A stretch of DNA of 64,000 nucleotides, taken from contig JABWCE010000005.1 in assembly GCA_013359235.1 (NCBI GenBank), forward strand, positions 1-64,000. Reading direction: 5' to 3'. The notes below the pieces were generated by a model. That model saw only the letters and a list, made by a program, of their open reading frames with translations. It ran no database searches and was not told where the DNA came from. Numbering within the stretch: the first letter of the stretch is position 1; each line of letters starts with the position of its first letter. Made by a program: the position numbers and the translations under genes. The stretch is from Bacteroidota bacterium. Lineage in GTDB: Bacteria > Bacteroidota > Bacteroidia > NS11-12g > UBA9320. Below, in pieces: positions 1 through 64,000 of the stretch.

Positions 1-82
1 TTTTTAATTTTTACTCCAAAGTATCGCTTTTTTCTTCCAATACATCTTGCATCTTGAATATTTTAATTTTACTTTTGAGTTT

Positions 83-313
83 TTAGACAAACTGACGTTC
101 AGAGTAGCTAATATCATCTCCGTAAATTATATAAACATCAACATCTGCCGAAGGATATTCTGCTTGTAAAACTGTAAAAGTTGAATTCCAATCTTCTGTC
201 CATATTTTTCCTTTAATTGATGCCAGTCCGCCTTCGCCCTCTTCCTTTTTGCATGAAACAAAAATTAAAATTATTAAAACACAAAATATTTTGCCGATTC
301 TGTTGATTTCCAT
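83..313 (-). pseudogene. Small lipoprotein, probably truncated at its C-terminus
   Basis: A 76-residue reading frame starting at the ATG at 313; an upstream in-frame TTG at 322 is less likely. A hydrophobic signal (residues about 7-18) leads into a lipobox-like FVSCKK, so the product should be a lipoprotein. The body contains IKGKIWTEDWNSTF and DVYIIYGDDISYSERQ. I recall small Bacteroidota lipoproteins with this pattern that continue for another 50 or more residues after the YIIYGD motif, whereas this frame stops four residues after SYSE. The following 82 bases show no convincing continuation in another frame. It may be a decayed gene, or a short family member. Function unknown. It lies just downstream of the CotH-kinase operon. 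Confidence 0.5.
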
Positions 314-330
314 ACTATTCAAGTTATTTT

Positions 331-2634
331 TTATTTTGAAATTACAATTTTACCCATTTTAATTAAATAATTTTTGTTGTTGTAAATTTTATAAAAATAA
401 ATTCCACTATTAATTTTTTCTGTATTTAGCGTTGTCTTATAATTTTCAAGTTTTTTTTCGATTATTACTTTCCCTAAACAATCAAATATTTGAACATTAG
501 CAGTTTGGATATTTGTTGAATTTATTTCAAGCCAATTTGCTGCGGGGTTAGGAAAAAATGTTATTTCATTTGATTTGTTTATACTTTTTAACCCAAATGC
601 TTTGCAAACCACATTGTTTGAACTTTTGAAACTGGGTATTTCAATTTCAATAAATGTTCCATATCCATCAGGGCACCTGCCTGTAGAAATATCAGTGCTT
701 TGAGCACTGTAGGTAATACTATCTAAAATAGTGCTATCGGATTTACATAATACAACCTGACCACCATCACCCGAAAGGCTGAATTGAGAATGAATTCCTT
801 TTTGAGAGTTTTTAAAATCATCTGCCCAAATAATCAAAAAACTTTTAGGATAAATAAATGTATTGGTTGCAAATGTAAATTTTCCTTTTTCTGAAACCTT
901 ATCACTTAGTAGATATCCCGATAAATTCAAGGTTTTGTCAGTAGTATTGTATAGTTCAATCCAGTCGGTGTAAGCCCCATATTCATTAATATCGCTTTTG
1001 TCATTTATAGCTAAAAATTCGTTTATTACTATATCACCTTTTTTTACAGTATCAATCGGCACATTGGCATTGTAAAACTCATGTTCGGCTCTTTCCGGCG
1101 AAAATATTGAAGCACCAGAGTTTTCGGCATAAATAAAATATTGTAAATTGGCAGAAGTCATAGTAAGATTTATTCCGTAAATATTATCACCTAAGGATCC
1201 GTCGTCATGATTTCCGTCGTCATACATTTTTATTTTAATAAATTTATCAGTGTTAGAAAAACGATATCCAAGCCAAACCGAATCGCTAATTGTGTTTGTA
1301 ACTTTTGCATTGATAATAATTTTAGAGTTGTAAACCGGAGTTTCGGGCGATGTTTTAACGAGTGAAATTTCAGGCTGTGTATAAGTTATTTCATTTAGTC
1401 CGTTTATGTAATTTACTCTATAATCCATTAGGTTTTTTATGCCCGGAACTGTATAATTGCCGATATTTACATCCTTAGTATTTCCATTTGCAAAATCATC
1501 ATAAGTATAAAACTTTACATCATCATTTTTTACAGAATTATCTATTGTAGCTCTGTATTTATCGGTAATTGACATGTAATTTTTATTAGTAAAATTTTCG
1601 TTAAGTATAGTTTTTAAATGTGCATAATACATTTTACGGTAAATGCTGTTTGAAAAAATAATATTTATCAAGGGCCAATCGGTATGATTGCGGTGAAAAT
1701 CAGGCGATAATTGTTGCATTTGTGTTATACTCAATGTGCCCATTCCACTTCCGGGGCTGCCTGCAAAAGGAAAAGCTCCGAAAGCCATATTCAAATCCCA
1801 AATTATTGGATTGAAACGATTAGTGTAATCTTTGTAAAGGTAATAATTTTGGGCAAAAACACCATTGTAACTATCCATGTTCACTAATAGATTGTTGAAA
1901 GCCAGCATCCAAATAACTCGGTCAATATCTATTACCGAATGTGAATTTGAAGGGTAATTGCTAAGTGTATCGCATAAATTTACGAGTTGTGTCCAGCCAC
2001 GTTTTGATTTTAATTCATAAAAGTTAAAATAAGAATTACTGTCATTGTTAATAAATTTCAGATTGCTTTTTACAGTTGGTCCAGGCGTAACAATGGGGTT
2101 GCATTTTATAAAAGAATTATTTGAAGTTTGAAACTTACTTTTTACAAAAGTTTTGTTTATGCTTTCTGAGTTTGAATATATTCCAAAATATTTACCATTT
2201 ATATATACTTCGGCAAAATTAGATTTTGGGCAGTCCATATATTTACTCAAAATATTAAAAGCTAGTACTTCTCTAATCATTGATGGGTCTGCAAAACCAT
2301 TGTTTAGTTTTATATCTGTATAACCATTATAATTCTGCTCTTTTATATTGTTTAATTCAATATGAATTGAGTTTTTTAAATTTGATGAATCATACGAACT
2401 GTTACCTTTATATTTTACTCCGGCACTGTCAAATTTTACCCCGTTTATAATTACCCATTTTGATGTCAGATATTCATCAGTTGTGAGTTTGAGTATATCA
2501 AGCTGATAATCCCAATCAGCTTGTTCAAAGAAAATTTCAATTTTTTGTATTGTATCTGTATTATAAAAGTTTTGTGCATTGCAAAAAATAGAAAAATTAA
2601 GAAGTATAAAAATTATAATTTTTTTTAATTTCAT
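331..2634 (-). CDS. CotH-kinase family protein with lamin-tail domain and T9SS sorting domain
   Basis: 767 residues with an N-terminal signal peptide ending near FCNAQ. Residues about 40-400 resemble the CotH family, an atypical protein-kinase fold first known from spore-coat CotH; the Asp-bearing metal-binding-like motif WDLNMAFG sits at about 279-286 and an N-rich segment (NNLLVNMDSYNG) precedes it. Residues about 533-645 form a lamin-tail domain (GDIVINEFLAIN, DWIELYN). The last 75 residues are a T9SS type A sorting domain (FFPNPAANW, NSGIYFYKI), so the protein is expected at the cell surface or outside the cell. It is the last gene of a three-gene operon; its ATG overlaps the upstream stop codon (ATGA). 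Kinase activity is inferred from family only. Confidence 0.85.
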   Translation of the reverse strand: MKLKKIIIFILLNFSIFCNAQNFYNTDTIQKIEIFFEQADWDYQLDILKLTTDEYLTSKWVIINGVKFDSAGVKYKGNSSYDSSNLKNSIHIELNNIKEQNYNGYTDIKLNNGFADPSMIREVLAFNILSKYMDCPKSNFAEVYINGKYFGIYSNSESINKTFVKSKFQTSNNSFIKCNPIVTPGPTVKSNLKFINNDSNSYFNFYELKSKRGWTQLVNLCDTLSNYPSNSHSVIDIDRVIWMLAFNNLLVNMDSYNGVFAQNYYLYKDYTNRFNPIIWDLNMAFGAFPFAGSPGSGMGTLSITQMQQLSPDFHRNHTDWPLINIIFSNSIYRKMYYAHLKTILNENFTNKNYMSITDKYRATIDNSVKNDDVKFYTYDDFANGNTKDVNIGNYTVPGIKNLMDYRVNYINGLNEITYTQPEISLVKTSPETPVYNSKIIINAKVTNTISDSVWLGYRFSNTDKFIKIKMYDDGNHDDGSLGDNIYGINLTMTSANLQYFIYAENSGASIFSPERAEHEFYNANVPIDTVKKGDIVINEFLAINDKSDINEYGAYTDWIELYNTTDKTLNLSGYLLSDKVSEKGKFTFATNTFIYPKSFLIIWADDFKNSQKGIHSQFSLSGDGGQVVLCKSDSTILDSITYSAQSTDISTGRCPDGYGTFIEIEIPSFKSSNNVVCKAFGLKSINKSNEITFFPNPAANWLEINSTNIQTANVQIFDCLGKVIIEKKLENYKTTLNTEKINSGIYFYKIYNNKNYLIKMGKIVISK

Positions 2635-3632
2635 TTATTTTCCAAAAATAGATTAATTGAGTAATTAAATTCTGCGTTATTACTAATTTTTACAATGTAT
2701 AATCCTCGTTTCATTTTATTTGTATTAATTTTTATTGTCTTTTCGGTATAGTCTTTAGTTTCAAAAACTCTTTTACCCGAAATATCATAAATTGAAATAT
2801 TACATTGTTTATTTATTGTGTTCAAATCAATTGTAAAAAAATCATTAGCCGGATTCGGGTAAATATTTATGTTTCCATTTAATTTTATATTTAAAACTTC
2901 ACTTTCAATACAATCTATACATTTTTCAAAACATACCGTTTCCAAAACAGTATCGCTTGTTATATTTACAATACGGTTACCATTAATATTTGTACAATTC
3001 CCATTTACAGTTTCGGTTTTGCTTTGCAAATCTCCATTAAGGTATCGGTATTCATATTCTGCAGTATCTAAAAAAATGATTTTCTCATAAACCAAACCAT
3101 CAAAACTCCACATAAATAAATCGTTGTATTGCCAGTTGTTAAAATCTCCTGCAACGTGTATTCCTTTGTTATCAATAGTTGTTTGATTTTTTAAGTTTAC
3201 TTTAAATCTTAATAACAGTTTGCCAGCAGGTGCGTTGCCTGCAAAGATAATAGCCGGAAGATTTAAAGTATCATTATTCAGAGAGTCAATATATATCCAG
3301 CGGTTATCAATAAAATCATAGCCTACCCTTGATTTTTCCGGAACAAATTCTACATTATAAAATTGGTCGCCATTAACAAATTTATACTCGTATTTTTTAA
3401 AAGCAGGTATATTTACTACTACACTGTATATATCTGTATTGCCCTCTTTGGTCATTGGTGTTGCTTCTGAATCCCAGTTTGCAGCATATCCTGCACTTAT
3501 TTGAAAATCGCCAGAAATATGAACCCCGGCAGAATTTATACTTTGCCCTGTCATATCAACAGAAAACTTTACAATTTTTGCATCCGATTTGTAAACCGAA
3601 AGTATTAAAAATATTAAAAAAAGCCTCTTCAT
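2631..3632 (-). CDS. Secreted protein with two carbohydrate-binding-like repeats and T9SS sorting domain
   Basis: 333 residues with a signal peptide (MKRLFLIFLILSVYKSDA). Two repeats of about 90 residues follow, each opening with a beta-strand pattern FSVDMTGQSI or FKVNLKNQTT, then GVHISGDF or GIHVAGDFNNW; this resembles the glycogen-binding/E-set fold (CBM48/AMPK-beta-like). The second repeat keeps GDFNNW. A short Cys-containing linker and a T9SS type A domain (IYPNPANDFF to the end) complete it. It lies 1 base downstream of the arylsulfotransferase-like gene and overlaps the CotH-kinase gene by 4 bases, so the three are almost certainly co-transcribed and co-exported. It may supply a binding function for its two enzymatic neighbours, but no ligand can be named. 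Confidence 0.75.
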   Translation of the reverse strand: MKRLFLIFLILSVYKSDAKIVKFSVDMTGQSINSAGVHISGDFQISAGYAANWDSEATPMTKEGNTDIYSVVVNIPAFKKYEYKFVNGDQFYNVEFVPEKSRVGYDFIDNRWIYIDSLNNDTLNLPAIIFAGNAPAGKLLLRFKVNLKNQTTIDNKGIHVAGDFNNWQYNDLFMWSFDGLVYEKIIFLDTAEYEYRYLNGDLQSKTETVNGNCTNINGNRIVNITSDTVLETVCFEKCIDCIESEVLNIKLNGNINIYPNPANDFFTIDLNTINKQCNISIYDISGKRVFETKDYTEKTIKINTNKMKRGLYIVKISNNAEFNYSINLFLENK

Positions 3633-3633
3633 T

Positions 3634-5310
3634 TTATCTTATTATATTAATTTTAAAATTTATTGAATTATTATCTGATATAAGTTTTAATGAATAAAAT
3701 CCCTGTTTTAAGTTTTCAATATTGACAATTGAATTGAATTTGTCTTCATATACTATTTTACCCGTAAAATCAATAATTGTGATTTTTGATATTATTAAAT
3801 TTTCTGGTTTTGATATATTGATTGTGTTTTGAGCAGGATTGGGATAAACGAGCAATTCATAATTTTTTACTTGATTTAATTCACTTGTATTGGATTTTTC
3901 AAATTTAAAACCCTTTGAATACCTATAAATACATGCATTGTTATCGGTGGTCCTCACAAGATATATCCCATTTTTTGATGGAAGTATTTTTTGGTTAGTT
4001 TCTCCTATAATTTTTTGTCCGTTTAAATACCATTGATAGCTATGTGCTTGCGATGAAAACAAAGTGTCATTTGTTTTTGTAATTTCAGGCATTTCGGGCG
4101 GTTCATTATTTATTATACATTTTTCGTAATGATGCGCCTGTTGTATTGAACCTGTTACTGTTTTTGACCAAATAGATTTTTGATTAGCATCAATCTCATA
4201 TAAATATCCTGAAAGTGCAATGCATACCAACATATTGCCATTTTTTAGTTGATCAGAACTGCCGGCATTACTTGTATATCCATTGCACGGATGCCTGAAA
4301 TATGTTGAAGGTTCATAAGCTTTACCTAATACTAATTCGTAATTGTATTCATTTACCGGAGGCACAATTTGGTCAACGCTTGATTTTGAACTTGAAACAC
4401 CCTTGTTGTTAAACCCTACAAGTCTTCCTTCGTTAGGATAACCTTCGGGTATCCAGTGTACATCATGTGTAACATTTAATACTTGAGTACCTGATGCTTT
4501 GTATGCTAATGGATTACCCCAGCGATAAAGAAAATCTCCACCTTTGCCTGAGTTTCCGCCAGAATGTGTAGCAGCCTCGGCAGTAGTGGTACTATGGTCA
4601 ATTATATACCATTCGTTCAAATTATGCGAACTCACAGCTATTTGGTCAAGAATTGGGTTGTAATCTATTCCATTCATGTGAATCCAATCTTTTGTTATTT
4701 TATAATTTACATTTAACAATTCGGGATGATTTACAATGTATTTATTATAATTTGCTTTTGTTGAGTCATAGTCTTGTACAAGGTGGTCCCATACTTTCCA
4801 TTCCCACACAATTTCACCCGTTGTAGCTCCTGTTGGTTTTATTTCTACAACTTTCTCTGACCATACTTCGCCATTAAAAGAACTACCTGCTGCTGTAACT
4901 TGTGCTGCAGATTTTCTTTCATAAGCAATAAGCAATACATTACCGTTGGGCATCGGACAAATATCGTGATGTGTGCAATAATCGTAAGTTGAATACACGA
5001 AACTCCACAAAATATTTCCGTTGTAATCAATTTTTTCAATTAATCCATTTATAGGACCACCAGAAAAATAATTAGTTGAATTAACTGCACTTCGCCATAG
5101 GAAACCACCAGGCATTAGATAACACGAATAGCCTGATTTGCTTGTATGCTTCCATGTTTTTGTTATTGTTCCGTTTGTATCAATTAATTGAGTTGAAGTA
5201 CTGCCCATTACACTATAAAGTATATAGCCATCTTGTTGTTGGGCATTTGAATTTTTAATAAAAAAAAGTGATAAAATTAAAGGATAAAATATACGTTTTA
5301 TGTATTGCAT
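3634..5310 (-). CDS. Arylsulfotransferase (ASST)-like secreted protein with T9SS sorting domain
   Basis: 558 residues; signal peptide ends at NSNAQQ. The body resembles the ASST beta-propeller family: LIDTNGTITKTWKH near the start, then HHDICPMPNGNVLLIAYE and THDVHWIPEG, whose histidines match the His-rich loops where the family carries catalytic or sulfo-acceptor residues. Bacterial ASST enzymes move sulfate between phenolic compounds; many Bacteroidota relatives have no proven activity. A short Ig-like segment (SYQWYLNGQKIIG) and a T9SS type A domain (VYPNPAQN, last 75 residues) follow. It is the first gene of the operon with the carbohydrate-binding-like and CotH-kinase genes. The fold call is fairly secure, the activity is not. 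Confidence 0.75.
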   Translation of the reverse strand: MQYIKRIFYPLILSLFFIKNSNAQQQDGYILYSVMGSTSTQLIDTNGTITKTWKHTSKSGYSCYLMPGGFLWRSAVNSTNYFSGGPINGLIEKIDYNGNILWSFVYSTYDYCTHHDICPMPNGNVLLIAYERKSAAQVTAAGSSFNGEVWSEKVVEIKPTGATTGEIVWEWKVWDHLVQDYDSTKANYNKYIVNHPELLNVNYKITKDWIHMNGIDYNPILDQIAVSSHNLNEWYIIDHSTTTAEAATHSGGNSGKGGDFLYRWGNPLAYKASGTQVLNVTHDVHWIPEGYPNEGRLVGFNNKGVSSSKSSVDQIVPPVNEYNYELVLGKAYEPSTYFRHPCNGYTSNAGSSDQLKNGNMLVCIALSGYLYEIDANQKSIWSKTVTGSIQQAHHYEKCIINNEPPEMPEITKTNDTLFSSQAHSYQWYLNGQKIIGETNQKILPSKNGIYLVRTTDNNACIYRYSKGFKFEKSNTSELNQVKNYELLVYPNPAQNTINISKPENLIISKITIIDFTGKIVYEDKFNSIVNIENLKQGFYSLKLISDNNSINFKINIIR

Positions 5311-5360
5311 TTTCTAATAGTTTTTACTTTTGACTTTTAAAAATCAAAATTTGTAACAAA

Positions 5361-7616
5361 TTATATTTTTCTGATTTTGGCAAATTTTATTACTAATTGT
5401 TTTTCACCAAAATCGTCAAATAATACTGAGGCTTTAATATTTTCACCCAAACCTTCAACTTTTGTAACCGTGCCTTTTCCAAAACGAATGTGTTCTATTC
5501 TCATGTTTTCTGTTAAATCAGTAATATTTTCGGGTATAAAATTCTCTATTGGATTTGGAAGTGGTTTATTTTCGGGTTTTGATAAAATTGAATTTTTAAA
5601 TTTTGAAAATGATGAATTCTTTGATTGACTAGTATAAGCATCATCTCTATCGTTAACTATATTGTAGAACTTGTCATTTTCAATAAATTCCTTATCAATT
5701 TCATCGAGAAAACGGCTGGGTTCGCAGGGCATTAGTGTACCAAACTTAAATCTTGAAGTTGCATAACTCAATATTACTTTTTCTTTTGCTCTTGTAAGTG
5801 CAACATAAAACAAACGCCTTTCTTCTTCAAGGTCTTTGCGGTTGCTCAATGACATTTGCGATGGAAAAAGATTTTCTTCAATACCTCCAACAAAAACTAC
5901 CGGAAATTCTAAGCCTTTTGCACTGTGAATTGTCATTAGTGATACTTTATCAAAATCTGTTTCATCTTTGTCGGTATCAGTTAGCAAAGCTATATCTTGC
6001 AAATAATTCTCTAATGTTTTTTCCTGCTCATTAGTATCGTCTTCGGCAAATTCCTTTATGCTATTGAGCAATGAAACAATATTTTCGTATCTACTAATAC
6101 CTTCTATTGTTTTGTCTTCATGCAAAATTTTTAATAAACCTGTGACTTTTGCAACATAAGCTGAGAGTTCGTAAACATTGTTCTTGTCTTTTAGAACAAG
6201 GAAACTTTTTATCATCATTGCAAAATCTACAACTTTTGATGAGGCTGATTTAAGTTCGGTAAATGTATTGGCATTTTCTACTACCTGCCAAAGTGGTATA
6301 TCATAAACACCTGAGAGATATATTATCCTGTCAATGGTTGTTTGCCCAATGCCCCTCATCGGGTAATTTATAATTCTTTTTAATGCTTCTTCGTCATTTT
6401 GATTTGAAATAAACCTTAAATATGAAATAAAATCTTTTATCTCTTTTCGTTGATAGAACGACATGCCTCCATACACTTTATATGGAATATTCATTTTTCT
6501 TAATGCTTCCTCAAAACTTCGCGATTGGGCATTTGTTCGATACAAAATAGCAAAATTATTGTTTTGCAAATTTTTAGACATTCGCATTTCAAATATTGTT
6601 TGAGCAACAAACTTGCCTTCTTCATTATCGTTTATTGCTTTTAACACTTTTATTTTTTCACCTTCATTATTTTGTGTCCATATTTTTTTGCTTATTTGGT
6701 CCTTGTTTCTTTTAATTATAGAATCTGAAGCATTTACAATATTTTGAGTACTTCGATAGTTTTGTTCAAGTTTTATAACTTTCAGTTCGGGATATTCGCT
6801 TTCAAAAGTTAAAATATTTTTAATTGTTGCACCTCTGAATGAGTAAATACTTTGTGAATCATCGCCTACTACACAAATATTTCTGTAAACGGCAGCAAGT
6901 TTTTTAACTATCATAAACTGGCAATGGTTGGTATCTTGATACTCATCAACCAATATGTATTTGAACTTGTGCTGATACTTGTTTAGAGCCGAAGGAAATT
7001 TTGAAAATAAAATATAGGTTTTAAGTAATAAATCGTCAAAATCCATAGCACCTGATTTAAAACACTTCATTTCATAAGCAGCATATATTTTAGACATTTG
7101 TGGTTTCCCGCTTGAAATATCGTAAGCTGTAACTTCTTCGTTTTGTGCATACATAGCAGCGGTAATAAGGTTGTTTTTTGCATTTGAAATGCGGTTTAAT
7201 ATCATAGATGGTTTATAAACTTTATCATCCAAGTTCAATTCTTTTAAAACAGCTTTTATTACACTTTTTGAATCTTCGGTATCGTAAATTGTAAAATGAG
7301 AAGTATAGCCAAGTTTATCAGCTTCAATTCTCAATATTTTAGCAAAAATGCTGTGAAATGTCCCCATCCAAAGGTTTCGGGCTTCTGTACCTGCAACTTT
7401 TTCTATTCGTTCACGCATTTCTCGTGCTGCTTTATTAGTAAAGGTTAGAGCTATTATATTAAAAGGATCAATTCCTTTTTTTAAAAGGTAAGCAATTCTG
7501 TAAGTCAAAACTCTTGTTTTACCAGACCCTGCACCTGCTATAATCATTAATGGTCCGTCAGTTGTGGTTACTGCTTCTCTTTGAGGTTCGTTTAAATTTA
7601 ATAAAAAATCTTCCAT
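5361..7616 (-). CDS. pcrA: UvrD/PcrA-type superfamily I DNA helicase
   Basis: 751 residues, normal length for the family. ATP-dependent 3'-5' DNA helicase used in repair and replication restart. Motifs in order: Q motif (LNEPQREAV), Walker A AGAGSGKTR, Ia LTFTNKAAREMRER, II VDEYQDTN, III GDDSQSIYSFRGA, IV LEQNYRST, V MTIHSAKGLEFP, VI YVALTRAKEK. A C-terminal Tudor-like segment (IRFGKGTVTKVEGLGE) is typical of PcrA and is used in RNA polymerase binding in other bacteria. ATG start at 7616, with a candidate promoter box 18-25 bases upstream. It is transcribed alone; 86 bases separate it from ffh. Confidence 0.96.
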   Translation of the reverse strand: MEDFLLNLNEPQREAVTTTDGPLMIIAGAGSGKTRVLTYRIAYLLKKGIDPFNIIALTFTNKAAREMRERIEKVAGTEARNLWMGTFHSIFAKILRIEADKLGYTSHFTIYDTEDSKSVIKAVLKELNLDDKVYKPSMILNRISNAKNNLITAAMYAQNEEVTAYDISSGKPQMSKIYAAYEMKCFKSGAMDFDDLLLKTYILFSKFPSALNKYQHKFKYILVDEYQDTNHCQFMIVKKLAAVYRNICVVGDDSQSIYSFRGATIKNILTFESEYPELKVIKLEQNYRSTQNIVNASDSIIKRNKDQISKKIWTQNNEGEKIKVLKAINDNEEGKFVAQTIFEMRMSKNLQNNNFAILYRTNAQSRSFEEALRKMNIPYKVYGGMSFYQRKEIKDFISYLRFISNQNDEEALKRIINYPMRGIGQTTIDRIIYLSGVYDIPLWQVVENANTFTELKSASSKVVDFAMMIKSFLVLKDKNNVYELSAYVAKVTGLLKILHEDKTIEGISRYENIVSLLNSIKEFAEDDTNEQEKTLENYLQDIALLTDTDKDETDFDKVSLMTIHSAKGLEFPVVFVGGIEENLFPSQMSLSNRKDLEEERRLFYVALTRAKEKVILSYATSRFKFGTLMPCEPSRFLDEIDKEFIENDKFYNIVNDRDDAYTSQSKNSSFSKFKNSILSKPENKPLPNPIENFIPENITDLTENMRIEHIRFGKGTVTKVEGLGENIKASVLFDDFGEKQLVIKFAKIRKI

Positions 7617-7633
7617 CCCGCTTATACGTTTTT

Positions 7634-7641
7634 CAAAAATA
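7634..7641 (-). promoter_or_regulatory. Candidate -7 box for pcrA (TATTTTTG)
   Basis: On the minus strand this reads TATTTTTG, matching the Bacteroidota -7 consensus TAnnTTTG, 18 bases before the ATG. No clear TTG at the -33 position. A-rich context makes a chance match possible. Confidence 0.3.
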
Positions 7642-7702
7642 GATTATAACATATTTTTAAGGAATTATATTTATAATAGATATCAACAATCTATTTTAAA
7701 AC

Positions 7703-9004
7703 TTATTTTTTAAACATGTTCATTTTATTCATAGATTTAATCATTTTTCGCATTTCTTCAAATTGTTTTATAAGTTTATTTACTTCGCTAATATTGGTTC
7801 CGCTACCTGCGGCAAGGCGTTTTCGTCTTGAGCCGTCAATTATATCAGGGTTTTTTCTTTCATAGGGAGTCATTGATTTTATTATTGATTCAGTTGATTT
7901 AAAAGTGTCATCAGAAATATCAATATCTTTTATTGCTTTTCCAACACCGGGTATCATACCCATTAGGTCTTTGAGATTACCCATTTTTTTTATTTGATTT
8001 ATTTGTTTTAAAAAATCTTCAAAATCAAATTCGTTTTTTCTAAGCTTTTTCTCAAGTTTTTCGGCTTCTTCTTTATCGTAATTAAGTTGTGCTTTTTCTA
8101 CCAACGAAACAATATCTCCCATCCCTAATATGCGGTTTGCCATTCTATCAGGGTAAAAGATATCGAGTGAATCGGGCTTTTCGCCCATGCTAACAAATTT
8201 TATAGGTTTATTTACTATTGTTTTTATTGACAATGCTGCTCCACCTCTTGTATCACCATCTAATTTTGTGAGTACTACTCCGTCAAAATTTATTCTGTCA
8301 TTAAATACTTTTGCAGTATTTACGGCATCTTGCCCTGTCATTGAGTCAACCACAAAAAGAGTTTCTGATGGATTTAATTTTGTTTTAAGATTTGAAATCT
8401 CATTCATCATTTCTTCGTCTATACTCAAGCGGCCTGCTGTATCTATAATTACAATATCGTGTGAAAGGGTTTTTGCCTGTTTTATACCATTTTCGGCTAT
8501 TTGAAGAGGATTTTTGTTTTCATCTTCAGAATAAACCGGTACGCCAATATTTTGTCCTAAAACTTTTATTTGCTCAATAGCTGCAGGTCTGTAAACATCA
8601 CAAGCTACAAGATAGGGGCGACGTCCTTTTGATTTAAGATGATTTGCAATTTTTCCGCAAAAAGTTGTTTTACCCGAACCTTGTAAACCAGCCACAAGTA
8701 TAATTGCCGGATTCCCTTTTATATTTATGTCAGACTTAGTGCCGCCAAGCAGTTTAACCATTTCATCGTTTACAATTTTGGTCATTAACTGGCCTGGCGA
8801 AACACTTGTCAAAACATTTTGTCCTATAGCCATATCTTTTACAGTATTTGTAAAATCTTTGGCAATTTTGTAGCTCACATCGGCATCAATCAATGCTCTT
8901 CTTATTTCTTTTACCGTTTCGGCAACGTTTATTTCAGAAATTTTACCCTGTCCTTTTAGGGTTTTTATTGCCTTTTCTAACTTTATACTGAGATTTTCAA
9001 ACAT
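7703..9004 (-). CDS. ffh: Signal recognition particle GTPase Ffh (SRP54)
   Basis: 433 residues. Binds signal sequences of nascent membrane proteins together with 4.5S RNA and delivers ribosomes to FtsY. The N domain (1-90) is followed by the GTPase domain with G1 GLQGSGKTTFCGK, G3 DTAGRLSID, G4 TKLDGDTRGG, and the methionine-rich M domain from about residue 325 (MGMIPGVGKAIKD, RRKRLAAGSGT, then MRKMIKSMNKMNMFKK). Complete, with an ATG start. The best promoter candidate sits almost on the start codon, suggesting a very short leader. No 4.5S RNA gene was found nearby. Confidence 0.97.
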   Translation of the reverse strand: MFENLSIKLEKAIKTLKGQGKISEINVAETVKEIRRALIDADVSYKIAKDFTNTVKDMAIGQNVLTSVSPGQLMTKIVNDEMVKLLGGTKSDINIKGNPAIILVAGLQGSGKTTFCGKIANHLKSKGRRPYLVACDVYRPAAIEQIKVLGQNIGVPVYSEDENKNPLQIAENGIKQAKTLSHDIVIIDTAGRLSIDEEMMNEISNLKTKLNPSETLFVVDSMTGQDAVNTAKVFNDRINFDGVVLTKLDGDTRGGAALSIKTIVNKPIKFVSMGEKPDSLDIFYPDRMANRILGMGDIVSLVEKAQLNYDKEEAEKLEKKLRKNEFDFEDFLKQINQIKKMGNLKDLMGMIPGVGKAIKDIDISDDTFKSTESIIKSMTPYERKNPDIIDGSRRKRLAAGSGTNISEVNKLIKQFEEMRKMIKSMNKMNMFKK

Positions 9005-9009
9005 TGTTG

Positions 9010-9017
9010 CAAATATA
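9010..9017 (-). promoter_or_regulatory. Candidate -7 box for ffh (TATATTTG)
   Basis: Minus-strand TATATTTG fits TAnnTTTG and ends 5 bases before the ffh ATG at 9004, which would give an almost leaderless transcript. No -33 TTG was recognised. Confidence 0.35.
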
Positions 9018-9045
9018 ATTTTGAAGCATTTTTTTTAATAATTAT

Positions 9046-10260
9046 TTAAGAAATATTGAATGAAGTCTTGTAAAAATTTAATAATTTTTTTACAACCGCT
9101 TTGTTTGAATATTCATCGTTTATCAGTTTTACAGCGTTTTGCTTTATAAAATCAAAACATTCGGTATGTTGAGAATGTTTTTTAAATATTTCGCAATATT
9201 CATCAACTGTATTTGCTATTAAAATATTTTTATCTTTTGTGTAATTTATGCCCTGAGCTCCTACCGTAGTAGCAATTACAAGTTTGCCGGCTGCCATTGC
9301 TTCGAGTATTTTTAGCCTAATTCCGCTTCCCGAAAGCAATGGAACAATATTTATACATTTGTCACTGATAAAATCTAATGCGTTTTCTATTTCGCCTTCA
9401 ATTACAATGCTTTCGGTTTGGTATTTTTTAAAAAAATCGGGCATATTTTTTCCTGCTATAAATAATTTATAACTACTATCAATTGTTTGAATTTTTTCCC
9501 ATACATTTTCTATAAACCATATTACTGCTTCGCGGTTGGGCATCCATTCAAGCGAACCCAAATGATATACATATTTTGGATTTGCTTTTACTCCTTTATA
9601 TTTTTCAAATTTTGAATCCTCTATGCCTGCTGGCGATACAAAAATCGGCTTTGTGCATCCTTCGTTTGTAAAAACATCAGCATCATCATTTGTTACAGGT
9701 ATAATGGCATCGTATAAATTCAATTGTGCTTTTTCATAATTTTTCAGACGCTTTGAAAGCAATTTCAAGTAAAGTTTTTTCAAACCATTTTTTTCGTTTC
9801 TACAAAGCCTTTCCCAAATTTGAAATTCAACATTGTGCTGCCTGAGAACTACGGGCGATTTTGAAAAATTTCTAATAGTTTTAAGATACATTGAGGCGTA
9901 AATGCCTTCAACTTGTATTATATCAAACTTTTCATTTGATAAAATATTTTCAAGCAATTTATCAAATTCAGAACTGTAAAATCTCTCAATATTGTATGAT
10001 TTTTTAGTTAATAGATTTAAAAATGCTTTTGAAATTTTAATATCGGTATTGATATTTAAATAGTGAAATTTACAATACTTGTTTAGCTCTTTTTTTGCAT
10101 CTTCTATATCAATTTTGTGTTTTACAGCATTTAAAGTAACGAATGTAACATCATTTTCCAGTTCACAAAAACCTTTTGTATAATTGTAAATGCCTATTGT
10201 TCCACCTTCGTTTAGCGGATATGGAACTCTGTTTGAAACTTGCAGTATTTTCAAATTCAA
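9046..10260 (-). CDS. Glycosyltransferase family 4-type protein
   Basis: 404 residues of the GT-B fold. The N-terminal half opens with ILQVSNRVPYPLNEGG, typical of nucleotide-sugar-dependent GT4 enzymes of Bacteroidota; the C-terminal donor-binding half has YHLGSLEWMPNREAV, and GSGIRLKILEAMAAGKLV with the conserved glutamate, followed by TTVGAQGI. No signal peptide or membrane span, so it probably works on the cytoplasmic face, perhaps on lipopolysaccharide core or surface glycan given its neighbours. The start is a TTG whose sequence TTGA overlaps the stop of the upstream permease gene; no ATG is available nearby. Acceptor and donor cannot be told from sequence. Confidence 0.88.
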   Translation of the reverse strand: MNLKILQVSNRVPYPLNEGGTIGIYNYTKGFCELENDVTFVTLNAVKHKIDIEDAKKELNKYCKFHYLNINTDIKISKAFLNLLTKKSYNIERFYSSEFDKLLENILSNEKFDIIQVEGIYASMYLKTIRNFSKSPVVLRQHNVEFQIWERLCRNEKNGLKKLYLKLLSKRLKNYEKAQLNLYDAIIPVTNDDADVFTNEGCTKPIFVSPAGIEDSKFEKYKGVKANPKYVYHLGSLEWMPNREAVIWFIENVWEKIQTIDSSYKLFIAGKNMPDFFKKYQTESIVIEGEIENALDFISDKCINIVPLLSGSGIRLKILEAMAAGKLVIATTVGAQGINYTKDKNILIANTVDEYCEIFKKHSQHTECFDFIKQNAVKLINDEYSNKAVVKKLLNFYKTSFNIS

Positions 10261-11828
10261 TTATTTTTTTTTCGTTCTATAAGTTTATCAATCCATTTAA
10301 TCGAAAAGCCTTTTTCAAATAATTTATCGTCTTTGTTTGCTTTATATGTTAAAAAGATTGCAAATGGCAAAATAATCAAAGTACTGAGCCAAACAGCAAC
10401 AAAAGTTGGTAAAACTTCGCCTTTTGCAAGTTTTTCGCCAATAAGATTAATTGAAAAGTATAAAATAAACAGAACTACCGAAATAACCATGGGCCAGCCA
10501 AAGCCACCGCGCCTGATAATAGCTCCCATTGGGGCTCCAATAAAAAACAGTAGAATACATGAAATTGCAAGACTAAATTTTTTATGAAGTTCAACTTCGT
10601 ATTTCAATTGGTTTTCTCTTTGTACCTGTACTTCTTTGTAGCTGGTTTCAATTATACTTAAGATATTTCGTGCAAAATGTTTAGAGTTTTCGAGTATCTC
10701 GGGTTTGTAATTTTTATTTGAATCCTTTTTAATTATTATTTTATTTTTTTCTTTTATAATTTCTGACAAGCCTTTTAAACGCTGGTCTTTTGGCGATGTA
10801 AGAATATCATCAGTATAATATGTTTTGCTGTATTGATTTTTCAATTCCTTAAAATCGCCAATTGTTTGGTAAAATTTAAGCTTTAATTTTTTATCGTCAA
10901 AAATGTATTTTGATGAGCTATCTAAATTTGTATGAAAATATGGAATTACATAAGAATAAGTAAGGCTGCGGCGGGCTTCAATAATTTTTAAAAGAGAGTC
11001 AATTTTAATTTTTAGCTCATTTACATTCATCATGCGGTAATCATCTTTAAAAAGTTCTTTTTTTGTTCGTTTAAATTGCAAATCTGTAAGGTCTATTGAT
11101 ATTTCCTGCGATTTAAACTGCATCACATTATGTTGGTAGTTTGAATAATAATCGGGGTTTTCGGTCATTTCCTGATATTTTACTCCATCGTATAATATCA
11201 ACGAAAGTACTTTTTCATCATTGCTCAATTTCATAATTCCGCTTTTGGCTATAACAATATTATTATTGCCTTTTACACTATTGTTAATGTATATAATAAT
11301 GTCTTCAATTGTTTGATTATCTTCATGTTTTTTTCCAATTTTTATTGCATAGCCTTGAATATCTCTAAAAAAAACTCCCTCTTTTATGTTGAAAGCGGGT
11401 TTTTTATTACTCACATCATACAGTAAGGCACCCCAATTAAGGTTTGCTTTAGGTATAAGAATATTTGAGGAATAGAAGGCAAATCCTGCTATTGTAAGTA
11501 TAATTACATACATTGGAACAAAAATTTTTATTAATGAAATTCCGGCTGATTTCATTGCTACAAGTTCGTAATGCTCGCCCAAATTTCCGAAAGCCATAAT
11601 TGACGATAACAAAACTGCAAGCGGCAATGCCAAAGGGATAAGGTGAATTGACGAATAACCTACAAACTCTAAAATAATATACCATTCAAGTCCTTTGCCA
11701 ATTAAATCGCCAATATACTTCCACAAAAACTGCAAAAGAAAAAGAAATAGTGATACAAAAAATGTAACAACAAATGGACCTGCAAATGTTTTAAAAATGA
11801 GAAAATGAATTTTTTTAATAATAACCAT
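10257..11828 (-). CDS. LptF/LptG (YjgP/YjgQ)-family permease
   Basis: 523 residues. Membrane component of the lipopolysaccharide exporter that pulls LPS from the inner membrane toward the periplasmic bridge. Three hydrophobic spans lie at the N-terminus (about 12-125), then a large soluble periplasmic region (about 130-430) with the beta-rich core IKEGVFFRDIQGYAIKIG, then three more spans from LAISCILLFFIGAPMGAIIRRGGFG onward. The GAPMGAIIRRGG motif is characteristic. It is one of the longer family members because of an inserted coiled region around 260-400. Two bases separate it from the upstream ABC ATPase gene. Confidence 0.9.
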   Translation of the reverse strand: MVIIKKIHFLIFKTFAGPFVVTFFVSLFLFLLQFLWKYIGDLIGKGLEWYIILEFVGYSSIHLIPLALPLAVLLSSIMAFGNLGEHYELVAMKSAGISLIKIFVPMYVIILTIAGFAFYSSNILIPKANLNWGALLYDVSNKKPAFNIKEGVFFRDIQGYAIKIGKKHEDNQTIEDIIIYINNSVKGNNNIVIAKSGIMKLSNDEKVLSLILYDGVKYQEMTENPDYYSNYQHNVMQFKSQEISIDLTDLQFKRTKKELFKDDYRMMNVNELKIKIDSLLKIIEARRSLTYSYVIPYFHTNLDSSSKYIFDDKKLKLKFYQTIGDFKELKNQYSKTYYTDDILTSPKDQRLKGLSEIIKEKNKIIIKKDSNKNYKPEILENSKHFARNILSIIETSYKEVQVQRENQLKYEVELHKKFSLAISCILLFFIGAPMGAIIRRGGFGWPMVISVVLFILYFSINLIGEKLAKGEVLPTFVAVWLSTLIILPFAIFLTYKANKDDKLFEKGFSIKWIDKLIERKKNN

Positions 11829-11830
11829 TG

Positions 11831-12454
11831 CTATTCCGATTTTTTGAGTGAACCATTTTCTATTTTATATTTTACAGTGCATAAAAAATCATATTCGCAT
11901 GTGTTGTTCGATGCTATAATTATAGTTTTAGTAGCCGAAAATTTTTGTAGAAGTTCGCGGTAAAGTTTTATGTTTTGCTCATCAAGGTTTGAGCATGGCT
12001 CGTCAAGAAACAAAACTTGGGTATCGGAAAAAATTGCCTGAATATTTTTAAATCTTTGTTTTAAGCCCGAAGAAAGTTGTTTGATAAATTTTGCTTTGTG
12101 TACAAGCAAATTACTTTGTTCTAAAATTTCGATATTAGAAAAATTGTTCAAACGTTTTTTAAAATTGAAATGTTGACTTAAATGTTCCTCTAATGTTAAA
12201 TGCTCAAATAAATCAATATATGGGGCAGAAATGGCAAAGTCGGGCATCAAATCTTCATCATTATTCCAAATTATTTTTCCTGAATTATAATACAAATATC
12301 CACAAAGTATTTTTATCAAAGTGCTTTTACCCGAACCATTAGCTCCTAAAAATACTAATGGTTTTGCACCATTTTCAATAAAAGAAACATTTTTTAAAAT
12401 GTGATTGTTCCCAAACTTTTTTGTAAGATTTTTTATTTCAATTGAAACAGACAA
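11831..12454 (-). CDS. Single-domain ABC transporter ATP-binding protein
   Basis: 207 residues. Walker A LGANGSGKSTLIKIL, signature LSSGLKQR and Walker B VLFLDEPCSNLDE are present. The H-loop position after Walker B reads IIIASNNTCEYDF, so the usual switch histidine appears to be replaced by asparagine. The start is TTG (no ATG in range), 7 bases after the lpxA stop. It lies between lpxA and an LptF/G-type permease, so it could energise lipid export, but LptB proteins normally keep the histidine and are longer (about 240 residues); a CcmA-like or orphan role is equally possible. Confidence 0.85.
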   Translation of the reverse strand: MSVSIEIKNLTKKFGNNHILKNVSFIENGAKPLVFLGANGSGKSTLIKILCGYLYYNSGKIIWNNDEDLMPDFAISAPYIDLFEHLTLEEHLSQHFNFKKRLNNFSNIEILEQSNLLVHKAKFIKQLSSGLKQRFKNIQAIFSDTQVLFLDEPCSNLDEQNIKLYRELLQKFSATKTIIIASNNTCEYDFLCTVKYKIENGSLKKSE

Positions 12455-12461
12455 ACTTTTT

Positions 12462-13244
12462 TTACTTGTTTAAAAAACCTTTCATTATACCTCTGTCAGA
12501 GTCTTTAATAAATGTTAAAATTTCATCTCTTTCTTTAGTTGCGGGCATTTCGGCTTCAATTTTTTTCAAAGCTGCAGTATTATTAAGACCTCTCAAATAT
12601 AAAATTCGATATATTTCTTGTATTTCGCCAATTTTTTCTGAAGTATAACCTCGTCTTCGCAACCCAATTGAATTTACACCTTCATAAGATAGTGGTTCTC
12701 TTGCAGCTTTTGAAAATGGAGGCACATCTTTGCGTACTAGCGAACCTCCCGATATCATAACATGATTTCCAATTTTGGCAAATTGGTGTACTGCGGTTAA
12801 TCCTCCTAAAATAGCCCATTCACCAATTTCTACATGTCCTGCAAGTTGCACAGCATTGGCAAGAATACAATTATCACCAATAATACAATCATGAGCCACA
12901 TGAACATAAGCCATTAACAGACAATTGCTGCCTACTACAGTTTTGCCCGAAAATTTTGTTCCCCTGTTTATTGTAACGCATTCTCTTATTATAGAGTTGT
13001 CGCCAACTACACATACGCTGTCTTCGCCATCAAATTTTAAATCTTGAGGTACTGCACTAATTACAGTTCCCGGGAAAATTTTAACATTTTTACCTATTCT
13101 TGCACCTTCCATAATTGTAACATTAGATGCTATCCATGTCCCTTCTTCAATTTCTACATTTTTGTGAATTGTTACAAATGGGTCAATCATTACATTGTTT
13201 GCAATTTTTGCCTCTGGACTAACGTATGCCAATGGTTGAATCAT
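12462..13244 (-). CDS. lpxA: UDP-N-acetylglucosamine acyltransferase LpxA
   Basis: 260 residues. First committed acylation of lipid A: transfers a 3-hydroxyacyl chain from ACP to UDP-GlcNAc in the cytoplasm. A left-handed beta-helix of hexapeptide repeats (IANNVMIDPF, IGKNVKIFPG, IGDNCILANA) occupies residues 1-190; the catalytic histidine lies in YVHVAHDCIIGDN. The C-terminal helical part (RRRGYTSEKIGEIQEIYR) is complete. ATG start 20 bases after the lpxC/fabZ stop; part of the lpxD-lpxC/fabZ-lpxA operon. Confidence 0.97.
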   Translation of the reverse strand: MIQPLAYVSPEAKIANNVMIDPFVTIHKNVEIEEGTWIASNVTIMEGARIGKNVKIFPGTVISAVPQDLKFDGEDSVCVVGDNSIIRECVTINRGTKFSGKTVVGSNCLLMAYVHVAHDCIIGDNCILANAVQLAGHVEIGEWAILGGLTAVHQFAKIGNHVMISGGSLVRKDVPPFSKAAREPLSYEGVNSIGLRRRGYTSEKIGEIQEIYRILYLRGLNNTAALKKIEAEMPATKERDEILTFIKDSDRGIMKGFLNK

Positions 13245-13264
13245 ATTTTTTAAATCAAATTTTG

Positions 13265-14680
13265 TTAAATTTCAGTTTTTTTTCGTGCAACCTGAGCCAT
13301 CATTTCTGCTTCGCAAACTATTTTGTTGCCAACAAATGCAGTACCTTTCATTTGGCACATGCCTCGGCGAATGGGAGCTATAAGTTCCATTTTTAAAATA
13401 AGTGTATCACCTGGTACAACTTTTTCTTTAAATTTTGCATAATCAATTTTTACAAAGTATGTCCCGAAATTTTCGGGGTCAGGTTCTTTGTTTAAAATTA
13501 AAACTCCTCCGGCTTGAGCAAGAGCTTCTATTTGCAATACACCGGGGAAAACAGCTTCGGTAGGAAAATGTCCCTGAAAAAAATACTGGTCGGCACTGAT
13601 GTTTTTTATAGCTACAACTTCATTTTCGTTTAGTTTTATTATTTTATCCACTAACAAAAATGGCCATTTATGTGGCAAAATTCTCTCAATATCTTTCGAA
13701 GTGTATATCGGTGGTTTTGATGGGTCGTAAACAGGCACATCAATTTTAAATTTATTTTCTTTTTTAGTTTTTTCTATTTGTTGCTTGATTTTTTTGGCAA
13801 ATTCAACATTTGCTTCGTGCCCGGGGCGGGCTGCCATAATCTGTGCTTTTATTGGCGTGCCAATTAATGCAAGGTCTCCAATCATATCAAGCAGTTTGTG
13901 GCGTGCAGGTTCGTTTATGAATCTTAGTTTTACATTATTCAAAATTCCCTCTTTTTTAACTTCTACTTTTGGTTTGTTAAACAACTTTGCAAGGTGTTCG
14001 AGTTCGCTATCATCAATAACTCTATCTACTATTACTATGGCATTATTTAAATCGCCGCCTTTTATTAAATTGTTTTTCAAAAGCATTTCGAGTTCGTGAA
14101 GAAAACAAAATGTACGGCAACTTGCAATTTGGTCTGCAAATTCGTTAATATTTGAAATTGAAGCATGTTGGCTACCAAGTACAGGCGAATTATAATCTAC
14201 CATTACAGTTAAACGATAGTCATTTAGTGGCATAGCAATCATTTCAACATGATTATTGTTGTCGCGATAAACTATATTTTCTTTTATTTCAAAATATTCG
14301 CGTTCGGCTTTTTGAATTTCAATACCTACTTCATTTATTTTTTTAACAAATTCTATAGAACTACCGTCCATTATAGGCATTTCAGGTGCATTTATTTGCA
14401 TTAGAATATTGTCTATTTCAAGACCTGCAAGTGCTGCAAGTACATGTTCTACTGTAGAAACTCTTGCTCCGTTTTGTTCAAGTGTGGTTCCACGCGATGT
14501 ATCTACAACCAAGTCGCAATCGGCTTTTATTGTAGGTTTTCCTGGCAAATCAATCCTTTGGAAAACGTAGCCGTGATTTTCGGGAGCTGGCAAAAATGTA
14601 ATGCTAACTTCGTTTCCGGTATGTAAACCGGTACCTTTTATTGTAAATTGTTTATTGATTGTAGTTTGAAATTTTTCCAT
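13265..14680 (-). CDS. lpxC: Bifunctional LpxC deacetylase / FabZ dehydratase fusion
   Basis: 471 residues. The N-terminal 300 residues are LpxC, the zinc deacetylase that commits UDP-acyl-GlcNAc to lipid A; zinc ligands are visible in STVEHVLAALAG (His) and ARHKLLDMIGDLAL (His, Asp), and the catalytic histidine in RPGHEANVEF. The C-terminal 150 residues are FabZ, the 3-hydroxyacyl-ACP dehydratase, with ILPHKWPFLLVDK (His) and FPGVLQIEALAQAGG (Glu). This fusion is a hallmark of Bacteroidota and joins the two enzymes that compete for hydroxyacyl-ACP flux. Its ATG overlaps the lpxD stop by one base (TAATG). Confidence 0.98.
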   Translation of the reverse strand: MEKFQTTINKQFTIKGTGLHTGNEVSITFLPAPENHGYVFQRIDLPGKPTIKADCDLVVDTSRGTTLEQNGARVSTVEHVLAALAGLEIDNILMQINAPEMPIMDGSSIEFVKKINEVGIEIQKAEREYFEIKENIVYRDNNNHVEMIAMPLNDYRLTVMVDYNSPVLGSQHASISNINEFADQIASCRTFCFLHELEMLLKNNLIKGGDLNNAIVIVDRVIDDSELEHLAKLFNKPKVEVKKEGILNNVKLRFINEPARHKLLDMIGDLALIGTPIKAQIMAARPGHEANVEFAKKIKQQIEKTKKENKFKIDVPVYDPSKPPIYTSKDIERILPHKWPFLLVDKIIKLNENEVVAIKNISADQYFFQGHFPTEAVFPGVLQIEALAQAGGVLILNKEPDPENFGTYFVKIDYAKFKEKVVPGDTLILKMELIAPIRRGMCQMKGTAFVGNKIVCEAEMMAQVARKKTEI

Positions 14681-15705
14681 TATTTTTCTCTAAACTTTTT
14701 CTCTAACTCATTTAATTTTTTATCCATTTCGGGCAGTTTTTTAAAAATAACCTGTGATTTAAAGGCATCTTTAAGGTGAATAGCCGGGCTACCTATCCAT
14801 TTGGTATTTTCTTCGGTTATTGATTTTGATATACCGCTTTGTGCCCCAATTTGTGTGCCTTTTGCAATATAAATATGACCTACAAACCCCACTTGACCAC
14901 CAACTACGCATCCCTCATCAATTTTTACTGAGCCTGAAATACCTGTTTGTGCAGCTATTACAGTATTTTTACCTATTTCAACATTGTGTGCAATGTGAAC
15001 CATATTATCAAGTTTTACTCCTTGTCTTATTATAGTGCTTCCCATAGTGGCTTTATCAATGGTTGCATTTGCTCCTATTTCTACATTGTCTTCAATTTCT
15101 ACATTTCCAATCTGTGGTATTTTTATATAAACACCATCATTTTGCCTTGCAAAACCAAAACCATCACTACCTATTACTGTTCCGCAATGTATTATACAAT
15201 TGTTTCCTATTTTACAATTTTCATAAACTTTCACACCGGCATATAGTATAGTGTTTTCGCCTATCTGACAATTATTTCCAATAAAAACATTTGGATATAT
15301 TTTAATGTTTTTTCCAAGTTTTACATTTTTGCCAAAAGACGAATATTCGCCTATGTACATAGTTTCGTCAGTATTTGTGTTTTCGCCAATTGAGGCTTGT
15401 GTTGATATGCCTTGAGGATGTGTTTGAGGGTTGAAATATTTTCCTAAAATTATGCAAAATGAAGTGTATGGGTCGTCAACTTTAATAAATGTTTTAAAAT
15501 TTAATTCAGGTAAAATTTGTGTTTTTGATACTAATATTACTGAAGCTTCTGTGCTTTTAAGGTGATGTTCGTATTTGGGGTTTGACAAAAAACTTATTGA
15601 ATTTTTTTGTCCCATGTCAATTTTAGAAACAGAATCAATAATTTGGTCTGAGTTGCCTATTAGTTCACCTTTTAACTCTTTACTTATTTGCCCTGCTGTA
15701 AGCAT
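14680..15705 (-). CDS. lpxD: UDP-3-O-acylglucosamine N-acyltransferase LpxD
   Basis: 341 residues. Adds the N-linked hydroxyacyl chain in lipid A synthesis. The N-terminal uridine-binding domain (ISFLSNPKYEHHL, residues 1-100) is followed by hexapeptide repeats (IGENTNTDET, LGKNIKIYPN, IGNNCIIHCG) forming the beta-helix; catalytic histidines lie in MVHIAHNVEIG. A short C-terminal helix with KKLPEMDKKLNELEKKF ends the protein. First gene of the lpxD-lpxC/fabZ-lpxA run, with a -7-like box 17-24 bases upstream. Confidence 0.97.
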   Translation of the reverse strand: MLTAGQISKELKGELIGNSDQIIDSVSKIDMGQKNSISFLSNPKYEHHLKSTEASVILVSKTQILPELNFKTFIKVDDPYTSFCIILGKYFNPQTHPQGISTQASIGENTNTDETMYIGEYSSFGKNVKLGKNIKIYPNVFIGNNCQIGENTILYAGVKVYENCKIGNNCIIHCGTVIGSDGFGFARQNDGVYIKIPQIGNVEIEDNVEIGANATIDKATMGSTIIRQGVKLDNMVHIAHNVEIGKNTVIAAQTGISGSVKIDEGCVVGGQVGFVGHIYIAKGTQIGAQSGISKSITEENTKWIGSPAIHLKDAFKSQVIFKKLPEMDKKLNELEKKFREK

Positions 15706-15721
15706 TAATTTTTTTAAGCAG

Positions 15722-15729
15722 CAAACTTA
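15722..15729 (-). promoter_or_regulatory. Candidate -7 box for the lpxD operon (TAAGTTTG)
   Basis: Minus-strand TAAGTTTG fits TAnnTTTG and lies 17 bases before the lpxD ATG. A properly spaced -33 TTG was not found. Confidence 0.35.
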
Positions 15730-15775
15730 ATGATTTTTATCAATTCTTTTTGTTCAACAAAACTAAAAATTGTGA

Positions 15776-16675
15776 TTAATTAGTTTTGAGAATTTCTTCG
15801 TACTTGTTTTTATAATATGGATTTAGCTGAACCAAAAGTTCATAAGCTTTGTTTTTTTGAGTTGGGGTTGCTTTGCCAAAAATTTTTACAAGTTCATTGC
15901 TTTTAGCCTCAAAAAACAAGAAAAGAGTAAATGAATTTGGATATAAGTTGTGGATAGTTTTAAGTTCGTTTAGTGCATCAAAAATTACTGTTCTGGCTTT
16001 GTCAATGTCTTTGCTCATAATATCCATACCTTTCAAATGATATAGATAAAGCGTACTGTGTATAGGTTTATACCTTTCGTCAATAAGGTTTTCTATCATA
16101 AAATACCTGTTAAAATTGTTTTTCCCATCTTTTATGCCCCAGCCAATTTCATTTATTGCAAGGTCTTTAATATTTTTTGCCTTTTTAAAATATGCACTTC
16201 CACCATCTTGTGAGTATGTATCGTAATCTAATCCTATAATAAGGTAAGAATAAAATGCCAAAAGGCTGGTAAGTTGGCTTGTATATGAATTTTCATTAAA
16301 ATCAAGTGGTAAATTTAGAGAATACTTAAATTCCCATCTATCTAAATGATGAAATAAAATTGTGTTGTAAGTTGTTCCATAAACTGGTCTGCTTGATTGT
16401 ATTTCAACATTTGCCGTGAAATTATCAGATTCAAGCGATTTGAGATTTAAAACAAAAATACAATCAATCTTCTCGTTAATCTGAATTCTGTCTTCGCTCC
16501 ATTTTTTATTGTTCAAAAAACTTGTAACGGCTATTTGCAGGTCTGCAATAAGTTGCTTATCCGGATTTGGCAACTCGTTGTATGTGATTTTTACAATTGC
16601 ATTCAAATCCTGTGATTTTGCAGGTATTGCACAAATACTTATCATTAATGAAATAAGTATTTTTATGATTTTCAT
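15776..16675 (-). CDS. DUF4835 family secreted protein
   Basis: About 299 residues from the ATG at 16675, which gives MKIIKILISLMISICAIPAKSQ, a clean signal peptide; an upstream ATG at 16699 would overlap coaBC. Family features: LNAIVKITYNELPNPDKQ, ALNLPL-like strand (FKYSLNLPLDFNEN), and ASY-type LLAFYSYLIIGLDYDTYSQDGG. DUF4835 proteins are widespread in Bacteroidota next to coaBC and are of unknown function; a link with envelope or T9SS biology has been suggested from context only. It starts one base after the coaBC stop. Confidence 0.8.
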   Translation of the reverse strand: MKIIKILISLMISICAIPAKSQDLNAIVKITYNELPNPDKQLIADLQIAVTSFLNNKKWSEDRIQINEKIDCIFVLNLKSLESDNFTANVEIQSSRPVYGTTYNTILFHHLDRWEFKYSLNLPLDFNENSYTSQLTSLLAFYSYLIIGLDYDTYSQDGGSAYFKKAKNIKDLAINEIGWGIKDGKNNFNRYFMIENLIDERYKPIHSTLYLYHLKGMDIMSKDIDKARTVIFDALNELKTIHNLYPNSFTLFLFFEAKSNELVKIFGKATPTQKNKAYELLVQLNPYYKNKYEEILKTN

Positions 16676-16676
16676 T

Positions 16677-17879
16677 TTATTTTTTAATAAGTTTGACAAT
16701 TTCGTTTGTTATTTCGTTTGCAATTTCGGTTTTGAGTTTTAAATCTGTTGTTTTTTTGTTCTTTTTTTTGTCTATAAAAGTTACTTTATTAAATTCAGAT
16801 TTAAAGCCGGCACCTTTGTCATTTAATGAATTTAGTATTATTAAATCAAGATTTTTGCTTTTAAGTTTATCTTCTGCATTTTTCAATTCGTTTTGGTCTT
16901 CTAATGCAAACCCAACAATTATCTGCCCTTTAGTTTTATTTTTTCCTAATTTTTTAATTATGTCTTCGGTTTTTACAAGTTTTATTGTTAAATCAGCATT
17001 ATTTTTCTTTATTTTTTTATCCAAAACTTCTTGTGGAGTGTAATCGGCAACAGCGGCTGCCATTACAATTACGTCAGCAGTTTTACTGTATTTTTCGCAT
17101 TGTTCGAGCATTTGTTTTGCCGAAATTACATCAATAACTTTAATATTTGATAAAATATTATGTTTTTCAATTGGTCCTGCTATCAAGGTTACATCTGCTC
17201 CGTAATCAAAAAAACAATTTGCAATTGCTACTCCCATTTTACCTGATGAATGATTGCTGATAAATCTTACAGAGTCAATTTTTTCCTGTGTAGGTCCGGC
17301 CGTTACCAGCACTTTTAAATTACTTGTTTTTTTTTTTTGAGAAAAAAAATTATCAATAAATTTTATAATATTTTCAGGTTCAGCCATACGCCCATCACCG
17401 TACAACCCACTTGCAAGTTCACCGTTTTCTACAGGTATAATTTTACATTTAAAACTTTTTAGTTTCTCAATATTTGCGGTTGTTGTGGGGTGTTTGTACA
17501 TATCCAAATCCATTGCCGGAGCTACCACCACAGGGCAATTTGCCGAAAGGTAAACTGCACATAACAAATTATCGCAAATCCCATTAGCCATTTTTGCGAT
17601 AGTGTTTGCCGATGCAGGTGCAATCAATAGCAAATCTGCCCATTTGGCTATTTCTACATGATTATTCCAATTGCCGGTTTCTTTATCAAATGTATCTGTT
17701 AATACAATGTTTTTACTAAGCGTTGATAGTGTAAGTGGTGTTATGAAATTTGTTGCACTTTTAGTCATTACAATCTTTACTTCACAGCCATTTTTAACAA
17801 GCAAACGAATTAAGAATGCAGCTTTGTAAGCAGCAATGCTGCCACTTATGCACAAAACTATTTTTTTATTTTGCAACAT
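16677..17879 (-). CDS. coaBC: Bifunctional phosphopantothenoylcysteine decarboxylase/ligase CoaBC
   Basis: About 400 residues. Two consecutive steps of coenzyme A synthesis. The N-terminal flavoprotein CoaC part has SGSIAAYKAAFLIRLL, the histidine-bearing NNHVEIAKWAD and PAMDLDMYKHPTT; the C-terminal CoaB ligase begins near VLVTAGPTQEKIDSVRFISN and has NHSSGKMGVAIA and the KKIKKNN loop. The ATG at 17879 is preferred over the GTG at 17882. It overlaps the end of rpoZ by 14 bases. Confidence 0.96.
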   Translation of the reverse strand: MLQNKKIVLCISGSIAAYKAAFLIRLLVKNGCEVKIVMTKSATNFITPLTLSTLSKNIVLTDTFDKETGNWNNHVEIAKWADLLLIAPASANTIAKMANGICDNLLCAVYLSANCPVVVAPAMDLDMYKHPTTTANIEKLKSFKCKIIPVENGELASGLYGDGRMAEPENIIKFIDNFFSQKKKTSNLKVLVTAGPTQEKIDSVRFISNHSSGKMGVAIANCFFDYGADVTLIAGPIEKHNILSNIKVIDVISAKQMLEQCEKYSKTADVIVMAAAVADYTPQEVLDKKIKKNNADLTIKLVKTEDIIKKLGKNKTKGQIIVGFALEDQNELKNAEDKLKSKNLDLIILNSLNDKGAGFKSEFNKVTFIDKKKNKKTTDLKLKTEIANEITNEIVKLIKK

Positions 17880-18195
17880 CACCCTTTGCAGGATTTCTGA
17901 AATAAATTTTTCCTTTTAAAAATTCGTCGGTAGCTGTTAATGTTGGTTTGGGTTGTTGCTCGAAATATGTAGCAATTTCAATTTGTTCTCTATTTTCAAA
18001 AATTTCTTCAAGATTGTCATTTTCGCCAATAAATTCGTCAAGTTTTTTGTGCATTTCTTCTTTTGATTGCACCGAAATTTGATTTGAACGTTTTGCTATG
18101 ATAACTGTAGATTCATAGAGATTACCTGTAACATTGTCTAATTGCCTTGTATCGCGGCAAATGGCTGTGTTTACAATTTTTTCTTCTTTTTTCAT
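17866..18195 (-). CDS. rpoZ: RNA polymerase omega subunit, Bacteroidota type
   Basis: 109 residues. Small subunit aiding RNA polymerase assembly. It matches the Bacteroidota RpoZ/Rpb6-like form rather than the enterobacterial one: NTAICRDTRQLDNVTGNLYESTVIIAKRSNQIS near residues 9-41, then an acidic stretch and a conserved tail ATDEFLKGKIYFRNP. Position between bamD and coaBC is the usual order in this phylum. ATG start 6 bases after the bamD stop. Confidence 0.85.
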   Translation of the reverse strand: MKKEEKIVNTAICRDTRQLDNVTGNLYESTVIIAKRSNQISVQSKEEMHKKLDEFIGENDNLEEIFENREQIEIATYFEQQPKPTLTATDEFLKGKIYFRNPAKGDVAK

Positions 18196-18201
18196 TTTAT
18201 T

Positions 18202-19032
18202 TTAATTGTTTATTTTTTTCTTTTTCAATTCGTTTTCGGCAATTGATATTTCATTATTTAATAAAATAATAAGTTTTTTAACATCGCCGGAGTATTTTGT
18301 TTCTGTTTGTTTTCTTTCTTCAATAAAAGTATTTGCAACTTCCAATGCTTTTTTAAATCTTTCGGGTTGCACTTCAAGTACAGATTTTTTTGCGTATAGA
18401 TAATATGATTTTACCACCAAATATTCAAGTTCGTCTTTTTGTGGTATATCAGGATATTCTTTTACAGCATTTTCGCAAGCCACAATGGCTGCTTTGTAAT
18501 CTTCGCTTCTGTAGTAAAGCATTGCATTTTCATAAGCTTTTTTATGCAGTTTTGCTCTAAGTTTATCAATGTACTCGTTACATTGTGTCATATATTTACT
18601 ATCGGGATAGTTGTTTATAAATATTTGAAACTGAGTTATTGCATTTGAAGTAATTGATTGGTCAAGATAGTAGGGATATGATTTTTCGTATTCACAAAGG
18701 CAATGCAAGAATGCACATTCTTCGGCTCTGTTGCTTAAACTGTAAAGTTTAGTAAAATTTTCAAAATGATAGCTTGCCAATAAAAAATCTCTAAGTTTAT
18801 AATGGCTGTAAGCTAACATGTAATAAATGTTTTCAGATTCTTTTTTTGTGCGGTAAATAGGATAGATTTCTTCTAAAAGTGGCTGTGCCCTATTGTATTT
18901 TTTCTTATTAAAATATTTTACTGCATATTCGTATTTTTTGTTATTGCTACCTTTGCGCATCACATAATTATAGCTGTCTTTGCATGAAGCAAGCACAAAA
19001 ACTGTTGTTATTAGCAATAATAAATTTCGCAT
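18202..19032 (-). CDS. bamD: Outer-membrane assembly lipoprotein BamD (YfiO)
   Basis: About 276 residues from the ATG at 19032 (MRNLLLLITTVFVLASCKDS); a TTG four codons earlier lies within the candidate promoter and is rejected. The lipobox LASC anchors the protein to the outer membrane, where BamD helps BamA insert beta-barrel proteins. TPR-like helix pairs fill the rest: KYFNKKKYNRAQPLLEEI, YMLAYSHYKLRDFLLASYHF, QFQIFINNYPDSKY and AMLYYRSEDYKAAIVACENA. First gene of the bamD-rpoZ-coaBC-DUF4835 run. Confidence 0.92.
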   Translation of the reverse strand: MRNLLLLITTVFVLASCKDSYNYVMRKGSNNKKYEYAVKYFNKKKYNRAQPLLEEIYPIYRTKKESENIYYMLAYSHYKLRDFLLASYHFENFTKLYSLSNRAEECAFLHCLCEYEKSYPYYLDQSITSNAITQFQIFINNYPDSKYMTQCNEYIDKLRAKLHKKAYENAMLYYRSEDYKAAIVACENAVKEYPDIPQKDELEYLVVKSYYLYAKKSVLEVQPERFKKALEVANTFIEERKQTETKYSGDVKKLIILLNNEISIAENELKKKKINN

Positions 19033-19041
19033 TAAAAACCG

Positions 19042-19049
19042 CAAAGGTA
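19042..19049 (-). promoter_or_regulatory. Candidate -7 box for bamD (TACCTTTG)
   Basis: Minus-strand TACCTTTG is a strong match to TAnnTTTG and ends 9 bases before the bamD ATG, implying a very short leader. It overlaps the alternative TTG start, which argues for the ATG. Confidence 0.45.
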
Positions 19050-19094
19050 ATGAAAAATACTCATTTTCATTAAAACGATTTTTATGTTGAATAG

Positions 19095-20051
19095 TTACTT
19101 TATTTTCTTTACTTGATCTGAAATTACATCAATTACCTTGCTAGAGTTATTCATAATTATTTTATCTACAAATTTGTCTTTGCCTGATTCTGTAATTTTA
19201 ACAACAATTGAGTAATTGCCTTGACTGTAACAGGGTTTGTATTCTACCCCATCAAAATAATGACCGAACGAACGTGGAACTATATAGCTGTAACCGTCAA
19301 GTTTTTCACGAGATAGCGAATCGTAATACTGTTTGTAATTTTTATCTTTTTTGCTAAGTGGAGCATCTCTAACCAACAAATAAAATGTTCCTAAATTTAC
19401 ATCTTTATTAATTGTACCTTCTTTGCTGTTGTAAGTTGAGTAAAAGTTTACTTCTATATCTAAATCTATTTTGTCATTTTTACCTTTTTGTATGTAACTC
19501 CATGGCATATACCATTTTTTTGTAGGAATTTTTGCTTTGGCGTAGTTTATTTCTATGTCTTTTACCTTTAATCTGAAAATTGCATTGTTGTATATTTCGT
19601 AAGCATTAGTAGTATCAAGCATAAAAGTAATTTTAATTGCAGTATCAGTTTTGCCCGATTTGTTTTTAAACGTTCTTAAAAATGTGAATTCTTTAAATTG
19701 AATACCTTCCGGATCCCATGTGTTTTTTTCGCTTAGGTGGCTGTAAAAGTATAGGTTTGATAATCCATCGCTGTATTCGGCAATGTATTTCTTTTTTTCA
19801 TTATCAATTATTTTTTTTACTGCATCAGCACCTACACTTGTCAGTTTTTCAAGCATTGCCAATGTTATTAATCCACGGCTTTTTACACCTCTTGCCAATG
19901 GTTGGTTGTTTGCTGCTGCTGCAATAAATGTTTCATCGTCTGATACTTTCATTGATGTTTCTTCTTTTTTAGTTTTGTTAGAAAACTTTGAAACAGAACA
20001 TGACGAAATCAAAAAAAATAAAATTCCAAAGATTGAAATTGTTTTTCTCAT
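19095..20051 (-). CDS. Lipoprotein of unknown function
   Basis: 318 residues. The signal MRKTISIFGILFFLISSCSVSKF carries a lipobox ending at Cys. The mature part starts with a charged linker, then a conserved-looking helix (LARGVKSRGLITLAMLEKLTSVGADAVKKIID) and beta-rich segments with GIQFKEFTFLRTF, MPWSYIQKGKNDKIDLDIEVNF and FYLLVRDAPLSKKDK. I do not recognise the family. It sits upstream of bamD with its own promoter-like box, divergent from the MsbA-like exporter, so an envelope role is possible but unproven. Confidence 0.8.
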   Translation of the reverse strand: MRKTISIFGILFFLISSCSVSKFSNKTKKEETSMKVSDDETFIAAAANNQPLARGVKSRGLITLAMLEKLTSVGADAVKKIIDNEKKKYIAEYSDGLSNLYFYSHLSEKNTWDPEGIQFKEFTFLRTFKNKSGKTDTAIKITFMLDTTNAYEIYNNAIFRLKVKDIEINYAKAKIPTKKWYMPWSYIQKGKNDKIDLDIEVNFYSTYNSKEGTINKDVNLGTFYLLVRDAPLSKKDKNYKQYYDSLSREKLDGYSYIVPRSFGHYFDGVEYKPCYSQGNYSIVVKITESGKDKFVDKIIMNNSSKVIDVISDQVKKIK

Positions 20052-20074
20052 GCTTTTATATTTTTTTTTAATCT

Positions 20075-20082
20075 CAAAGGTA
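20075..20082 (-). promoter_or_regulatory. Candidate -7 box for the lipoprotein gene (TACCTTTG)
   Basis: Minus-strand TACCTTTG, identical to the bamD box, 24 bases before the ATG at 20051. Upstream spacing to a TTG-like -33 element is unclear (TTCTG at about 27 bases). Confidence 0.45.
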
Positions 20083-20152
20083 AATGTTTTTTATTTCATT
20101 ACAGAAACGAACTTATTTTTTTGATATTTGTTAAGTATTTAAAAATCTTTGT

Positions 20153-21988
20153 ATGTCAAGATTTAATTCAGCTTCAAAATTAGAAACCGAACTCCCCAAA
20201 GCAAAACTTAATAAAGATAGTTTAAACGACTTTTTTTTTGTTTTATCATTTATTAAACCTTATAGAGTAAAATTTATTTTGGGTTTGATAATACTTGGAA
20301 TTACAAGTTCTTTGTCATTGTTATTTCCAGGTATTCTGGGCGATTTGATTAATATTGCAGTACACAGCAAACCTTCAAAATATTTTGGCTCTGATATTTC
20401 AAAAGTTTTTTCATTTTTGATAGGATTAATTATTATAATTTCATTTTTAGCAATAATTAGAATAAAATGGTTTGCCGAAACAGGCGAAAAATCAGTAGCT
20501 GACATAAGAATTTTCCTTTATAAAAAGATTATAACTTTACCTTTAGAATTTTTTCATCAAAACAGAATTGGTGAATTAAATAGCAGGATTTCGGCCGACT
20601 TGTCGCAAATTCAAGATACAATTAGTACAATTCTTTCAAATGTTTTACGACAAACAATTGTATTGACAGGCGGTATAACTTATGTAATTGTGGTTTTTCC
20701 AGATCTTTCACTTTGGTTTTTGAGTGTAGTTCCATTGATTATTGCTTTTGCCTTTTACTTTGGGAAAATCATTAAACAAAATTCAAAAAAAACGCAGGAA
20801 AAGTTAGCACAAACATCAATAATAGTTGACGAATCATTGCAGGGAATAAATAATGTAAAATCTTTCACAAACGAAAATTATGAGGTTGAAAGATATACTA
20901 AAGGAGTAAAAGAAGTTGTAGCACTTGCTATTAAAAATGCGGGTTTCAGAGGAACTTTTGCAGGAACTGTCATGTTTTTGATGTTTTCGGCTATTTCGCT
21001 TGTAATGTGGATAGGGCTTCAAAAAGTTCAAAATGGCGAAATGGCAATTGGCACATTAAACAAATTTGTATTTTTTAGTATGTTTATTGCCGGTTCGCTT
21101 GCAGGTTTTGCCGAAAACTATACTCAACTTCAAAAATCTGTCGGGGCTACAATAAGGGTTAAAGAAATTTTAAACGAAAATTCAGAAATTGAACTTGAAA
21201 ATGTTAAATCATCAGAACTGAAATTTGAAAGTAAAATTGAGTTTGAAAACGTTGATTTTGCTTATCAATCAAGACCTGAACAAAAAATTTTAGATAATTT
21301 TAATCTTAAAATAAATAAAGGAGAAACTATTGCTTTTGTAGGACCGAGTGGAATAGGAAAATCAACAATTGTCAATTTATTATTAAAATTCTATAAAGTA
21401 AATAAGGGCAAAATAAACATTGATAATATTTCAATTGAAAATATAGAAACAGTAACATTTCGAAAATTTTTTGCATTTGTTCCTCAGGAAGTTTTGCTTT
21501 TTGGCGGAACAATTTTTGAAAACATTGCTTATGGCAAACCCAATGCTGCTTTTGAAGATGTCGTAAATGCTGCAAAATCTGCTTTTGCACATGATTTTAT
21601 CAGCAATTTTCAAGATGGGTACAATACGCTTGTAGGTGATAGAGGCATTAAACTATCAGGTGGCCAAAAGCAGAGGATTGCAATAGCAAGAGCAATTTTG
21701 AGAAACCCTCAGATTTTAATTTTTGACGAAGCTACAAGCAACCTCGACAGTACAAGCGAAAATCAAGTTCAACAAGCATTAAAAAATCTTTTGAAAAACA
21801 GAACCTCAATTATTATTGCACATAGGCTTAGTACAATTAAAAACGCCGATAAAATTGTAGTTATAGACAAAGGAAAAATTGCCGAAAGCGGTACACACGA
21901 CCAATTGATGAACAATATCAATGGACTTTACTATAAATATTACACAATTCAATCGTTAGAATTTTCAGACGAAGAAATAAATATTTGA
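20153..21988 (+). CDS. MsbA-like ABC exporter (fused membrane and ATPase domains)
   Basis: 611 residues. N-terminal transmembrane domain of about six spans (residues 40-320, starting FIKPYRVKFILGLIILGI) with the coupling-helix region NRIGELNSRISADLSQIQDT; C-terminal ATPase with Walker A VGPSGIGKSTIV, Q-loop FAFVPQEVLLFGG, signature LSGGQKQRIAIARAIL, Walker B ILIFDEATSNLD and H-loop IIIAHRLST. Homodimeric lipid or drug exporter of the MsbA type; location beside the lipid A genes makes lipid A-core flipping plausible, though such proteins are also multidrug pumps. ATG start; divergent from the lipoprotein gene. Confidence 0.92.
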   Translation: MSRFNSASKLETELPKAKLNKDSLNDFFFVLSFIKPYRVKFILGLIILGITSSLSLLFPGILGDLINIAVHSKPSKYFGSDISKVFSFLIGLIIIISFLAIIRIKWFAETGEKSVADIRIFLYKKIITLPLEFFHQNRIGELNSRISADLSQIQDTISTILSNVLRQTIVLTGGITYVIVVFPDLSLWFLSVVPLIIAFAFYFGKIIKQNSKKTQEKLAQTSIIVDESLQGINNVKSFTNENYEVERYTKGVKEVVALAIKNAGFRGTFAGTVMFLMFSAISLVMWIGLQKVQNGEMAIGTLNKFVFFSMFIAGSLAGFAENYTQLQKSVGATIRVKEILNENSEIELENVKSSELKFESKIEFENVDFAYQSRPEQKILDNFNLKINKGETIAFVGPSGIGKSTIVNLLLKFYKVNKGKINIDNISIENIETVTFRKFFAFVPQEVLLFGGTIFENIAYGKPNAAFEDVVNAAKSAFAHDFISNFQDGYNTLVGDRGIKLSGGQKQRIAIARAILRNPQILIFDEATSNLDSTSENQVQQALKNLLKNRTSIIIAHRLSTIKNADKIVVIDKGKIAESGTHDQLMNNINGLYYKYYTIQSLEFSDEEINI

Positions 21989-22035
21989 TTTTTTTATTAA
22001 AATCATAAATTTTATATAAAATTGTAAAAAAAAGC

Positions 22036-22497
22036 ATGAAAAATCTATCAGTTTTATTACTTCTGTTTATCGCTTCTTCATTTCTAAGTTTTAATATTAT
22101 TTCAAATTCATCAGAAAACGAAATAGTTGATTTGTGGTGGAACCAGGAAAAAACTTCAAAAATCAAAATTTTTTTGGCTCAAAACGGAAAATATGCCGGA
22201 AAAATTGAATGGCTTAAAGAACCGCTTGACAAAGACGGAAAACCCAAAACTGATAATAATAATCCTAACGAAAAACTTAGAAATAATCCCAGACTTGGTT
22301 TAGCAATTTTGAAAAACTTTGTTTTTAACAAAAAGAAAAACAAATGGGAGGGCGGCACAATATACGACCCTAATAACGGTAAAACTTATGATGCATATAT
22401 GTATTTTGATGGCAATAATGATAAACTTCAATTAAGAGGTTACGTTTTGGGAATGCCATTTCTTGGACGTACCTCTGTTTGGGAAAGGGTGAAATAA
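22036..22497 (+). CDS. DUF2147 family secreted protein
   Basis: 153 residues with a signal peptide (MKNLSVLLLLFIASSFLSFN). DUF2147 features: IVDLWWNQEKTSKIKIF near the start of the mature part, YAGKIEWLKEP, LRNNPRLGLAILKNF, WEGGTIYDPNNGKTYDAYMYF and the ending LRGYVLGMPFLGRTSVWERV. The family forms a small periplasmic or outer-membrane-associated beta-barrel of unknown role. It follows the MsbA-like gene by 47 bases and may be co-transcribed. Confidence 0.88.
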   Translation: MKNLSVLLLLFIASSFLSFNIISNSSENEIVDLWWNQEKTSKIKIFLAQNGKYAGKIEWLKEPLDKDGKPKTDNNNPNEKLRNNPRLGLAILKNFVFNKKKNKWEGGTIYDPNNGKTYDAYMYFDGNNDKLQLRGYVLGMPFLGRTSVWERVK

Positions 22498-22599
22498 TTA
22501 GTGTTTGTAATATTTTGAGAATATTATTTTACAAGTATAAATTGCTAATTGAAATTGACTGAATTAAATATTTTCTAATTTATTGATAAATGAAAAAAA

Positions 22600-24498
22600 A
22601 TGACTTTAGAAAGTTATATTGAAAATGTAAATAAACGATATAAACTCGGAAATGCCACAGAACATACTTTTCGTGGCGATTTACAACAACTTTTGGAAAG
22701 TTTAGTACCGACAATCAGAGCGACCAATGAACCTAAACGCCAATCTTGTGGAGCTCCTGATTACATTTTGACCAAAAAAGATATTCCGGTTGGTTTTATT
22801 GAAGCAAAAGATATTGGCGACAAAGACCTTGACGGAGCAAAGAAAACAGGAAACAAAGAACAATTTGACCGTTACAAGGCTTCGCTGAACAACTTGATTT
22901 TTACAGACTATTTGAATTTTCATTTATATCGAGATGGAAAGTTGATTACAAAAATTGCAATTGGTGAAATAAATTCCAAGGGGATTTATCCCCTTGTAGA
23001 AAACTTTGCCAATTTTGAAATGCTTATCAAAGACTTTTGTTCGCACATTGGACAAACTATAAAAAGCAGTAAAAAACTCGCAGAAATGATGGCTGGCAAA
23101 GCTCGTCTGCTTTCTGATGTGATTGAAAAAGCATTGACAAGCGATGAAACCAATCACGAAGACAGCACCCTGAAAGACCAGATGTTGGCTTTCAAACAAA
23201 TATTGATACATGACATTACACCCAAAGGTTTTGCCGATGTTTACGCTCAAACCATTGCGTACGGAATGTTTGCAGCTCGTTTGCACGACCCTACTTTGCC
23301 AACTTTCAGCCGGCAAGAAGCAGCGGAATTGATTCCAAAATCCAATCCGTTTTTACGCAAATTGTTTGGCTACATTGCCGGTCCCGACATTGACGACCGC
23401 ATCAAATGGATAGTGGATGGTTTGGTTGAAATATTCCTGGCTTGCAATGTCGAAGAAATATTAAAAAACTACGGAAAGTCAACAAAAATGGAAGATCCCA
23501 TCATCCATTTTTACGAAACCTTCCTCAGTGAATACGACCCAAAATTGCGTAAAGCTCGTGGCGTATGGTACACGCCGGCTCCGGTTGTAAACTTTATTGT
23601 TAGAGCTGTTGATGATATTTTAAAAACCGAATTTAATTTACCTCAAGGTTTAGCCGACACCAGCAAAACCAAAATAAAAGTAGATGTTCAAGGTAAAAAA
23701 ATAGAGCAAGAAGTACACAGGGTGCAAATACTTGACCCAGCTACAGGTACGGGAACTTTTTTGGCAGAAGTAGTAAAACACATTCATAAAAAATTTGAAG
23801 GACAGCAAGGTATTTGGAGCAATTATGTAGAAAATCATTTGTTGCCTCGCTTGAATGGCTTTGAATTGCTGATGGCAAGTTATGCTATGGCACACCTTAA
23901 ATTGGATTTGCTTTTGACTGAAACCGGCTATACTTCTACAGGCTCAGCACAAGCCAATAATCGCCTAAGAGTTTATTTGACCAATAGTTTAGAAGAACAC
24001 CTTCAAGACACAGGCACTCTTTTTACCAATTGGTTAAGCACAGAAGCCAACGAGGCAAATCGTATCAAACGCGATACACCTGTAATGTGTGTGATTGGAA
24101 ATCCGCCGTATAGTGGAGAAAGTGCCAATAAAGATGAATGGATTAAGAACCTGATGGAAGTTTACAAAAAAGAACCAGGAGGAAAAGAAAAACTAAAAGA
24201 ACGAAATCCAAAATGGATTAATGATGATTATGTGAAATTTATTCGTTTTGGTTCACACCTGATTGAAAAAAACGGAGAAGGTATTTTAGCATTTATCAAT
24301 CCACACGGATATTTAGATAATCCAACTTTTAGAGGAATGCGTTGGCATTTGATGAAAACTTATGATAAAATCTACACCATAGATTTACACGGAAATGCCA
24401 AGAAAAAGGAAACTGCTCCCGATGGAAGTATAGACCAAAATGTGTTTGACATTATGCAAGGTGTAAGCATCAATATTTTTGTAAAGAAGAAAAACTAA
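22600..24498 (+). CDS. Type ISP-like restriction-modification enzyme, N-terminal half (nuclease plus methyltransferase)
   Basis: 632 residues. An N-terminal PD-(D/E)XK nuclease is visible: Asp54 in GAPDYIL and Glu68-Ala-Lys70 in GFIEAKD. A helical linker follows, then an N6-adenine methyltransferase with motif I DPATGTGTF at about 379-387 and catalytic NPPY at 501-504. The chain stops right after DIMQGVSINIFVKKKN; in intact homologues I know, this point runs straight on into the segment that begins the gene at 25500. The target-recognition part is therefore on a separate gene, two genes downstream. No helicase block is seen, unlike LlaBIII-type enzymes. A hand-counted 60-base sample (23221-23280) has 29 G/C, well above neighbouring genes, which suggests transfer. 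Confidence 0.88.
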   Translation: MTLESYIENVNKRYKLGNATEHTFRGDLQQLLESLVPTIRATNEPKRQSCGAPDYILTKKDIPVGFIEAKDIGDKDLDGAKKTGNKEQFDRYKASLNNLIFTDYLNFHLYRDGKLITKIAIGEINSKGIYPLVENFANFEMLIKDFCSHIGQTIKSSKKLAEMMAGKARLLSDVIEKALTSDETNHEDSTLKDQMLAFKQILIHDITPKGFADVYAQTIAYGMFAARLHDPTLPTFSRQEAAELIPKSNPFLRKLFGYIAGPDIDDRIKWIVDGLVEIFLACNVEEILKNYGKSTKMEDPIIHFYETFLSEYDPKLRKARGVWYTPAPVVNFIVRAVDDILKTEFNLPQGLADTSKTKIKVDVQGKKIEQEVHRVQILDPATGTGTFLAEVVKHIHKKFEGQQGIWSNYVENHLLPRLNGFELLMASYAMAHLKLDLLLTETGYTSTGSAQANNRLRVYLTNSLEEHLQDTGTLFTNWLSTEANEANRIKRDTPVMCVIGNPPYSGESANKDEWIKNLMEVYKKEPGGKEKLKERNPKWINDDYVKFIRFGSHLIEKNGEGILAFINPHGYLDNPTFRGMRWHLMKTYDKIYTIDLHGNAKKKETAPDGSIDQNVFDIMQGVSINIFVKKKN

Positions 24499-24502
24499 CT
24501 CA

Positions 24503-25510
24503 ATGAATTACCTAATAGAAATAAAAAGCATTTTAGCGCAAGCCAGACAAAAAGCCTATGCAGCTATCAACACTGCAATGGTTGAAGCTTATTGGAAAAT
24601 TGGCGAACGCATTGTGCAAGAAGAACAAAACGGAAAAGACAGAGCGGAATATGGAAAAGAATTGATAAAATCAATTTCTAAAGAACTAACCGCAGAATTT
24701 GGTAAAGGATTTAGCCCAAGAACCATTTGGGAAATTCGTCAATTTCATCTGCTCTTTCCTGATTTTCAAATTGTGCGAACACTGTCCGCACAATTGACAT
24801 GGTCGCATTTTCAACGTGTTTTCAAAGTAAGCAACGAAAAAGCTCGAATGTATTACTTGCAAGAAGCAGCCGCACAAACTTGGTCTATCAGAACATTGGA
24901 TAGAAACATTTCTACCTTGTATTACGACAGGATGTTGGCATCTGACAATAAACAATTGGTACAAGACGAAATGCATACAAATACAAAAACCTTGCAGTCA
25001 GAAGATTTCATCAAAAACCCAATGGTGTTAGAATTTTTGAATTTACCAACAAACCTTTCCTATACAGAAGCCGAATTAGAAAAAGCATTGATAGACAACC
25101 TGCAAGCATTTATCTTGGAATTGGGTAAAGGTTTTGCTTTTGTGAGCCGACAAGAACACATCCGTACAGAAACAGCTGATTTTTATATCGACTTGGTGTT
25201 TTATAATTTCTTGTTGAAATGTTTTGTCATCATAGAATTAAAAACTGATAAACTTACCCACCAAGACATTGGACAACTGGATATGTATGTAAGAATGTAT
25301 GACGACCTTAAACGGCAACACGATGACAATCCTACCATTGGACTATTACTCTGCACCGAAACCGATAAAGTAGTGGCTAAATACTCTGTATTGAACGAAA
25401 GCAAACAACTTTTTGCCAGCAAATACATACACTATTTGCCAAGCGAAGAAGAATTGGTACGCGAAATAGAATTACAAAAACGACTCTTTGAACAACAACA
25501 TGAAAAATAA
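24503..25510 (+). CDS. DUF1016/YhcG-family PD-(D/E)XK nuclease
   Basis: 335 residues. The N-terminal DUF1016_N helical domain (IKSILAQARQKAYAAINTAM, VEAYWKIGERIVQEEQ, FGKGFSPRTIWEIRQF) is followed by a nuclease domain with AFVSRQEHIR, ADFYIDLVFY (Asp) and FVIIELKTD (Glu-x-Lys). Members are often found within restriction-modification loci and are predicted endonucleases; their target is not established. The gene starts 4 bases after the stop of the methyltransferase half and its last 11 bases overlap the ATG at 25500 of the other half, so all three should be translated from one message. No sign of decay. Confidence 0.92.
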   Translation: MNYLIEIKSILAQARQKAYAAINTAMVEAYWKIGERIVQEEQNGKDRAEYGKELIKSISKELTAEFGKGFSPRTIWEIRQFHLLFPDFQIVRTLSAQLTWSHFQRVFKVSNEKARMYYLQEAAAQTWSIRTLDRNISTLYYDRMLASDNKQLVQDEMHTNTKTLQSEDFIKNPMVLEFLNLPTNLSYTEAELEKALIDNLQAFILELGKGFAFVSRQEHIRTETADFYIDLVFYNFLLKCFVIIELKTDKLTHQDIGQLDMYVRMYDDLKRQHDDNPTIGLLLCTETDKVVAKYSVLNESKQLFASKYIHYLPSEEELVREIELQKRLFEQQHEK

Positions 25511-27296
25511 AAAAGCACAAGTTTTTCACTTTGACCTCTACGGAAAACGAGAAGATAAATACAATTTTCTGAATGAAAATTCTTTACAAAGCATAGCTTG
25601 GACAACTCTTAATCCACAAGAACCCGAACTCTTTTTTGTGCAAAAAGATTTTTCTTTACTGAATGATTATGACACTTTTATAAAAATTGATGAATTGCTA
25701 AATATAAATGGTGTTGGTATTTGTTCAAAACGAGATGAAACAGCAATAAAATTTAAAAAAAATGAATTGCATGAGGTTTTGAGTGATTTTGAGAATTTAT
25801 CAGATTTAGAAATAAAAACAAAATATAGGACAGAAAAAACAGAAAGTCGAGATAAAAAAATTGCTTTTGCGAAAAAAAACATTTCAGATTTTAAAATAAA
25901 AGAAGATTTTTTGCAAAAAATAAATTACCGACCTTTTGATACCAGATGGACATATTTTACCAACCGCTCAAAAGGTTTTTTAGCATACCCTGTTTACGCT
26001 ATAATGAAGCATTTAGTAGAAAACAATTTTGGAATAATTGTTTCTAAAAAAAGTCGTCAATTAAGTTTGGGCTATATGTTCATAACAAAAACTATTACTG
26101 ACTTGCACATTTTGGATAGCGCAGCAGATTCAACATACATTTTTCCTCTTTACCTTTATCCCGAACCTACATTAGGAGCAGAGTCAGAGCGAGTTCCTAA
26201 TTTTAATATGGAAATTGTGAAGAAGATAGCAGATAATTTAGGTTTAACTTTCACTGCTGAAAAATTCCCCTCCACTGGAGGGGTGGCTGAAAGCCAGGGT
26301 GGTACCTTCCCCTCCGTTGGAAGGGTGTCCGAAGGACGGGGTGGTCGAAACACCCAAAACTACATGTCTCTCCCATACAACCCTGCTTTAAAAGAAAGAG
26401 CCAAAGAATTAAGAAAAGCAGGCAATCTATCAGAAGTTCTTTTTTGGAATCAAGTAAAAAATAAGCAATTCAAAGGACTGGATTTTGACCGTCAAAAAAT
26501 TATTGGAAATTATATAGTTGATTTTTATTGTGCAAATTGCAATGTTGTGGTGGAGATAGACGGTAGCAGCCATGATAACAAACAAGATTACGATGCCGAA
26601 AGAGATGAATTTTTAGAGTCATTAGGACTCACGGTTATTCATATTCCCGTGGTAGAAGTTATGAATAACATGAGCAGTGTTATTGAGATGCTTCTTGACC
26701 ACCCCGCCCTAAAGGGCACCCCTCCTCACAAAGAAAATAAACCACCCCGTCCTACGGACACCCCTCCAAAGGAGGGGAATTTTTCTCCGATAGACCTATT
26801 AGATTACATCTATGCCGTTTTGCATTCGCCAACATACAGAGAAAAATACAAAGAATTTCTGAAAATAGATTTTCCGAGAATTCCATATCCAAAAGACCAG
26901 GAAACTTTTTGGCAATTGGTGGAGCTGGGCAAACAAATCCGTGAAATACATTTATTAGAAAGTCCGGTTGTAGAAAATTACATAACACAATATCCAATAG
27001 ACGGAGATAATGTTGTAGGTAAACCTCATTTTGAAAATTCCCCTCCAGTGGAGTGGTGGCTGAAAGCCGGGGTGGTCGGAAAAGTATATATCAACGAAAC
27101 CCAATATTTTGCCAACGTTCCGCAAACAGCTTGGGAATTTTACATTGGTGGTTATCAACCGGCACAAAAATGGCTCAAAGACCGCAAAGACAGAACCTTA
27201 GACATTGATGATATTTTGCATTATCAAAAAATAATTGTAGCCTTAACAGAAACTTATAGATTGATGAAGGAGATTGATAAAATTAAAATTATTTAG
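25500..27296 (+). CDS. Type ISP-like restriction-modification enzyme, C-terminal (target-recognition) half, carrying an internal DUF559 module
   Basis: 598 residues from the ATG at 25500 (a TTG at 25488 is the other option). Residues 1-255 (VFHFDLYGKREDKYNFLNEN, INYRPFDTRWTYFTNRSKG) and 428-598 (PIDLLDYIYAVLHSPTYREK, FYIGGYQPAQKWLKDRK) match the region that follows the methyltransferase in intact type ISP-like enzymes and should read the DNA target. Residues about 256-427 are foreign to that plan: two direct repeat copies, a DUF559 endonuclease domain beginning at a Met (26364), and two inverted repeat copies. Another repeat copy adds about 13 residues at 513-526. Reading frame is kept throughout. 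Whether the split, interrupted enzyme is active is unknown. Confidence 0.85.
   Translation: MKNKKAQVFHFDLYGKREDKYNFLNENSLQSIAWTTLNPQEPELFFVQKDFSLLNDYDTFIKIDELLNINGVGICSKRDETAIKFKKNELHEVLSDFENLSDLEIKTKYRTEKTESRDKKIAFAKKNISDFKIKEDFLQKINYRPFDTRWTYFTNRSKGFLAYPVYAIMKHLVENNFGIIVSKKSRQLSLGYMFITKTITDLHILDSAADSTYIFPLYLYPEPTLGAESERVPNFNMEIVKKIADNLGLTFTAEKFPSTGGVAESQGGTFPSVGRVSEGRGGRNTQNYMSLPYNPALKERAKELRKAGNLSEVLFWNQVKNKQFKGLDFDRQKIIGNYIVDFYCANCNVVVEIDGSSHDNKQDYDAERDEFLESLGLTVIHIPVVEVMNNMSSVIEMLLDHPALKGTPPHKENKPPRPTDTPPKEGNFSPIDLLDYIYAVLHSPTYREKYKEFLKIDFPRIPYPKDQETFWQLVELGKQIREIHLLESPVVENYITQYPIDGDNVVGKPHFENSPPVEWWLKAGVVGKVYINETQYFANVPQTAWEFYIGGYQPAQKWLKDRKDRTLDIDDILHYQKIIVALTETYRLMKEIDKIKII
26265..26303 (+). 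repeat. 39-nt double-hairpin repeat, copy A
   Basis: Begins TTCCCCTCC and ends GGGTGGT. Hairpin I: CCCCTCC-ACT-GGAGGGG, perfect 7-bp stem. Hairpin II: GGCT-GAA-AGCC. Translated in host frame as part of the restriction-modification protein. Confidence 0.85.
26307..26345 (+). repeat. 39-nt double-hairpin repeat, copy B
   Basis: Same length and ends as copy A, 3 bases downstream of it. Hairpin I carries one mismatch (CCCCTCC-GTT-GGAAGGG). Hairpin II is GTCC-GAA-GGAC, a compensatory change relative to copy A with the same GAA loop. Confidence 0.85.
26698..26736 (-). repeat. 39-nt double-hairpin repeat, copy D (degenerate)
   Basis: Inverted orientation. The hairpin II half is intact (GCCC-TTTA-GGGC on the minus strand, then GGGGTGGT), but the distal arm of hairpin I is eroded. 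Confidence 0.65.
26741..26779 (-). repeat. 39-nt double-hairpin repeat, copy C
   Basis: Inverted orientation, 4 bases after copy D. On the minus strand hairpin I is CCCCTCC-TTT-GGAGGGG and hairpin II GTCC-GTA-GGAC; ends match copies A and B. Confidence 0.85.
27038..27076 (+). repeat. 39-nt double-hairpin repeat, solitary copy E
   Basis: Starts TTCCCCTCC, ends GGGTGGT; hairpin I CCCCTCC-AGT-GGAGTGG has one mismatch and hairpin II GGCT-GAA-AGCC is perfect. It adds NSPPVEWWLKAGVV between HFE and GKVYINETQYF of the host protein, in a reading phase different from copies A and B. Confidence 0.85.
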
Positions 27297-27409
27297 AAAT
27301 AGAGAACAACAATATAAAATAAAAAACATATAAATTTATTAAAGTTATAATTTTAAATTAATATAATTGTAATAGTGTTGATTAATAAATTAAAAAATCT
27401 AAACTTAAT

Positions 27410-28288
27410 ATGAGTTTTAATGAATTTACAAATCGTTACCTTAATTTTAACTCAAGCCAGAAAGCAGGAATTATAGCTCTTTTGGCAATAATAGCAGTCT
27501 TGTATTTTTTGCCTGATTACATTTATAAAACACAAAATGAAAAGATTAAATTAGATACAGATAATGTAGCGTATGATAACATAAATACTGATGAAAATAT
27601 TAAAACTAATGCAAAAAGTGTTAATGGAAGTATTAATAAGCGATTTTCGCCATTTTATTTTGACCCCAATACTGTTGTTTCCGAAGAATTGAAAAAATTT
27701 GGAGTTTCGGAATATGTAATTAAAAATTTTACGAAATATAGAAATTCGGGGGCTGTTTTTAAAACAAAAAACGACTTTAAAAAAATTTATGGTTTGAAAC
27801 CTGAACTTTACAGCAAAATAGAATCTTTTATTCGTATAGAAATTTATAAACCGAAAATAAATACAGAAAAAAAGGTGAAAATTGAAGAAAATCCGATTGT
27901 GGAAATAAATTCGGCAGATTCTGCCACTTTGATAAAAATTAAAGGTATTGGACCATACTTGGCTTCAAAAATTATTAAATACAGAAATGCACTTGGCGGT
28001 TTTGTGAATTTAAACCAATTATATGAAATTTATAGCCTAAAGAAAGAAATGGTTGATGTTTTTGCTTCACAGATTAAGTTTGATTTATCGTTTATTAAAA
28101 AAATAAATTTGAATACTGCCGAATACAATGATTTGAAAAAACATCCGTATTTGAATGGGAGAGAGGCTTGGGCAATTATAAAATATCGCAGCCAGCACGG
28201 TTTATTCAATCAAATTGAAGATTTGAAACAAGTAGCTATCCTAAAGCCTGAAACTATTGAAAAAATCAAGCCTTACATTGAGTTTTGA
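27410..28288 (+). CDS. ComEA-like helix-hairpin-helix membrane protein
   Basis: 292 residues. One N-terminal membrane span (about 18-37, AGIIALLAIIAVLYFLPDYI) and a periplasmic part with repeated HhH units: FGVSEYVIKNFTKYRNSGAVF, INSADSATLIKIKGIGPYLASKIIKYRNALGGF and LNTAEYNDLKKHPYLNGREAWAIIKYR. ComEA relatives bind incoming DNA during natural transformation; this longer Bacteroidota form is of uncertain role. The gene ends exactly where the convergent BNR-protein gene ends, with no base between the stop codons. Confidence 0.88.
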   Translation: MSFNEFTNRYLNFNSSQKAGIIALLAIIAVLYFLPDYIYKTQNEKIKLDTDNVAYDNINTDENIKTNAKSVNGSINKRFSPFYFDPNTVVSEELKKFGVSEYVIKNFTKYRNSGAVFKTKNDFKKIYGLKPELYSKIESFIRIEIYKPKINTEKKVKIEENPIVEINSADSATLIKIKGIGPYLASKIIKYRNALGGFVNLNQLYEIYSLKKEMVDVFASQIKFDLSFIKKINLNTAEYNDLKKHPYLNGREAWAIIKYRSQHGLFNQIEDLKQVAILKPETIEKIKPYIEF

Positions 28289-31200
28289 CTATTTCACTTT
28301 TAAAATATCTACATCAATTTCATTAGCTTTTTTGTTGTATTGTTTTATAAGTGTTTTGCTTATCTTATCAAATTTCTGCAGTTGAACATCGGCTTGGGCA
28401 GCCAAATCGGCAAAAGCATCAAAATACTGTTGAGGTACCTGCCCTTTAAAAGCATCAATATTATCAATTAATGCTGCAATTTTATTATTTAGTTTCATTG
28501 GAAAATTGAGTAAATCCTGAATATTTTCGGCTTGCGTTTGTACTAATTCATTCTCTATTTTTGTCAATGAATCCGCAATGGTTTTACCAAGTTTTTCAAT
28601 TGTATCGCGTACTGCACCGGTTGGTAATCCTGAGTTGAAATTAGTTATTTGTTTTTTAATGTTTCTAATATTATTAACCGTTGAATGTATTTTATTTACT
28701 TTAGTAATTACAGAATCCAATAGTTTCTTTTTATCTTTATAATTTTCGATACTTGGTTTATCAAATCGCGGATCAGGCTTTATTTCGCATTTATCTTTAT
28801 CTATCAAATTATTTTCAATGTAAAATTCTAAAGTGTAAATGTCTGGAGTAGCCATTGGTCCAGATAAAGAAGCCCCCCACAAAACATTTGCACCGCCATC
28901 AATTTTTATTAAATCAGCGGTTTTCATATCCCATACAAACCTGTTAAAGCCTTTGTTATTGCTTAAAATACCTTGTGATTTTACTGTTTTCGGCTTATAA
29001 AAGTCGTTATTGATGTTTACGGGTAAATAATTTTTATCTCTTTTTGATGAGAAAGATGCAACAGAATCTCCCAACGAATTTTTAATTTTTAAAATAATCT
29101 CTTTCGTTGTGGTATCGGGCAAAAAATAATCGGCTATCAAACCACAAGGCGCATTTACCCCTGATTGCATATTTTCATCAAAATAAGAACCTCCGCCTGC
29201 ATTGAAAGTATGACGGCAGTTGAAAACCGTTTTTGTATTTTGAATATTTGAATTTAAGAAATTGTATAAAATGCTGATATTATCCATTACCCAAAATCCT
29301 CTTCCATGAGTAGCAATTATTAAATCGTGTTCTTCGGGATGTATTGCAATATCGTGAATAGGTGTAATTGGTAGGTTTTGATTAAATTTCTGCCAGCTTG
29401 CACCATCGTTGAAAGAAATGTATAACCCAATTTCGGTACCACAAAACAATAAACCTTTCATTGAAGGGTCTTCTCTAATTACTCTTGTTGCTGCATTTTT
29501 AGGCAATCCTTTATCAATTCTTATCCATGTTTTTCCAAAATCTTCGGTTTTGAATAAATATGGAGTCATATCGCCAAGTTTAAAACGGTTTGCAGCCAAA
29601 TATGCTTTTTGCTTATCGTAGTGAGATGCTTCGATAATACTTATTTGGGTGTTTTCGGGTATTTGAGTACTTGAAACATCTGTCCAAGTTTTACCATCAT
29701 CTTTGCTCAAATGTACAAGTCCATCATCACTTCCTGCCCATAAAATTCCTTGCTGCAAATGAGATTCAGCAAGTGTAAAAATTGTATTAAATGTCTCAAC
29801 ACCTGTATTGTCTTTTGTAATAGGACCGCCACTTACCTTTTGTTTTGATTTATCATTTCTTGTAAGGTCGGGGCTTATTGTTTCCCAGTGAAAACCTTCG
29901 TCGTAGCTTCGATGTACATATTGCGAAGTTGCATATAAAATTGTTTTTTCTTTAGTACTGAATTTTGAAAAAATTATTGGAAACGTCCATTGAAAGCGGT
30001 ATTTAAGATTTTCAACACCATCACCCAAGCCATCTTCGGGATACACATTTAAGGATGTTGTATATCCTAAATCTTTGTCAATTCTGTAAATTGCCCCGCT
30101 GTAATTACCGCCATAAGCTACTTTGGGTTTAAATGGGTGAGGAGCTATGTAACCGCTTTCGCCCCAGGCGCAAATGTACCAATCAGATTTAGAAATTTCC
30201 CAACTAAAACTTCGGCTTTTTATTGCCACACTTGTATTATCTTGCTGTGCCCCATAAATTTTGTAAGGAAAATCGTTGTCAATAGCTACATGGTAAAATT
30301 GTCCTGTAGGAAAATCTTGCTCTGTCCAGTTCAAGCCTCCATTAAGCGAAACAGTACCTCCGCCATCATTGCCTATTATCATCATTTCAGGATTTTCGGG
30401 GTTTATCCACATATCGTGGTTATCGGCATGTTGTGCCCATTCTGTTGTAAAAGTTTTGCCACCGTCAATACTTTTGTGGTAAGCTACATTCAAAACATAA
30501 ACTATATCTTTGTTTTTGGGATGACAAAATACTCTGCTAAAGTACCAAGGTCTTTGTTTTATTGCTTTTTCTTCCGTAATTTTTATCCATGTTTCGCCGG
30601 CATCATCACTTCTGAAAAGACCTCCGTTTTTGTTTTCAATCATAGCAAAAATTCTATCAGACGAAACAGGTGATACCGAAATACAAATTTTTCCTAAAAT
30701 TCCTTTAGGCAAGCCCTCGTTTTGAGAGATATTTTTCCAAGTGTTACCGCCATCTGTGCTCTTATACAAACCGCTTTGTTTTCCGCCACTCGACATACTC
30801 CAAGGTGTGCGATATGCCTGCCACATTCCTGCATATAGTATTTCGGGGTCATTAGGATCCATTACAAGGCTTATGCAACCTGTGCTATCCGAAATATAAA
30901 ATATTTTTTGCCATGTTTTTCCTCCATCTTTACTTTTATAAATACCTCTGTCGGCGTTTGGTTTAAAAATATTTCCCATTGCCGAAACATATACTAAATC
31001 GGCATTTTGGGGATGTACTGCAATATCAGAAATTGCAAAAGTATTTTCAAGTCCAAGTTTAATCCATTTTTTGCCTCCATTTATGCTTTTATAAATTCCA
31101 TCGCCAAAGCTAATGTTACCTCTTATAGCTGTTTCGCCCATCCCAACATAAATAATTTTTGGATCAGAAGGAGCTACTGTAATTGCACCAACCGAACTAC

Positions 31201-31462
31201 TTTTAAAAATAGTATCAGAAATACATTTCCACGATTTGCCGCTATTATCAGTTTTCCATATTCCACCACCTACGGCACCAAAGTAAAATGTATTTGGCTG
31301 TTGCGAATGTCCGCAAACGGCAAGGCTCCTACCTCCGCGATATGGTCCTATATTTCTGTACTTGAGGTCAGAAAATTTACTCAAATCAATATTTTGTGAT
31401 AATATATCATTCGTTAGAAATAATAAAATTGTAAATAAAGTAATAAATTTTATTCTTGACAT
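28289..31462 (-). CDS. Large secreted BNR/sortilin-type beta-propeller protein
   Basis: 1057 residues with a signal peptide (ILLFLTNDILSQN). Many Asp-box/BNR motifs of the S-x-D-x-G-x-T-W kind: KTDNSGKSWKC, KSINGGKKWIK, KSKDGGKTWQK, KSTDGGNTWKN, RSDDAGETWIK, LSKDDGKTWTD, KTEDFGKTWIR and SFNDGASWQK. They fill residues about 50-740 and should form one or two propellers as in VPS10/sortilin and exo-sialidases. The remaining 300 residues include a beta domain and a helical tail (TVNNIRNIKKQITNF to VDILKVK). Unlike its secreted neighbours it has no T9SS sorting domain. Catalytic sialidase residues were not identified, so binding is as likely as hydrolysis. Confidence 0.85.
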   Translation of the reverse strand: MSRIKFITLFTILLFLTNDILSQNIDLSKFSDLKYRNIGPYRGGRSLAVCGHSQQPNTFYFGAVGGGIWKTDNSGKSWKCISDTIFKSSSVGAITVAPSDPKIIYVGMGETAIRGNISFGDGIYKSINGGKKWIKLGLENTFAISDIAVHPQNADLVYVSAMGNIFKPNADRGIYKSKDGGKTWQKIFYISDSTGCISLVMDPNDPEILYAGMWQAYRTPWSMSSGGKQSGLYKSTDGGNTWKNISQNEGLPKGILGKICISVSPVSSDRIFAMIENKNGGLFRSDDAGETWIKITEEKAIKQRPWYFSRVFCHPKNKDIVYVLNVAYHKSIDGGKTFTTEWAQHADNHDMWINPENPEMMIIGNDGGGTVSLNGGLNWTEQDFPTGQFYHVAIDNDFPYKIYGAQQDNTSVAIKSRSFSWEISKSDWYICAWGESGYIAPHPFKPKVAYGGNYSGAIYRIDKDLGYTTSLNVYPEDGLGDGVENLKYRFQWTFPIIFSKFSTKEKTILYATSQYVHRSYDEGFHWETISPDLTRNDKSKQKVSGGPITKDNTGVETFNTIFTLAESHLQQGILWAGSDDGLVHLSKDDGKTWTDVSSTQIPENTQISIIEASHYDKQKAYLAANRFKLGDMTPYLFKTEDFGKTWIRIDKGLPKNAATRVIREDPSMKGLLFCGTEIGLYISFNDGASWQKFNQNLPITPIHDIAIHPEEHDLIIATHGRGFWVMDNISILYNFLNSNIQNTKTVFNCRHTFNAGGGSYFDENMQSGVNAPCGLIADYFLPDTTTKEIILKIKNSLGDSVASFSSKRDKNYLPVNINNDFYKPKTVKSQGILSNNKGFNRFVWDMKTADLIKIDGGANVLWGASLSGPMATPDIYTLEFYIENNLIDKDKCEIKPDPRFDKPSIENYKDKKKLLDSVITKVNKIHSTVNNIRNIKKQITNFNSGLPTGAVRDTIEKLGKTIADSLTKIENELVQTQAENIQDLLNFPMKLNNKIAALIDNIDAFKGQVPQQYFDAFADLAAQADVQLQKFDKISKTLIKQYNKKANEIDVDILKVK

Positions 31463-31467
31463 AAATT

Positions 31468-31475
31468 CAAAAATA
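31468..31475 (-). promoter_or_regulatory. Candidate -7 box for the BNR-protein gene (TATTTTTG)
   Basis: Minus-strand TATTTTTG matches TAnnTTTG and ends 5 bases before the ATG. No -33 TTG recognised; A-rich surroundings. Confidence 0.3.
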
Positions 31476-31514
31476 GTATTAAGAAATTTTAATACTAAAT
31501 ATAATTTTTATAAA

Positions 31515-31547
31515 CTAAAAAGACCTCCATTTTGGAGGTCTTTTTAG
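31515..31547 (-). terminator. Rho-independent terminator after the PKD-protein gene
   Basis: A 14-bp perfect stem (arms CTAAAAAGACCTCC and its complement) with a five-base loop, ending in T residues on the minus strand. It lies between the PKD gene stop (31571) and the next gene start (31462). Its symmetry lets it work in both directions. Confidence 0.9.
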
Positions 31548-31570
31548 TTGAAATGGAATTAGAATTTTAA

Positions 31571-34500
31571 TTATTTATTTAAAGTGATTTTTTGTATGTA
31601 GGTATTATTGTTGTTTATCAATTTTACTAAATAAACACCTTCTGCTGCTTTAAGTTCAATATAGTGATTTTTTTCGAGAGGATTAAGTTTTTGTTCCTTA
31701 ACCTTTTCTCCAACCAAATTGTAAATTGAAACTGTAATATCATTTTTTGGATTTTCAACGGATAAAGTAAAGTTTCCCGAACTTGGGTTAGGGAAAAGTT
31801 TAAAACCTTCTGATTTTGTTATATTTTTTACATCACCTGTAATTTCTAATGTTTTGCAAGTTTGGGTAAAACAACCTGAAGCATTTGTTACAGTAAGGCA
31901 AACATTAAATTTACCATATTCAAAAGCATTAATATAATGATATTGAGTTGTTGGAGTTTCAGAAGTGCCTCCTTCGCCAAAATCCCAATGATATGTTGTG
32001 TTGCCACTTTGCAGGGCATTAAAATAAACTAATCTGCCGCTTTTTGTATAATTGTAGTCAGAAATCGGGTTTGTATTTACGGTTACAGGTTTTGAAACAG
32101 AATCAGAACAACCGCCAGGAACTAAAGCAACAAGTGTTACATTGTATGTTTTTGAAACCGGGCTTATGTACATGTGACGTGGTGAATGTATATTTGAATA
32201 TGTGCCATCGCCAAATTTCCAAAGATAATTTAGACTGCCTGACGATACGGTGGATTTATTTGAAAATACTACAACTTCATTTTCGCATACATCAGATGTA
32301 TTGAAATCAGCTTTTGACTGCAATTTAACATTTATTTCTTTGCTGATTTTATCAGAACAACCATTGTTTGAAGTAAGGGTAAGTGTTACAATTTTTTTAC
32401 CAATTACAGAAAATAAAATTGCCGGATTTTCAACCGTTGTAGTTCCATAGCTCCCAAAATCCCAATGAAAAATAGTAGTTATGGGATTTGCCGGCCGCAT
32501 GCCTGTAAATGAAAACTGAGTTTTGCTTTGGTTACAAGCTGCTCCATATTTGAAATCGGCAAGTGGAGATTCCATTAATGTAATATTTTTAGTTGTAGAG
32601 TCGGTACATCCAAATTCCGAAACTGCTTTTAATTTAACTGTTTTTGTTCCTGCATTAGCAAAGGAATGTACAGCATTTACAAGTGTTGATTTAGAGCCAT
32701 CGCTAAAAGTCCAATTATAACCCATGTTTCCTGTTGAAATTGTTGACGTATTAAAAAACTCTATATCAGTTTTGTCGCACAAACTTGGAGGAAAAATAAA
32801 CGATGCTTTGGGTCGGGCAAATGTCCAGGCATTTTTTGTTAAAGTTCTTGTACAGCCTTTGGCTGAAGCGGTGAGCGTAACTTTATAGCTACCAGAATTT
32901 GCATATTTTTGTTTGGGGCTAACTTTTGAACTCGTTGAGCCATTTCCAAAGTTCCACAAATATGTAATAGTTCCTTTGCTGATGGTTGTAGAATTTACAA
33001 AACTTACACTATCGCCCATACAAGCATTATAAACTTTAAATCCGATTTTTGGAATTTCAGTAATTTCAACAGATTGTGTTATACTGTCTTTATATCCGTA
33101 TGGTACTGTAGATGTAATTAGTTTTACTAAATAAACTCCATGTGTAGGATATGTAAATACTGCATCAGTATTGTTTGAAGTATCAGCAGGATTACCCGTT
33201 CCAAAATTCCATCTGCTGTATAAATTTCCTGAAGAAACTGTTGAAGCATTTGTGAAAATAACATTATCTCCGTCACATAATGGTTGAGGAAATTTAAAAT
33301 CTACATTTGGACGTGGAGCAACGAAAATGTATCTTGTTATTGTAGAATCACAGTAATAAGGTCCCAAGTCTTTCAATTGCATTGTCATTATAATTGTTGA
33401 ATCGGTTAATGATCCATCGGGCATAAATGTTACAGTAGCATTAGAACTACCGGTAGGAGTAGGCGAAGTTGGAGTATAAAAAGTTGTTGGAATAATAGTA
33501 CCTTTTGGTGTACGAAGAGTAAAATTGCTCATTACCCAAGTTGTACCGTAGTCAGAATTATTGTACCCTGTAGGAGGTGTAATTTCATAACTTAATTTAT
33601 CACCTTTTGCTACAATATCAGGATTGCCTTTTGTTCCGTTTGTAAATGGCATAGTAGTTTGAAAAAGTGAACCTTTGATAAAACTTGCACCATGTGGACT
33701 TGGTTTTACAGTGATATTGAGTGGAACGCGGTTGCTCGGGCAGTTTGAAGGGCGGTAATGTGTTTCCCAAGTTAATGGATAATTGGTATTGGGTGTTGCA
33801 AATTCAGTTCCTCCATAACAAATTCTGTCTTGAAATACAACTAAATCTGTTCCGGTTGTAGTAATACCTCCTGAAACTGATGCTAATGACCAAGGTGAAC
33901 TTGTAGTAACTGGCGTTGTTGTTATATAAAAACCATAAGTAACGCCTTTGTCTAATAATGTTTCTGGTATTTTAATATAAGCACGATAATAGCTACCAAC
34001 CTGCCGTACTCTGGAAACTCCATTACTTACAAGTTTAGTCCATGCACTCGGTGTGGTATTGTATCCAATATAAGTTCCGTTTCGCATATAAACATTAAAA
34101 GTTGCATTTTGGATATTTGAAGTCAATACAACACAAAAACTATCAATAATAACTCCGATTTTAGGTGTAATATTTGCAAACCCTCCTGAATATGTAGAGC
34201 CATAGCCCACAGAAGGTGTCATTGAGTTTGCAAGTGATTTGGGGGTTCCAATTTTTGATGCCTGGGCATAAAATGTATTTAAACCATAAGTAAGTGGTGG
34301 CGAAAGTGCATTTTTGCCTCTGGCAATAATATTTCCACCTGATGAAGTATCATACCATACAACAGAATCAGCCGCATTGCCAGGTATAGCTTGTAAAAGT
34401 GCTTGTCCCGGTCCGCATTTAACAAAATCTGTAACTTTGGGGTCTAATGCAGGTCCTACATATTTAAAAGAAATTGTAAATGTATCATTTGCCGGAACAG

Positions 34501-35269
34501 AATCAAATTTGTTGTTTGGTAAAGATGTCCATACTTTAACTGTATAATTGTTTCCGTCAACAAAATTGTATGTAGGAGTGAGGGTAACATTTACAGATTT
34601 TCCGTTTTGAGGAATTGAAGTAGTGTATTTATTTTGAGTTTGTAGAGTTCCATTTACCGACCAATTTATTTTTGCACTGTCAAGTGTATTGGTGCCGTAA
34701 TTATTATATGTTGCATAAATATCTGGGGCACACAATGGGGTTGAAATAAAAGAAATACCTGCATCGTTTGGTTTTGTTGGCATTTCAAATTTCAAAGTCA
34801 TTACTTGGTTTGGACCTCCACAAGTTGCAGTATTTACACCACCCCAGTTCAAATTGGTAATACATGGCCTTATTATATATCCCGGGTTTGGGCAATTACT
34901 TCCGCTGCATGATGCAGGCGGATCAATCCATATTTCGCCTGAATACCTATTGCAAATAGACCACACGTGTCCGCCGGTTGTAGCTGAAATATATGTGCTG
35001 TTACTTTTGATAGCTGCAACAAATGCGTTGACAATAGTTTTATCAGTACACGAAATTCCCGTAGCATCATAGGTGCCTGAAATGGTCATTTTTATATAAT
35101 TTCCACTTGATGAAAGTGAAGAAACAAATGCATTCCATGCAGCACATTGTGCTGTAGCCGTAGCCCCATTAGTGTATGTTTGAGAAAATGTTGCTGTTTG
35201 TGCTCTTGATGCAAAGTTTAATACAAACGAAAACAGCAAAAACAAGCAAATTTTTAAATTTACTTTCAT
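31571..35269 (-). CDS. Giant secreted PKD-domain protein with T9SS sorting domain (paralogue 1)
   Basis: 1232 residues; signal peptide ends at NFASRAQ. A unique N-terminal region (about 25-155) precedes a CARDB-like segment (NDAGISFISTPLCAP), an Ig-like segment (DSVVWYDTSSGGN), a region with SPHGASFIKGSLFQTT, and then at least five PKD domains from about residue 675, each recognisable by patterns such as RWNFGTGNPADTS, YLWNFGNGSTSS, YNWTFSDGSKST, YLWKFGDGTYS and YHWDFGEGGTS. The last 80 residues are a T9SS type A domain (LFPNPSSGNF, EGVYLVKLINN). Expected at the cell surface, perhaps as an adhesin. It lies 6 bases after its paralogue. Confidence 0.92.
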   Translation of the reverse strand: MKVNLKICLFLLFSFVLNFASRAQTATFSQTYTNGATATAQCAAWNAFVSSLSSSGNYIKMTISGTYDATGISCTDKTIVNAFVAAIKSNSTYISATTGGHVWSICNRYSGEIWIDPPASCSGSNCPNPGYIIRPCITNLNWGGVNTATCGGPNQVMTLKFEMPTKPNDAGISFISTPLCAPDIYATYNNYGTNTLDSAKINWSVNGTLQTQNKYTTSIPQNGKSVNVTLTPTYNFVDGNNYTVKVWTSLPNNKFDSVPANDTFTISFKYVGPALDPKVTDFVKCGPGQALLQAIPGNAADSVVWYDTSSGGNIIARGKNALSPPLTYGLNTFYAQASKIGTPKSLANSMTPSVGYGSTYSGGFANITPKIGVIIDSFCVVLTSNIQNATFNVYMRNGTYIGYNTTPSAWTKLVSNGVSRVRQVGSYYRAYIKIPETLLDKGVTYGFYITTTPVTTSSPWSLASVSGGITTTGTDLVVFQDRICYGGTEFATPNTNYPLTWETHYRPSNCPSNRVPLNITVKPSPHGASFIKGSLFQTTMPFTNGTKGNPDIVAKGDKLSYEITPPTGYNNSDYGTTWVMSNFTLRTPKGTIIPTTFYTPTSPTPTGSSNATVTFMPDGSLTDSTIIMTMQLKDLGPYYCDSTITRYIFVAPRPNVDFKFPQPLCDGDNVIFTNASTVSSGNLYSRWNFGTGNPADTSNNTDAVFTYPTHGVYLVKLITSTVPYGYKDSITQSVEITEIPKIGFKVYNACMGDSVSFVNSTTISKGTITYLWNFGNGSTSSKVSPKQKYANSGSYKVTLTASAKGCTRTLTKNAWTFARPKASFIFPPSLCDKTDIEFFNTSTISTGNMGYNWTFSDGSKSTLVNAVHSFANAGTKTVKLKAVSEFGCTDSTTKNITLMESPLADFKYGAACNQSKTQFSFTGMRPANPITTIFHWDFGSYGTTTVENPAILFSVIGKKIVTLTLTSNNGCSDKISKEINVKLQSKADFNTSDVCENEVVVFSNKSTVSSGSLNYLWKFGDGTYSNIHSPRHMYISPVSKTYNVTLVALVPGGCSDSVSKPVTVNTNPISDYNYTKSGRLVYFNALQSGNTTYHWDFGEGGTSETPTTQYHYINAFEYGKFNVCLTVTNASGCFTQTCKTLEITGDVKNITKSEGFKLFPNPSSGNFTLSVENPKNDITVSIYNLVGEKVKEQKLNPLEKNHYIELKAAEGVYLVKLINNNNTYIQKITLNK

Positions 35270-35275
35270 GTTTTT

Positions 35276-38200
35276 TTAATTATTTACATTAATTTTATGA
35301 GTGTAAGTACTGCCACCGTTGTTTATTTTTACATAATAAATACCTTGGCTTACATTCAAATTAATTTCATAGCTTGTTTTCAATTTATTTGTTTCTATAT
35401 TTTTTATTTCATTTCCTAAAATGTCATAAACTATAATTGACAAACCATCTTTAGGATTTTCAATTGTTATTGTAAAATTTCCATTGTTTGGATTTGGAGA
35501 AATATAAGTTCTGCTGTTTTTGTTTATTTTGCTAACAGAACCATTTATAGAAATCATTTGACAAGTTTGGTCAAAACAATCTGCTGAATTTTTAACTGTA
35601 AGACATGCAAGATATTTTCCTGATGGGTAATTCAAATAATGATACTGTGCACTTTGTGTTTCTGAAGAACCTCCGTCGCCAAAATCCCAGTGATATGAAG
35701 TACCACCTGCTAGATTTGCTTTAAAGTAAACCAATCTTCCACTCATATTATATGTAAATGAAGCATCGGGATTGGTATTTACCGATACTGATTTTGTTAT
35801 AGAATCAGAACAACCACCCGGAACTATAGCAGTGAGTGTTACATTGTAGGTTTTTGAAACTAAATCGGTATAAACATGTCTTGGTGATTGAATATTTGAA
35901 GTTTTGCCATCACCAAATTTCCAGTTATAAAGTAAATTTCCTGAAGAAACTGTTGAGTTATTTGTGAAAACAGCATATTGCCCTTGGCAAACGTCAGCAG
36001 TTGTAAAATCGGCTTTTGATTGAAGTTTTACATCAATTTCTTTTGTTATAACGTCAGAACATCCATTATTAGAATTTAATGTAAGAGTTATTATTTTTTT
36101 ACCAATTACACTAAAAGTTTTAGCAGGATTTTCAATTGTTGTTGTACCAAATCCCCCGAAATCCCAATTGAATACGGTAATTACAGGTGATGCAGGCTTT
36201 GTACCTGTAAATGTAAATTGTGTATTGCTTTGGTTACAAACCGGGCCGAAAGTAAAATTGGCAAATGGCGATTCGTTTAATGAAATGGTTTGAACGGATG
36301 AATCGGCACATCCAAATTCAGAAACAGCTTTTAATTTTACTGTTTTGTTTCCCGAATTTGAAAATTGATGAACTGCATTTGTTAATGTTGATTTTCCGCC
36401 ATCGCTGAAAGACCAATTGTATCCCATATTTCCTGATGCAATTGTTGACAAATTCTTAAATTGTAATTCGGTTTTATCGCAAAGTGTTGTTGGCAAAGAA
36501 AACTTTGCAACAGGACGAGCAAATTCCCAAGCATTTTTTGAAAGTACTTGACTGCAACCATTTGATGTAGCTGTAAGTGTTACTTTGTAACTGCCAGAGC
36601 TTGCGTATTTTTGTTTAGGATTTACTTTTACACTTGAATTTCCGTTTCCTAAATCCCAGTGATATGTAATTTTTCCTTTACTAATAGTTGTAGAATTTAC
36701 AAAACTTACGCTATCGCCCATACAAGCATTATATACTTTAAAACCAATTTTAGGAATTTCGGTAACTTCTATTGATAATGTTATACTGTCTTTGTAATAG
36801 TAAGGAACTGTTGAAGTAATTAATTTTACAAGATAAACGCCATGTGTAGGATATGTAAATACGGCATCGGTATTGTTTGAAGTATCAGCCGAGTTTCCTG
36901 TACCAAAATTCCATTTGCTAAGCAAATTACCCGATGAAACTTTCGATGTATTTGTGAAAATTACATTATCTCCGTCACAAACAGGCTGTGGAAATTTAAA
37001 ATCTGTTTGAGGACGTGGAGCTACAAAAATATATCTTGTAATTGTTGAGTCACAATAATATGGTCCTAAATCATTCATTTGTATTGTCATTATTATTGTT
37101 GAATCTGTAAGTGAAGCATCGGGCATAAAAGTAATCAAAGCATTTGAACTACCCGTAGGCGAAGGTGCAGAAGGCGTATAAAAAGTTGAAGGTATTATTG
37201 TCCCTTTGGGAGTTTTAAGTGTTACATTGCTCATTATCCATGTTGTACCGTAATCTGTATTGTTATACCCTGTTGGTGGTGTTATTTCATAGCTTAATTT
37301 ATCACCTTTGGCAACAATATCTGGATTACCTTTTGTTCCATTTGTGTAAGGCATTGTAGTTTGAAACAATGAGCCTTTGATAAATGAAGCACCGTGTGGG
37401 CTTGGTTTAACTGTAACTACGCAAGGTACACGACTGCTGGGGCATGAAAATTTTCTGTAATGTACTTCTAACCCAATATAGTAAGTTCCATAGCTTGAAA
37501 ATGGTGAGGCACCATATAAAACTCTGTTTGATGAAACTGTCATTTCGTTATCAGCAATATTAAATGAACCTGAAGTCATATAACATGAATTTGAAACTCC
37601 GGTTGTTGTTACATAAAAGCCATAAGTATTCCCTTTTAGAACCGAAGTTTGTGGAATAGGAACGTAAGCTATATTTTTAGAACCAACATTTAAAACTCTT
37701 GCTGTAACATTGTTGGCAATTAATGTCCATGCTCCTGAATTTGTTTCATATCCCGAGTAAGAACCTGATTTCATATACACATTAAATGTTTGCCCTACGT
37801 TTAAATTAACCAAATGAACAGAAAAACTATCAATTACTACATCGTTTTTGGGGACAACATCAAACATACCACCTGTGTAATTTGAAGCTGAGTAATATGA
37901 ATTGCCCGACATTCCGTTTGATAATTTTTGAGGAGTTGATATTTTAAAAGCTTGTGCATAATAGGTATTAGAACCTAATACTAATGGAGGAGAGAGTGCA
38001 TTTTTGCCGTAGGCTATTATATTGCCAGCAGTTGCCGCATCAAACCATACAACCGAGTCGGTATTATAAACTGTTTTTGCAGAAAGTGGTGCTCTGCCAG
38101 GTCCGCATTTTATTACATCGCTTACCGTAGGTGTACCTGCCGGTCCCATGAACTGGAAATAAATTTGAGATGTGTCGTTTTTATTTACGGTGTCTTGTTT

Positions 38201-39097
38201 ATTATTTGGTAATGAAGTCCAAGCTTTTACTGTGTAATAATCACCATCAACAAAATTAAAATCAGGAGTAAATGTTATATTTACATTTTGTGCTGATGCT
38301 AATGGTTTGGTATAATTAATTTGCTTTTGAAGACTTCCGTTTACAGACCAGTTAATTTTAACACTGTCAATAGCATTTATTCCGCTATTGCTGTAAACTC
38401 CGGTTAAAGTAGGTGCACATAAAGGTGTAACTAATGATGTTATACCTGCATCATTGCTGCCTTTCATCAAATCAAAACCAAAATCTACCAAACCTGTACC
38501 ATAACTAGTACCATTTGGTGCAGAAGCATAAGTGCCCCAAATTCTGCCGGCAGATGAAGATTGAGCCACATAATTACCACCAACTGATGAAGAAACTTTT
38601 AATTCAAAAATTAATGATTTTGAAGCGTCATAGCTGAATGGCGTTTGTAAAGTTATTCCATACCATGAATTTGTAGTTGCACCGGTCATTTGATAAGTTG
38701 CTCTGTAAAAACAAGTAGTTAAACCTGTAATCCATGTAGAGGAAGTAAATGCTGTCATTGTTCCTACATTTTGAGATAATGAAACTGTGTAATCTGTATT
38801 TGTATTTGTACCATTGGCTGATGAACCAAGTCTAAAATATATTCTTGTAATTGTTCCATTGCCGCTTGCTGTACCTGTAGTACCGCCAGTTTTAAATAAG
38901 TTTGGACCATAAACCCATTGTACCCTATTTGTAGCACCTCCTAATGGAAAAGTATTTGAACTCGTTGAATTATTAGCATTATAATATTTTGGCGAAGTTT
39001 GTGAATAACCAAAAATTGTAGCTAATAAACAAATTACCAAATTTAATAATTTGCCTGATTTAAAAAATTTATTTGAGTTGTGATTTTCTTTTTTCAT
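35276..39097 (-). CDS. Giant secreted PKD-domain protein with T9SS sorting domain (paralogue 2)
   Basis: 1273 residues. The signal peptide (LLNLVICLLATIFGYSQ) lies after a polar N-terminus. Residues about 20-205 are unlike paralogue 1 (ITRIYFRLGSSANGT, WYGITLQTPFSYDAS, a jelly-roll-like pattern). From NDAGITSLVTPLCAP onward it follows paralogue 1 domain for domain: CARDB-like, Ig-like, SPHGASF region, five or more PKD domains (KWNFGTGNSADTS, YHWDLGNGNSS, YNWSFSDGGKS, YNWKFGDGKTS, YHWDFGDGGSS) and a T9SS domain (ISPNPNNGNF, QGIYYVKINN). Likely a tandem duplication with exchanged N-terminal modules; co-transcribed with paralogue 1. Confidence 0.92.
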   Translation of the reverse strand: MKKENHNSNKFFKSGKLLNLVICLLATIFGYSQTSPKYYNANNSTSSNTFPLGGATNRVQWVYGPNLFKTGGTTGTASGNGTITRIYFRLGSSANGTNTNTDYTVSLSQNVGTMTAFTSSTWITGLTTCFYRATYQMTGATTNSWYGITLQTPFSYDASKSLIFELKVSSSVGGNYVAQSSSAGRIWGTYASAPNGTSYGTGLVDFGFDLMKGSNDAGITSLVTPLCAPTLTGVYSNSGINAIDSVKINWSVNGSLQKQINYTKPLASAQNVNITFTPDFNFVDGDYYTVKAWTSLPNNKQDTVNKNDTSQIYFQFMGPAGTPTVSDVIKCGPGRAPLSAKTVYNTDSVVWFDAATAGNIIAYGKNALSPPLVLGSNTYYAQAFKISTPQKLSNGMSGNSYYSASNYTGGMFDVVPKNDVVIDSFSVHLVNLNVGQTFNVYMKSGSYSGYETNSGAWTLIANNVTARVLNVGSKNIAYVPIPQTSVLKGNTYGFYVTTTGVSNSCYMTSGSFNIADNEMTVSSNRVLYGASPFSSYGTYYIGLEVHYRKFSCPSSRVPCVVTVKPSPHGASFIKGSLFQTTMPYTNGTKGNPDIVAKGDKLSYEITPPTGYNNTDYGTTWIMSNVTLKTPKGTIIPSTFYTPSAPSPTGSSNALITFMPDASLTDSTIIMTIQMNDLGPYYCDSTITRYIFVAPRPQTDFKFPQPVCDGDNVIFTNTSKVSSGNLLSKWNFGTGNSADTSNNTDAVFTYPTHGVYLVKLITSTVPYYYKDSITLSIEVTEIPKIGFKVYNACMGDSVSFVNSTTISKGKITYHWDLGNGNSSVKVNPKQKYASSGSYKVTLTATSNGCSQVLSKNAWEFARPVAKFSLPTTLCDKTELQFKNLSTIASGNMGYNWSFSDGGKSTLTNAVHQFSNSGNKTVKLKAVSEFGCADSSVQTISLNESPFANFTFGPVCNQSNTQFTFTGTKPASPVITVFNWDFGGFGTTTIENPAKTFSVIGKKIITLTLNSNNGCSDVITKEIDVKLQSKADFTTADVCQGQYAVFTNNSTVSSGNLLYNWKFGDGKTSNIQSPRHVYTDLVSKTYNVTLTAIVPGGCSDSITKSVSVNTNPDASFTYNMSGRLVYFKANLAGGTSYHWDFGDGGSSETQSAQYHYLNYPSGKYLACLTVKNSADCFDQTCQMISINGSVSKINKNSRTYISPNPNNGNFTITIENPKDGLSIIVYDILGNEIKNIETNKLKTSYEINLNVSQGIYYVKINNGGSTYTHKINVNN

Positions 39098-39134
39098 GAT
39101 TTTTTTTTGATTTAAAATATTTAATTTTTATTAA

Positions 39135-39163
39135 AAGGGAGCAGGGATAAGCCATACTCCCTT
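39135..39163 (-). terminator. Probable terminator after the GEVED/Ig-like protein gene
   Basis: A 7-bp stem AAGGGAG/CTCCCTT with a 15-base loop, followed on the minus strand by TTTTAAT. It lies 17 bases after the stop codon at 39180. The long loop makes it only moderately convincing. Confidence 0.5.
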
Positions 39164-39179
39164 ACTTTTAAAATTTACT

Positions 39180-42100
39180 TTATTTATTTAATAATATCTG
39201 ACGATTAACTTGTTTGCCCGATACAATAGTTCTTACATTGTACAAACCATTTGAAAAATTACTCAAATCAATACTTTTAGTGCCGTTTTGAGCAATGATA
39301 TTACTTTCATTATAAACTAAAGCCCCTGAAGAATTATAAATTTCTATACTTATATTTTCAGGTGTAGAAAAACTAAAGTCAATATTTAAAATTCCGTGTG
39401 ATGGGTTTGGATAAATGTTTAATGAAATATTTTTATTTATTTCAGAAATACCAGAAGTAATTGTTGGGTAATTTCTATTTACATTTATTATTCTGTTGAA
39501 AGGCAAACTCACATTGCCACTGGGGTCTGTTACATTATATGTGGCTACGTACAATCCTTCAACAAATGTGTTTAAATTGGTGTAAAGTAATTTCAATTTT
39601 GGGCGGAGTTCGTTTGGAGAGTAATAATTATCTGTAATGGTAATACCTTCTGTTGGGTCAAATTTTGACCATAACCCTACATTTATAGGATACCCATTCA
39701 AAACAGGAGCTTCATTATCTACTACTCTAATAAATCTTTTTCTTACGGTTATATTTCCACTTCCATCTGTAGCTGTAAACTCATCATAATACAATCCGAG
39801 TTTGTAGAAAATTACATTACTTGTCATGGTAATTGAAACTTGTGTTACATCGTAAAAATTATCGAAAACACTTGCTTGTACAGGTGTGTAAATTTTGTTT
39901 ACGGGATGTATTACTGTGTCTAATGTATTTAATACAATTGTTGGTTTTATATAATCTTCAACATTGTAATGATATGTTTTTGGGTCGGCTTTATTACCTG
40001 AGCCGTCAGTAGCATTATAGGTTATTGTATATACACCTTTAAATCTTGTATCAACATAACCAAGTTCGCCTGAAGTAACTATTAGATTTGGGTTGTCGTA
40101 ATTATCTGTAACTTTTGTGCGGTCAATAAAAAATGACATAATCTGTACTTTTATTTCGTTGTTTACATCGGCATCTGTATTTAAAATAAATGGTTTTTCT
40201 GAATCTTTTACAATTATAACTCTGTTTTTAGTAGTTTGATTACCTGATTCATCTCTAACAAGATATGTCAAAATATAAGTTCCGATAACATTAGTATTTA
40301 CCGAACCGTATATTACGATTGAGTTTGTAAGATTACCATCTTTATTGTCAAATGCTGTTGCTCCATCTTCAACGTAGTTTCCAAAAACTTCAATTTTTAC
40401 TGTATCGCTTCCGTTTAAAGATAATGTTGGTGGTAATTTGTCTTTTACAACATATACAACTCTTGTAACTGGTAAAGCATCATTTCCGCCAGCATCTTCT
40501 ACATTATATGTTACATAATAAATACCTGTAAATGCCATATCAAGGTCAGAAGTAATTTGAATATTTGAACTTATATCGCCTTCGGTATCATCTATTGCTT
40601 TTGCGCCATATTCGTTATAGGTAGTTCCCACTTCTAAAAAAAGAGTATCTTCATTATTTAATGTAAGAATTGGTGGTTTTTTATCATTTACAAGCAACAA
40701 AGAGTAATCTTCAAATTCGCCAAGACGGTTTGCGTTGTTTACTCCGCTTGAAGCTCCGCATGGCAAATTTGGATCGGTTGAATAACTTGTTCCTATTCTC
40801 ATTCTAGTTCTGCCTTCGAATGCATTTTTTATTGAAGGAACTTTGAAAGTTGTTGAGTAGTATATTGTATAGGCCGTGGCTTCATAAGCTATTAATTCAC
40901 CGGCATCGTCAAAATCACCGTCAATATTCCAATCAATCCATACTTTTCTGCTCATAGGATTTATATTGGTAGATCTTGTTGTGCTAAATTTATATGTAGC
41001 TCCAAATGTTAATGTAGCTTCGGGTACTAATTTGGTATAGTCGTCATATCCTTGTTGATTGTTAAATGATGAATTATTTAATAAAATAATTGCATTATAA
41101 TCTTCAATTGTAACATTATTTATAGCTATATCTGTAGATGATGATATTCCGAGTAATGGTGTGCAATGTTCTACTACAATTACATAATCTGATTTTATAA
41201 CTGTATTTGAAGTTGAACTTGAATCAAGAGTATTCCATCCTTTCATAGAAACAGTGTATTTGCCTTTGGCATTAAATGTTACTTGTACTATTGGGTCGTT
41301 TTCTGTGGTGCCATTTACAAATGATACTGTTGAAGGGAAGAAACTCCATTTGAATTTATCAGCTTTTATTGCTTTTCCATTTATTGCTGACTTTGCATTT
41401 AATGTTACAATTTCTCCGGTTGATGGGCGACGATTATCTGCATCAAAATCAAGTTCAGCTTTTGTGTGAGGTGTAACTACTACTATTTTTTTAGTGTAGC
41501 TGCTATAACCCATGCATGTTGTGGCTTCTAATGTAACATCGTAATTATTATCTGTTAAAATAGAATAAACCATATCTTTATCATAACTTACTTCTCCAAA
41601 ACCTGGTTCAATAGACCATACCCAGCTTGTATTTCCTAAAGTATTTAAAGAAGTATTCTGAAAAGTATATGAAACCGGGTTGTATAATGTATCAGGTATT
41701 ACAAAGTCTGCAACAGGTGCAACAGTTGGACCTCTGTCGGTAGTCCATTTAGCTATAAAGCCTGAATCTGTTCCACTGCTGTTCGAAGAAAAATATAAAT
41801 ACATTGCTCCACTTGTAGCGATAAGTGGAGCAGTAGGAACAACTGTATTGCTAAATCCGCTACCTGGATGAAGAGGTTTTCCTAATGTATTTACTCCATC
41901 ATATATTTTAAGATAATCTCCGTTTGCAACTTTAAACTGACTAAATGTAAGTGTTATAGTTTTTGCACCACAAGGTATTATAGTTGCATAATCTACTCTG
42001 TTATTCGAATAATTGCCTGTTCGGCCTCCGTCATCAATTATATTTCCGGTTTGTTCGTATATAGGTTGTACAGTACCTGCTCCCAAATTGTTGTCTTTGG

Positions 42101-43328
42101 GTGGTGTTACTCTTAAGTAATTAGGCTTACATAAAATATTTGAAGGACCAAGGCTGTTTGAATTTTGCAAACAAACCGTATAATTTCCGGTTGTATTAAA
42201 GAAAACTGAAGGATTGGCATTGGTAAATGGGTCATTTCCTACAAGATTTGAATTGAATGTTTCTACATCCATTCGGGTTGCTGCCGAATCATTAGGGTCG
42301 TACATAAACCAACTCCAATAAGTAGGTCCGTTTGTTGATAAATCTATGAAATTTGCAGTTCCGTATCTTTCTATTTCGTTTTCTTTAACTGCAAAATCTA
42401 CAATTGGCTTTGATGTAGGATTTACAACATTTATACATTTTAATACTGAATCTTTTCCAAGACAATTTGTACTTTTCAATCTTACACATTGTGTACCTAC
42501 TGTGTTAAAAATATGAACTGCATTAGTTGTTTTATATTCTATACTTCCATCATCATTTATATCCCAATCGTGTGAAATATAACCTGTTTGATTAGCATTT
42601 GTCATTTTTACAGGTGTACCTACAAAGGTAGAATTAGGCATATAAAAACCTGCCGAAAGACTTGTGGGATTTGCCAATGTTATTGTATGATCTTCAATCT
42701 CTCCGTAATAATATGTAGGTGATCCGCTTGTTCCAGTTGGGCAACTTGATGACGAATTTAATACATAACTATATGACGAAATAATTCTCATTCTTGATGT
42801 GCCGGTTGAAATCCCACAGGGTACTGTAAAGGTATTATATGCTAAATTTCCTCCCACACCGCTTGCATTGCCGGTTGTTGCATTTGTCCATCCTGTTGAC
42901 ATGTATTCACTCGAAGAAAATGTACCATCTCTGTTTAAATCTATCCACATAAAAAACATTACAGAATATGTATTATAATATGTAGTACCACTCTGATAAC
43001 TTGTGCTTAAACCAATTGTGTATTTAGAGCCGCTTGATAATGTAAATGCCGATTTGATTGAAACATGAGAATAGCCATTGGGCGACACATTAACAGTGGA
43101 GTGATTGGCTTCGTTACATCCATCAGCAGGTTTATCAAATATTGTATTACTTGAAATATCTTTTATCTGTACCCTTTCTATTGCCCAATACCTAACAGTG
43201 TTGTAGCTGCAACCATAATAAGAATAAGGTGTACAATAAGATTGAGCATTACTTTTAAAATTGCCAAATACTATGAATAAAAGTAAAAAAGCAATGTAGA
43301 TTGATTTTTGTGTAAATTTCTTTTTCAT
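39180..43328 (-). CDS. Giant secreted protein with GEVED, PKD, CUB-like and Ig-like domains and T9SS sorting domain
   Basis: 1382 residues with a signal peptide (FLLLFIVFGNFKSNAQS). Two GEVED domains are marked by YYYGEIEDHTITL (about residue 210) and RLGEFEDYSLLL (about 880). Between them lie PKD units (ISHDWDINDDGSIEY, WSWFMYDPND) and a CUB-like domain (LTFSQFKVANGDYLKIYDG). After the second GEVED come about five Ig-like repeats of the DUF5011/HYR kind, for example PPILTLNNEDTLFLEVGTTY and PPTLSLNGSDTVKIEVFGNY, each with a GTYxLTYxVxDxSGN-like strand. The T9SS type A domain (IYPNPSHGILNID) closes it. Likely a long surface adhesin; it has its own candidate promoter and terminator. Confidence 0.9.
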   Translation of the reverse strand: MKKKFTQKSIYIAFLLLFIVFGNFKSNAQSYCTPYSYYGCSYNTVRYWAIERVQIKDISSNTIFDKPADGCNEANHSTVNVSPNGYSHVSIKSAFTLSSGSKYTIGLSTSYQSGTTYYNTYSVMFFMWIDLNRDGTFSSSEYMSTGWTNATTGNASGVGGNLAYNTFTVPCGISTGTSRMRIISSYSYVLNSSSSCPTGTSGSPTYYYGEIEDHTITLANPTSLSAGFYMPNSTFVGTPVKMTNANQTGYISHDWDINDDGSIEYKTTNAVHIFNTVGTQCVRLKSTNCLGKDSVLKCINVVNPTSKPIVDFAVKENEIERYGTANFIDLSTNGPTYWSWFMYDPNDSAATRMDVETFNSNLVGNDPFTNANPSVFFNTTGNYTVCLQNSNSLGPSNILCKPNYLRVTPPKDNNLGAGTVQPIYEQTGNIIDDGGRTGNYSNNRVDYATIIPCGAKTITLTFSQFKVANGDYLKIYDGVNTLGKPLHPGSGFSNTVVPTAPLIATSGAMYLYFSSNSSGTDSGFIAKWTTDRGPTVAPVADFVIPDTLYNPVSYTFQNTSLNTLGNTSWVWSIEPGFGEVSYDKDMVYSILTDNNYDVTLEATTCMGYSSYTKKIVVVTPHTKAELDFDADNRRPSTGEIVTLNAKSAINGKAIKADKFKWSFFPSTVSFVNGTTENDPIVQVTFNAKGKYTVSMKGWNTLDSSSTSNTVIKSDYVIVVEHCTPLLGISSSTDIAINNVTIEDYNAIILLNNSSFNNQQGYDDYTKLVPEATLTFGATYKFSTTRSTNINPMSRKVWIDWNIDGDFDDAGELIAYEATAYTIYYSTTFKVPSIKNAFEGRTRMRIGTSYSTDPNLPCGASSGVNNANRLGEFEDYSLLLVNDKKPPILTLNNEDTLFLEVGTTYNEYGAKAIDDTEGDISSNIQITSDLDMAFTGIYYVTYNVEDAGGNDALPVTRVVYVVKDKLPPTLSLNGSDTVKIEVFGNYVEDGATAFDNKDGNLTNSIVIYGSVNTNVIGTYILTYLVRDESGNQTTKNRVIIVKDSEKPFILNTDADVNNEIKVQIMSFFIDRTKVTDNYDNPNLIVTSGELGYVDTRFKGVYTITYNATDGSGNKADPKTYHYNVEDYIKPTIVLNTLDTVIHPVNKIYTPVQASVFDNFYDVTQVSITMTSNVIFYKLGLYYDEFTATDGSGNITVRKRFIRVVDNEAPVLNGYPINVGLWSKFDPTEGITITDNYYSPNELRPKLKLLYTNLNTFVEGLYVATYNVTDPSGNVSLPFNRIINVNRNYPTITSGISEINKNISLNIYPNPSHGILNIDFSFSTPENISIEIYNSSGALVYNESNIIAQNGTKSIDLSNFSNGLYNVRTIVSGKQVNRQILLNK

Positions 43329-43345
43329 TTTAATAATTTTTAATT

Positions 43346-43353
43346 CAAACTTA
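43346..43353 (-). promoter_or_regulatory. Candidate -7 box for the GEVED/Ig-like protein gene (TAAGTTTG)
   Basis: Minus-strand TAAGTTTG fits TAnnTTTG and ends 18 bases before the ATG at 43328. The -33 region is a T-tract with no clear TTG. Confidence 0.35.
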
Positions 43354-43432
43354 AATTTTAATTTGAAAAAAAAATTCGTTTTTGAAAATATTACATTAAT
43401 TTTACTTTTCTGGTAAGTGTTTAATTATTAAT

Positions 43433-43466
43433 AAAAAAAATCCCGAAATTGAATGGTTCCGGGATC
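43433..43466 (-). terminator. Terminator-like hairpin after tRNA-Ser
   Basis: On the minus strand ATCCCG and CGGGAT form a 6-bp stem around a roughly 13-base loop, followed by eight T. It lies 19 bases past the tRNA 3' end. Confidence 0.6.
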
Positions 43467-43484
43467 GAAATTTTTAGTGTTTTG

Positions 43485-43569
43485 CGGAGAAAGAGGGATT
43501 CGAACCCCCGGACCTGTTACAGTCAACAGTTTTCAAGACTGCCGCATTCGACCGCTCTGCCATTTCTCC
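43485..43569 (-). tRNA. tRNA-Ser(UGA)
   Basis: 85 bases. Acceptor stem GGAGAAA/TTTCTCC, discriminator G, anticodon arm GCAGT-CTTGAAA-ACTGT giving anticodon TGA, a long class II variable arm (GTTGACTGTAACAG region) and T-arm CGGGGGTTCGAATCCC-like sequence. The CCA end is not encoded. It reads UCA codons. Confidence 0.96.
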
Positions 43570-43599
43570 GCTGCAAAAGTAATATTTACTTATTTCTTT

Positions 43600-44529
43600 T
43601 CAAGAAAAATTTGAATTTTTTTCTTTACTTGCTTTGTATATGCTGTAATTCAGTTCAAAACCTATTAAAATTATCATACTGTTGAAGTAAATCAATAACA
43701 TAAGCGAAATAATAGTTCCAATTGAACCATACAATTTGTTATAACTGTTAAAATTATTAACATAATATGTAAAAAGCTCGGTTGCACCAAATGATAGAAA
43801 CGAAGATAAAATGCTTCCTGGCGAAAAGAAATTCCAACGTAGCGATAGCGATGAACCTATAAAATACAATGATGAAAATACTATAATAAAAAGTAATAAA
43901 AGTGAAAGATATTCCAATGCGTTATAAAATAAAGTTATAATATTTGAATCAATAAACCCTTTCGATTTTATCCATGAAATACTTAATGAAGTAAAAACAA
44001 TTATTATTACTGATAAAATGAGAATTATTGAAACTATAATTGTCAAAACTATTGATTTTATTCTATCTTTTATAGGAGATGTCTTTCTTTTTCTATGACT
44101 GTTAAAAGCGTGAATCATACTCATAAAGCCATTGCTTGAAAAATAAATTGCCGAAATGGCACCCAATGATAATAGACCGCCCTGTTTGTTTTGTACTATG
44201 TCTTTTATTGTACTATTCAAGGTTTCAAAAACATTTTTTGGTAATACCAATTCCATTTGCTTTAAAATTTCAATATCTAAATTTTTAAAAGGTAGATAAG
44301 GAATTATAGTAAATAAAAATATAATTGCCGGAAATAATGCAAGAAAAAAACTGAAAGCCAAATACCCCGAACGCAGGTTTAATTCCTCACTAAATGCACT
44401 TTTTATAAAAAATTTTCCTACCTGCAATATTGAATTACCTTCAAATCCAGGGAGCGAAATTTTATCAAGCCAAGATTCAAACGAACGTACAATCTTGAGT
44501 TTTCTTAATATTTTAACAAATTTGTTCAA
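43600..44529 (-). CDS. YihY/BrkB-family inner-membrane protein
   Basis: 309 residues with about six membrane spans. Family marks: the amphipathic start (SWLDKISLPGFEGNSILQVGKFF), LRSGYLAFSFFLALFPAIIFL, SLGAISAIYFSSNGFMSMIHAFN and the C-terminal YVNNFNSYNKLYGSIGTIISLMLLIYFNS. Once called ribonuclease BN by mistake; the family is of unknown transport or envelope function. The start is TTG and overlaps the thioesterase stop as TTGA, with no ATG in range. Confidence 0.9.
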   Translation of the reverse strand: MNKFVKILRKLKIVRSFESWLDKISLPGFEGNSILQVGKFFIKSAFSEELNLRSGYLAFSFFLALFPAIIFLFTIIPYLPFKNLDIEILKQMELVLPKNVFETLNSTIKDIVQNKQGGLLSLGAISAIYFSSNGFMSMIHAFNSHRKRKTSPIKDRIKSIVLTIIVSIILILSVIIIVFTSLSISWIKSKGFIDSNIITLFYNALEYLSLLLLFIIVFSSLYFIGSSLSLRWNFFSPGSILSSFLSFGATELFTYYVNNFNSYNKLYGSIGTIISLMLLIYFNSMIILIGFELNYSIYKASKEKNSNFS

Positions 44530-44930
44530 TGTAAATTTTTAAAAATATTTTCAATTTGGGGTGGACATTTTACAGGTTTTTTATTTTCCAAATTTATAAA
44601 TGCAAGTATAACTTTTCCTTGATTTAACAATTCATTTTGCTCATTATAGCATTTGTAGTAAAATACTAAACGCGAAAGTGGTTTGTCATTTAACGAAACT
44701 TCTACGCTTATAATTTCATCGTATAATGCTGGTTTAAAAAAATCTATTTCAAATTTTACAACCGGTAATCCTATACCGCTATTTTCAACATCATTATAGT
44801 TTATTCCAAGTTTTCTTAGAAGCTCAACTCGTGAAACTTCGTAATACAGAGCATAATTGCCATGATACACAAAACCCATTTTATCGGTTTCGCCATAGCG
44901 TACTCGTATTTTTTCAATATGTGTAAACAT
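44526..44930 (-). CDS. YbgC/FadM-type acyl-CoA thioesterase (hotdog fold)
   Basis: About 134 residues from the ATG at 44930. The 4-hydroxybenzoyl-CoA thioesterase motif is RYGETDKMGFVYHGNYALYY, with the catalytic Asp. Hydrolyses acyl-CoA or acyl-ACP thioesters; the substrate cannot be read from the sequence. Coupled to the downstream YihY gene by a 4-base overlap. Confidence 0.92.
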   Translation of the reverse strand: MFTHIEKIRVRYGETDKMGFVYHGNYALYYEVSRVELLRKLGINYNDVENSGIGLPVVKFEIDFFKPALYDEIISVEVSLNDKPLSRLVFYYKCYNEQNELLNQGKVILAFINLENKKPVKCPPQIENIFKNLH

Positions 44931-44977
44931 CAAAGCAAATAAAACAATACTTGATTTATTTTAATAATAAGATTAAA

Positions 44978-45003
44978 AATTTATCTGAAAATGCAGATAA
45001 ATT
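44978..45003. terminator. A+T-rich perfect hairpin, possible weak terminator
   Basis: A 10-bp perfect inverted repeat AATTTATCTG/CAGATAAATT with a six-base loop. On the minus strand it is followed by TTTAATC and lies 28 bases after the DUF6580 stop. Low G+C makes termination efficiency doubtful. Confidence 0.4.
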
Positions 45004-45030
45004 ATAAGATATTAAATGTGTGAAAAAAAC

Positions 45031-45609
45031 TTAAACTCTTTGTGCTGAAACGCTTGCTTCAAGTCTTTTGAATGCTACAAAAAATGCAAGATAAAAAACT
45101 GAATTGAAAAACAAATCGCCTGCCAATTGATTAAGAAAGAAATTTGATAATAAATCGTTTTTGTAAAATGATATTCCTGCAATATATGCTTCAATCAATC
45201 CTGCAAGGTTTTTGGGATAAAAGCCCAATTGCAACCATGAACCAAAATTTGAAATAAGGAAAAATGAAACAGAACTTAATAATGATGCTAACAGCAAATT
45301 TTTGAAATTGAACCTGTCTTTTATAGCTTTTCCTATTAACCAAGTAATAAAAAACGCAAAATAAACCCATAGAAAATATCCTTGAAAAAAGTAATCACTA
45401 TATAGTTTTCCTGTTCCTGCCATCATCAAATCGCCCACTAATAGTGCTGCAAATGGTATGAGAAATGAGAATTTTTTTCTTCCGACTATTGCTCCACAAA
45501 ATAGAGCAAGAGAACCAATTGCCGAAAAATTTGGAATTGTAATAAATAAGCGGCTAAATGTAGCCAAAACTATTACCAGAAATAAAATTAAATTTGATTT
45601 TTTGTCCAT
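45031..45609 (-). CDS. DUF6580-family membrane protein (putative ECF-like transport component)
   Basis: About 192 residues from the ATG at 45609 (MDKKSNLILFLVIVL); an upstream TTG at 45624 adds five residues and is less likely. Five or six hydrophobic segments, with FSRLFITIPNFSAIGSLALFCGA and AALLVGDLMMAGTG as recognisable features of DUF6580, a family related in layout to substrate-binding subunits of energy-coupling-factor transporters. In many Bacteroidota it lies next to cobalamin or metal genes, but nothing here points to a substrate. Confidence 0.75.
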   Translation of the reverse strand: MDKKSNLILFLVIVLATFSRLFITIPNFSAIGSLALFCGAIVGRKKFSFLIPFAALLVGDLMMAGTGKLYSDYFFQGYFLWVYFAFFITWLIGKAIKDRFNFKNLLLASLLSSVSFFLISNFGSWLQLGFYPKNLAGLIEAYIAGISFYKNDLLSNFFLNQLAGDLFFNSVFYLAFFVAFKRLEASVSAQRV

Positions 45610-45680
45610 AATAACTGTTTGCAAATATATATTCTTTGATTTTTAAAAGTACTTATTTTTAAAACTTGTTTAAAAAAAAA

Positions 45681-46283
45681 TCAACTCATGTTTCTTTTGG
45701 TTATTTCATCTCTTATTAAAGCTGCCTTATCATAATCTTCTTCTTTAATTGCTTCTTCAAGCAATTCATTAAGTTCTTTTAAAGATAAATTATTAAAATT
45801 ATCTTTTACGGGTTTAGCACTTTTGGGTTGCAAATCTTCATTTGCCCTTGCCGGAGCATCAGAGTTCATGTCTTCTATTACTATTCCGGCATCTTCCAGT
45901 ATTGTTTTTTTTATATAAATTGGGCATTTAAACCTAAGTGCCAAGCTAATGGCATCAGAAGTACGGGCATCAATGTGAAGAGGACTTCCATTCATACTAA
46001 AAATTAACTGTGAATAAAAAACACCTTCGTCGAGGTTGCTTATATATACTTCGTCGAGTTTTATTTTAAATGCTTCGGCAAAACTTTTAAATAGGTCGTG
46101 AGTCATGGGTCTTGATGGTTTAATTCCCTCAAGTTCAAAAGCTATGGTTTGAGCTTCGTAAGCTCCAATTACTATTGGTAGCTTTATCTGACTTTTGTTT
46201 TCACCAAGAATCAAAGTGTAAGAACCGCTGTTTGAATGACCGGCAGTAAGACCAACAACTTCAAGTTTTACCTTGTTTTCCAT
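45681..46283 (-). CDS. Bifunctional-nuclease (DUF151) family protein with UVR motif
   Basis: 200 residues. The DUF151/BFN domain (residues 1-130) has LPIVIGAYEAQTIAFELEG, RPMTHDLF and IDARTSDAISLALRFKCPIY. A C-terminal UVR-like helix pair (LKELNELLEEAIKEEDYDKA, ALIRDEITKR) resembles the UvrB-UvrC contact motif. Plant relatives have RNase and DNase activity; bacterial function is unproven. It starts one base after etfA ends, the usual order in this phylum. Confidence 0.9.
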   Translation of the reverse strand: MENKVKLEVVGLTAGHSNSGSYTLILGENKSQIKLPIVIGAYEAQTIAFELEGIKPSRPMTHDLFKSFAEAFKIKLDEVYISNLDEGVFYSQLIFSMNGSPLHIDARTSDAISLALRFKCPIYIKKTILEDAGIVIEDMNSDAPARANEDLQPKSAKPVKDNFNNLSLKELNELLEEAIKEEDYDKAALIRDEITKRNMS

Positions 46284-46284
46284 T

Positions 46285-47241
46285 TTAGTTTTTTAGTTGT
46301 TTTGCCCTTTCAATCAGTTTTGGCAATATTTCAAATGCATCACCTACTATTCCATAATCGGCTGCTTTAAAGAAAGGTGCTTCGGGGTCTTTGTTTATTA
46401 CGCAAATCACTTTGCTTGAGCTTACACCTGCAAGATGTTGTATGGCTCCCGAAATGCCAATGGCTATGTACAAGTTTGCTTTAATAGTAAGACCGGTTTG
46501 TCCTACATGTTCAGCGTGGGGTCTCCAGTCCATATCGGCTACTGGTTTTGAGCAGGCTGTTGCAGCGCCAATTGTTGATGCAAATTCTTCAATCAAATGC
46601 CAGTTTTCCGGTCCTTTCATCCCTCTACCACCAGATACCACAAGTTCAGCCTCGGTAAGTGGTATTTTTCCTTCAACTTTGCTTATATTTAAAGTTTTTG
46701 TGTGAATTTGAGTTGAATCTACATTTATTGTTTTTTCTGTAACTGATGCATTACCACCAAAATTTTTAATTTCATAAGAATTAGGCGTAAGTGTTATAAC
46801 TTTTTTTTCAGAATTTAGTTTTACAAAACTATATGCCTTGTTTGAAAAGGCTGCTCTTTTAAAAACTCCATTTTCAGGTAAACTTACAACTCCGGAAATC
46901 ATGCCGGCTTTAATTTTTACGGCAATTCTAGAAGATATAGATTTTCCTGTGTAGGTGTTCGAAAATAATATATACGATGCGTTTTCGTCTATTATTGTTT
47001 GTGCTAAAGCTATACTATATGCTTCTGTGCTGAATGTATTTAAATTGTCGCCTTTTAATGAAATAACTGTATCTGCTCCGCAATTTCCAAAATCGGCAGA
47101 GTTTATATTATTATTATTTATTGTAACGGCTACTACATGCAAATTACCGGGAGTAGCAAGGTCTTTGGCATAAGAAATTACTTCTTTGCTCGATTTTTTT
47201 AAATTTCCATTATCGTGTTCTGTAAAAACTAAAATTTTCAT
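46285..47241 (-). CDS. etfA: Electron transfer flavoprotein subunit alpha
   Basis: 318 residues. Takes electrons from acyl-CoA dehydrogenases and passes them onward through bound FAD. The C-terminal FAD domain is clear: VVSGGRGMKGPENWHLIEEF, VGQTGLTIKANLYIAIGISG, AIQHLAGVSSSKVICVINKD and PEAPFFKAADYGIVGDAFEI. Three bases separate it from etfB. Confidence 0.96.
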   Translation of the reverse strand: MKILVFTEHDNGNLKKSSKEVISYAKDLATPGNLHVVAVTINNNNINSADFGNCGADTVISLKGDNLNTFSTEAYSIALAQTIIDENASYILFSNTYTGKSISSRIAVKIKAGMISGVVSLPENGVFKRAAFSNKAYSFVKLNSEKKVITLTPNSYEIKNFGGNASVTEKTINVDSTQIHTKTLNISKVEGKIPLTEAELVVSGGRGMKGPENWHLIEEFASTIGAATACSKPVADMDWRPHAEHVGQTGLTIKANLYIAIGISGAIQHLAGVSSSKVICVINKDPEAPFFKAADYGIVGDAFEILPKLIERAKQLKN

Positions 47242-47244
47242 TTT

Positions 47245-47982
47245 TTATATTAATTTTTTCTCGTTTCTCAATAAATCAATTAATTCACCTGCATTTTCGG
47301 CATCTATTAATTTTACACCTGTTTTTGCAGGCGGCAATTCAAAATTAACAAATTCTGAAAAATCGTTTTCGCTTACTGCATCCACTACTTTTAATGGTTT
47401 AGTACGTGCAGCCATTATGCCACGCATATTCGGAATTCTGGCTTCACTTAAATCTTTTTGAGCACTGATAACACAAGGCATAGTACATTCAAGTTCTTCA
47501 CGTCCTCCGTCAATATCTCGTGTAGCCTTTATTTTTGAACCTTCAATTTCAATTTTCGATACTACATTTACCGATGGAATGTTTAGCATTTCGGCAAGTA
47601 ATCCACAAACAAGACCTCCGTTGTGGTCAATAGATTCACGTCCTGTAAAAATTAAATCATAATTTTCGTTTTTTACAACATTACTTATTTGTGTGGCAAC
47701 AAACATAGCATCTTTTGGTTCGGCATTTATTCTTACAGCATCATTTGCACCTATTGCAAGAGCTTTGCGAATGTTAGCCTCTGTATCGGCAAGCCCAACA
47801 TTTATAACTGTTATTGTGCCTCCAAGCGATTCGGTTATTTCAAGTGATTTTGAAAGAGCCATCTCATCGTAAGGATTAATAATAAACTGAACACCGTCTG
47901 AAACAAACTTTGTATCATTGTCTTTAAACGAAATTTTCGAAGTAGTATCGGGTACTACACTTATACATACTAATATTTTCAT
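47245..47982 (-). CDS. etfB: Electron transfer flavoprotein subunit beta
   Basis: 245 residues. Partner of EtfA; binds AMP in most ETFs. Recognisable by VCISVVPDTTSKI, INPYDEMALSKSLEI, DAVRINAEPKDAMFVATQI, GRESIDHNGGLVCGLLAEML and the DIDGGREELECTMPCVI segment. First gene of etfB-etfA-DUF151, with a promoter-like box 18 bases upstream that abuts the box of the divergent TPR gene. Confidence 0.96.
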   Translation of the reverse strand: MKILVCISVVPDTTSKISFKDNDTKFVSDGVQFIINPYDEMALSKSLEITESLGGTITVINVGLADTEANIRKALAIGANDAVRINAEPKDAMFVATQISNVVKNENYDLIFTGRESIDHNGGLVCGLLAEMLNIPSVNVVSKIEIEGSKIKATRDIDGGREELECTMPCVISAQKDLSEARIPNMRGIMAARTKPLKVVDAVSENDFSEFVNFELPPAKTGVKLIDAENAGELIDLLRNEKKLI

Positions 47983-47991
47983 AAAAATAAA

Positions 47992-47999
47992 TAGGTTTG
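47992..47999 (+). promoter_or_regulatory. Candidate -7 box for the TPR-protein gene (TAGGTTTG)
   Basis: TAGGTTTG fits TAnnTTTG and lies 29 bases before the GTG at 48029. It directly abuts the opposing candidate box for etfB. Confidence 0.4.
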
Positions 48000-48007
48000 C
48001 AAAATTA
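48000..48007 (-). promoter_or_regulatory. Candidate -7 box for etfB (TAATTTTG)
   Basis: Minus-strand TAATTTTG fits TAnnTTTG and lies 17 bases before the etfB ATG at 47982. No -33 TTG at the expected distance. Confidence 0.4.
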
Positions 48008-48028
48008 CAAATACATATTTAAAAAAAA

Positions 48029-48355
48029 GTGGAAAATTCAAGAATTGAACAAATTAAAAAATTTTTAACTCAAACCCCTGATGATACTTTTCTAAATTAT
48101 GCTTTGGCTATTGAATTTGTTGCAGTTAGCAAAAATGAAGAAGCAATGAAGATTTTTCAAAAACTCATTAAAAATAACCCTGAGTATTCGGCAACTTATT
48201 ATCAATTTGGCAAACTGCTTTTAAAAGAGAATGACAGGCAAGGTGCAATTAAAATTTTTGAAGATGGTATTTTAATTGCCCGTAAAAATAATGAACACCA
48301 TGCTGCATCAGAACTACAGGCTGCTTTAAATGAAGTTTTGTTTGATGAAGAGTAG
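48029..48355 (+). CDS. Small TPR-repeat protein
   Basis: 108 residues from a GTG start. Two to three tetratricopeptide repeats: DTFLNYALAIEFVAVSKNEE, YSATYYQFGKLLLKENDRQG and HHAASELQAALNEV. No signal peptide, so cytoplasmic; likely a protein-protein adaptor. Divergent from etfB across 46 bases. Confidence 0.85.
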   Translation: MENSRIEQIKKFLTQTPDDTFLNYALAIEFVAVSKNEEAMKIFQKLIKNNPEYSATYYQFGKLLLKENDRQGAIKIFEDGILIARKNNEHHAASELQAALNEVLFDEE

Positions 48356-48380
48356 TTTCATTTTTTAAAAAAATTACATA

Positions 48381-48414
48381 AAAAAAAGCCGTCAGATACT
48401 GACGACTTTTTTTT
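48381..48414. terminator. Bidirectional rho-independent terminator
   Basis: A run of A, then a stem CGTCAG-ATA-CTGACG extended by one mismatch into an A/T-paired base and followed by a run of T. It lies between the convergent TPR and T9SS-protein genes and can serve both. Confidence 0.9.
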
Positions 48415-48434
48415 AACTTTATAATATTCGAAAA

Positions 48435-49748
48435 TTAATTAATTACATTAAATTTCTTTGATGATTTATAATTTGGGGTATTCAAAGTGTAGAAATAAAT
48501 ACCTGGTTTAAGATTGCTTGTATTTAATGAAATAACATTTACTCCGGCACTGTATTTTTGAATTTCGCTTCTTTTAATTTCATTACCCAAAATATCAGAA
48601 ATTGATATATAGGCATTTTCAGCATTGCCAAGTGTAAATGTAATATTAATATCACTGTTAATTTTTACAGGATTTGGAGAGATATTGCCTAAGCCATAAC
48701 CTGTTTTTGATATTTCAGTAGCAGCTAAGTTTGGGGTGCAAAGGTGAAACAAAGAATACATATATCTTGCTTGATAGTAAGCATTGCCGGGAATGTAATT
48801 AGCCCATCCGTTCATTGTACCTCCATACAACTGTTTATTTACTGTAAAGAAAGCATTATTTCTATATACTTCTTGATTTATTTGATTTGCCTGATCTTCG
48901 TTCATAAATAAAGAGTAACCTGCATAGTTCATTACGTTCTTAATTGTTGCTCCGTTTCTTGTTTCAAATGTATCACCTGGATTGTTTTGAATCATTTGTT
49001 TGAAAAAAACACTGAATGCTACTGCATTATTATCTTCGCCTGCTTCTGCCGAAGTTACACTATTTGGAATGGCTATTAACATACCTTTCGAACGCCATCC
49101 TTCTGCCGTAACTGTTGTAGAGTCGTTATCAGTAATAGGAATTTTTTCAGTGTAAACTGAACTGTTTCCTCCGCCTAATGCTCGTGTAAAATTATTTGGA
49201 ACTCCATATTTTTCAACTGGGTTGCCAAAAGTGCTATATTTCATGTTGTTTGGGTTGTAAAATTTAAAAATAAGTGTATCTACAACCTTAACCTTTGTTG
49301 GTCCAACCATTGCACTGTCAAGTTTTCTAACGTATAAATATCTGAAAAATACAGAGTCAACCTTATATGGGTTGAATTTGCTTAAATTTACACCATCTTC
49401 AACATTAGTGTAATTTTCATCTTTTGGGTCAAAAGTTACACCTGCAAGATGCCAGCCGTTGTAATATGAACTACCATCAGAGCTAACCATTTTTGCAGTA
49501 GAGTCAGTAGTTAAAAAACTTACATAGCTTTTAAGTGTAACAAGTGAAGAAATTGCGCTAATGTGGCTAAACCACCCGCAGAATTCTCCTTTTTTAAAAC
49601 GTTGACTTTCTACTCTTTTTGTTACTGCGTCATTAAAAGATGCTGAAGGATAAAGCCCATCGTTACTTTTGATTTTTTGTTGTGCATTTGTACTTACGGC
49701 TAAAAGAATAACCGAAATTAAAACTAAAATTGAAGTAATTTTTTTCAT
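48435..49748 (-). CDS. Secreted protein with T9SS sorting domain, function unknown
   Basis: 437 residues with a signal peptide (LVLISVILLAVSTNAQ). The body contains FCGWFSHISAISSLVTLKSYV, DGSSYYNGWHLAGVTFDP and VDSVFFRYLYVRKLD, none of which I can assign to a named domain. The C-terminal 80 residues (ISPNPVKINSDINITF, LKPGIYFYTLNT, KKFNVIN) are a T9SS type A sorting domain. Transcribed alone, ending at a strong bidirectional terminator. Confidence 0.8.
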   Translation of the reverse strand: MKKITSILVLISVILLAVSTNAQQKIKSNDGLYPSASFNDAVTKRVESQRFKKGEFCGWFSHISAISSLVTLKSYVSFLTTDSTAKMVSSDGSSYYNGWHLAGVTFDPKDENYTNVEDGVNLSKFNPYKVDSVFFRYLYVRKLDSAMVGPTKVKVVDTLIFKFYNPNNMKYSTFGNPVEKYGVPNNFTRALGGGNSSVYTEKIPITDNDSTTVTAEGWRSKGMLIAIPNSVTSAEAGEDNNAVAFSVFFKQMIQNNPGDTFETRNGATIKNVMNYAGYSLFMNEDQANQINQEVYRNNAFFTVNKQLYGGTMNGWANYIPGNAYYQARYMYSLFHLCTPNLAATEISKTGYGLGNISPNPVKINSDINITFTLGNAENAYISISDILGNEIKRSEIQKYSAGVNVISLNTSNLKPGIYFYTLNTPNYKSSKKFNVIN

Positions 49749-49862
49749 TTAAATATATTTATTGTTTTGAAGGGGCGAAATTAATTATTATTTTTTATAA
49801 ATTAAAACTTATTGTTTCCCTTTAGTGAATTTTATGTAAGACTATTGTAAAATATATACAAT

Positions 49863-50588
49863 TTAATTGTTGTAATTATTTTCATTTACATCACCCTTAA
49901 GTGGTCTTATTATTAATTCTTCAACATCCATCGAATTTGAATTTTTATAAACCGAATACATTAAATCTGCTAATTCTTTTGAGTTTATAAACCTGTCAAT
50001 AGGTAAACTTGTACCTTCCCAACTCGATGTAAGAGTTGCACCCGGCATTACCGAACATACTTTTATTCCATAAGGTTTAAGTTCTTCGCGAAGTAGTTTT
50101 GAAAAACCAAGCATTGCAAATTTGCTTATACAGTACGATGCACTTCCGGTATAAGCTGTAATACTTGCGGTACTGCACATATTAAAAATAAAGCCATTTT
50201 TATTTTTTTTCATTTCGGGAAGTAATATTCTTGTAAGATGATAAGCCGAAGCTATATTTGTATTTATATGTGTTTCGAAAATATTGTCAGTTTCGGTAGA
50301 AATTGTCCCCGGAATAAATATTCCTGCATTATTTATTAATAAATCAGGTATTCCAAAATTTTTCAAAACATTTTCTCCAAAATTTATTATATCATTTTTT
50401 TTTGAAACATCGCACTGGTAAGCAAAAAAATCAATGTTTTTAAATGTTACTCCAATTTCTTTTACAAGGTTGTTCAAATCTTTTTCGTTTCTCGAACAAG
50501 TTGCAATATCAAAACCATTTGAAGCAAAAATTTCAATCAATTCCCTTCCTATTCCTCTGGTACCACCAGTTATTAATACTTTTGACAT
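49863..50588 (-). CDS. Short-chain dehydrogenase/reductase
   Basis: 241 residues. Rossmann fold with NAD(P) motif TGGTRGIGRE at 7-16, NNAGIF, the catalytic serine in FNMCSTAS and the YCISK tetrad pair (Tyr, Lys). The Arg after the glycine-rich loop (CSRNEKDL) suggests NADPH use. Substrate unknown. Preceded by a good -7-like box. Confidence 0.93.
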   Translation of the reverse strand: MSKVLITGGTRGIGRELIEIFASNGFDIATCSRNEKDLNNLVKEIGVTFKNIDFFAYQCDVSKKNDIINFGENVLKNFGIPDLLINNAGIFIPGTISTETDNIFETHINTNIASAYHLTRILLPEMKKNKNGFIFNMCSTASITAYTGSASYCISKFAMLGFSKLLREELKPYGIKVCSVMPGATLTSSWEGTSLPIDRFINSKELADLMYSVYKNSNSMDVEELIIRPLKGDVNENNYNN

Positions 50589-50617
50589 AATGTAATTTAA
50601 GTTTAAATTTTAGTTTT

Positions 50618-50625
50618 CAAAAGTA
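50618..50625 (-). promoter_or_regulatory. Candidate -7 box for the SDR gene (TACTTTTG)
   Basis: Minus-strand TACTTTTG is a strong match to TAnnTTTG and lies 30 bases before the ATG at 50588. Confidence 0.4.
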
Positions 50626-50696
50626 TTCAATTATTCGACAGATATTTTATGCTTTAATTCAATTTCTGATTAATATTGCAAATTCTTTAAAAAAAA

Positions 50697-51434
50697 ATGT
50701 CATTCTTTTTTCATTTCGGTCGTTATCTTTTGTTTTTGAAAAGTATGTTTTCAAAGCCCGAAAAGACAAATGTTTTTATAAAGAGAATTTTTGCCGAAAT
50801 GGTTGCTATTGGTATAGGCTCTTTACCTATTGTAATTTTGGTTTCGGTGTTTCAAGGTGCTGTAACTACTATACAAACTGCCTACCAATTAATTACTCCA
50901 CTTATACCAAAACCTACAATAGGAACTGTAGTTAGCGATTCAACAATACTTGAACTTGCACCAACAATTACGAGTTTGGTACTTGCCGGAAAGATAGGTT
51001 CGCATATTGCTTCCGAAATTGGCACAATGAGAATAAACGAAGAAATAGATGCTCTTGAAGTAATGGGAATTAACTCCTCGTCATTTTTGGGCTTGCCCAA
51101 AATTATTTCGGGAATGGTTATGGTTCCTGTGTTAGTTATAATTTCAATATTTTTAAGCGAGGCGGGAGGTATAGTTGCAGGACAATTATCTGGAGCATTA
51201 ACGGCTGACGAATTTATTCAAGGTGCAAGAATGACTTTTAAATTATTTACCTTACAGTTTTCTTTAATAAAAGCTTTTACTTATGGTTTTATTATCACTT
51301 CTGTTTCCTGTTTTCATGGTTATTACACTTTTGGCGGAGCATTAGAAGTAGGCGAAAGCAGTACAAAAGCAGTAGTTTACAGTTCTGTTTTGATTTTATT
51401 GTCAGATTATTTATTAGCCGAGCTACTTTTGTAA
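50697..51434 (+). CDS. mlaE: MlaE-type ABC transporter permease
   Basis: 245 residues with five or six membrane spans. Permease of the MCE/Mla lipid-transport system that keeps outer-membrane lipid asymmetry. Family motifs: FAEMVAIGIGSLPIVILVSV, LAPTITSLVLAGKIGSHIA, SEIGTMRINEEIDALEVMGI and SCFHGYYTFGGALEVGESST, the last with the conserved G-rich C-terminal loop. Four bases before mlaF; its MlaD partner is probably the gene at 62597. Confidence 0.94.
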   Translation: MSFFFHFGRYLLFLKSMFSKPEKTNVFIKRIFAEMVAIGIGSLPIVILVSVFQGAVTTIQTAYQLITPLIPKPTIGTVVSDSTILELAPTITSLVLAGKIGSHIASEIGTMRINEEIDALEVMGINSSSFLGLPKIISGMVMVPVLVIISIFLSEAGGIVAGQLSGALTADEFIQGARMTFKLFTLQFSLIKAFTYGFIITSVSCFHGYYTFGGALEVGESSTKAVVYSSVLILLSDYLLAELLL

Positions 51435-51438
51435 AAAC

Positions 51439-52167
51439 ATGATAGAACTTAAAAACATTACAAAATCGTTTAATGGCAAAGAAGTATTAAAAAATATTTC
51501 GGCAGTTTTTGAGCAGGGAAAAATAAATCTTGTAATTGGAGCCAGCGGACACGGAAAAAGTGTATTGATGCGAACTATGGTAGGTTTGATTAGAGTTGAT
51601 AAAGGCGATATTTTGTACGATAACCGAATTCTTGATTTTGAAAATTATGAAAAACTTAAAGAGATAAGAAGAGATATTGGCATGCTTTTTCAAAGTTCGG
51701 CTTTGTTCAATTCTTCAAATGTTGAAGAAAATGTTGAGTTCCCTTTAAAAATGTTTACAAATATGACAAAAGAAGAAAGGCTTGCCAGAGTGAATTTTTG
51801 CTTGAAAAGTGTTCATCTTGAAAATGTAAATAAAAAATTTCCGGCAGAAATAAGCGGTGGTATGAAAAAAAGAGTTGGTATAGCTCGTGCCATTGCACTT
51901 GATATAAAGTATCTGTTTTGCGACGAGCCAAATTCAGGGCTTGACCCTATTACATCAAGAGTTATTGATGAACTTATTAAAGAAATTACAGAAAAATTTA
52001 AAATCACCACAGTAATTAATACCCACGATATGAAAACCGTTTTAGATATTGGCGAAAACATTATTTTTATTTACAAAGGCGAAAAATGGTGGAACGGCAC
52101 TAATGAAATGGTCAGAAATACAGAAAATAAAGAACTGAAAGACTTTATAAATGCATCATTAGTTTAA
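51439..52167 (+). CDS. mlaF: MlaF-type ABC transporter ATP-binding protein
   Basis: 242 residues. Walker A GASGHGKSVLMRTM, Q-loop IGMLFQSSALFNSSNVEENV, signature ISGGMKKRVGIARAIAL, Walker B YLFCDEPNSGLDP and H-loop VINTHDMKTV are all present. The GASGHGKS and ISGGMKKR forms are typical of Mla ATPases. Energises the MlaE permease encoded just upstream. Confidence 0.94.
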   Translation: MIELKNITKSFNGKEVLKNISAVFEQGKINLVIGASGHGKSVLMRTMVGLIRVDKGDILYDNRILDFENYEKLKEIRRDIGMLFQSSALFNSSNVEENVEFPLKMFTNMTKEERLARVNFCLKSVHLENVNKKFPAEISGGMKKRVGIARAIALDIKYLFCDEPNSGLDPITSRVIDELIKEITEKFKITTVINTHDMKTVLDIGENIIFIYKGEKWWNGTNEMVRNTENKELKDFINASLV

Positions 52168-52190
52168 AAAAAAATAAATAATTTTACCGC

Positions 52191-54320
52191 ATGAAAGTTT
52201 TAAAAATATTTTTTTCTCTTTTTATATTTCTTTTAATTTCGTTTAAGCCTGCCAACCCCGAAGAGGGAATGTTTTTGCTAAACCAAATTGAAAAACTCAA
52301 TCTGTCGGCAGCAGGGTTAAAAATTCCGGTTTCAGATGTTTATAATCCATCGGGTATTAGTCTTATTGATGCCCTTGTTAGAATTGACGGATGCACAGGT
52401 TCATTTGTAAGTGACGAAGGTTTGATAATAACTAATCATCATTGCGCCTTTGGAGCTGCTGCCGCTTTAAGCTCAAAAGACAACAATTATATTGATAATG
52501 GTTTTTATGCCACAAATAAAGAAAACGAAGCTAAAACCATGATGACCTGCAAAATTACCCAGTCGTATCGCGATGTAAGCGAACTGGTACTAAATGGAGT
52601 AAATGATAAAATGAATAACGACGAAAAAAATAAAATAATTAACGCAAATATTGATGCAATTATAGCTGACGAATCGAAGAAAAATCCAAAATTGAAAATT
52701 GAAATCTCGCAAATGTCTATCGGAAAATTTTATACATTATTCAGGTATAAAATATTGAATGATATTAGACTTGTATATGTTCCACCTCGTACAGTTGGCG
52801 AATTTGGAGGCGAAAGTGATAATTGGGTATGGCCCAGACACAATGCCGATTTTTCATTTCTCAGAGCGTATGAAAATGGAGTTCCATACAAACCCAAGAA
52901 ATTTTTAAAAATTAACAAAAATGGCGTTAAAGAAAACGATTTTGTTTTTATTTTAGGATATCCGGGTCGCACTTTTCGCCATCAGCCATATTCTTTTTTA
53001 GCTTATCAAAAAGATAATGTATTGCCCTTTATTTCCGAATGGTATCAGTTCAAAATAAATTCAACAGAAGAATGGGCAAAAGATGACCCTTCGAGAAAAA
53101 TTCAAATAGCGAGTTACGTGAAATCTCTTGCTAATACTGCTAAAAATTATCGTGGAAAAATTCAGGGTTTGAACAGAACAGATGTTGTGAAACTAAAAAA
53201 TGAAGAAAATTTAAAATTAAAGCAATTTGTAAATTCTAATGCAGAGCTTAAAAGCAAGTACAATGGTGTACTCGAAGATATTGAAATGTTATTTAACAAA
53301 AATTCTGAAGTTGCCAAACGCGATATGTTGATGGGTGAACTTTATAACAGTGTGGGTACTTTTTATGCTGCTTATTTTATAAATTCTCAAAAAACATACT
53401 TAGATAATTTGTCGGATAAAAATGAAAAAATTGAAATTTTAAACAAAAACAAAGAAATTTTGAAGAAAAACCTTCAGACATATTACAAAATATACGGACC
53501 CGAACTTGATGAACTATATTTGAAAACTTTACTTAAAAAAATGACTAAACTGCCCGAAAACATTAAGCCACAAATATTAGAAAAAGTTTTGGGCAACAAT
53601 TACAATGATGAAAAAATTGATAAGTTTGTTGAAAAACTTTACCGCAAATCAAAACTTAAAAATACAAAGTCATCATGGGAAATGTTTGAAAAAGATATTT
53701 ACAAATTTTTCAAACAAAAAGAACCGATGATGGATTTTGCAAAAACAGTAGAAAATGAATTCAGGCGCTACTCCAACGAAAAAGTAGAACGAGACGGAAA
53801 AATTGCAGTTTTGATGCCAAAATTTACCGAAATAAAAATGAAATTTTATGAAAACACATTTATCCCCGATGCCAACTCTACACTACGCTTTACTTATGGT
53901 CATGTAAAAGGATTTACACCACGCGACGGTGAATATAACAAACCTTTTACTTATATAAAAGGAATAATTGAAAAATCAGTTTTGGGTGGAGATTATAATG
54001 TTCAAACAAATATACTCTCAATATACCAAAATATACAGCCCGCCGATGTTTTGGTTGATAAAACTCACAATGATGTACCCGTAGCTATACTTTATGACCT
54101 CGATACAACAGGAGGTAATTCGGGTAGTCCGGTGCTTGACGCAGAGGGAAATCTAATAGCTGTAAATTTTGATAGAGCATTTACGGCTACAATAAACGAT
54201 TATGCCTGGAACGAATCTTATAGTCGTTCTATTGGCGTAGATGCAAGATTTGTTTTATATGTGATGAAGTATATTGGCAATACAGAAAGATTGCTGAATG
54301 AAGTAAGTTGCAATTTTTAG
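52191..54320 (+). CDS. S46-family dipeptidyl-peptidase, DPP11-like
   Basis: 709 residues with a signal peptide. Serine exopeptidase of the periplasm that removes dipeptides from peptides, used by amino-acid-fermenting Bacteroidota. Catalytic His in ITNHHCAFGA, Ser in TTGGNSGSPVLDAEG, and the GESDNWVWPRHNADFSF block that holds the Asp. The specificity position, Gly in DPP7 and Arg in DPP11, reads NFDRAF here, so cleavage after Asp or Glu is predicted. Complete length for the family. Confidence 0.92.
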   Translation: MKVLKIFFSLFIFLLISFKPANPEEGMFLLNQIEKLNLSAAGLKIPVSDVYNPSGISLIDALVRIDGCTGSFVSDEGLIITNHHCAFGAAAALSSKDNNYIDNGFYATNKENEAKTMMTCKITQSYRDVSELVLNGVNDKMNNDEKNKIINANIDAIIADESKKNPKLKIEISQMSIGKFYTLFRYKILNDIRLVYVPPRTVGEFGGESDNWVWPRHNADFSFLRAYENGVPYKPKKFLKINKNGVKENDFVFILGYPGRTFRHQPYSFLAYQKDNVLPFISEWYQFKINSTEEWAKDDPSRKIQIASYVKSLANTAKNYRGKIQGLNRTDVVKLKNEENLKLKQFVNSNAELKSKYNGVLEDIEMLFNKNSEVAKRDMLMGELYNSVGTFYAAYFINSQKTYLDNLSDKNEKIEILNKNKEILKKNLQTYYKIYGPELDELYLKTLLKKMTKLPENIKPQILEKVLGNNYNDEKIDKFVEKLYRKSKLKNTKSSWEMFEKDIYKFFKQKEPMMDFAKTVENEFRRYSNEKVERDGKIAVLMPKFTEIKMKFYENTFIPDANSTLRFTYGHVKGFTPRDGEYNKPFTYIKGIIEKSVLGGDYNVQTNILSIYQNIQPADVLVDKTHNDVPVAILYDLDTTGGNSGSPVLDAEGNLIAVNFDRAFTATINDYAWNESYSRSIGVDARFVLYVMKYIGNTERLLNEVSCNF

Positions 54321-54334
54321 ATTTTTGTGTGACG

Positions 54335-54847
54335 ATGGATTATTCGTTTTTAAAACCTTATAAGGTTAATGAAATTTCATCTGATTGTATTACAGTTTTC
54401 GAACCCAAAAAAAGAATAACTTTTCTTTTTGTTTTTTTTAGAATATTCCCTGTTTTAATGATTGTATCTGTAATACTGTTGCTCTGCCTGTTTAATTTTC
54501 CTGCAAAAATTAAATTATTATTGTCAGTTTTGCCAATTTTATTTCTTATTTTGTTTTTTAAAAAATATATCCTCAATATCGAATTTTCTAACTACTCGAT
54601 TAAAATAAAATATCAAAAATTTATTAGAACTGAGATTAAAGAAATATTGGTTTCGGAAATAGAAAATTTTGAATTAGAAAGTTACTATATTAGCAGGGGA
54701 GGAGGGTATTTTTATTTTGTGAAATTAAAAAACAATAACAATAAAATTCCATTGCTTACTATACCATTTTTGTATATGAACGAAGAGAATAAAAGTAAAA
54801 TCAATGAATTTTTAAAAAATATTACGGGTAAAGAAATTTTAAAATAA
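54335..54847 (+). CDS. Small membrane protein of unknown function
   Basis: 170 residues from the ATG at 54335; the longer TTG start at 54308 overlaps the peptidase gene and is less likely. Two close membrane spans (about 27-70: FVFFRIFPVLMIVSVILLLC, LLSVLPILFLILFF), then a soluble beta-rich part with YSIKIKYQKFIRTEIKEI, like bPH-type domains of photosystem-assembly or YdbT-like proteins; that likeness is weak. Ends 2 bases before the convergent fmt stop. Confidence 0.65.
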   Translation: MDYSFLKPYKVNEISSDCITVFEPKKRITFLFVFFRIFPVLMIVSVILLLCLFNFPAKIKLLLSVLPILFLILFFKKYILNIEFSNYSIKIKYQKFIRTEIKEILVSEIENFELESYYISRGGGYFYFVKLKNNNNKIPLLTIPFLYMNEENKSKINEFLKNITGKEILK

Positions 54848-54849
54848 AC

Positions 54850-55755
54850 TTAAATTTTAAAACCATTAATAAATTCACCGATTTCCATTTTACGTTTGCC
54901 TTCGTATTGTACAGTTTGAGGGTAATACCAACCATCAGAACAGGAAATTCTTAGTTTTTTTTCATTTGTAATTTCAAAAATTCCGGTTTTTTCAACTTTT
55001 TCTTTTACATAATATCCATTAAAAATTTTAAGCAATTTGTTGTTAATGCTTGTAAACGCACCGGGATAGGGCGAAAGTCCTCTTATTTGGTTATTTATTT
55101 CGTTCAAGTTCCTTTTCCAATCAATTTTACAATCGGCACTAAATATTTTTGGGGCTAAATGATATGTTTGGTTGTGTATTTGAGGTATTTCTATTGCAAC
55201 GCCATTTTTAATTTTTTCGAGGGTTTTTAATACAAGTTCTGCACCTGTTTCCATAAGTTTGTCATGCAATGTTCCGGCATTGTCGGAGGGTTCTATTACA
55301 ATACTTTCTTGCAAAATAATATTGCCTGTATCAATTTCATGTTTAAGAAAAAAAGTTGTTACACCTGTAACTCTTTCACCATTCATTATTGCTCTGTTTA
55401 TAGGTGCTGCACCGCGATAGTCGGGCAAGAGTGAAGCATGTAAATTGAAAGTGCCAAGTGGTGGAAATTTCCAAATTTTTTCTGGTAACATTCTAAAAGC
55501 AATTACAATTTGCAAATCGGGCTTAAGACTTATTAATTCATTATAAAATGCCTCAGATTTTAAATTTTCAGGTTGCAAAATTTTTAAATTTTTTTCTATT
55601 GCATATTGTTTCACAGCCGAATAGTTTAGCTTCATTCCTCTTCCGGCGGGTTTATCGGGAGAGGTAACAACTGCTACAATATTGTAATTGTTTTCTAAAA
55701 TTTTGCGAAGCGATGCTACTGCAAATTGGGGAGTGCCATAAAAAACTATTCTCAT
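54850..55755 (-). CDS. fmt: Methionyl-tRNA formyltransferase
   Basis: 301 residues. Formylates initiator Met-tRNA. FYGTPQFAVASLRKIL at the start, the SPDKPAGRG loop, FNLHASLLPDYRGAAPINRA with the catalytic Asn/His region, and the C-terminal OB-like domain (IRGLSPYPGAFTSINNKLLK). Last gene of the dapB-lepB-fmt run. Confidence 0.97.
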   Translation of the reverse strand: MRIVFYGTPQFAVASLRKILENNYNIVAVVTSPDKPAGRGMKLNYSAVKQYAIEKNLKILQPENLKSEAFYNELISLKPDLQIVIAFRMLPEKIWKFPPLGTFNLHASLLPDYRGAAPINRAIMNGERVTGVTTFFLKHEIDTGNIILQESIVIEPSDNAGTLHDKLMETGAELVLKTLEKIKNGVAIEIPQIHNQTYHLAPKIFSADCKIDWKRNLNEINNQIRGLSPYPGAFTSINNKLLKIFNGYYVKEKVEKTGIFEITNEKKLRISCSDGWYYPQTVQYEGKRKMEIGEFINGFKI

Positions 55756-55767
55756 GGCTTTAATAAT

Positions 55768-57057
55768 TTATTTAATACCCATAAAAATTCTATTCCATCT
55801 TACACCTTTGAAACTGCGGTTTTCTTCAACCGAGCCATCCATTTTTGTAATTCGGTTCACATCGTACTTTAGCGAAAGCCATATAAACAATGCTTTGCCT
55901 ACTATGTGGTTTTCGGGTACAAACCCCCAAAAACGTGAGTCCTCGCTATTATGACGGTTATCTCCCATCATAAAATAATAATTTAGCCTGAATGTGTAAT
56001 CTTTTATAATTTTTCCGTTCAAAGTAAAACCATCTGATGTTTGCTCAAGTTTTCCGGCATGTTCGTAGCTTTCAATTACTAATTTGTACAACCAATAATT
56101 TTTTTCGTTCAATGGTATTTTATCACCTTTTTTGGGAACATAGATAGGACCAAAATTATCACGACTCCACGAGATACCTTGCCAATGAGGATATGTTTGA
56201 CCCGGAAATTCTGCCCTTTCTATCAAAGTATCAATTTTTGTAACATTTGTTTCTTTTCTTATTGATTCACGTGTTTTGTCTGTCATCCAATAAATACCCG
56301 AAACCGGGTCTTTGTCAGTAATATCAAGTTTATCGAGTAGTTTTTTATTAAAACCTGTGCCGCCTTCGGTTGCAATTTTATATGAATATTGCCTGTAAGG
56401 CGGGTCGTTCATCAATTTGCCGTTTATAAATATATCGCCGTTCACTATTTTCAATTCGTCACCCGGTATGGCAACACATCTTTTAATATAATTTGTTTTT
56501 TTATCTACTGGGTTTTCCAACTCAAATGGATAATTAAATACAACAACATCACCGTTTTTTATTTTTTGAAACCCTGGTAAGCGGTAATACGGGAGTTGTA
56601 AACTGCTTGAATATGCTTTCATGCCAATTACCGGAATTGTTTGATGGGCAAATGGAACTGATAAAGGTGTCATTGGCAGTCGGGCACCGTAATTTACTTT
56701 ACTTACAAATAGAAAATCGCCAACTAAAAGAGATTTTTCCATAGATGGAGTAGGAATTTGATATGCTTCAATAAAAAGTGAACGAATAAATGTGGCTGCA
56801 AGCACTGCAAACATTATTGCATCAACCCATTCGCCCCATTTTCTTCCTTTTTTAAGGTTGTAGCGGTAGTAGTAGTAAAATGTAACTGCACCTTGCCACA
56901 TTAAAAAGAAAAGTAAAGCAGTAATGATATTTGCTCCTGCACCAAATATGTATATAAACAAAATCAAAATATTTATTACAGACCACAATGAGTACCATAT
57001 TTTTGTCTTGACTGGAAATGCTTTGATGCTTTCGATTAAATTTTTTATAAATTTCAT
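55768..57057 (-). CDS. lepB: Signal peptidase I
   Basis: 429 residues, longer than the enterobacterial enzyme, as is common in this phylum. Two or three N-terminal membrane spans, then the catalytic Ser in YQIPTPSMEKSLLVGD, the Lys in NYIKRCVAIPGDELKI, and the box GDNRHNSEDSRFWGFVP near the end. An extended insert (about 215-330) separates the Lys box from the C-terminal box. Cleaves signal peptides of Sec-exported proteins, including the many secreted proteins in this window. 20 bases after dapB, 12 bases before fmt. Confidence 0.96.
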   Translation of the reverse strand: MKFIKNLIESIKAFPVKTKIWYSLWSVINILILFIYIFGAGANIITALLFFLMWQGAVTFYYYYRYNLKKGRKWGEWVDAIMFAVLAATFIRSLFIEAYQIPTPSMEKSLLVGDFLFVSKVNYGARLPMTPLSVPFAHQTIPVIGMKAYSSSLQLPYYRLPGFQKIKNGDVVVFNYPFELENPVDKKTNYIKRCVAIPGDELKIVNGDIFINGKLMNDPPYRQYSYKIATEGGTGFNKKLLDKLDITDKDPVSGIYWMTDKTRESIRKETNVTKIDTLIERAEFPGQTYPHWQGISWSRDNFGPIYVPKKGDKIPLNEKNYWLYKLVIESYEHAGKLEQTSDGFTLNGKIIKDYTFRLNYYFMMGDNRHNSEDSRFWGFVPENHIVGKALFIWLSLKYDVNRITKMDGSVEENRSFKGVRWNRIFMGIK

Positions 57058-57077
57058 TTTTTTATTTCGATTTTTTT

Positions 57078-57800
57078 TTAAAATTTCAACATATCATTCA
57101 TTGTAAAAATCCCATTTTTGCCTTTTAGCCATTCTGCAGCTTTTAATGCACCCATAGCAAACCCCATTCTGTTATGTGCCTGATGTGTAATTGAAATATC
57201 ATCTATTTCACTTTTATAAATAACTGTATGAGTGCCCGGAATTTCATCTTTGCGAATTGATTCAATATTCAAATCAAACGGATTTTTAGAGTTTGTGTTG
57301 TTGTCTATGCTATTAACCCATTGTTTTTTTCTATTAAAATTTGAAATAAGTCCTTCGGCAAGTGTAATGGCTGTTCCACTGGGCGAATCGAGTTTGTGAA
57401 CATGATGAGCCTCTGTAATTGATGGCTCGTACATCTCGTACTGGTTCATCAATTTTGCAAGGTATTTATTCAATGCAAAAAAAATATTTACCCCCAAACT
57501 GAAATTTGTAGAGTAAAACATTGTTTTATTTTCATTTTGTGCTATTTCTTTAATTTCGTCAAATTGCGAATACCATCCGGTTGTGCCTATCACTACAGGT
57601 ACATTTGCTTCAAAACACTTGATAACGTTTTCTTTTACTGAATTTGCCTGTGTAAATTCTATGGCAACCTCAGCTTTTGCCAAATCGGTAACATTTAATT
57701 GACCTATATCTGATTTTGAAGTTATGGTATGGCCAGCCTTTACTGCAATTTCTTCAATTGCTTTGCCCATTTTTCCATATCCAATCAATGCTATTCTCAT
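57078..57800 (-). CDS. dapB: 4-hydroxy-tetrahydrodipicolinate reductase
   Basis: 240 residues from the ATG at 57800; a longer frame from a TTG at 57839 runs through the promoter and is rejected. NAD(P)H-dependent reductase of the diaminopimelate/lysine pathway. MRIALIGYGKMGKAIEE binds the cofactor; VVIGTTGWYS, FSTNFSLGVNIFFALN, and EAHHVHKLDSPSGTAITLAE with the catalytic His/Lys follow; FAMGALKAAEWL is near the end. First gene of dapB-lepB-fmt. Confidence 0.96.
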   Translation of the reverse strand: MRIALIGYGKMGKAIEEIAVKAGHTITSKSDIGQLNVTDLAKAEVAIEFTQANSVKENVIKCFEANVPVVIGTTGWYSQFDEIKEIAQNENKTMFYSTNFSLGVNIFFALNKYLAKLMNQYEMYEPSITEAHHVHKLDSPSGTAITLAEGLISNFNRKKQWVNSIDNNTNSKNPFDLNIESIRKDEIPGTHTVIYKSEIDDISITHQAHNRMGFAMGALKAAEWLKGKNGIFTMNDMLKF

Positions 57801-57808
57801 ATTTTCGG

Positions 57809-57839
57809 CAAAACTACAATACATTTGCCTATTGAACAA
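57809..57839 (-). promoter_or_regulatory. Promoter of the dapB-lepB-fmt operon (TTG-N20-TAGTTTTG)
   Basis: On the minus strand TTG at 57839-57837 and TAGTTTTG at 57816-57809 are 20 bases apart, matching the Bacteroidota -33/-7 pattern. The -7 box ends 8 bases before the ATG at 57800, so the leader is only a few bases. Confidence 0.6.
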
Positions 57840-57999
57840 TTATTAGAATTTATTAAACCCAAATAAAAAATGCTTTAAATTATAAATAAAATATCAATCT
57901 ACATTTAACTACAATTTTGCACCATATTTTCATTTAGTAACAAATCATTTTATTTAAAAAAGCTTTGAAATATTAAATATTTTTACAAACTAATTTTAT

Positions 58000-59010
58000 A
58001 TGAAAATTATAAAGAAATACTTTACTGCAATATTTTTGGTTTTGGTACTATTTACTGTACTTTCGGTGATTTATTTATACACATCGCCCAATTCGTTAAA
58101 AGGCGAAATTTATATTAAATCAAGCGATAATTCTGATAGTTTGGTTGCGCAGCTAAAAAAAAATAATTGTATAAAAAGTGAATTTACTTTTAAGCTTGCT
58201 TTAAAAATTTTGAAATTAAAAAAAACTTATGGCGGAATGTATAAAATTGATGAGGGCTTGAGCAATTATGAACTTATTAAGATTTTTAAAACAGGCCGTC
58301 AAAGCGATATATCTTTCAGGTTTGGCAGCAATATTTTTTCAAATGAATTATTTGGTATGCTTGGCAATAAGTTTGAAGCCGATTCTGTTGAGTTTGCCAA
58401 TGCAATTTTAAACTCAAATAAACTTGAGGCTTTGGGTTTGGATAGCCAGAGTTGTTTAGCTTTGTTTTGGGCTGATACTTATTTTTTTCCATGGTCAAGC
58501 AAGCCTGAAAAACTTGTAGATTTTTTTGTGAATGATCAACAACTTTTTTGGAATACTGAGAGAATGCAAAAACTTGCCGAATCAGGTTTTAAAAACACAA
58601 AAGATGTTTATATACTTGCAAGTATAGTAGAAAAAGAAGCCGTAAAAAAAGTAGAAATGCCCGCCATTGCCGGAGTGTATATTAACCGTCTTAAAAAGGG
58701 TATGCTTTTACAGGCTGACCCAACCGTAAAGTACGCAAACGGAATTAGGAACATGAGTAGAGTAAGAGGAATTTTAGATACAAATTCGCTTTACAATACT
58801 TATATTTTTAAAGGGCTGCCACCTGGTCCTATTGGCACTTGTACAAAGGCTGCTATTGATTCTGTTTTAAACTTTAAAAAACACAATTTTCTTTATTTCT
58901 GTGCCAAAGATGATTTTTCAAATTACCACAATTTTGCAGAAACATTTGCCCAACACCGCTTATATGCCGCAAGATACCGTGAGGCATTGAACAAAAAGGG
59001 AATTAAATAG
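58000..59010 (+). CDS. mltG: Endolytic murein transglycosylase MltG
   Basis: 336 residues. One N-terminal membrane span (YFTAIFLVLVLFTVLSVIYL), a LysM-like segment (SDNSDSLVAQLKKNNCI), then the YceG catalytic domain with the Glu in YILASIVEKEAVK, LQADPTVKYANG, NTYIFKGLPPGPI and FCAKDDFSNYHNFAETFAQH. Cuts nascent glycan strands at the inner membrane. Transcribed alone, ending convergently with the LptD-like gene. Confidence 0.95.
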   Translation: MKIIKKYFTAIFLVLVLFTVLSVIYLYTSPNSLKGEIYIKSSDNSDSLVAQLKKNNCIKSEFTFKLALKILKLKKTYGGMYKIDEGLSNYELIKIFKTGRQSDISFRFGSNIFSNELFGMLGNKFEADSVEFANAILNSNKLEALGLDSQSCLALFWADTYFFPWSSKPEKLVDFFVNDQQLFWNTERMQKLAESGFKNTKDVYILASIVEKEAVKKVEMPAIAGVYINRLKKGMLLQADPTVKYANGIRNMSRVRGILDTNSLYNTYIFKGLPPGPIGTCTKAAIDSVLNFKKHNFLYFCAKDDFSNYHNFAETFAQHRLYAARYREALNKKGIK

Positions 59011-59027
59011 TTTACTCTTAAAAAAAA

Positions 59028-61577
59028 TCAATTATCAAACCAAAAATTTCGCCTTGTCAATTTTAAATCTTGAAGGGTTGAAGATTTTACACGTATTGTG
59101 AAATCGTAACTTCTCATAAAACCAACAGGAATCCATCCAAGACTGAACTCCCAACAATGAAGATCGCGATAAAAGTCAATTTTTGTCAATGCTATATCTT
59201 TTGTTTTAAAATCGTAGCCCGATGCAAAACCGATTTTCCAAAATTGGCTGAGTTTTATATCTCCATTAAAGGTAAAACTTTGTCGTAAATCTTTTGCCAA
59301 TGTGGGATTTGTATGACTGTAAGAAAGATTGTAACTGAGTTGCAACGACCAAGGGATATTAAAATCAATAAAATTTTGAGGGAATGAATTTATTAAGTTC
59401 AATTCCTGTTCTGTAGCATAACTTGAAGTTTTTTTTCTTTGAGCCTGAGGGTTAAGGTTTGTGCTCATGCTTATTCCTGCTGAAACAATTCTACCAAGTT
59501 TGTGATATTGATTTATTCGTCTTGATGTGTATTTATAAGGATCAACATTACAACTGTAGTTTACTCTTACTTTGCCATTAAAAACCGATGAGTTACCATT
59601 AAAATTTATATTAGACAAATTAAAACTATCTGCAATAAAATTATAAGAACCTGAAATATTAAAGGTTTCAATAATTTTAATTTTTTTAACTACTAAACCT
59701 GTATCAGTGTTTTTTCGCCATTTCATTTCAAGATTATTGCCAATATTAAAACCCACTGCAGCTCTTTTATTTCCCGAAGGTATTGCAGAGCCTGTCCCTG
59801 TGTATTTTGATAATTTTTCAATTTTACCGCTTGTATCGGTTTGTGTAAAGTAAAAACCATTAGTTTTGGTTTCGAAATTCGGGCTTATATCAAAACTTAC
59901 CGAAGGTATTAAAACATGCCTTATTGCCTGTATTTTTCCTTTTTTAAATTGTGCCAAACCAAATATTTGTGTGCTTAGCGATATTCCGCTACTGAACATA
60001 TAACCTCGGTTAAATTCATTTTTAATTGAAGTTGTCAAACTATCGCCTATTGTATCCCAACTTAAAGTTTTAGTTCTGAAATACCAAAATTCGTTGTAAT
60101 TAAAAAATGGATTAAGTTGAAAGTATTTGAATAATTTAAACGAAGCACTTATTGGAATAGCATGTACAATGCTGCTTTGTAAACTGTCTAAAAGTTTGAT
60201 ACCTGCAATATTTTTTTCAAAACCCAGTGTGGGAGTAAGATTGTACTGTTTCATAAGCAAACTGTTTTTCAAATCCATATTATACGAAAAACCTATATTT
60301 TTTATAGTTTGATTTTTGATATTTAGGTTTGCAAATGGAGTAATTCGCGGCACATTCAAATTTAATTCGGGAAATGACAAATCAACCATTTCGGTACTTA
60401 AATTTTGAGTTACTCTTGCTCCTGTACTTATATTAAAATTGTTATTAAAAAATGAAGTTCTGTAATTTATAGTAGATTGAATTGTAGATTGAGCTATGGT
60501 TTGCTGCTGAAAGGTATTGTTTCGGTTATAATTAGGCGATTTGTAATTTAAACTTGCATTGAAAAACTGTCCGGGGTGGGCTTTAGCATCCATAGAATAA
60601 TTCCATTTTATACTGTAATCGTCAGAAATTGATATACCATTTTCGGCTTCGCCAAATTTATTATGGTTAAAATCAAATGCAAAATTTCCTCTGAACTTAT
60701 ATCTTTTGGCATAATTAGAATTTATATGAATTCCGAAACTACCCCTAAAATAGAAATCTGCCGTTGACGAAAGGTCAAAGTATTTGCCAAGTGGTAAATA
60801 ATATCCGAAATTTCTAAGATAAAACCCTCTGTCTTGAGTTTCGCCATAAGTTGGAAAAATTATACCTCTTTTTTGTCCTTTTTGTAGAGGAAAAAATCCA
60901 AAAGGGATAAAAAGCGGAGTGTTTATTCCTGCAATTAATAAATTGGCCGGACCGGTAACAAGTTGTTTGTTTGGAATTACTTTAAATTTTTTAGCATAAA
61001 TATAAAAGTGAGGATTAATAGAGTCGTTGCAAGTAGTATATCTCGCATGTTTTACATAAGTATTGTTTTGGGCATCTTTGTAAGTTTTTTCGCCAAACAC
61101 AAACCCTTCGCCTTGCACTGTTCGGGTGTTGTAAACAAGAGCTTTTTTGGTCGAAAAATTGTATTTCATGCTGTCGGCAGTAAACTGGTCTTTGCCATCA
61201 GAAAAATGAGGCAAATGAATTGGGCTGCCAATACTGTCGTAAAAGGGTTTGGCAATTATATCCTTATTTTCAAAATTTACAATTATAAAGCCCGCATCAA
61301 GATTTATTTCGCCATAATGAATTTTAGCATTTCCAAATAAATATACTGTTTTATTAGGCAAATCGAGTATTACCGAGTCGTCAGCCGAATAATCAACAGG
61401 AAATTCAAGGCCATTTTTATTATCAATTTTTAAAGTATCGTTTTTTGAAAGACTTTGAGCGTGTATATTTAAGTGAGCAAAAACAGCCAATATCCACAGG
61501 AATATATGGACAAATGAGGGTTTGCAAAATATTTTAGAGACGAGATTCGTTATAACTTTGCTTTGATTTAAAAACAC
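59028..61577 (-). CDS. lptD: LptD-like outer-membrane LPS-assembly protein
   Basis: About 849 residues from the in-frame GTG at 61577, which gives MFLNQSKV, a hydrophobic core (FVHIFLWILAVFAHLN) and cleavage at IHAQ. The frame also has an ATG at 61766, but that would bury the signal peptide about 85 residues in and overlap the divergent amidase gene by 128 bases. An N-terminal OstA-like beta-jellyroll (NKTVYLFGNAKIHYGEINLD, ADSMKYNFSTKKALVYNTRT) precedes a long barrel (PFGFFPLQKGQKRGIIFPTY, then many alternating strands) ending in an aromatic-rich strand. Inserts LPS into the outer membrane. Confidence 0.85.
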   Translation of the reverse strand: MFLNQSKVITNLVSKIFCKPSFVHIFLWILAVFAHLNIHAQSLSKNDTLKIDNKNGLEFPVDYSADDSVILDLPNKTVYLFGNAKIHYGEINLDAGFIIVNFENKDIIAKPFYDSIGSPIHLPHFSDGKDQFTADSMKYNFSTKKALVYNTRTVQGEGFVFGEKTYKDAQNNTYVKHARYTTCNDSINPHFYIYAKKFKVIPNKQLVTGPANLLIAGINTPLFIPFGFFPLQKGQKRGIIFPTYGETQDRGFYLRNFGYYLPLGKYFDLSSTADFYFRGSFGIHINSNYAKRYKFRGNFAFDFNHNKFGEAENGISISDDYSIKWNYSMDAKAHPGQFFNASLNYKSPNYNRNNTFQQQTIAQSTIQSTINYRTSFFNNNFNISTGARVTQNLSTEMVDLSFPELNLNVPRITPFANLNIKNQTIKNIGFSYNMDLKNSLLMKQYNLTPTLGFEKNIAGIKLLDSLQSSIVHAIPISASFKLFKYFQLNPFFNYNEFWYFRTKTLSWDTIGDSLTTSIKNEFNRGYMFSSGISLSTQIFGLAQFKKGKIQAIRHVLIPSVSFDISPNFETKTNGFYFTQTDTSGKIEKLSKYTGTGSAIPSGNKRAAVGFNIGNNLEMKWRKNTDTGLVVKKIKIIETFNISGSYNFIADSFNLSNINFNGNSSVFNGKVRVNYSCNVDPYKYTSRRINQYHKLGRIVSAGISMSTNLNPQAQRKKTSSYATEQELNLINSFPQNFIDFNIPWSLQLSYNLSYSHTNPTLAKDLRQSFTFNGDIKLSQFWKIGFASGYDFKTKDIALTKIDFYRDLHCWEFSLGWIPVGFMRSYDFTIRVKSSTLQDLKLTRRNFWFDN

Positions 61578-61638
61578 CGCGAAACTATCTTTAAAAATAG
61601 AATAAGAAAAGTATCGGGGAAAATTTGTTAAATAAGAA

Positions 61639-62571
61639 ATGAGAGTTATTAGTTTGAGAGAGTGGAACGATGAACAACAAGTTTTAAAAAGTAAAAAACT
61701 TGTTGGATTTTTTAGTTCGAAGCGTAAAATTACTCTTTTAATTTTACTTTTTATCTTTTTCAGCATCCAGCCGCTTTTTAACAAAAATCATGCCTCACAG
61801 GCATTGATGTTTACGCAAAAAAACACTATTTCAAAGTCTTCATTTTTGCAAGCAGGCGATAAGTTTATAAAAACTATTGTTATTGATGCAGGGCATGGTG
61901 GCAAAGATCCGGGTTGTATTGGTTCGGGCAATGTTTACGAAAAAGATATAGCTCTTGATATTGCAATAAAATTAGGGAAATATATTGAAGACAGCATTAA
62001 AGGGGTAAAAGTGATATACACCCGCAAAACTGATAAATTTATAGAGCTTTATCAACGTGCTGCAATAGCAAACTCAAATAATGCTGATATTTTTATTTCT
62101 ATACATTGCAATTACAATCCCAATCCTGTTTTTCATGGTTTTGAATCGTATATCATGGGAACACACAAAACAGTTGCAAATCTTGCAGTTTCAAAACGCG
62201 AAAATGAATCAATACTTTTGGAGAAAGATTTTAACAGCAACTCTGAATATGAAGGTTTTGACCCCAACTCGCCTGAATCTGACATTATATTCTCGTTATA
62301 TCAGAATGCTTTTATGGAACAAAGTGCAAAGCTGGCTTCGAGTTTACACGAATCAATCAAAAAAAACAGTGTAATTCATACCAAAGAAGTAAAACAAGCG
62401 GGGTTTTTGGTATTATGGAAAACAGCTATGCCAAGCATGCTTGTAGAAACAGGTTTTTTGAGTAATTCAGAAGATTTGAATTTTTTAAATTCCGATGAAG
62501 GAAGAAAAAAATTAGCCCATAGTATGATGCTTGGTTTCAAAAATTACAGAAATTGGTATTCAAAACTGTAA
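61639..62571 (+). CDS. N-acetylmuramoyl-L-alanine amidase (Amidase_3)
   Basis: 310 residues. A membrane or signal segment at about 31-48 (ITLLILLFIFFSIQPLFN) follows an unusually long, polar N-terminus; no other ATG is available before it. Zinc amidase motifs: VIDAGHGGKDPG (His), EKDIALDIAIKLGKYIED with the Glu ligand, FISIHCNYNPNP (His) and LVETGFLSNSEDL (catalytic Glu). Splits cell-wall stem peptides from glycan during division. Divergent from lptD across 61 bases and followed by mlaD after 25. Confidence 0.93.
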   Translation: MRVISLREWNDEQQVLKSKKLVGFFSSKRKITLLILLFIFFSIQPLFNKNHASQALMFTQKNTISKSSFLQAGDKFIKTIVIDAGHGGKDPGCIGSGNVYEKDIALDIAIKLGKYIEDSIKGVKVIYTRKTDKFIELYQRAAIANSNNADIFISIHCNYNPNPVFHGFESYIMGTHKTVANLAVSKRENESILLEKDFNSNSEYEGFDPNSPESDIIFSLYQNAFMEQSAKLASSLHESIKKNSVIHTKEVKQAGFLVLWKTAMPSMLVETGFLSNSEDLNFLNSDEGRKKLAHSMMLGFKNYRNWYSKL

Positions 62572-62596
62572 TTTTGCAATTAGAAAAATTTAATTT

Positions 62597-63550
62597 ATGA
62601 AAATCAGCAACGAAACCAAAGTTGGTACTATTACTGCAATTTCTATTGCAATACTTATATTGGGTTATAATTTTCTAAAAGGCGAAAATCTTTTTACCGA
62701 TTACAATAAGTATTATGCAAACTATGAAGAAATTGATGGTTTGTTTAAGTCTAATCCTGTATTGATAAACGGATACAAAGTAGGGCAGGTAAGTAATGTA
62801 TCAATGAATCCGCGAACTTTAAAATTATTGGTAGAAGTAAAAGTTCCCAATAACATAAAAGTTCCCAAAAATTCAGTTATAAAAATAGTTAATACCGATA
62901 TGGTTGGCTCAAAAGGAGTTTACATTATTATGGGCGATTCAAAAATAATTGCAAAAGGAAATGATACCCTGGATTCAGACAAAGACCCCGGCTTGGCAAA
63001 AACCGTAAGTAAACTTATAGCACCATTATCCGATAAAATAAATATTTTGATAAATGAGATAAACAATCAAATTTCTGGCGATCAAATTAAAAAAACTTTA
63101 CAGGGATTGAACAAAACCCTTCAAACTGTTGATATTGCTGTTGAAAATATTGATAAAATGCTTAAAAGTAAAGATTCTGGTTTAGATAAAATTGTTTCTG
63201 ATTTAGGCTCTGTAACAGGCGATTTAAAAAGCTCTACACCTAAGATTAATGGTATTCTAACAGATATTAAGCAAACTACCGAAGAACTGAACCGAATAAA
63301 ATTAGAAGCAACCATTAATGATTTAAAAACTGCAATTACAGAAATTACCAAAACTGTCGAAAACATTAATAAAGGACAAGGCAGCTTAGGCAAACTTGCT
63401 ACTAATGACGAATTGTATATAAAACTAAATTCTACAATTGAAAACTTTAACAAATTGGCAACAGATATTCAAAAATACCCTCGCAGATATACAGGAGTTA
63501 CCGAACGCCAACGGAAAAAAGGCGATGAACAAAAGAAAAAATCAAAATAA
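62597..63550 (+). CDS. mlaD: MlaD-family (MCE) lipid-transport protein
   Basis: 317 residues. An N-terminal membrane anchor (VGTITAISIAILILGYNFL), one MCE domain (GLFKSNPVLINGYKVGQVSN to VYIIMGDSK, about 45-120), then a long predicted coiled coil (NKTLQTVDIAVENIDKMLKS, KLNSTIENFNKLATDI). Periplasmic ring-forming subunit expected to work with MlaE and MlaF (50697-52167). Co-directional with the amidase gene. Confidence 0.93.
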   Translation: MKISNETKVGTITAISIAILILGYNFLKGENLFTDYNKYYANYEEIDGLFKSNPVLINGYKVGQVSNVSMNPRTLKLLVEVKVPNNIKVPKNSVIKIVNTDMVGSKGVYIIMGDSKIIAKGNDTLDSDKDPGLAKTVSKLIAPLSDKINILINEINNQISGDQIKKTLQGLNKTLQTVDIAVENIDKMLKSKDSGLDKIVSDLGSVTGDLKSSTPKINGILTDIKQTTEELNRIKLEATINDLKTAITEITKTVENINKGQGSLGKLATNDELYIKLNSTIENFNKLATDIQKYPRRYTGVTERQRKKGDEQKKKSK

Positions 63551-63676
63551 TTTTGTTTTAAAATATGATAAGAAATTAACCCAAACCTATTAATTTTATT
63601 AATACTTTGTTTATATCTTTTGGATTTTAAAAGTTTAGGGAATTTTAATTTCGTGTTTTAAATTTTTTTAAAAAAA

Positions 63677-64000
63677 GTGGCTCAGGAAATAAAATATGAT
63701 GAAGATAGTATAAAATCACTTGACTGGCGTGAACACATAAGGCTTAGGCCTGGAATGTACATTGGCAAACTTGGAAATGGTTCGGCTGCCGATGATGGAA
63801 TTTATGTACTGATAAAAGAAATAATTGATAATTGCATAGATGAGCATGTAATGGGCTTTGGCAAAACTATTGATATTAAAATTGAAGAAAATAAGGTTTC
63901 AATTAGAGATTTTGGTCGAGGAATTCCGCTCGGTAAGGTTGTAGAGTGTGTTTCAAAAATAAATACTGGTGGAAAGTACGATTCAAAAGCCTTTCAAAAA
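63677..64000 (+). CDS. parE: DNA topoisomerase IV subunit B, N-terminal part (runs off the window)
   Basis: The frame opens at a GTG at 63677 and stays open to the last base (108 codons). It has the GHKL ATPase start of type II topoisomerases: [36 protein letters not shown] with the Mg-binding Asn, and [15 protein letters not shown], then [34 protein letters not shown] and the [10 protein letters not shown] pattern fit the ParE-type form of Bacteroidota rather than GyrB. Separates daughter chromosomes. Confidence 0.93.

Follow-up and report, generated by a model that had tools for sequence, protein, structure and literature searches.

A DUF559 nuclease bracketed by palindromic repeats and inserted in frame in host genes: a candidate REP-like, homing-like element

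The REP-RAYT systems (REPtrons, REPINs) combine short imperfect palindromes, with a GTAG tetranucleotide at one end of the unit, with an HUH/Y1 tyrosine transposase; CGTC REPs have no dedicated transposase (PMC3733652). Rickettsia palindromic elements, about 150 bp long, comprise the repeat only, with no known enzyme, and lie in frame in coding genes, including tRNA-modification genes (PMC10969869, PMC3733652). Homing and intein-borne endonucleases, such as the I-Bth0305I (EDxHD) family, are nested in conserved genes. The DUF559/YcjD domain itself appears in the literature as a putative PD-(D/E)XK nuclease (PMC1189080). Here we describe a DUF559 nuclease that lies between palindromic repeats, in frame within a restriction enzyme, in a 64,000-nt stretch of a Bacteroidota genome (referred to in the following as the window; contig JABWCE010000005.1, assembly GCA_013359235.1), and compare it with these systems.

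The insert consists of two forward palindromic units, the nuclease and two inverted units, in that order (Table 1). The window units read TTCCCCTCC...GGGGTGGT. Units B and C form a 39-nt inverted repeat with 92% complementarity, and units A and C lie within a 45-nt inverted repeat of 82%. The initial annotation had described uniform 39-nt units in the arrangement A>B>[endonuclease]<D<C. The four inverted-paired units are real, but only A, B and C are full; unit D is missing the 5' arm of its outer hairpin. That annotation had also overlooked a fifth unit, which stands alone in the same ORF. As had been proposed, the nuclease has a methionine of its own, at 26364, which could serve as its start, and the ORF runs from nuclease to host without a stop. 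The insert occupies what is a loop of about 6–7 residues in empty homologues (TFTNEK-ETTENT-FAPID). When a 395-genome sample was searched with the exact hairpin pattern, about 90 matches were found, against 1 for a reversed control pattern, showing that the repeat is not a chance occurrence.

Table 1. Positions of the insert, its components and the host enzyme in the window.
Feature	Position	Strand	Remarks
Host enzyme, N-terminal (methyltransferase) part	22600–24498	+	Single ORF with the C-terminal part in homologues
Host ORF, C-terminal part of type IIG/ISP restriction-modification enzyme	25488–27296	+	Bears the insert
Whole in-frame insert	26265–26780	+	172 codons, 516 nt; empty homologues L178–L185 continue straight through the loop
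Repeat unit A	26265–26303	+	TTCCCCTCC-nnn-GGAGGGG hairpin, second mini-hairpin, G-rich tail facing the nuclease
Repeat unit B	26307–26345	+	92% complementary to unit C
DUF559 (PF04480) PD-(D/E)XK/Vsr-like nuclease domain	26388–26696	+	E = 2e-30
Repeat unit D	26698–26736	-	Degenerate, outer hairpin arm gone
Repeat unit C	26741–26779	-	Full
Solo repeat unit	27036–27076	+	In frame, same host ORF as the insert

The ORF that bears the insert encodes 602 amino acids and, apart from DUF559, matches Type_ISP_C (PF18135, E = 5e-81), in agreement with the earlier reading of an in-frame insertion in a restriction enzyme. The host enzyme is divided into two ORFs by a gene for a YhcG/DUF1016 PD-(D/E)XK nuclease (window 24503–25510); its homologues have one ORF there and lack this gene. 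A similarity search of the whole genome (2.65 Mb) detected the repeat only at the window sites and beside the single other DUF559 gene. This second gene, too, lies in frame within a restriction-modification ORF, and repeats bracket it: three 48-nt units in tandem and a single inverted copy. The tandem repeats lie upstream of the gene (L001:1338–1481), and the first two are identical.

The predicted structure of the nuclease had a mean pLDDT of 88. By both sequence and fold, its best match was 3hrl, followed by the homing endonuclease I-Bth0305I (profile E = 5.5e-6, Foldseek probability 1.00); the match to Vsr was weaker. The initial annotation had described DUF559 proteins as Vsr-like; the domain, of the PD-(D/E)XK/Vsr-like class, is closer to I-Bth0305I than to Vsr. 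Judged from sequence profiles and a predicted model, I-Bth0305I is the nearest solved relative of known function, a relationship that indicates kinship and does not prove function.

We assembled 251 DUF559 loci, including the two from the window genome. Another 14 were strong matches in genomes of the same order. For 80 more, each species was represented by one genome, over many phyla, and the loci taken were those that best matched close relatives of the window protein. A further 143 came from the 395-genome sample of the class, which comprised the top entries of a ranked list, and the set was completed by a few viral and plasmid records. Because of this selection by best match and top of list, the percentages are valid for these samples and not for all DUF559. 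At 170 of the 246 testable loci, the 250-nt upstream and downstream flanks were mutually inverted above the 99th percentile of the controls (observed median score 36.5, compared to a maximum of 30 among 784 controls); no inverted repeat was detectable at the other 76. A generic G-rich pattern of hairpin plus tail was found on at least one side of 168/246 loci and at 23/779 controls. The specific window unit type, AATTCCCCTCC-nnn-GGAGGGGTG-[hairpin]-CGGGGTGGT, was seen again around relatives in Bacteroidota, Spirochaetota, Desulfobacterota, Alphaproteobacteria, Bacillota, Armatimonadota and others. Repeats are therefore present near most of the other DUF559 genes in these samples, as the initial annotation had suggested for Bacteroidota, but the phenomenon extends beyond that phylum and beyond restriction enzymes. 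A lack of repeats at other DUF559 genes, which the annotation had named as one possible refutation, was not observed.

Several individual loci are recorded here for their surroundings. A DUF559 gene on Sinorhizobium meliloti pSymB (L352:680–1300) had very strong inverted flanks (score 208) and adjoins an ISRm16 transposase gene, and a Sphingomonas DUF559 gene bracketed by inverted repeats (L353:765–1175) is located between sufB and sufC. The ycjD gene of E. coli, situated between sapF and fabI (L392:789–1142), also belongs to DUF559, and a match to most of this locus was found in 3333 of 5426 genomes. It was considered as a strain-level empty site and rejected: the two lineages without ycjD that were inspected hold efflux-pump genes at this position.

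The second hairpin of the repeat covaries, with three of its four pairs changing on both sides (score 0.195 versus 0.076; 0/500 shuffles). A C-GNA-G loop occurred in 27 of the 44 distinct second hairpins that have a stem, and GNA in only 3 of 56 triloops of the first hairpin. GNA loops are a class known for extraordinarily stable DNA mini-hairpins (PMC4686876). Taken together, the C-GNA-G loops and the covariation point to use of the second hairpin as single-stranded DNA. The orientation of the repeats was also informative. Around embedded clade II nucleases, the tails faced away from the gene (89 outer versus 5 inner), whereas those of clade I faced toward it (42 inner versus 9 outer), many clade I ends being unclassed. 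Since tail orientation tracks the nuclease clade, repeat and nuclease appear to co-evolve. We also considered selection for stop-free repeats, and rejected it: 81 stops were counted in six frames, compared to 92 (sd 7) in shuffles, which leaves little to explain beyond composition.

Repeats were also present in genomes with no detectable DUF559, namely G388, with 19 matches to the window-type hairpin pattern (L329–L337), and G342, with 6. Most of the G388 units read had the second hairpin TCAGTTTACTGA in common, and their first loop was variable. Repeats without DUF559 would be consistent with DUF559 being cargo of a REP/TIR family that relies on a different enzyme for its movement, for example a Y1 (RAYT/TIRYT) transposase. 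RAYTs are known to move REPs, and some Y1 genes are flanked by TIRs that contain a GGGGWSAS motif (PMC3733652), with which the clade II tail GGGGTGAG would be compatible. However, the G-rich hairpin was found at none of 27 Y1 loci from carrier genomes, and three carrier genomes (G002, G049 and G188) have no Y1 genes, which disfavours a Y1 transposase as the mobiliser and makes this explanation improbable. CGTC-tagged REPs were likewise rejected as the partner of DUF559: none were found beside the 14 proteobacterial and cyanobacterial loci examined, where the repeats were mostly CCCTCTCC-type or window-like.

At 116 of the 251 loci, the nuclease was in frame within an ORF of at least 300 amino acids. 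The host ORFs were clustered and the cluster representatives named by NCBIfam models. The largest cluster was leucyl-tRNA synthetase (LeuRS, 33), followed by MetH (9), HsdR (8), acetate–CoA ligase (AcsA, 7), type ISP (6), IleRS (5) and RecG (4), with smaller clusters of Sua5/TsaC, QueA, RecJ, IcmF, MutS, HisF, TsaD, LipA, IspG, an RluA-family synthase and others. In Sua5, HisF, LipA and IspG, the nuclease was fused at or near the N-terminus and was not an internal insert. Several of the hosts, including that of the window, are restriction-modification enzymes, which would fit recruitment of DUF559 by such enzymes as an additional nuclease domain from which the host protein benefits. We give this explanation almost no weight, in view of the unrelated metabolic and tRNA-synthetase hosts, the absence of DUF559 from most ISP homologues and the repeats that bracket the nuclease.

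In LeuRS, the nuclease was inserted in two main loops (site A, 21; site B, 11) and at one further site. The interrupted gene was fully open, and was the only sequence above the family cut-off in 10/10 carrier genomes checked, two of which were single-contig assemblies. Hence, the product must work with the domain in place, unless there is some unseen processing. The active-site motif residues were intact in 84 of the 85 embedded clade II nucleases. An ATG was present near the start of the domain in only 38/85 of these embedded copies, compared to 56/62 free-standing ones, suggesting that many depend on the host for translation. Many embedded clade II nucleases have in common an N-terminal GY-x-T peptide just upstream of the domain (L010, L011, L014, L121, L133 and others), often without a start codon of their own. 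No intein (Hint) domain was found in the window ORF, which contained only Type_ISP_C and DUF559, nor was an intein model matched among the 17 host ORFs examined by family models. We infer that the embedded nuclease is made as an unspliced domain of the host protein.

Presence of the element varied independently of the host. The corresponding site (loop 1) in type ISP homologues was either empty (TFTNEKETTENTFAPID), occupied by a solo unit in either orientation, or occupied by the full element. Eighteen of the 26 sampled ISP enzymes were empty at this site, which rules out an ancient fusion at the same position, the other outcome that the initial annotation had named as a refutation. In the window, loop 1 contains the full element and loop 2 a solo unit; in two other genomes (G405 and G221), the arrangement is reversed, with a DUF559 element at loop 2 and a solo unit at loop 1. 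On the type ISP host tree, the full element required at least four changes, three of them forced by well-supported branches, and the nearest hosts to that of the window were empty. The window nuclease was 83% identical to a copy in a spirochaete ISP enzyme and 81% identical to one in a Weeksella HsdR. Empty, solo-unit and full states of a MetH loop were found within one genus, and both filled and empty Sua5 in the genus of the window.

The nuclease tree required a minimum of 28 host changes across the 89 copies that were labelled, and in a clade of 75 rows nearly all copies were embedded. The tree was built on about 119 columns and had many weak forks; the case for host switching rests on supported joins of unrelated hosts, such as RecG with IleRS and LeuRS with IcmF. 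Some copies had no nuclease. These were mini-elements, in which two units faced each other at a distance of about 80 nt, and solo units whose second hairpin was specific to the genome; the latter also occurred in a genome without detectable DUF559. Near-identical copies within one genome were rare, so transposition, if it is current, must be slow. No target-site duplication, as left by a DDE insertion sequence or MITE, was visible at the loci compared, for which the empty sites came from other species. For the same reason, and because the resident loop looks replaced, the exact DNA junction could not be fixed. These comparisons demonstrate both the association of nuclease and repeat and their gain or loss independently of the host genes.

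The main rival that remains is that DUF559 is purely a homing endonuclease, making a site-specific cut in the empty host allele and being copied in by recombination, with the repeats as incidental linkers or junction parasites. The closest characterised relative, I-Bth0305I, is a homing endonuclease; the same loops recur, as at LeuRS sites A and B; and on the tree, the copies group by site more than shuffled labels do. Recurrence at the same loops could, on the other hand, reflect survival at permissive sites. Pure homing also leaves unexplained the coupling of repeat families to nuclease clade in both sequence and orientation, the conserved DNA mini-hairpin, and the solo and nuclease-free copies elsewhere in genomes, and we consider it unlikely.

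Instead, we favor, with a probability of roughly 0.7, the interpretation that the insert, about 0.5 kb long, is an autonomous, REP-like and homing-like selfish element in which the nuclease drives the movement of both itself and the repeats. The bracketed architecture, its recurrence, the hosting in frame in essential genes, the intact catalytic motif and the coupling of orientation to clade are established features of the element. The partnership of homing-like or REP/RAYT-like type that had originally been suggested is thereby supported by comparative data, with movement in the biochemical sense inferred. We infer that the most likely targets of the nuclease are the terminal hairpins of its own family, which it would recognise when they fold in single-stranded or extruded DNA, cutting at or near them; host repair, also by inference, would then copy or paste the element to a new location. 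Solo units, and internally deleted copies with two inward-facing units, would be either relics or non-autonomous derivatives that were mobilised in trans. Copies would persist where the insertion preserves the frame within a surface loop of the protein, the repeats acting, as we infer, as Pro/Gly/Ser-rich linkers and the nuclease being translated as an inserted domain without splicing. Once inside an essential single-copy gene, the element is hard to lose, as is the case for inteins. It also seems probable to us that these elements constitute a new class, in which a Vsr/I-Bth0305I-like nuclease recognises terminal DNA mini-hairpins, mobilises non-autonomous repeats as well as itself, and settles in essential genes in frame and unspliced, in one clade almost exclusively so.

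If this is true, a widespread domain of unknown function acquires a testable role, and G-rich palindromic repeats, for which we found no mobiliser described, acquire a candidate. The element would be an unspliced counterpart to inteins, with whole nuclease domains tolerated in single-copy LeuRS, and also in IleRS or MutS. The spread of repeats through coding sequence becomes a directly testable question, and the insertions provide natural maps of insertion-tolerant loops in essential enzymes. We found no account of a DUF559–repeat element in the open-access papers searched, and its absence from these is weak evidence.

The YcjD/DUF559 putative nucleases (3hrl, NGO0050) belong to the same domain family, but the papers found on them do not mention a repeat partnership. 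Like REP-RAYT, the element has a small nuclease gene placed between short, imperfect palindromes in inverted orientation, single and paired non-autonomous copies elsewhere, and probably a single-stranded DNA hairpin structure. It differs in its enzyme, which is PF04480 (PD-(D/E)XK/Vsr-like) in place of an HUH/Y1 transposase, in the lack of GTAG in its units, and in that the nuclease-bearing unit sits in frame inside host genes. With the I-Bth0305I family and intein-borne endonucleases, it shares a related catalytic fold, nesting in conserved genes, recurrent sites, and presence or absence independent of the host gene; unlike these, no intron or intein was found, and the domain is apparently unspliced and lies between hairpin repeats. 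The affinity to homing endonucleases lies in the catalytic domain, with cleavage of an empty allele, the defining property of that group, only a hypothesis here. In-frame insertion of a palindromic repeat, as in the Rickettsia palindromic elements, is seen in the solo units of ISP and MetH, but those elements have no known enzyme, and the CGTC-tagged type was absent from the loci examined for it. REP-RAYT, inteins and Rickettsia palindromic elements are each partly alike, and each fails a defining feature that was tested.
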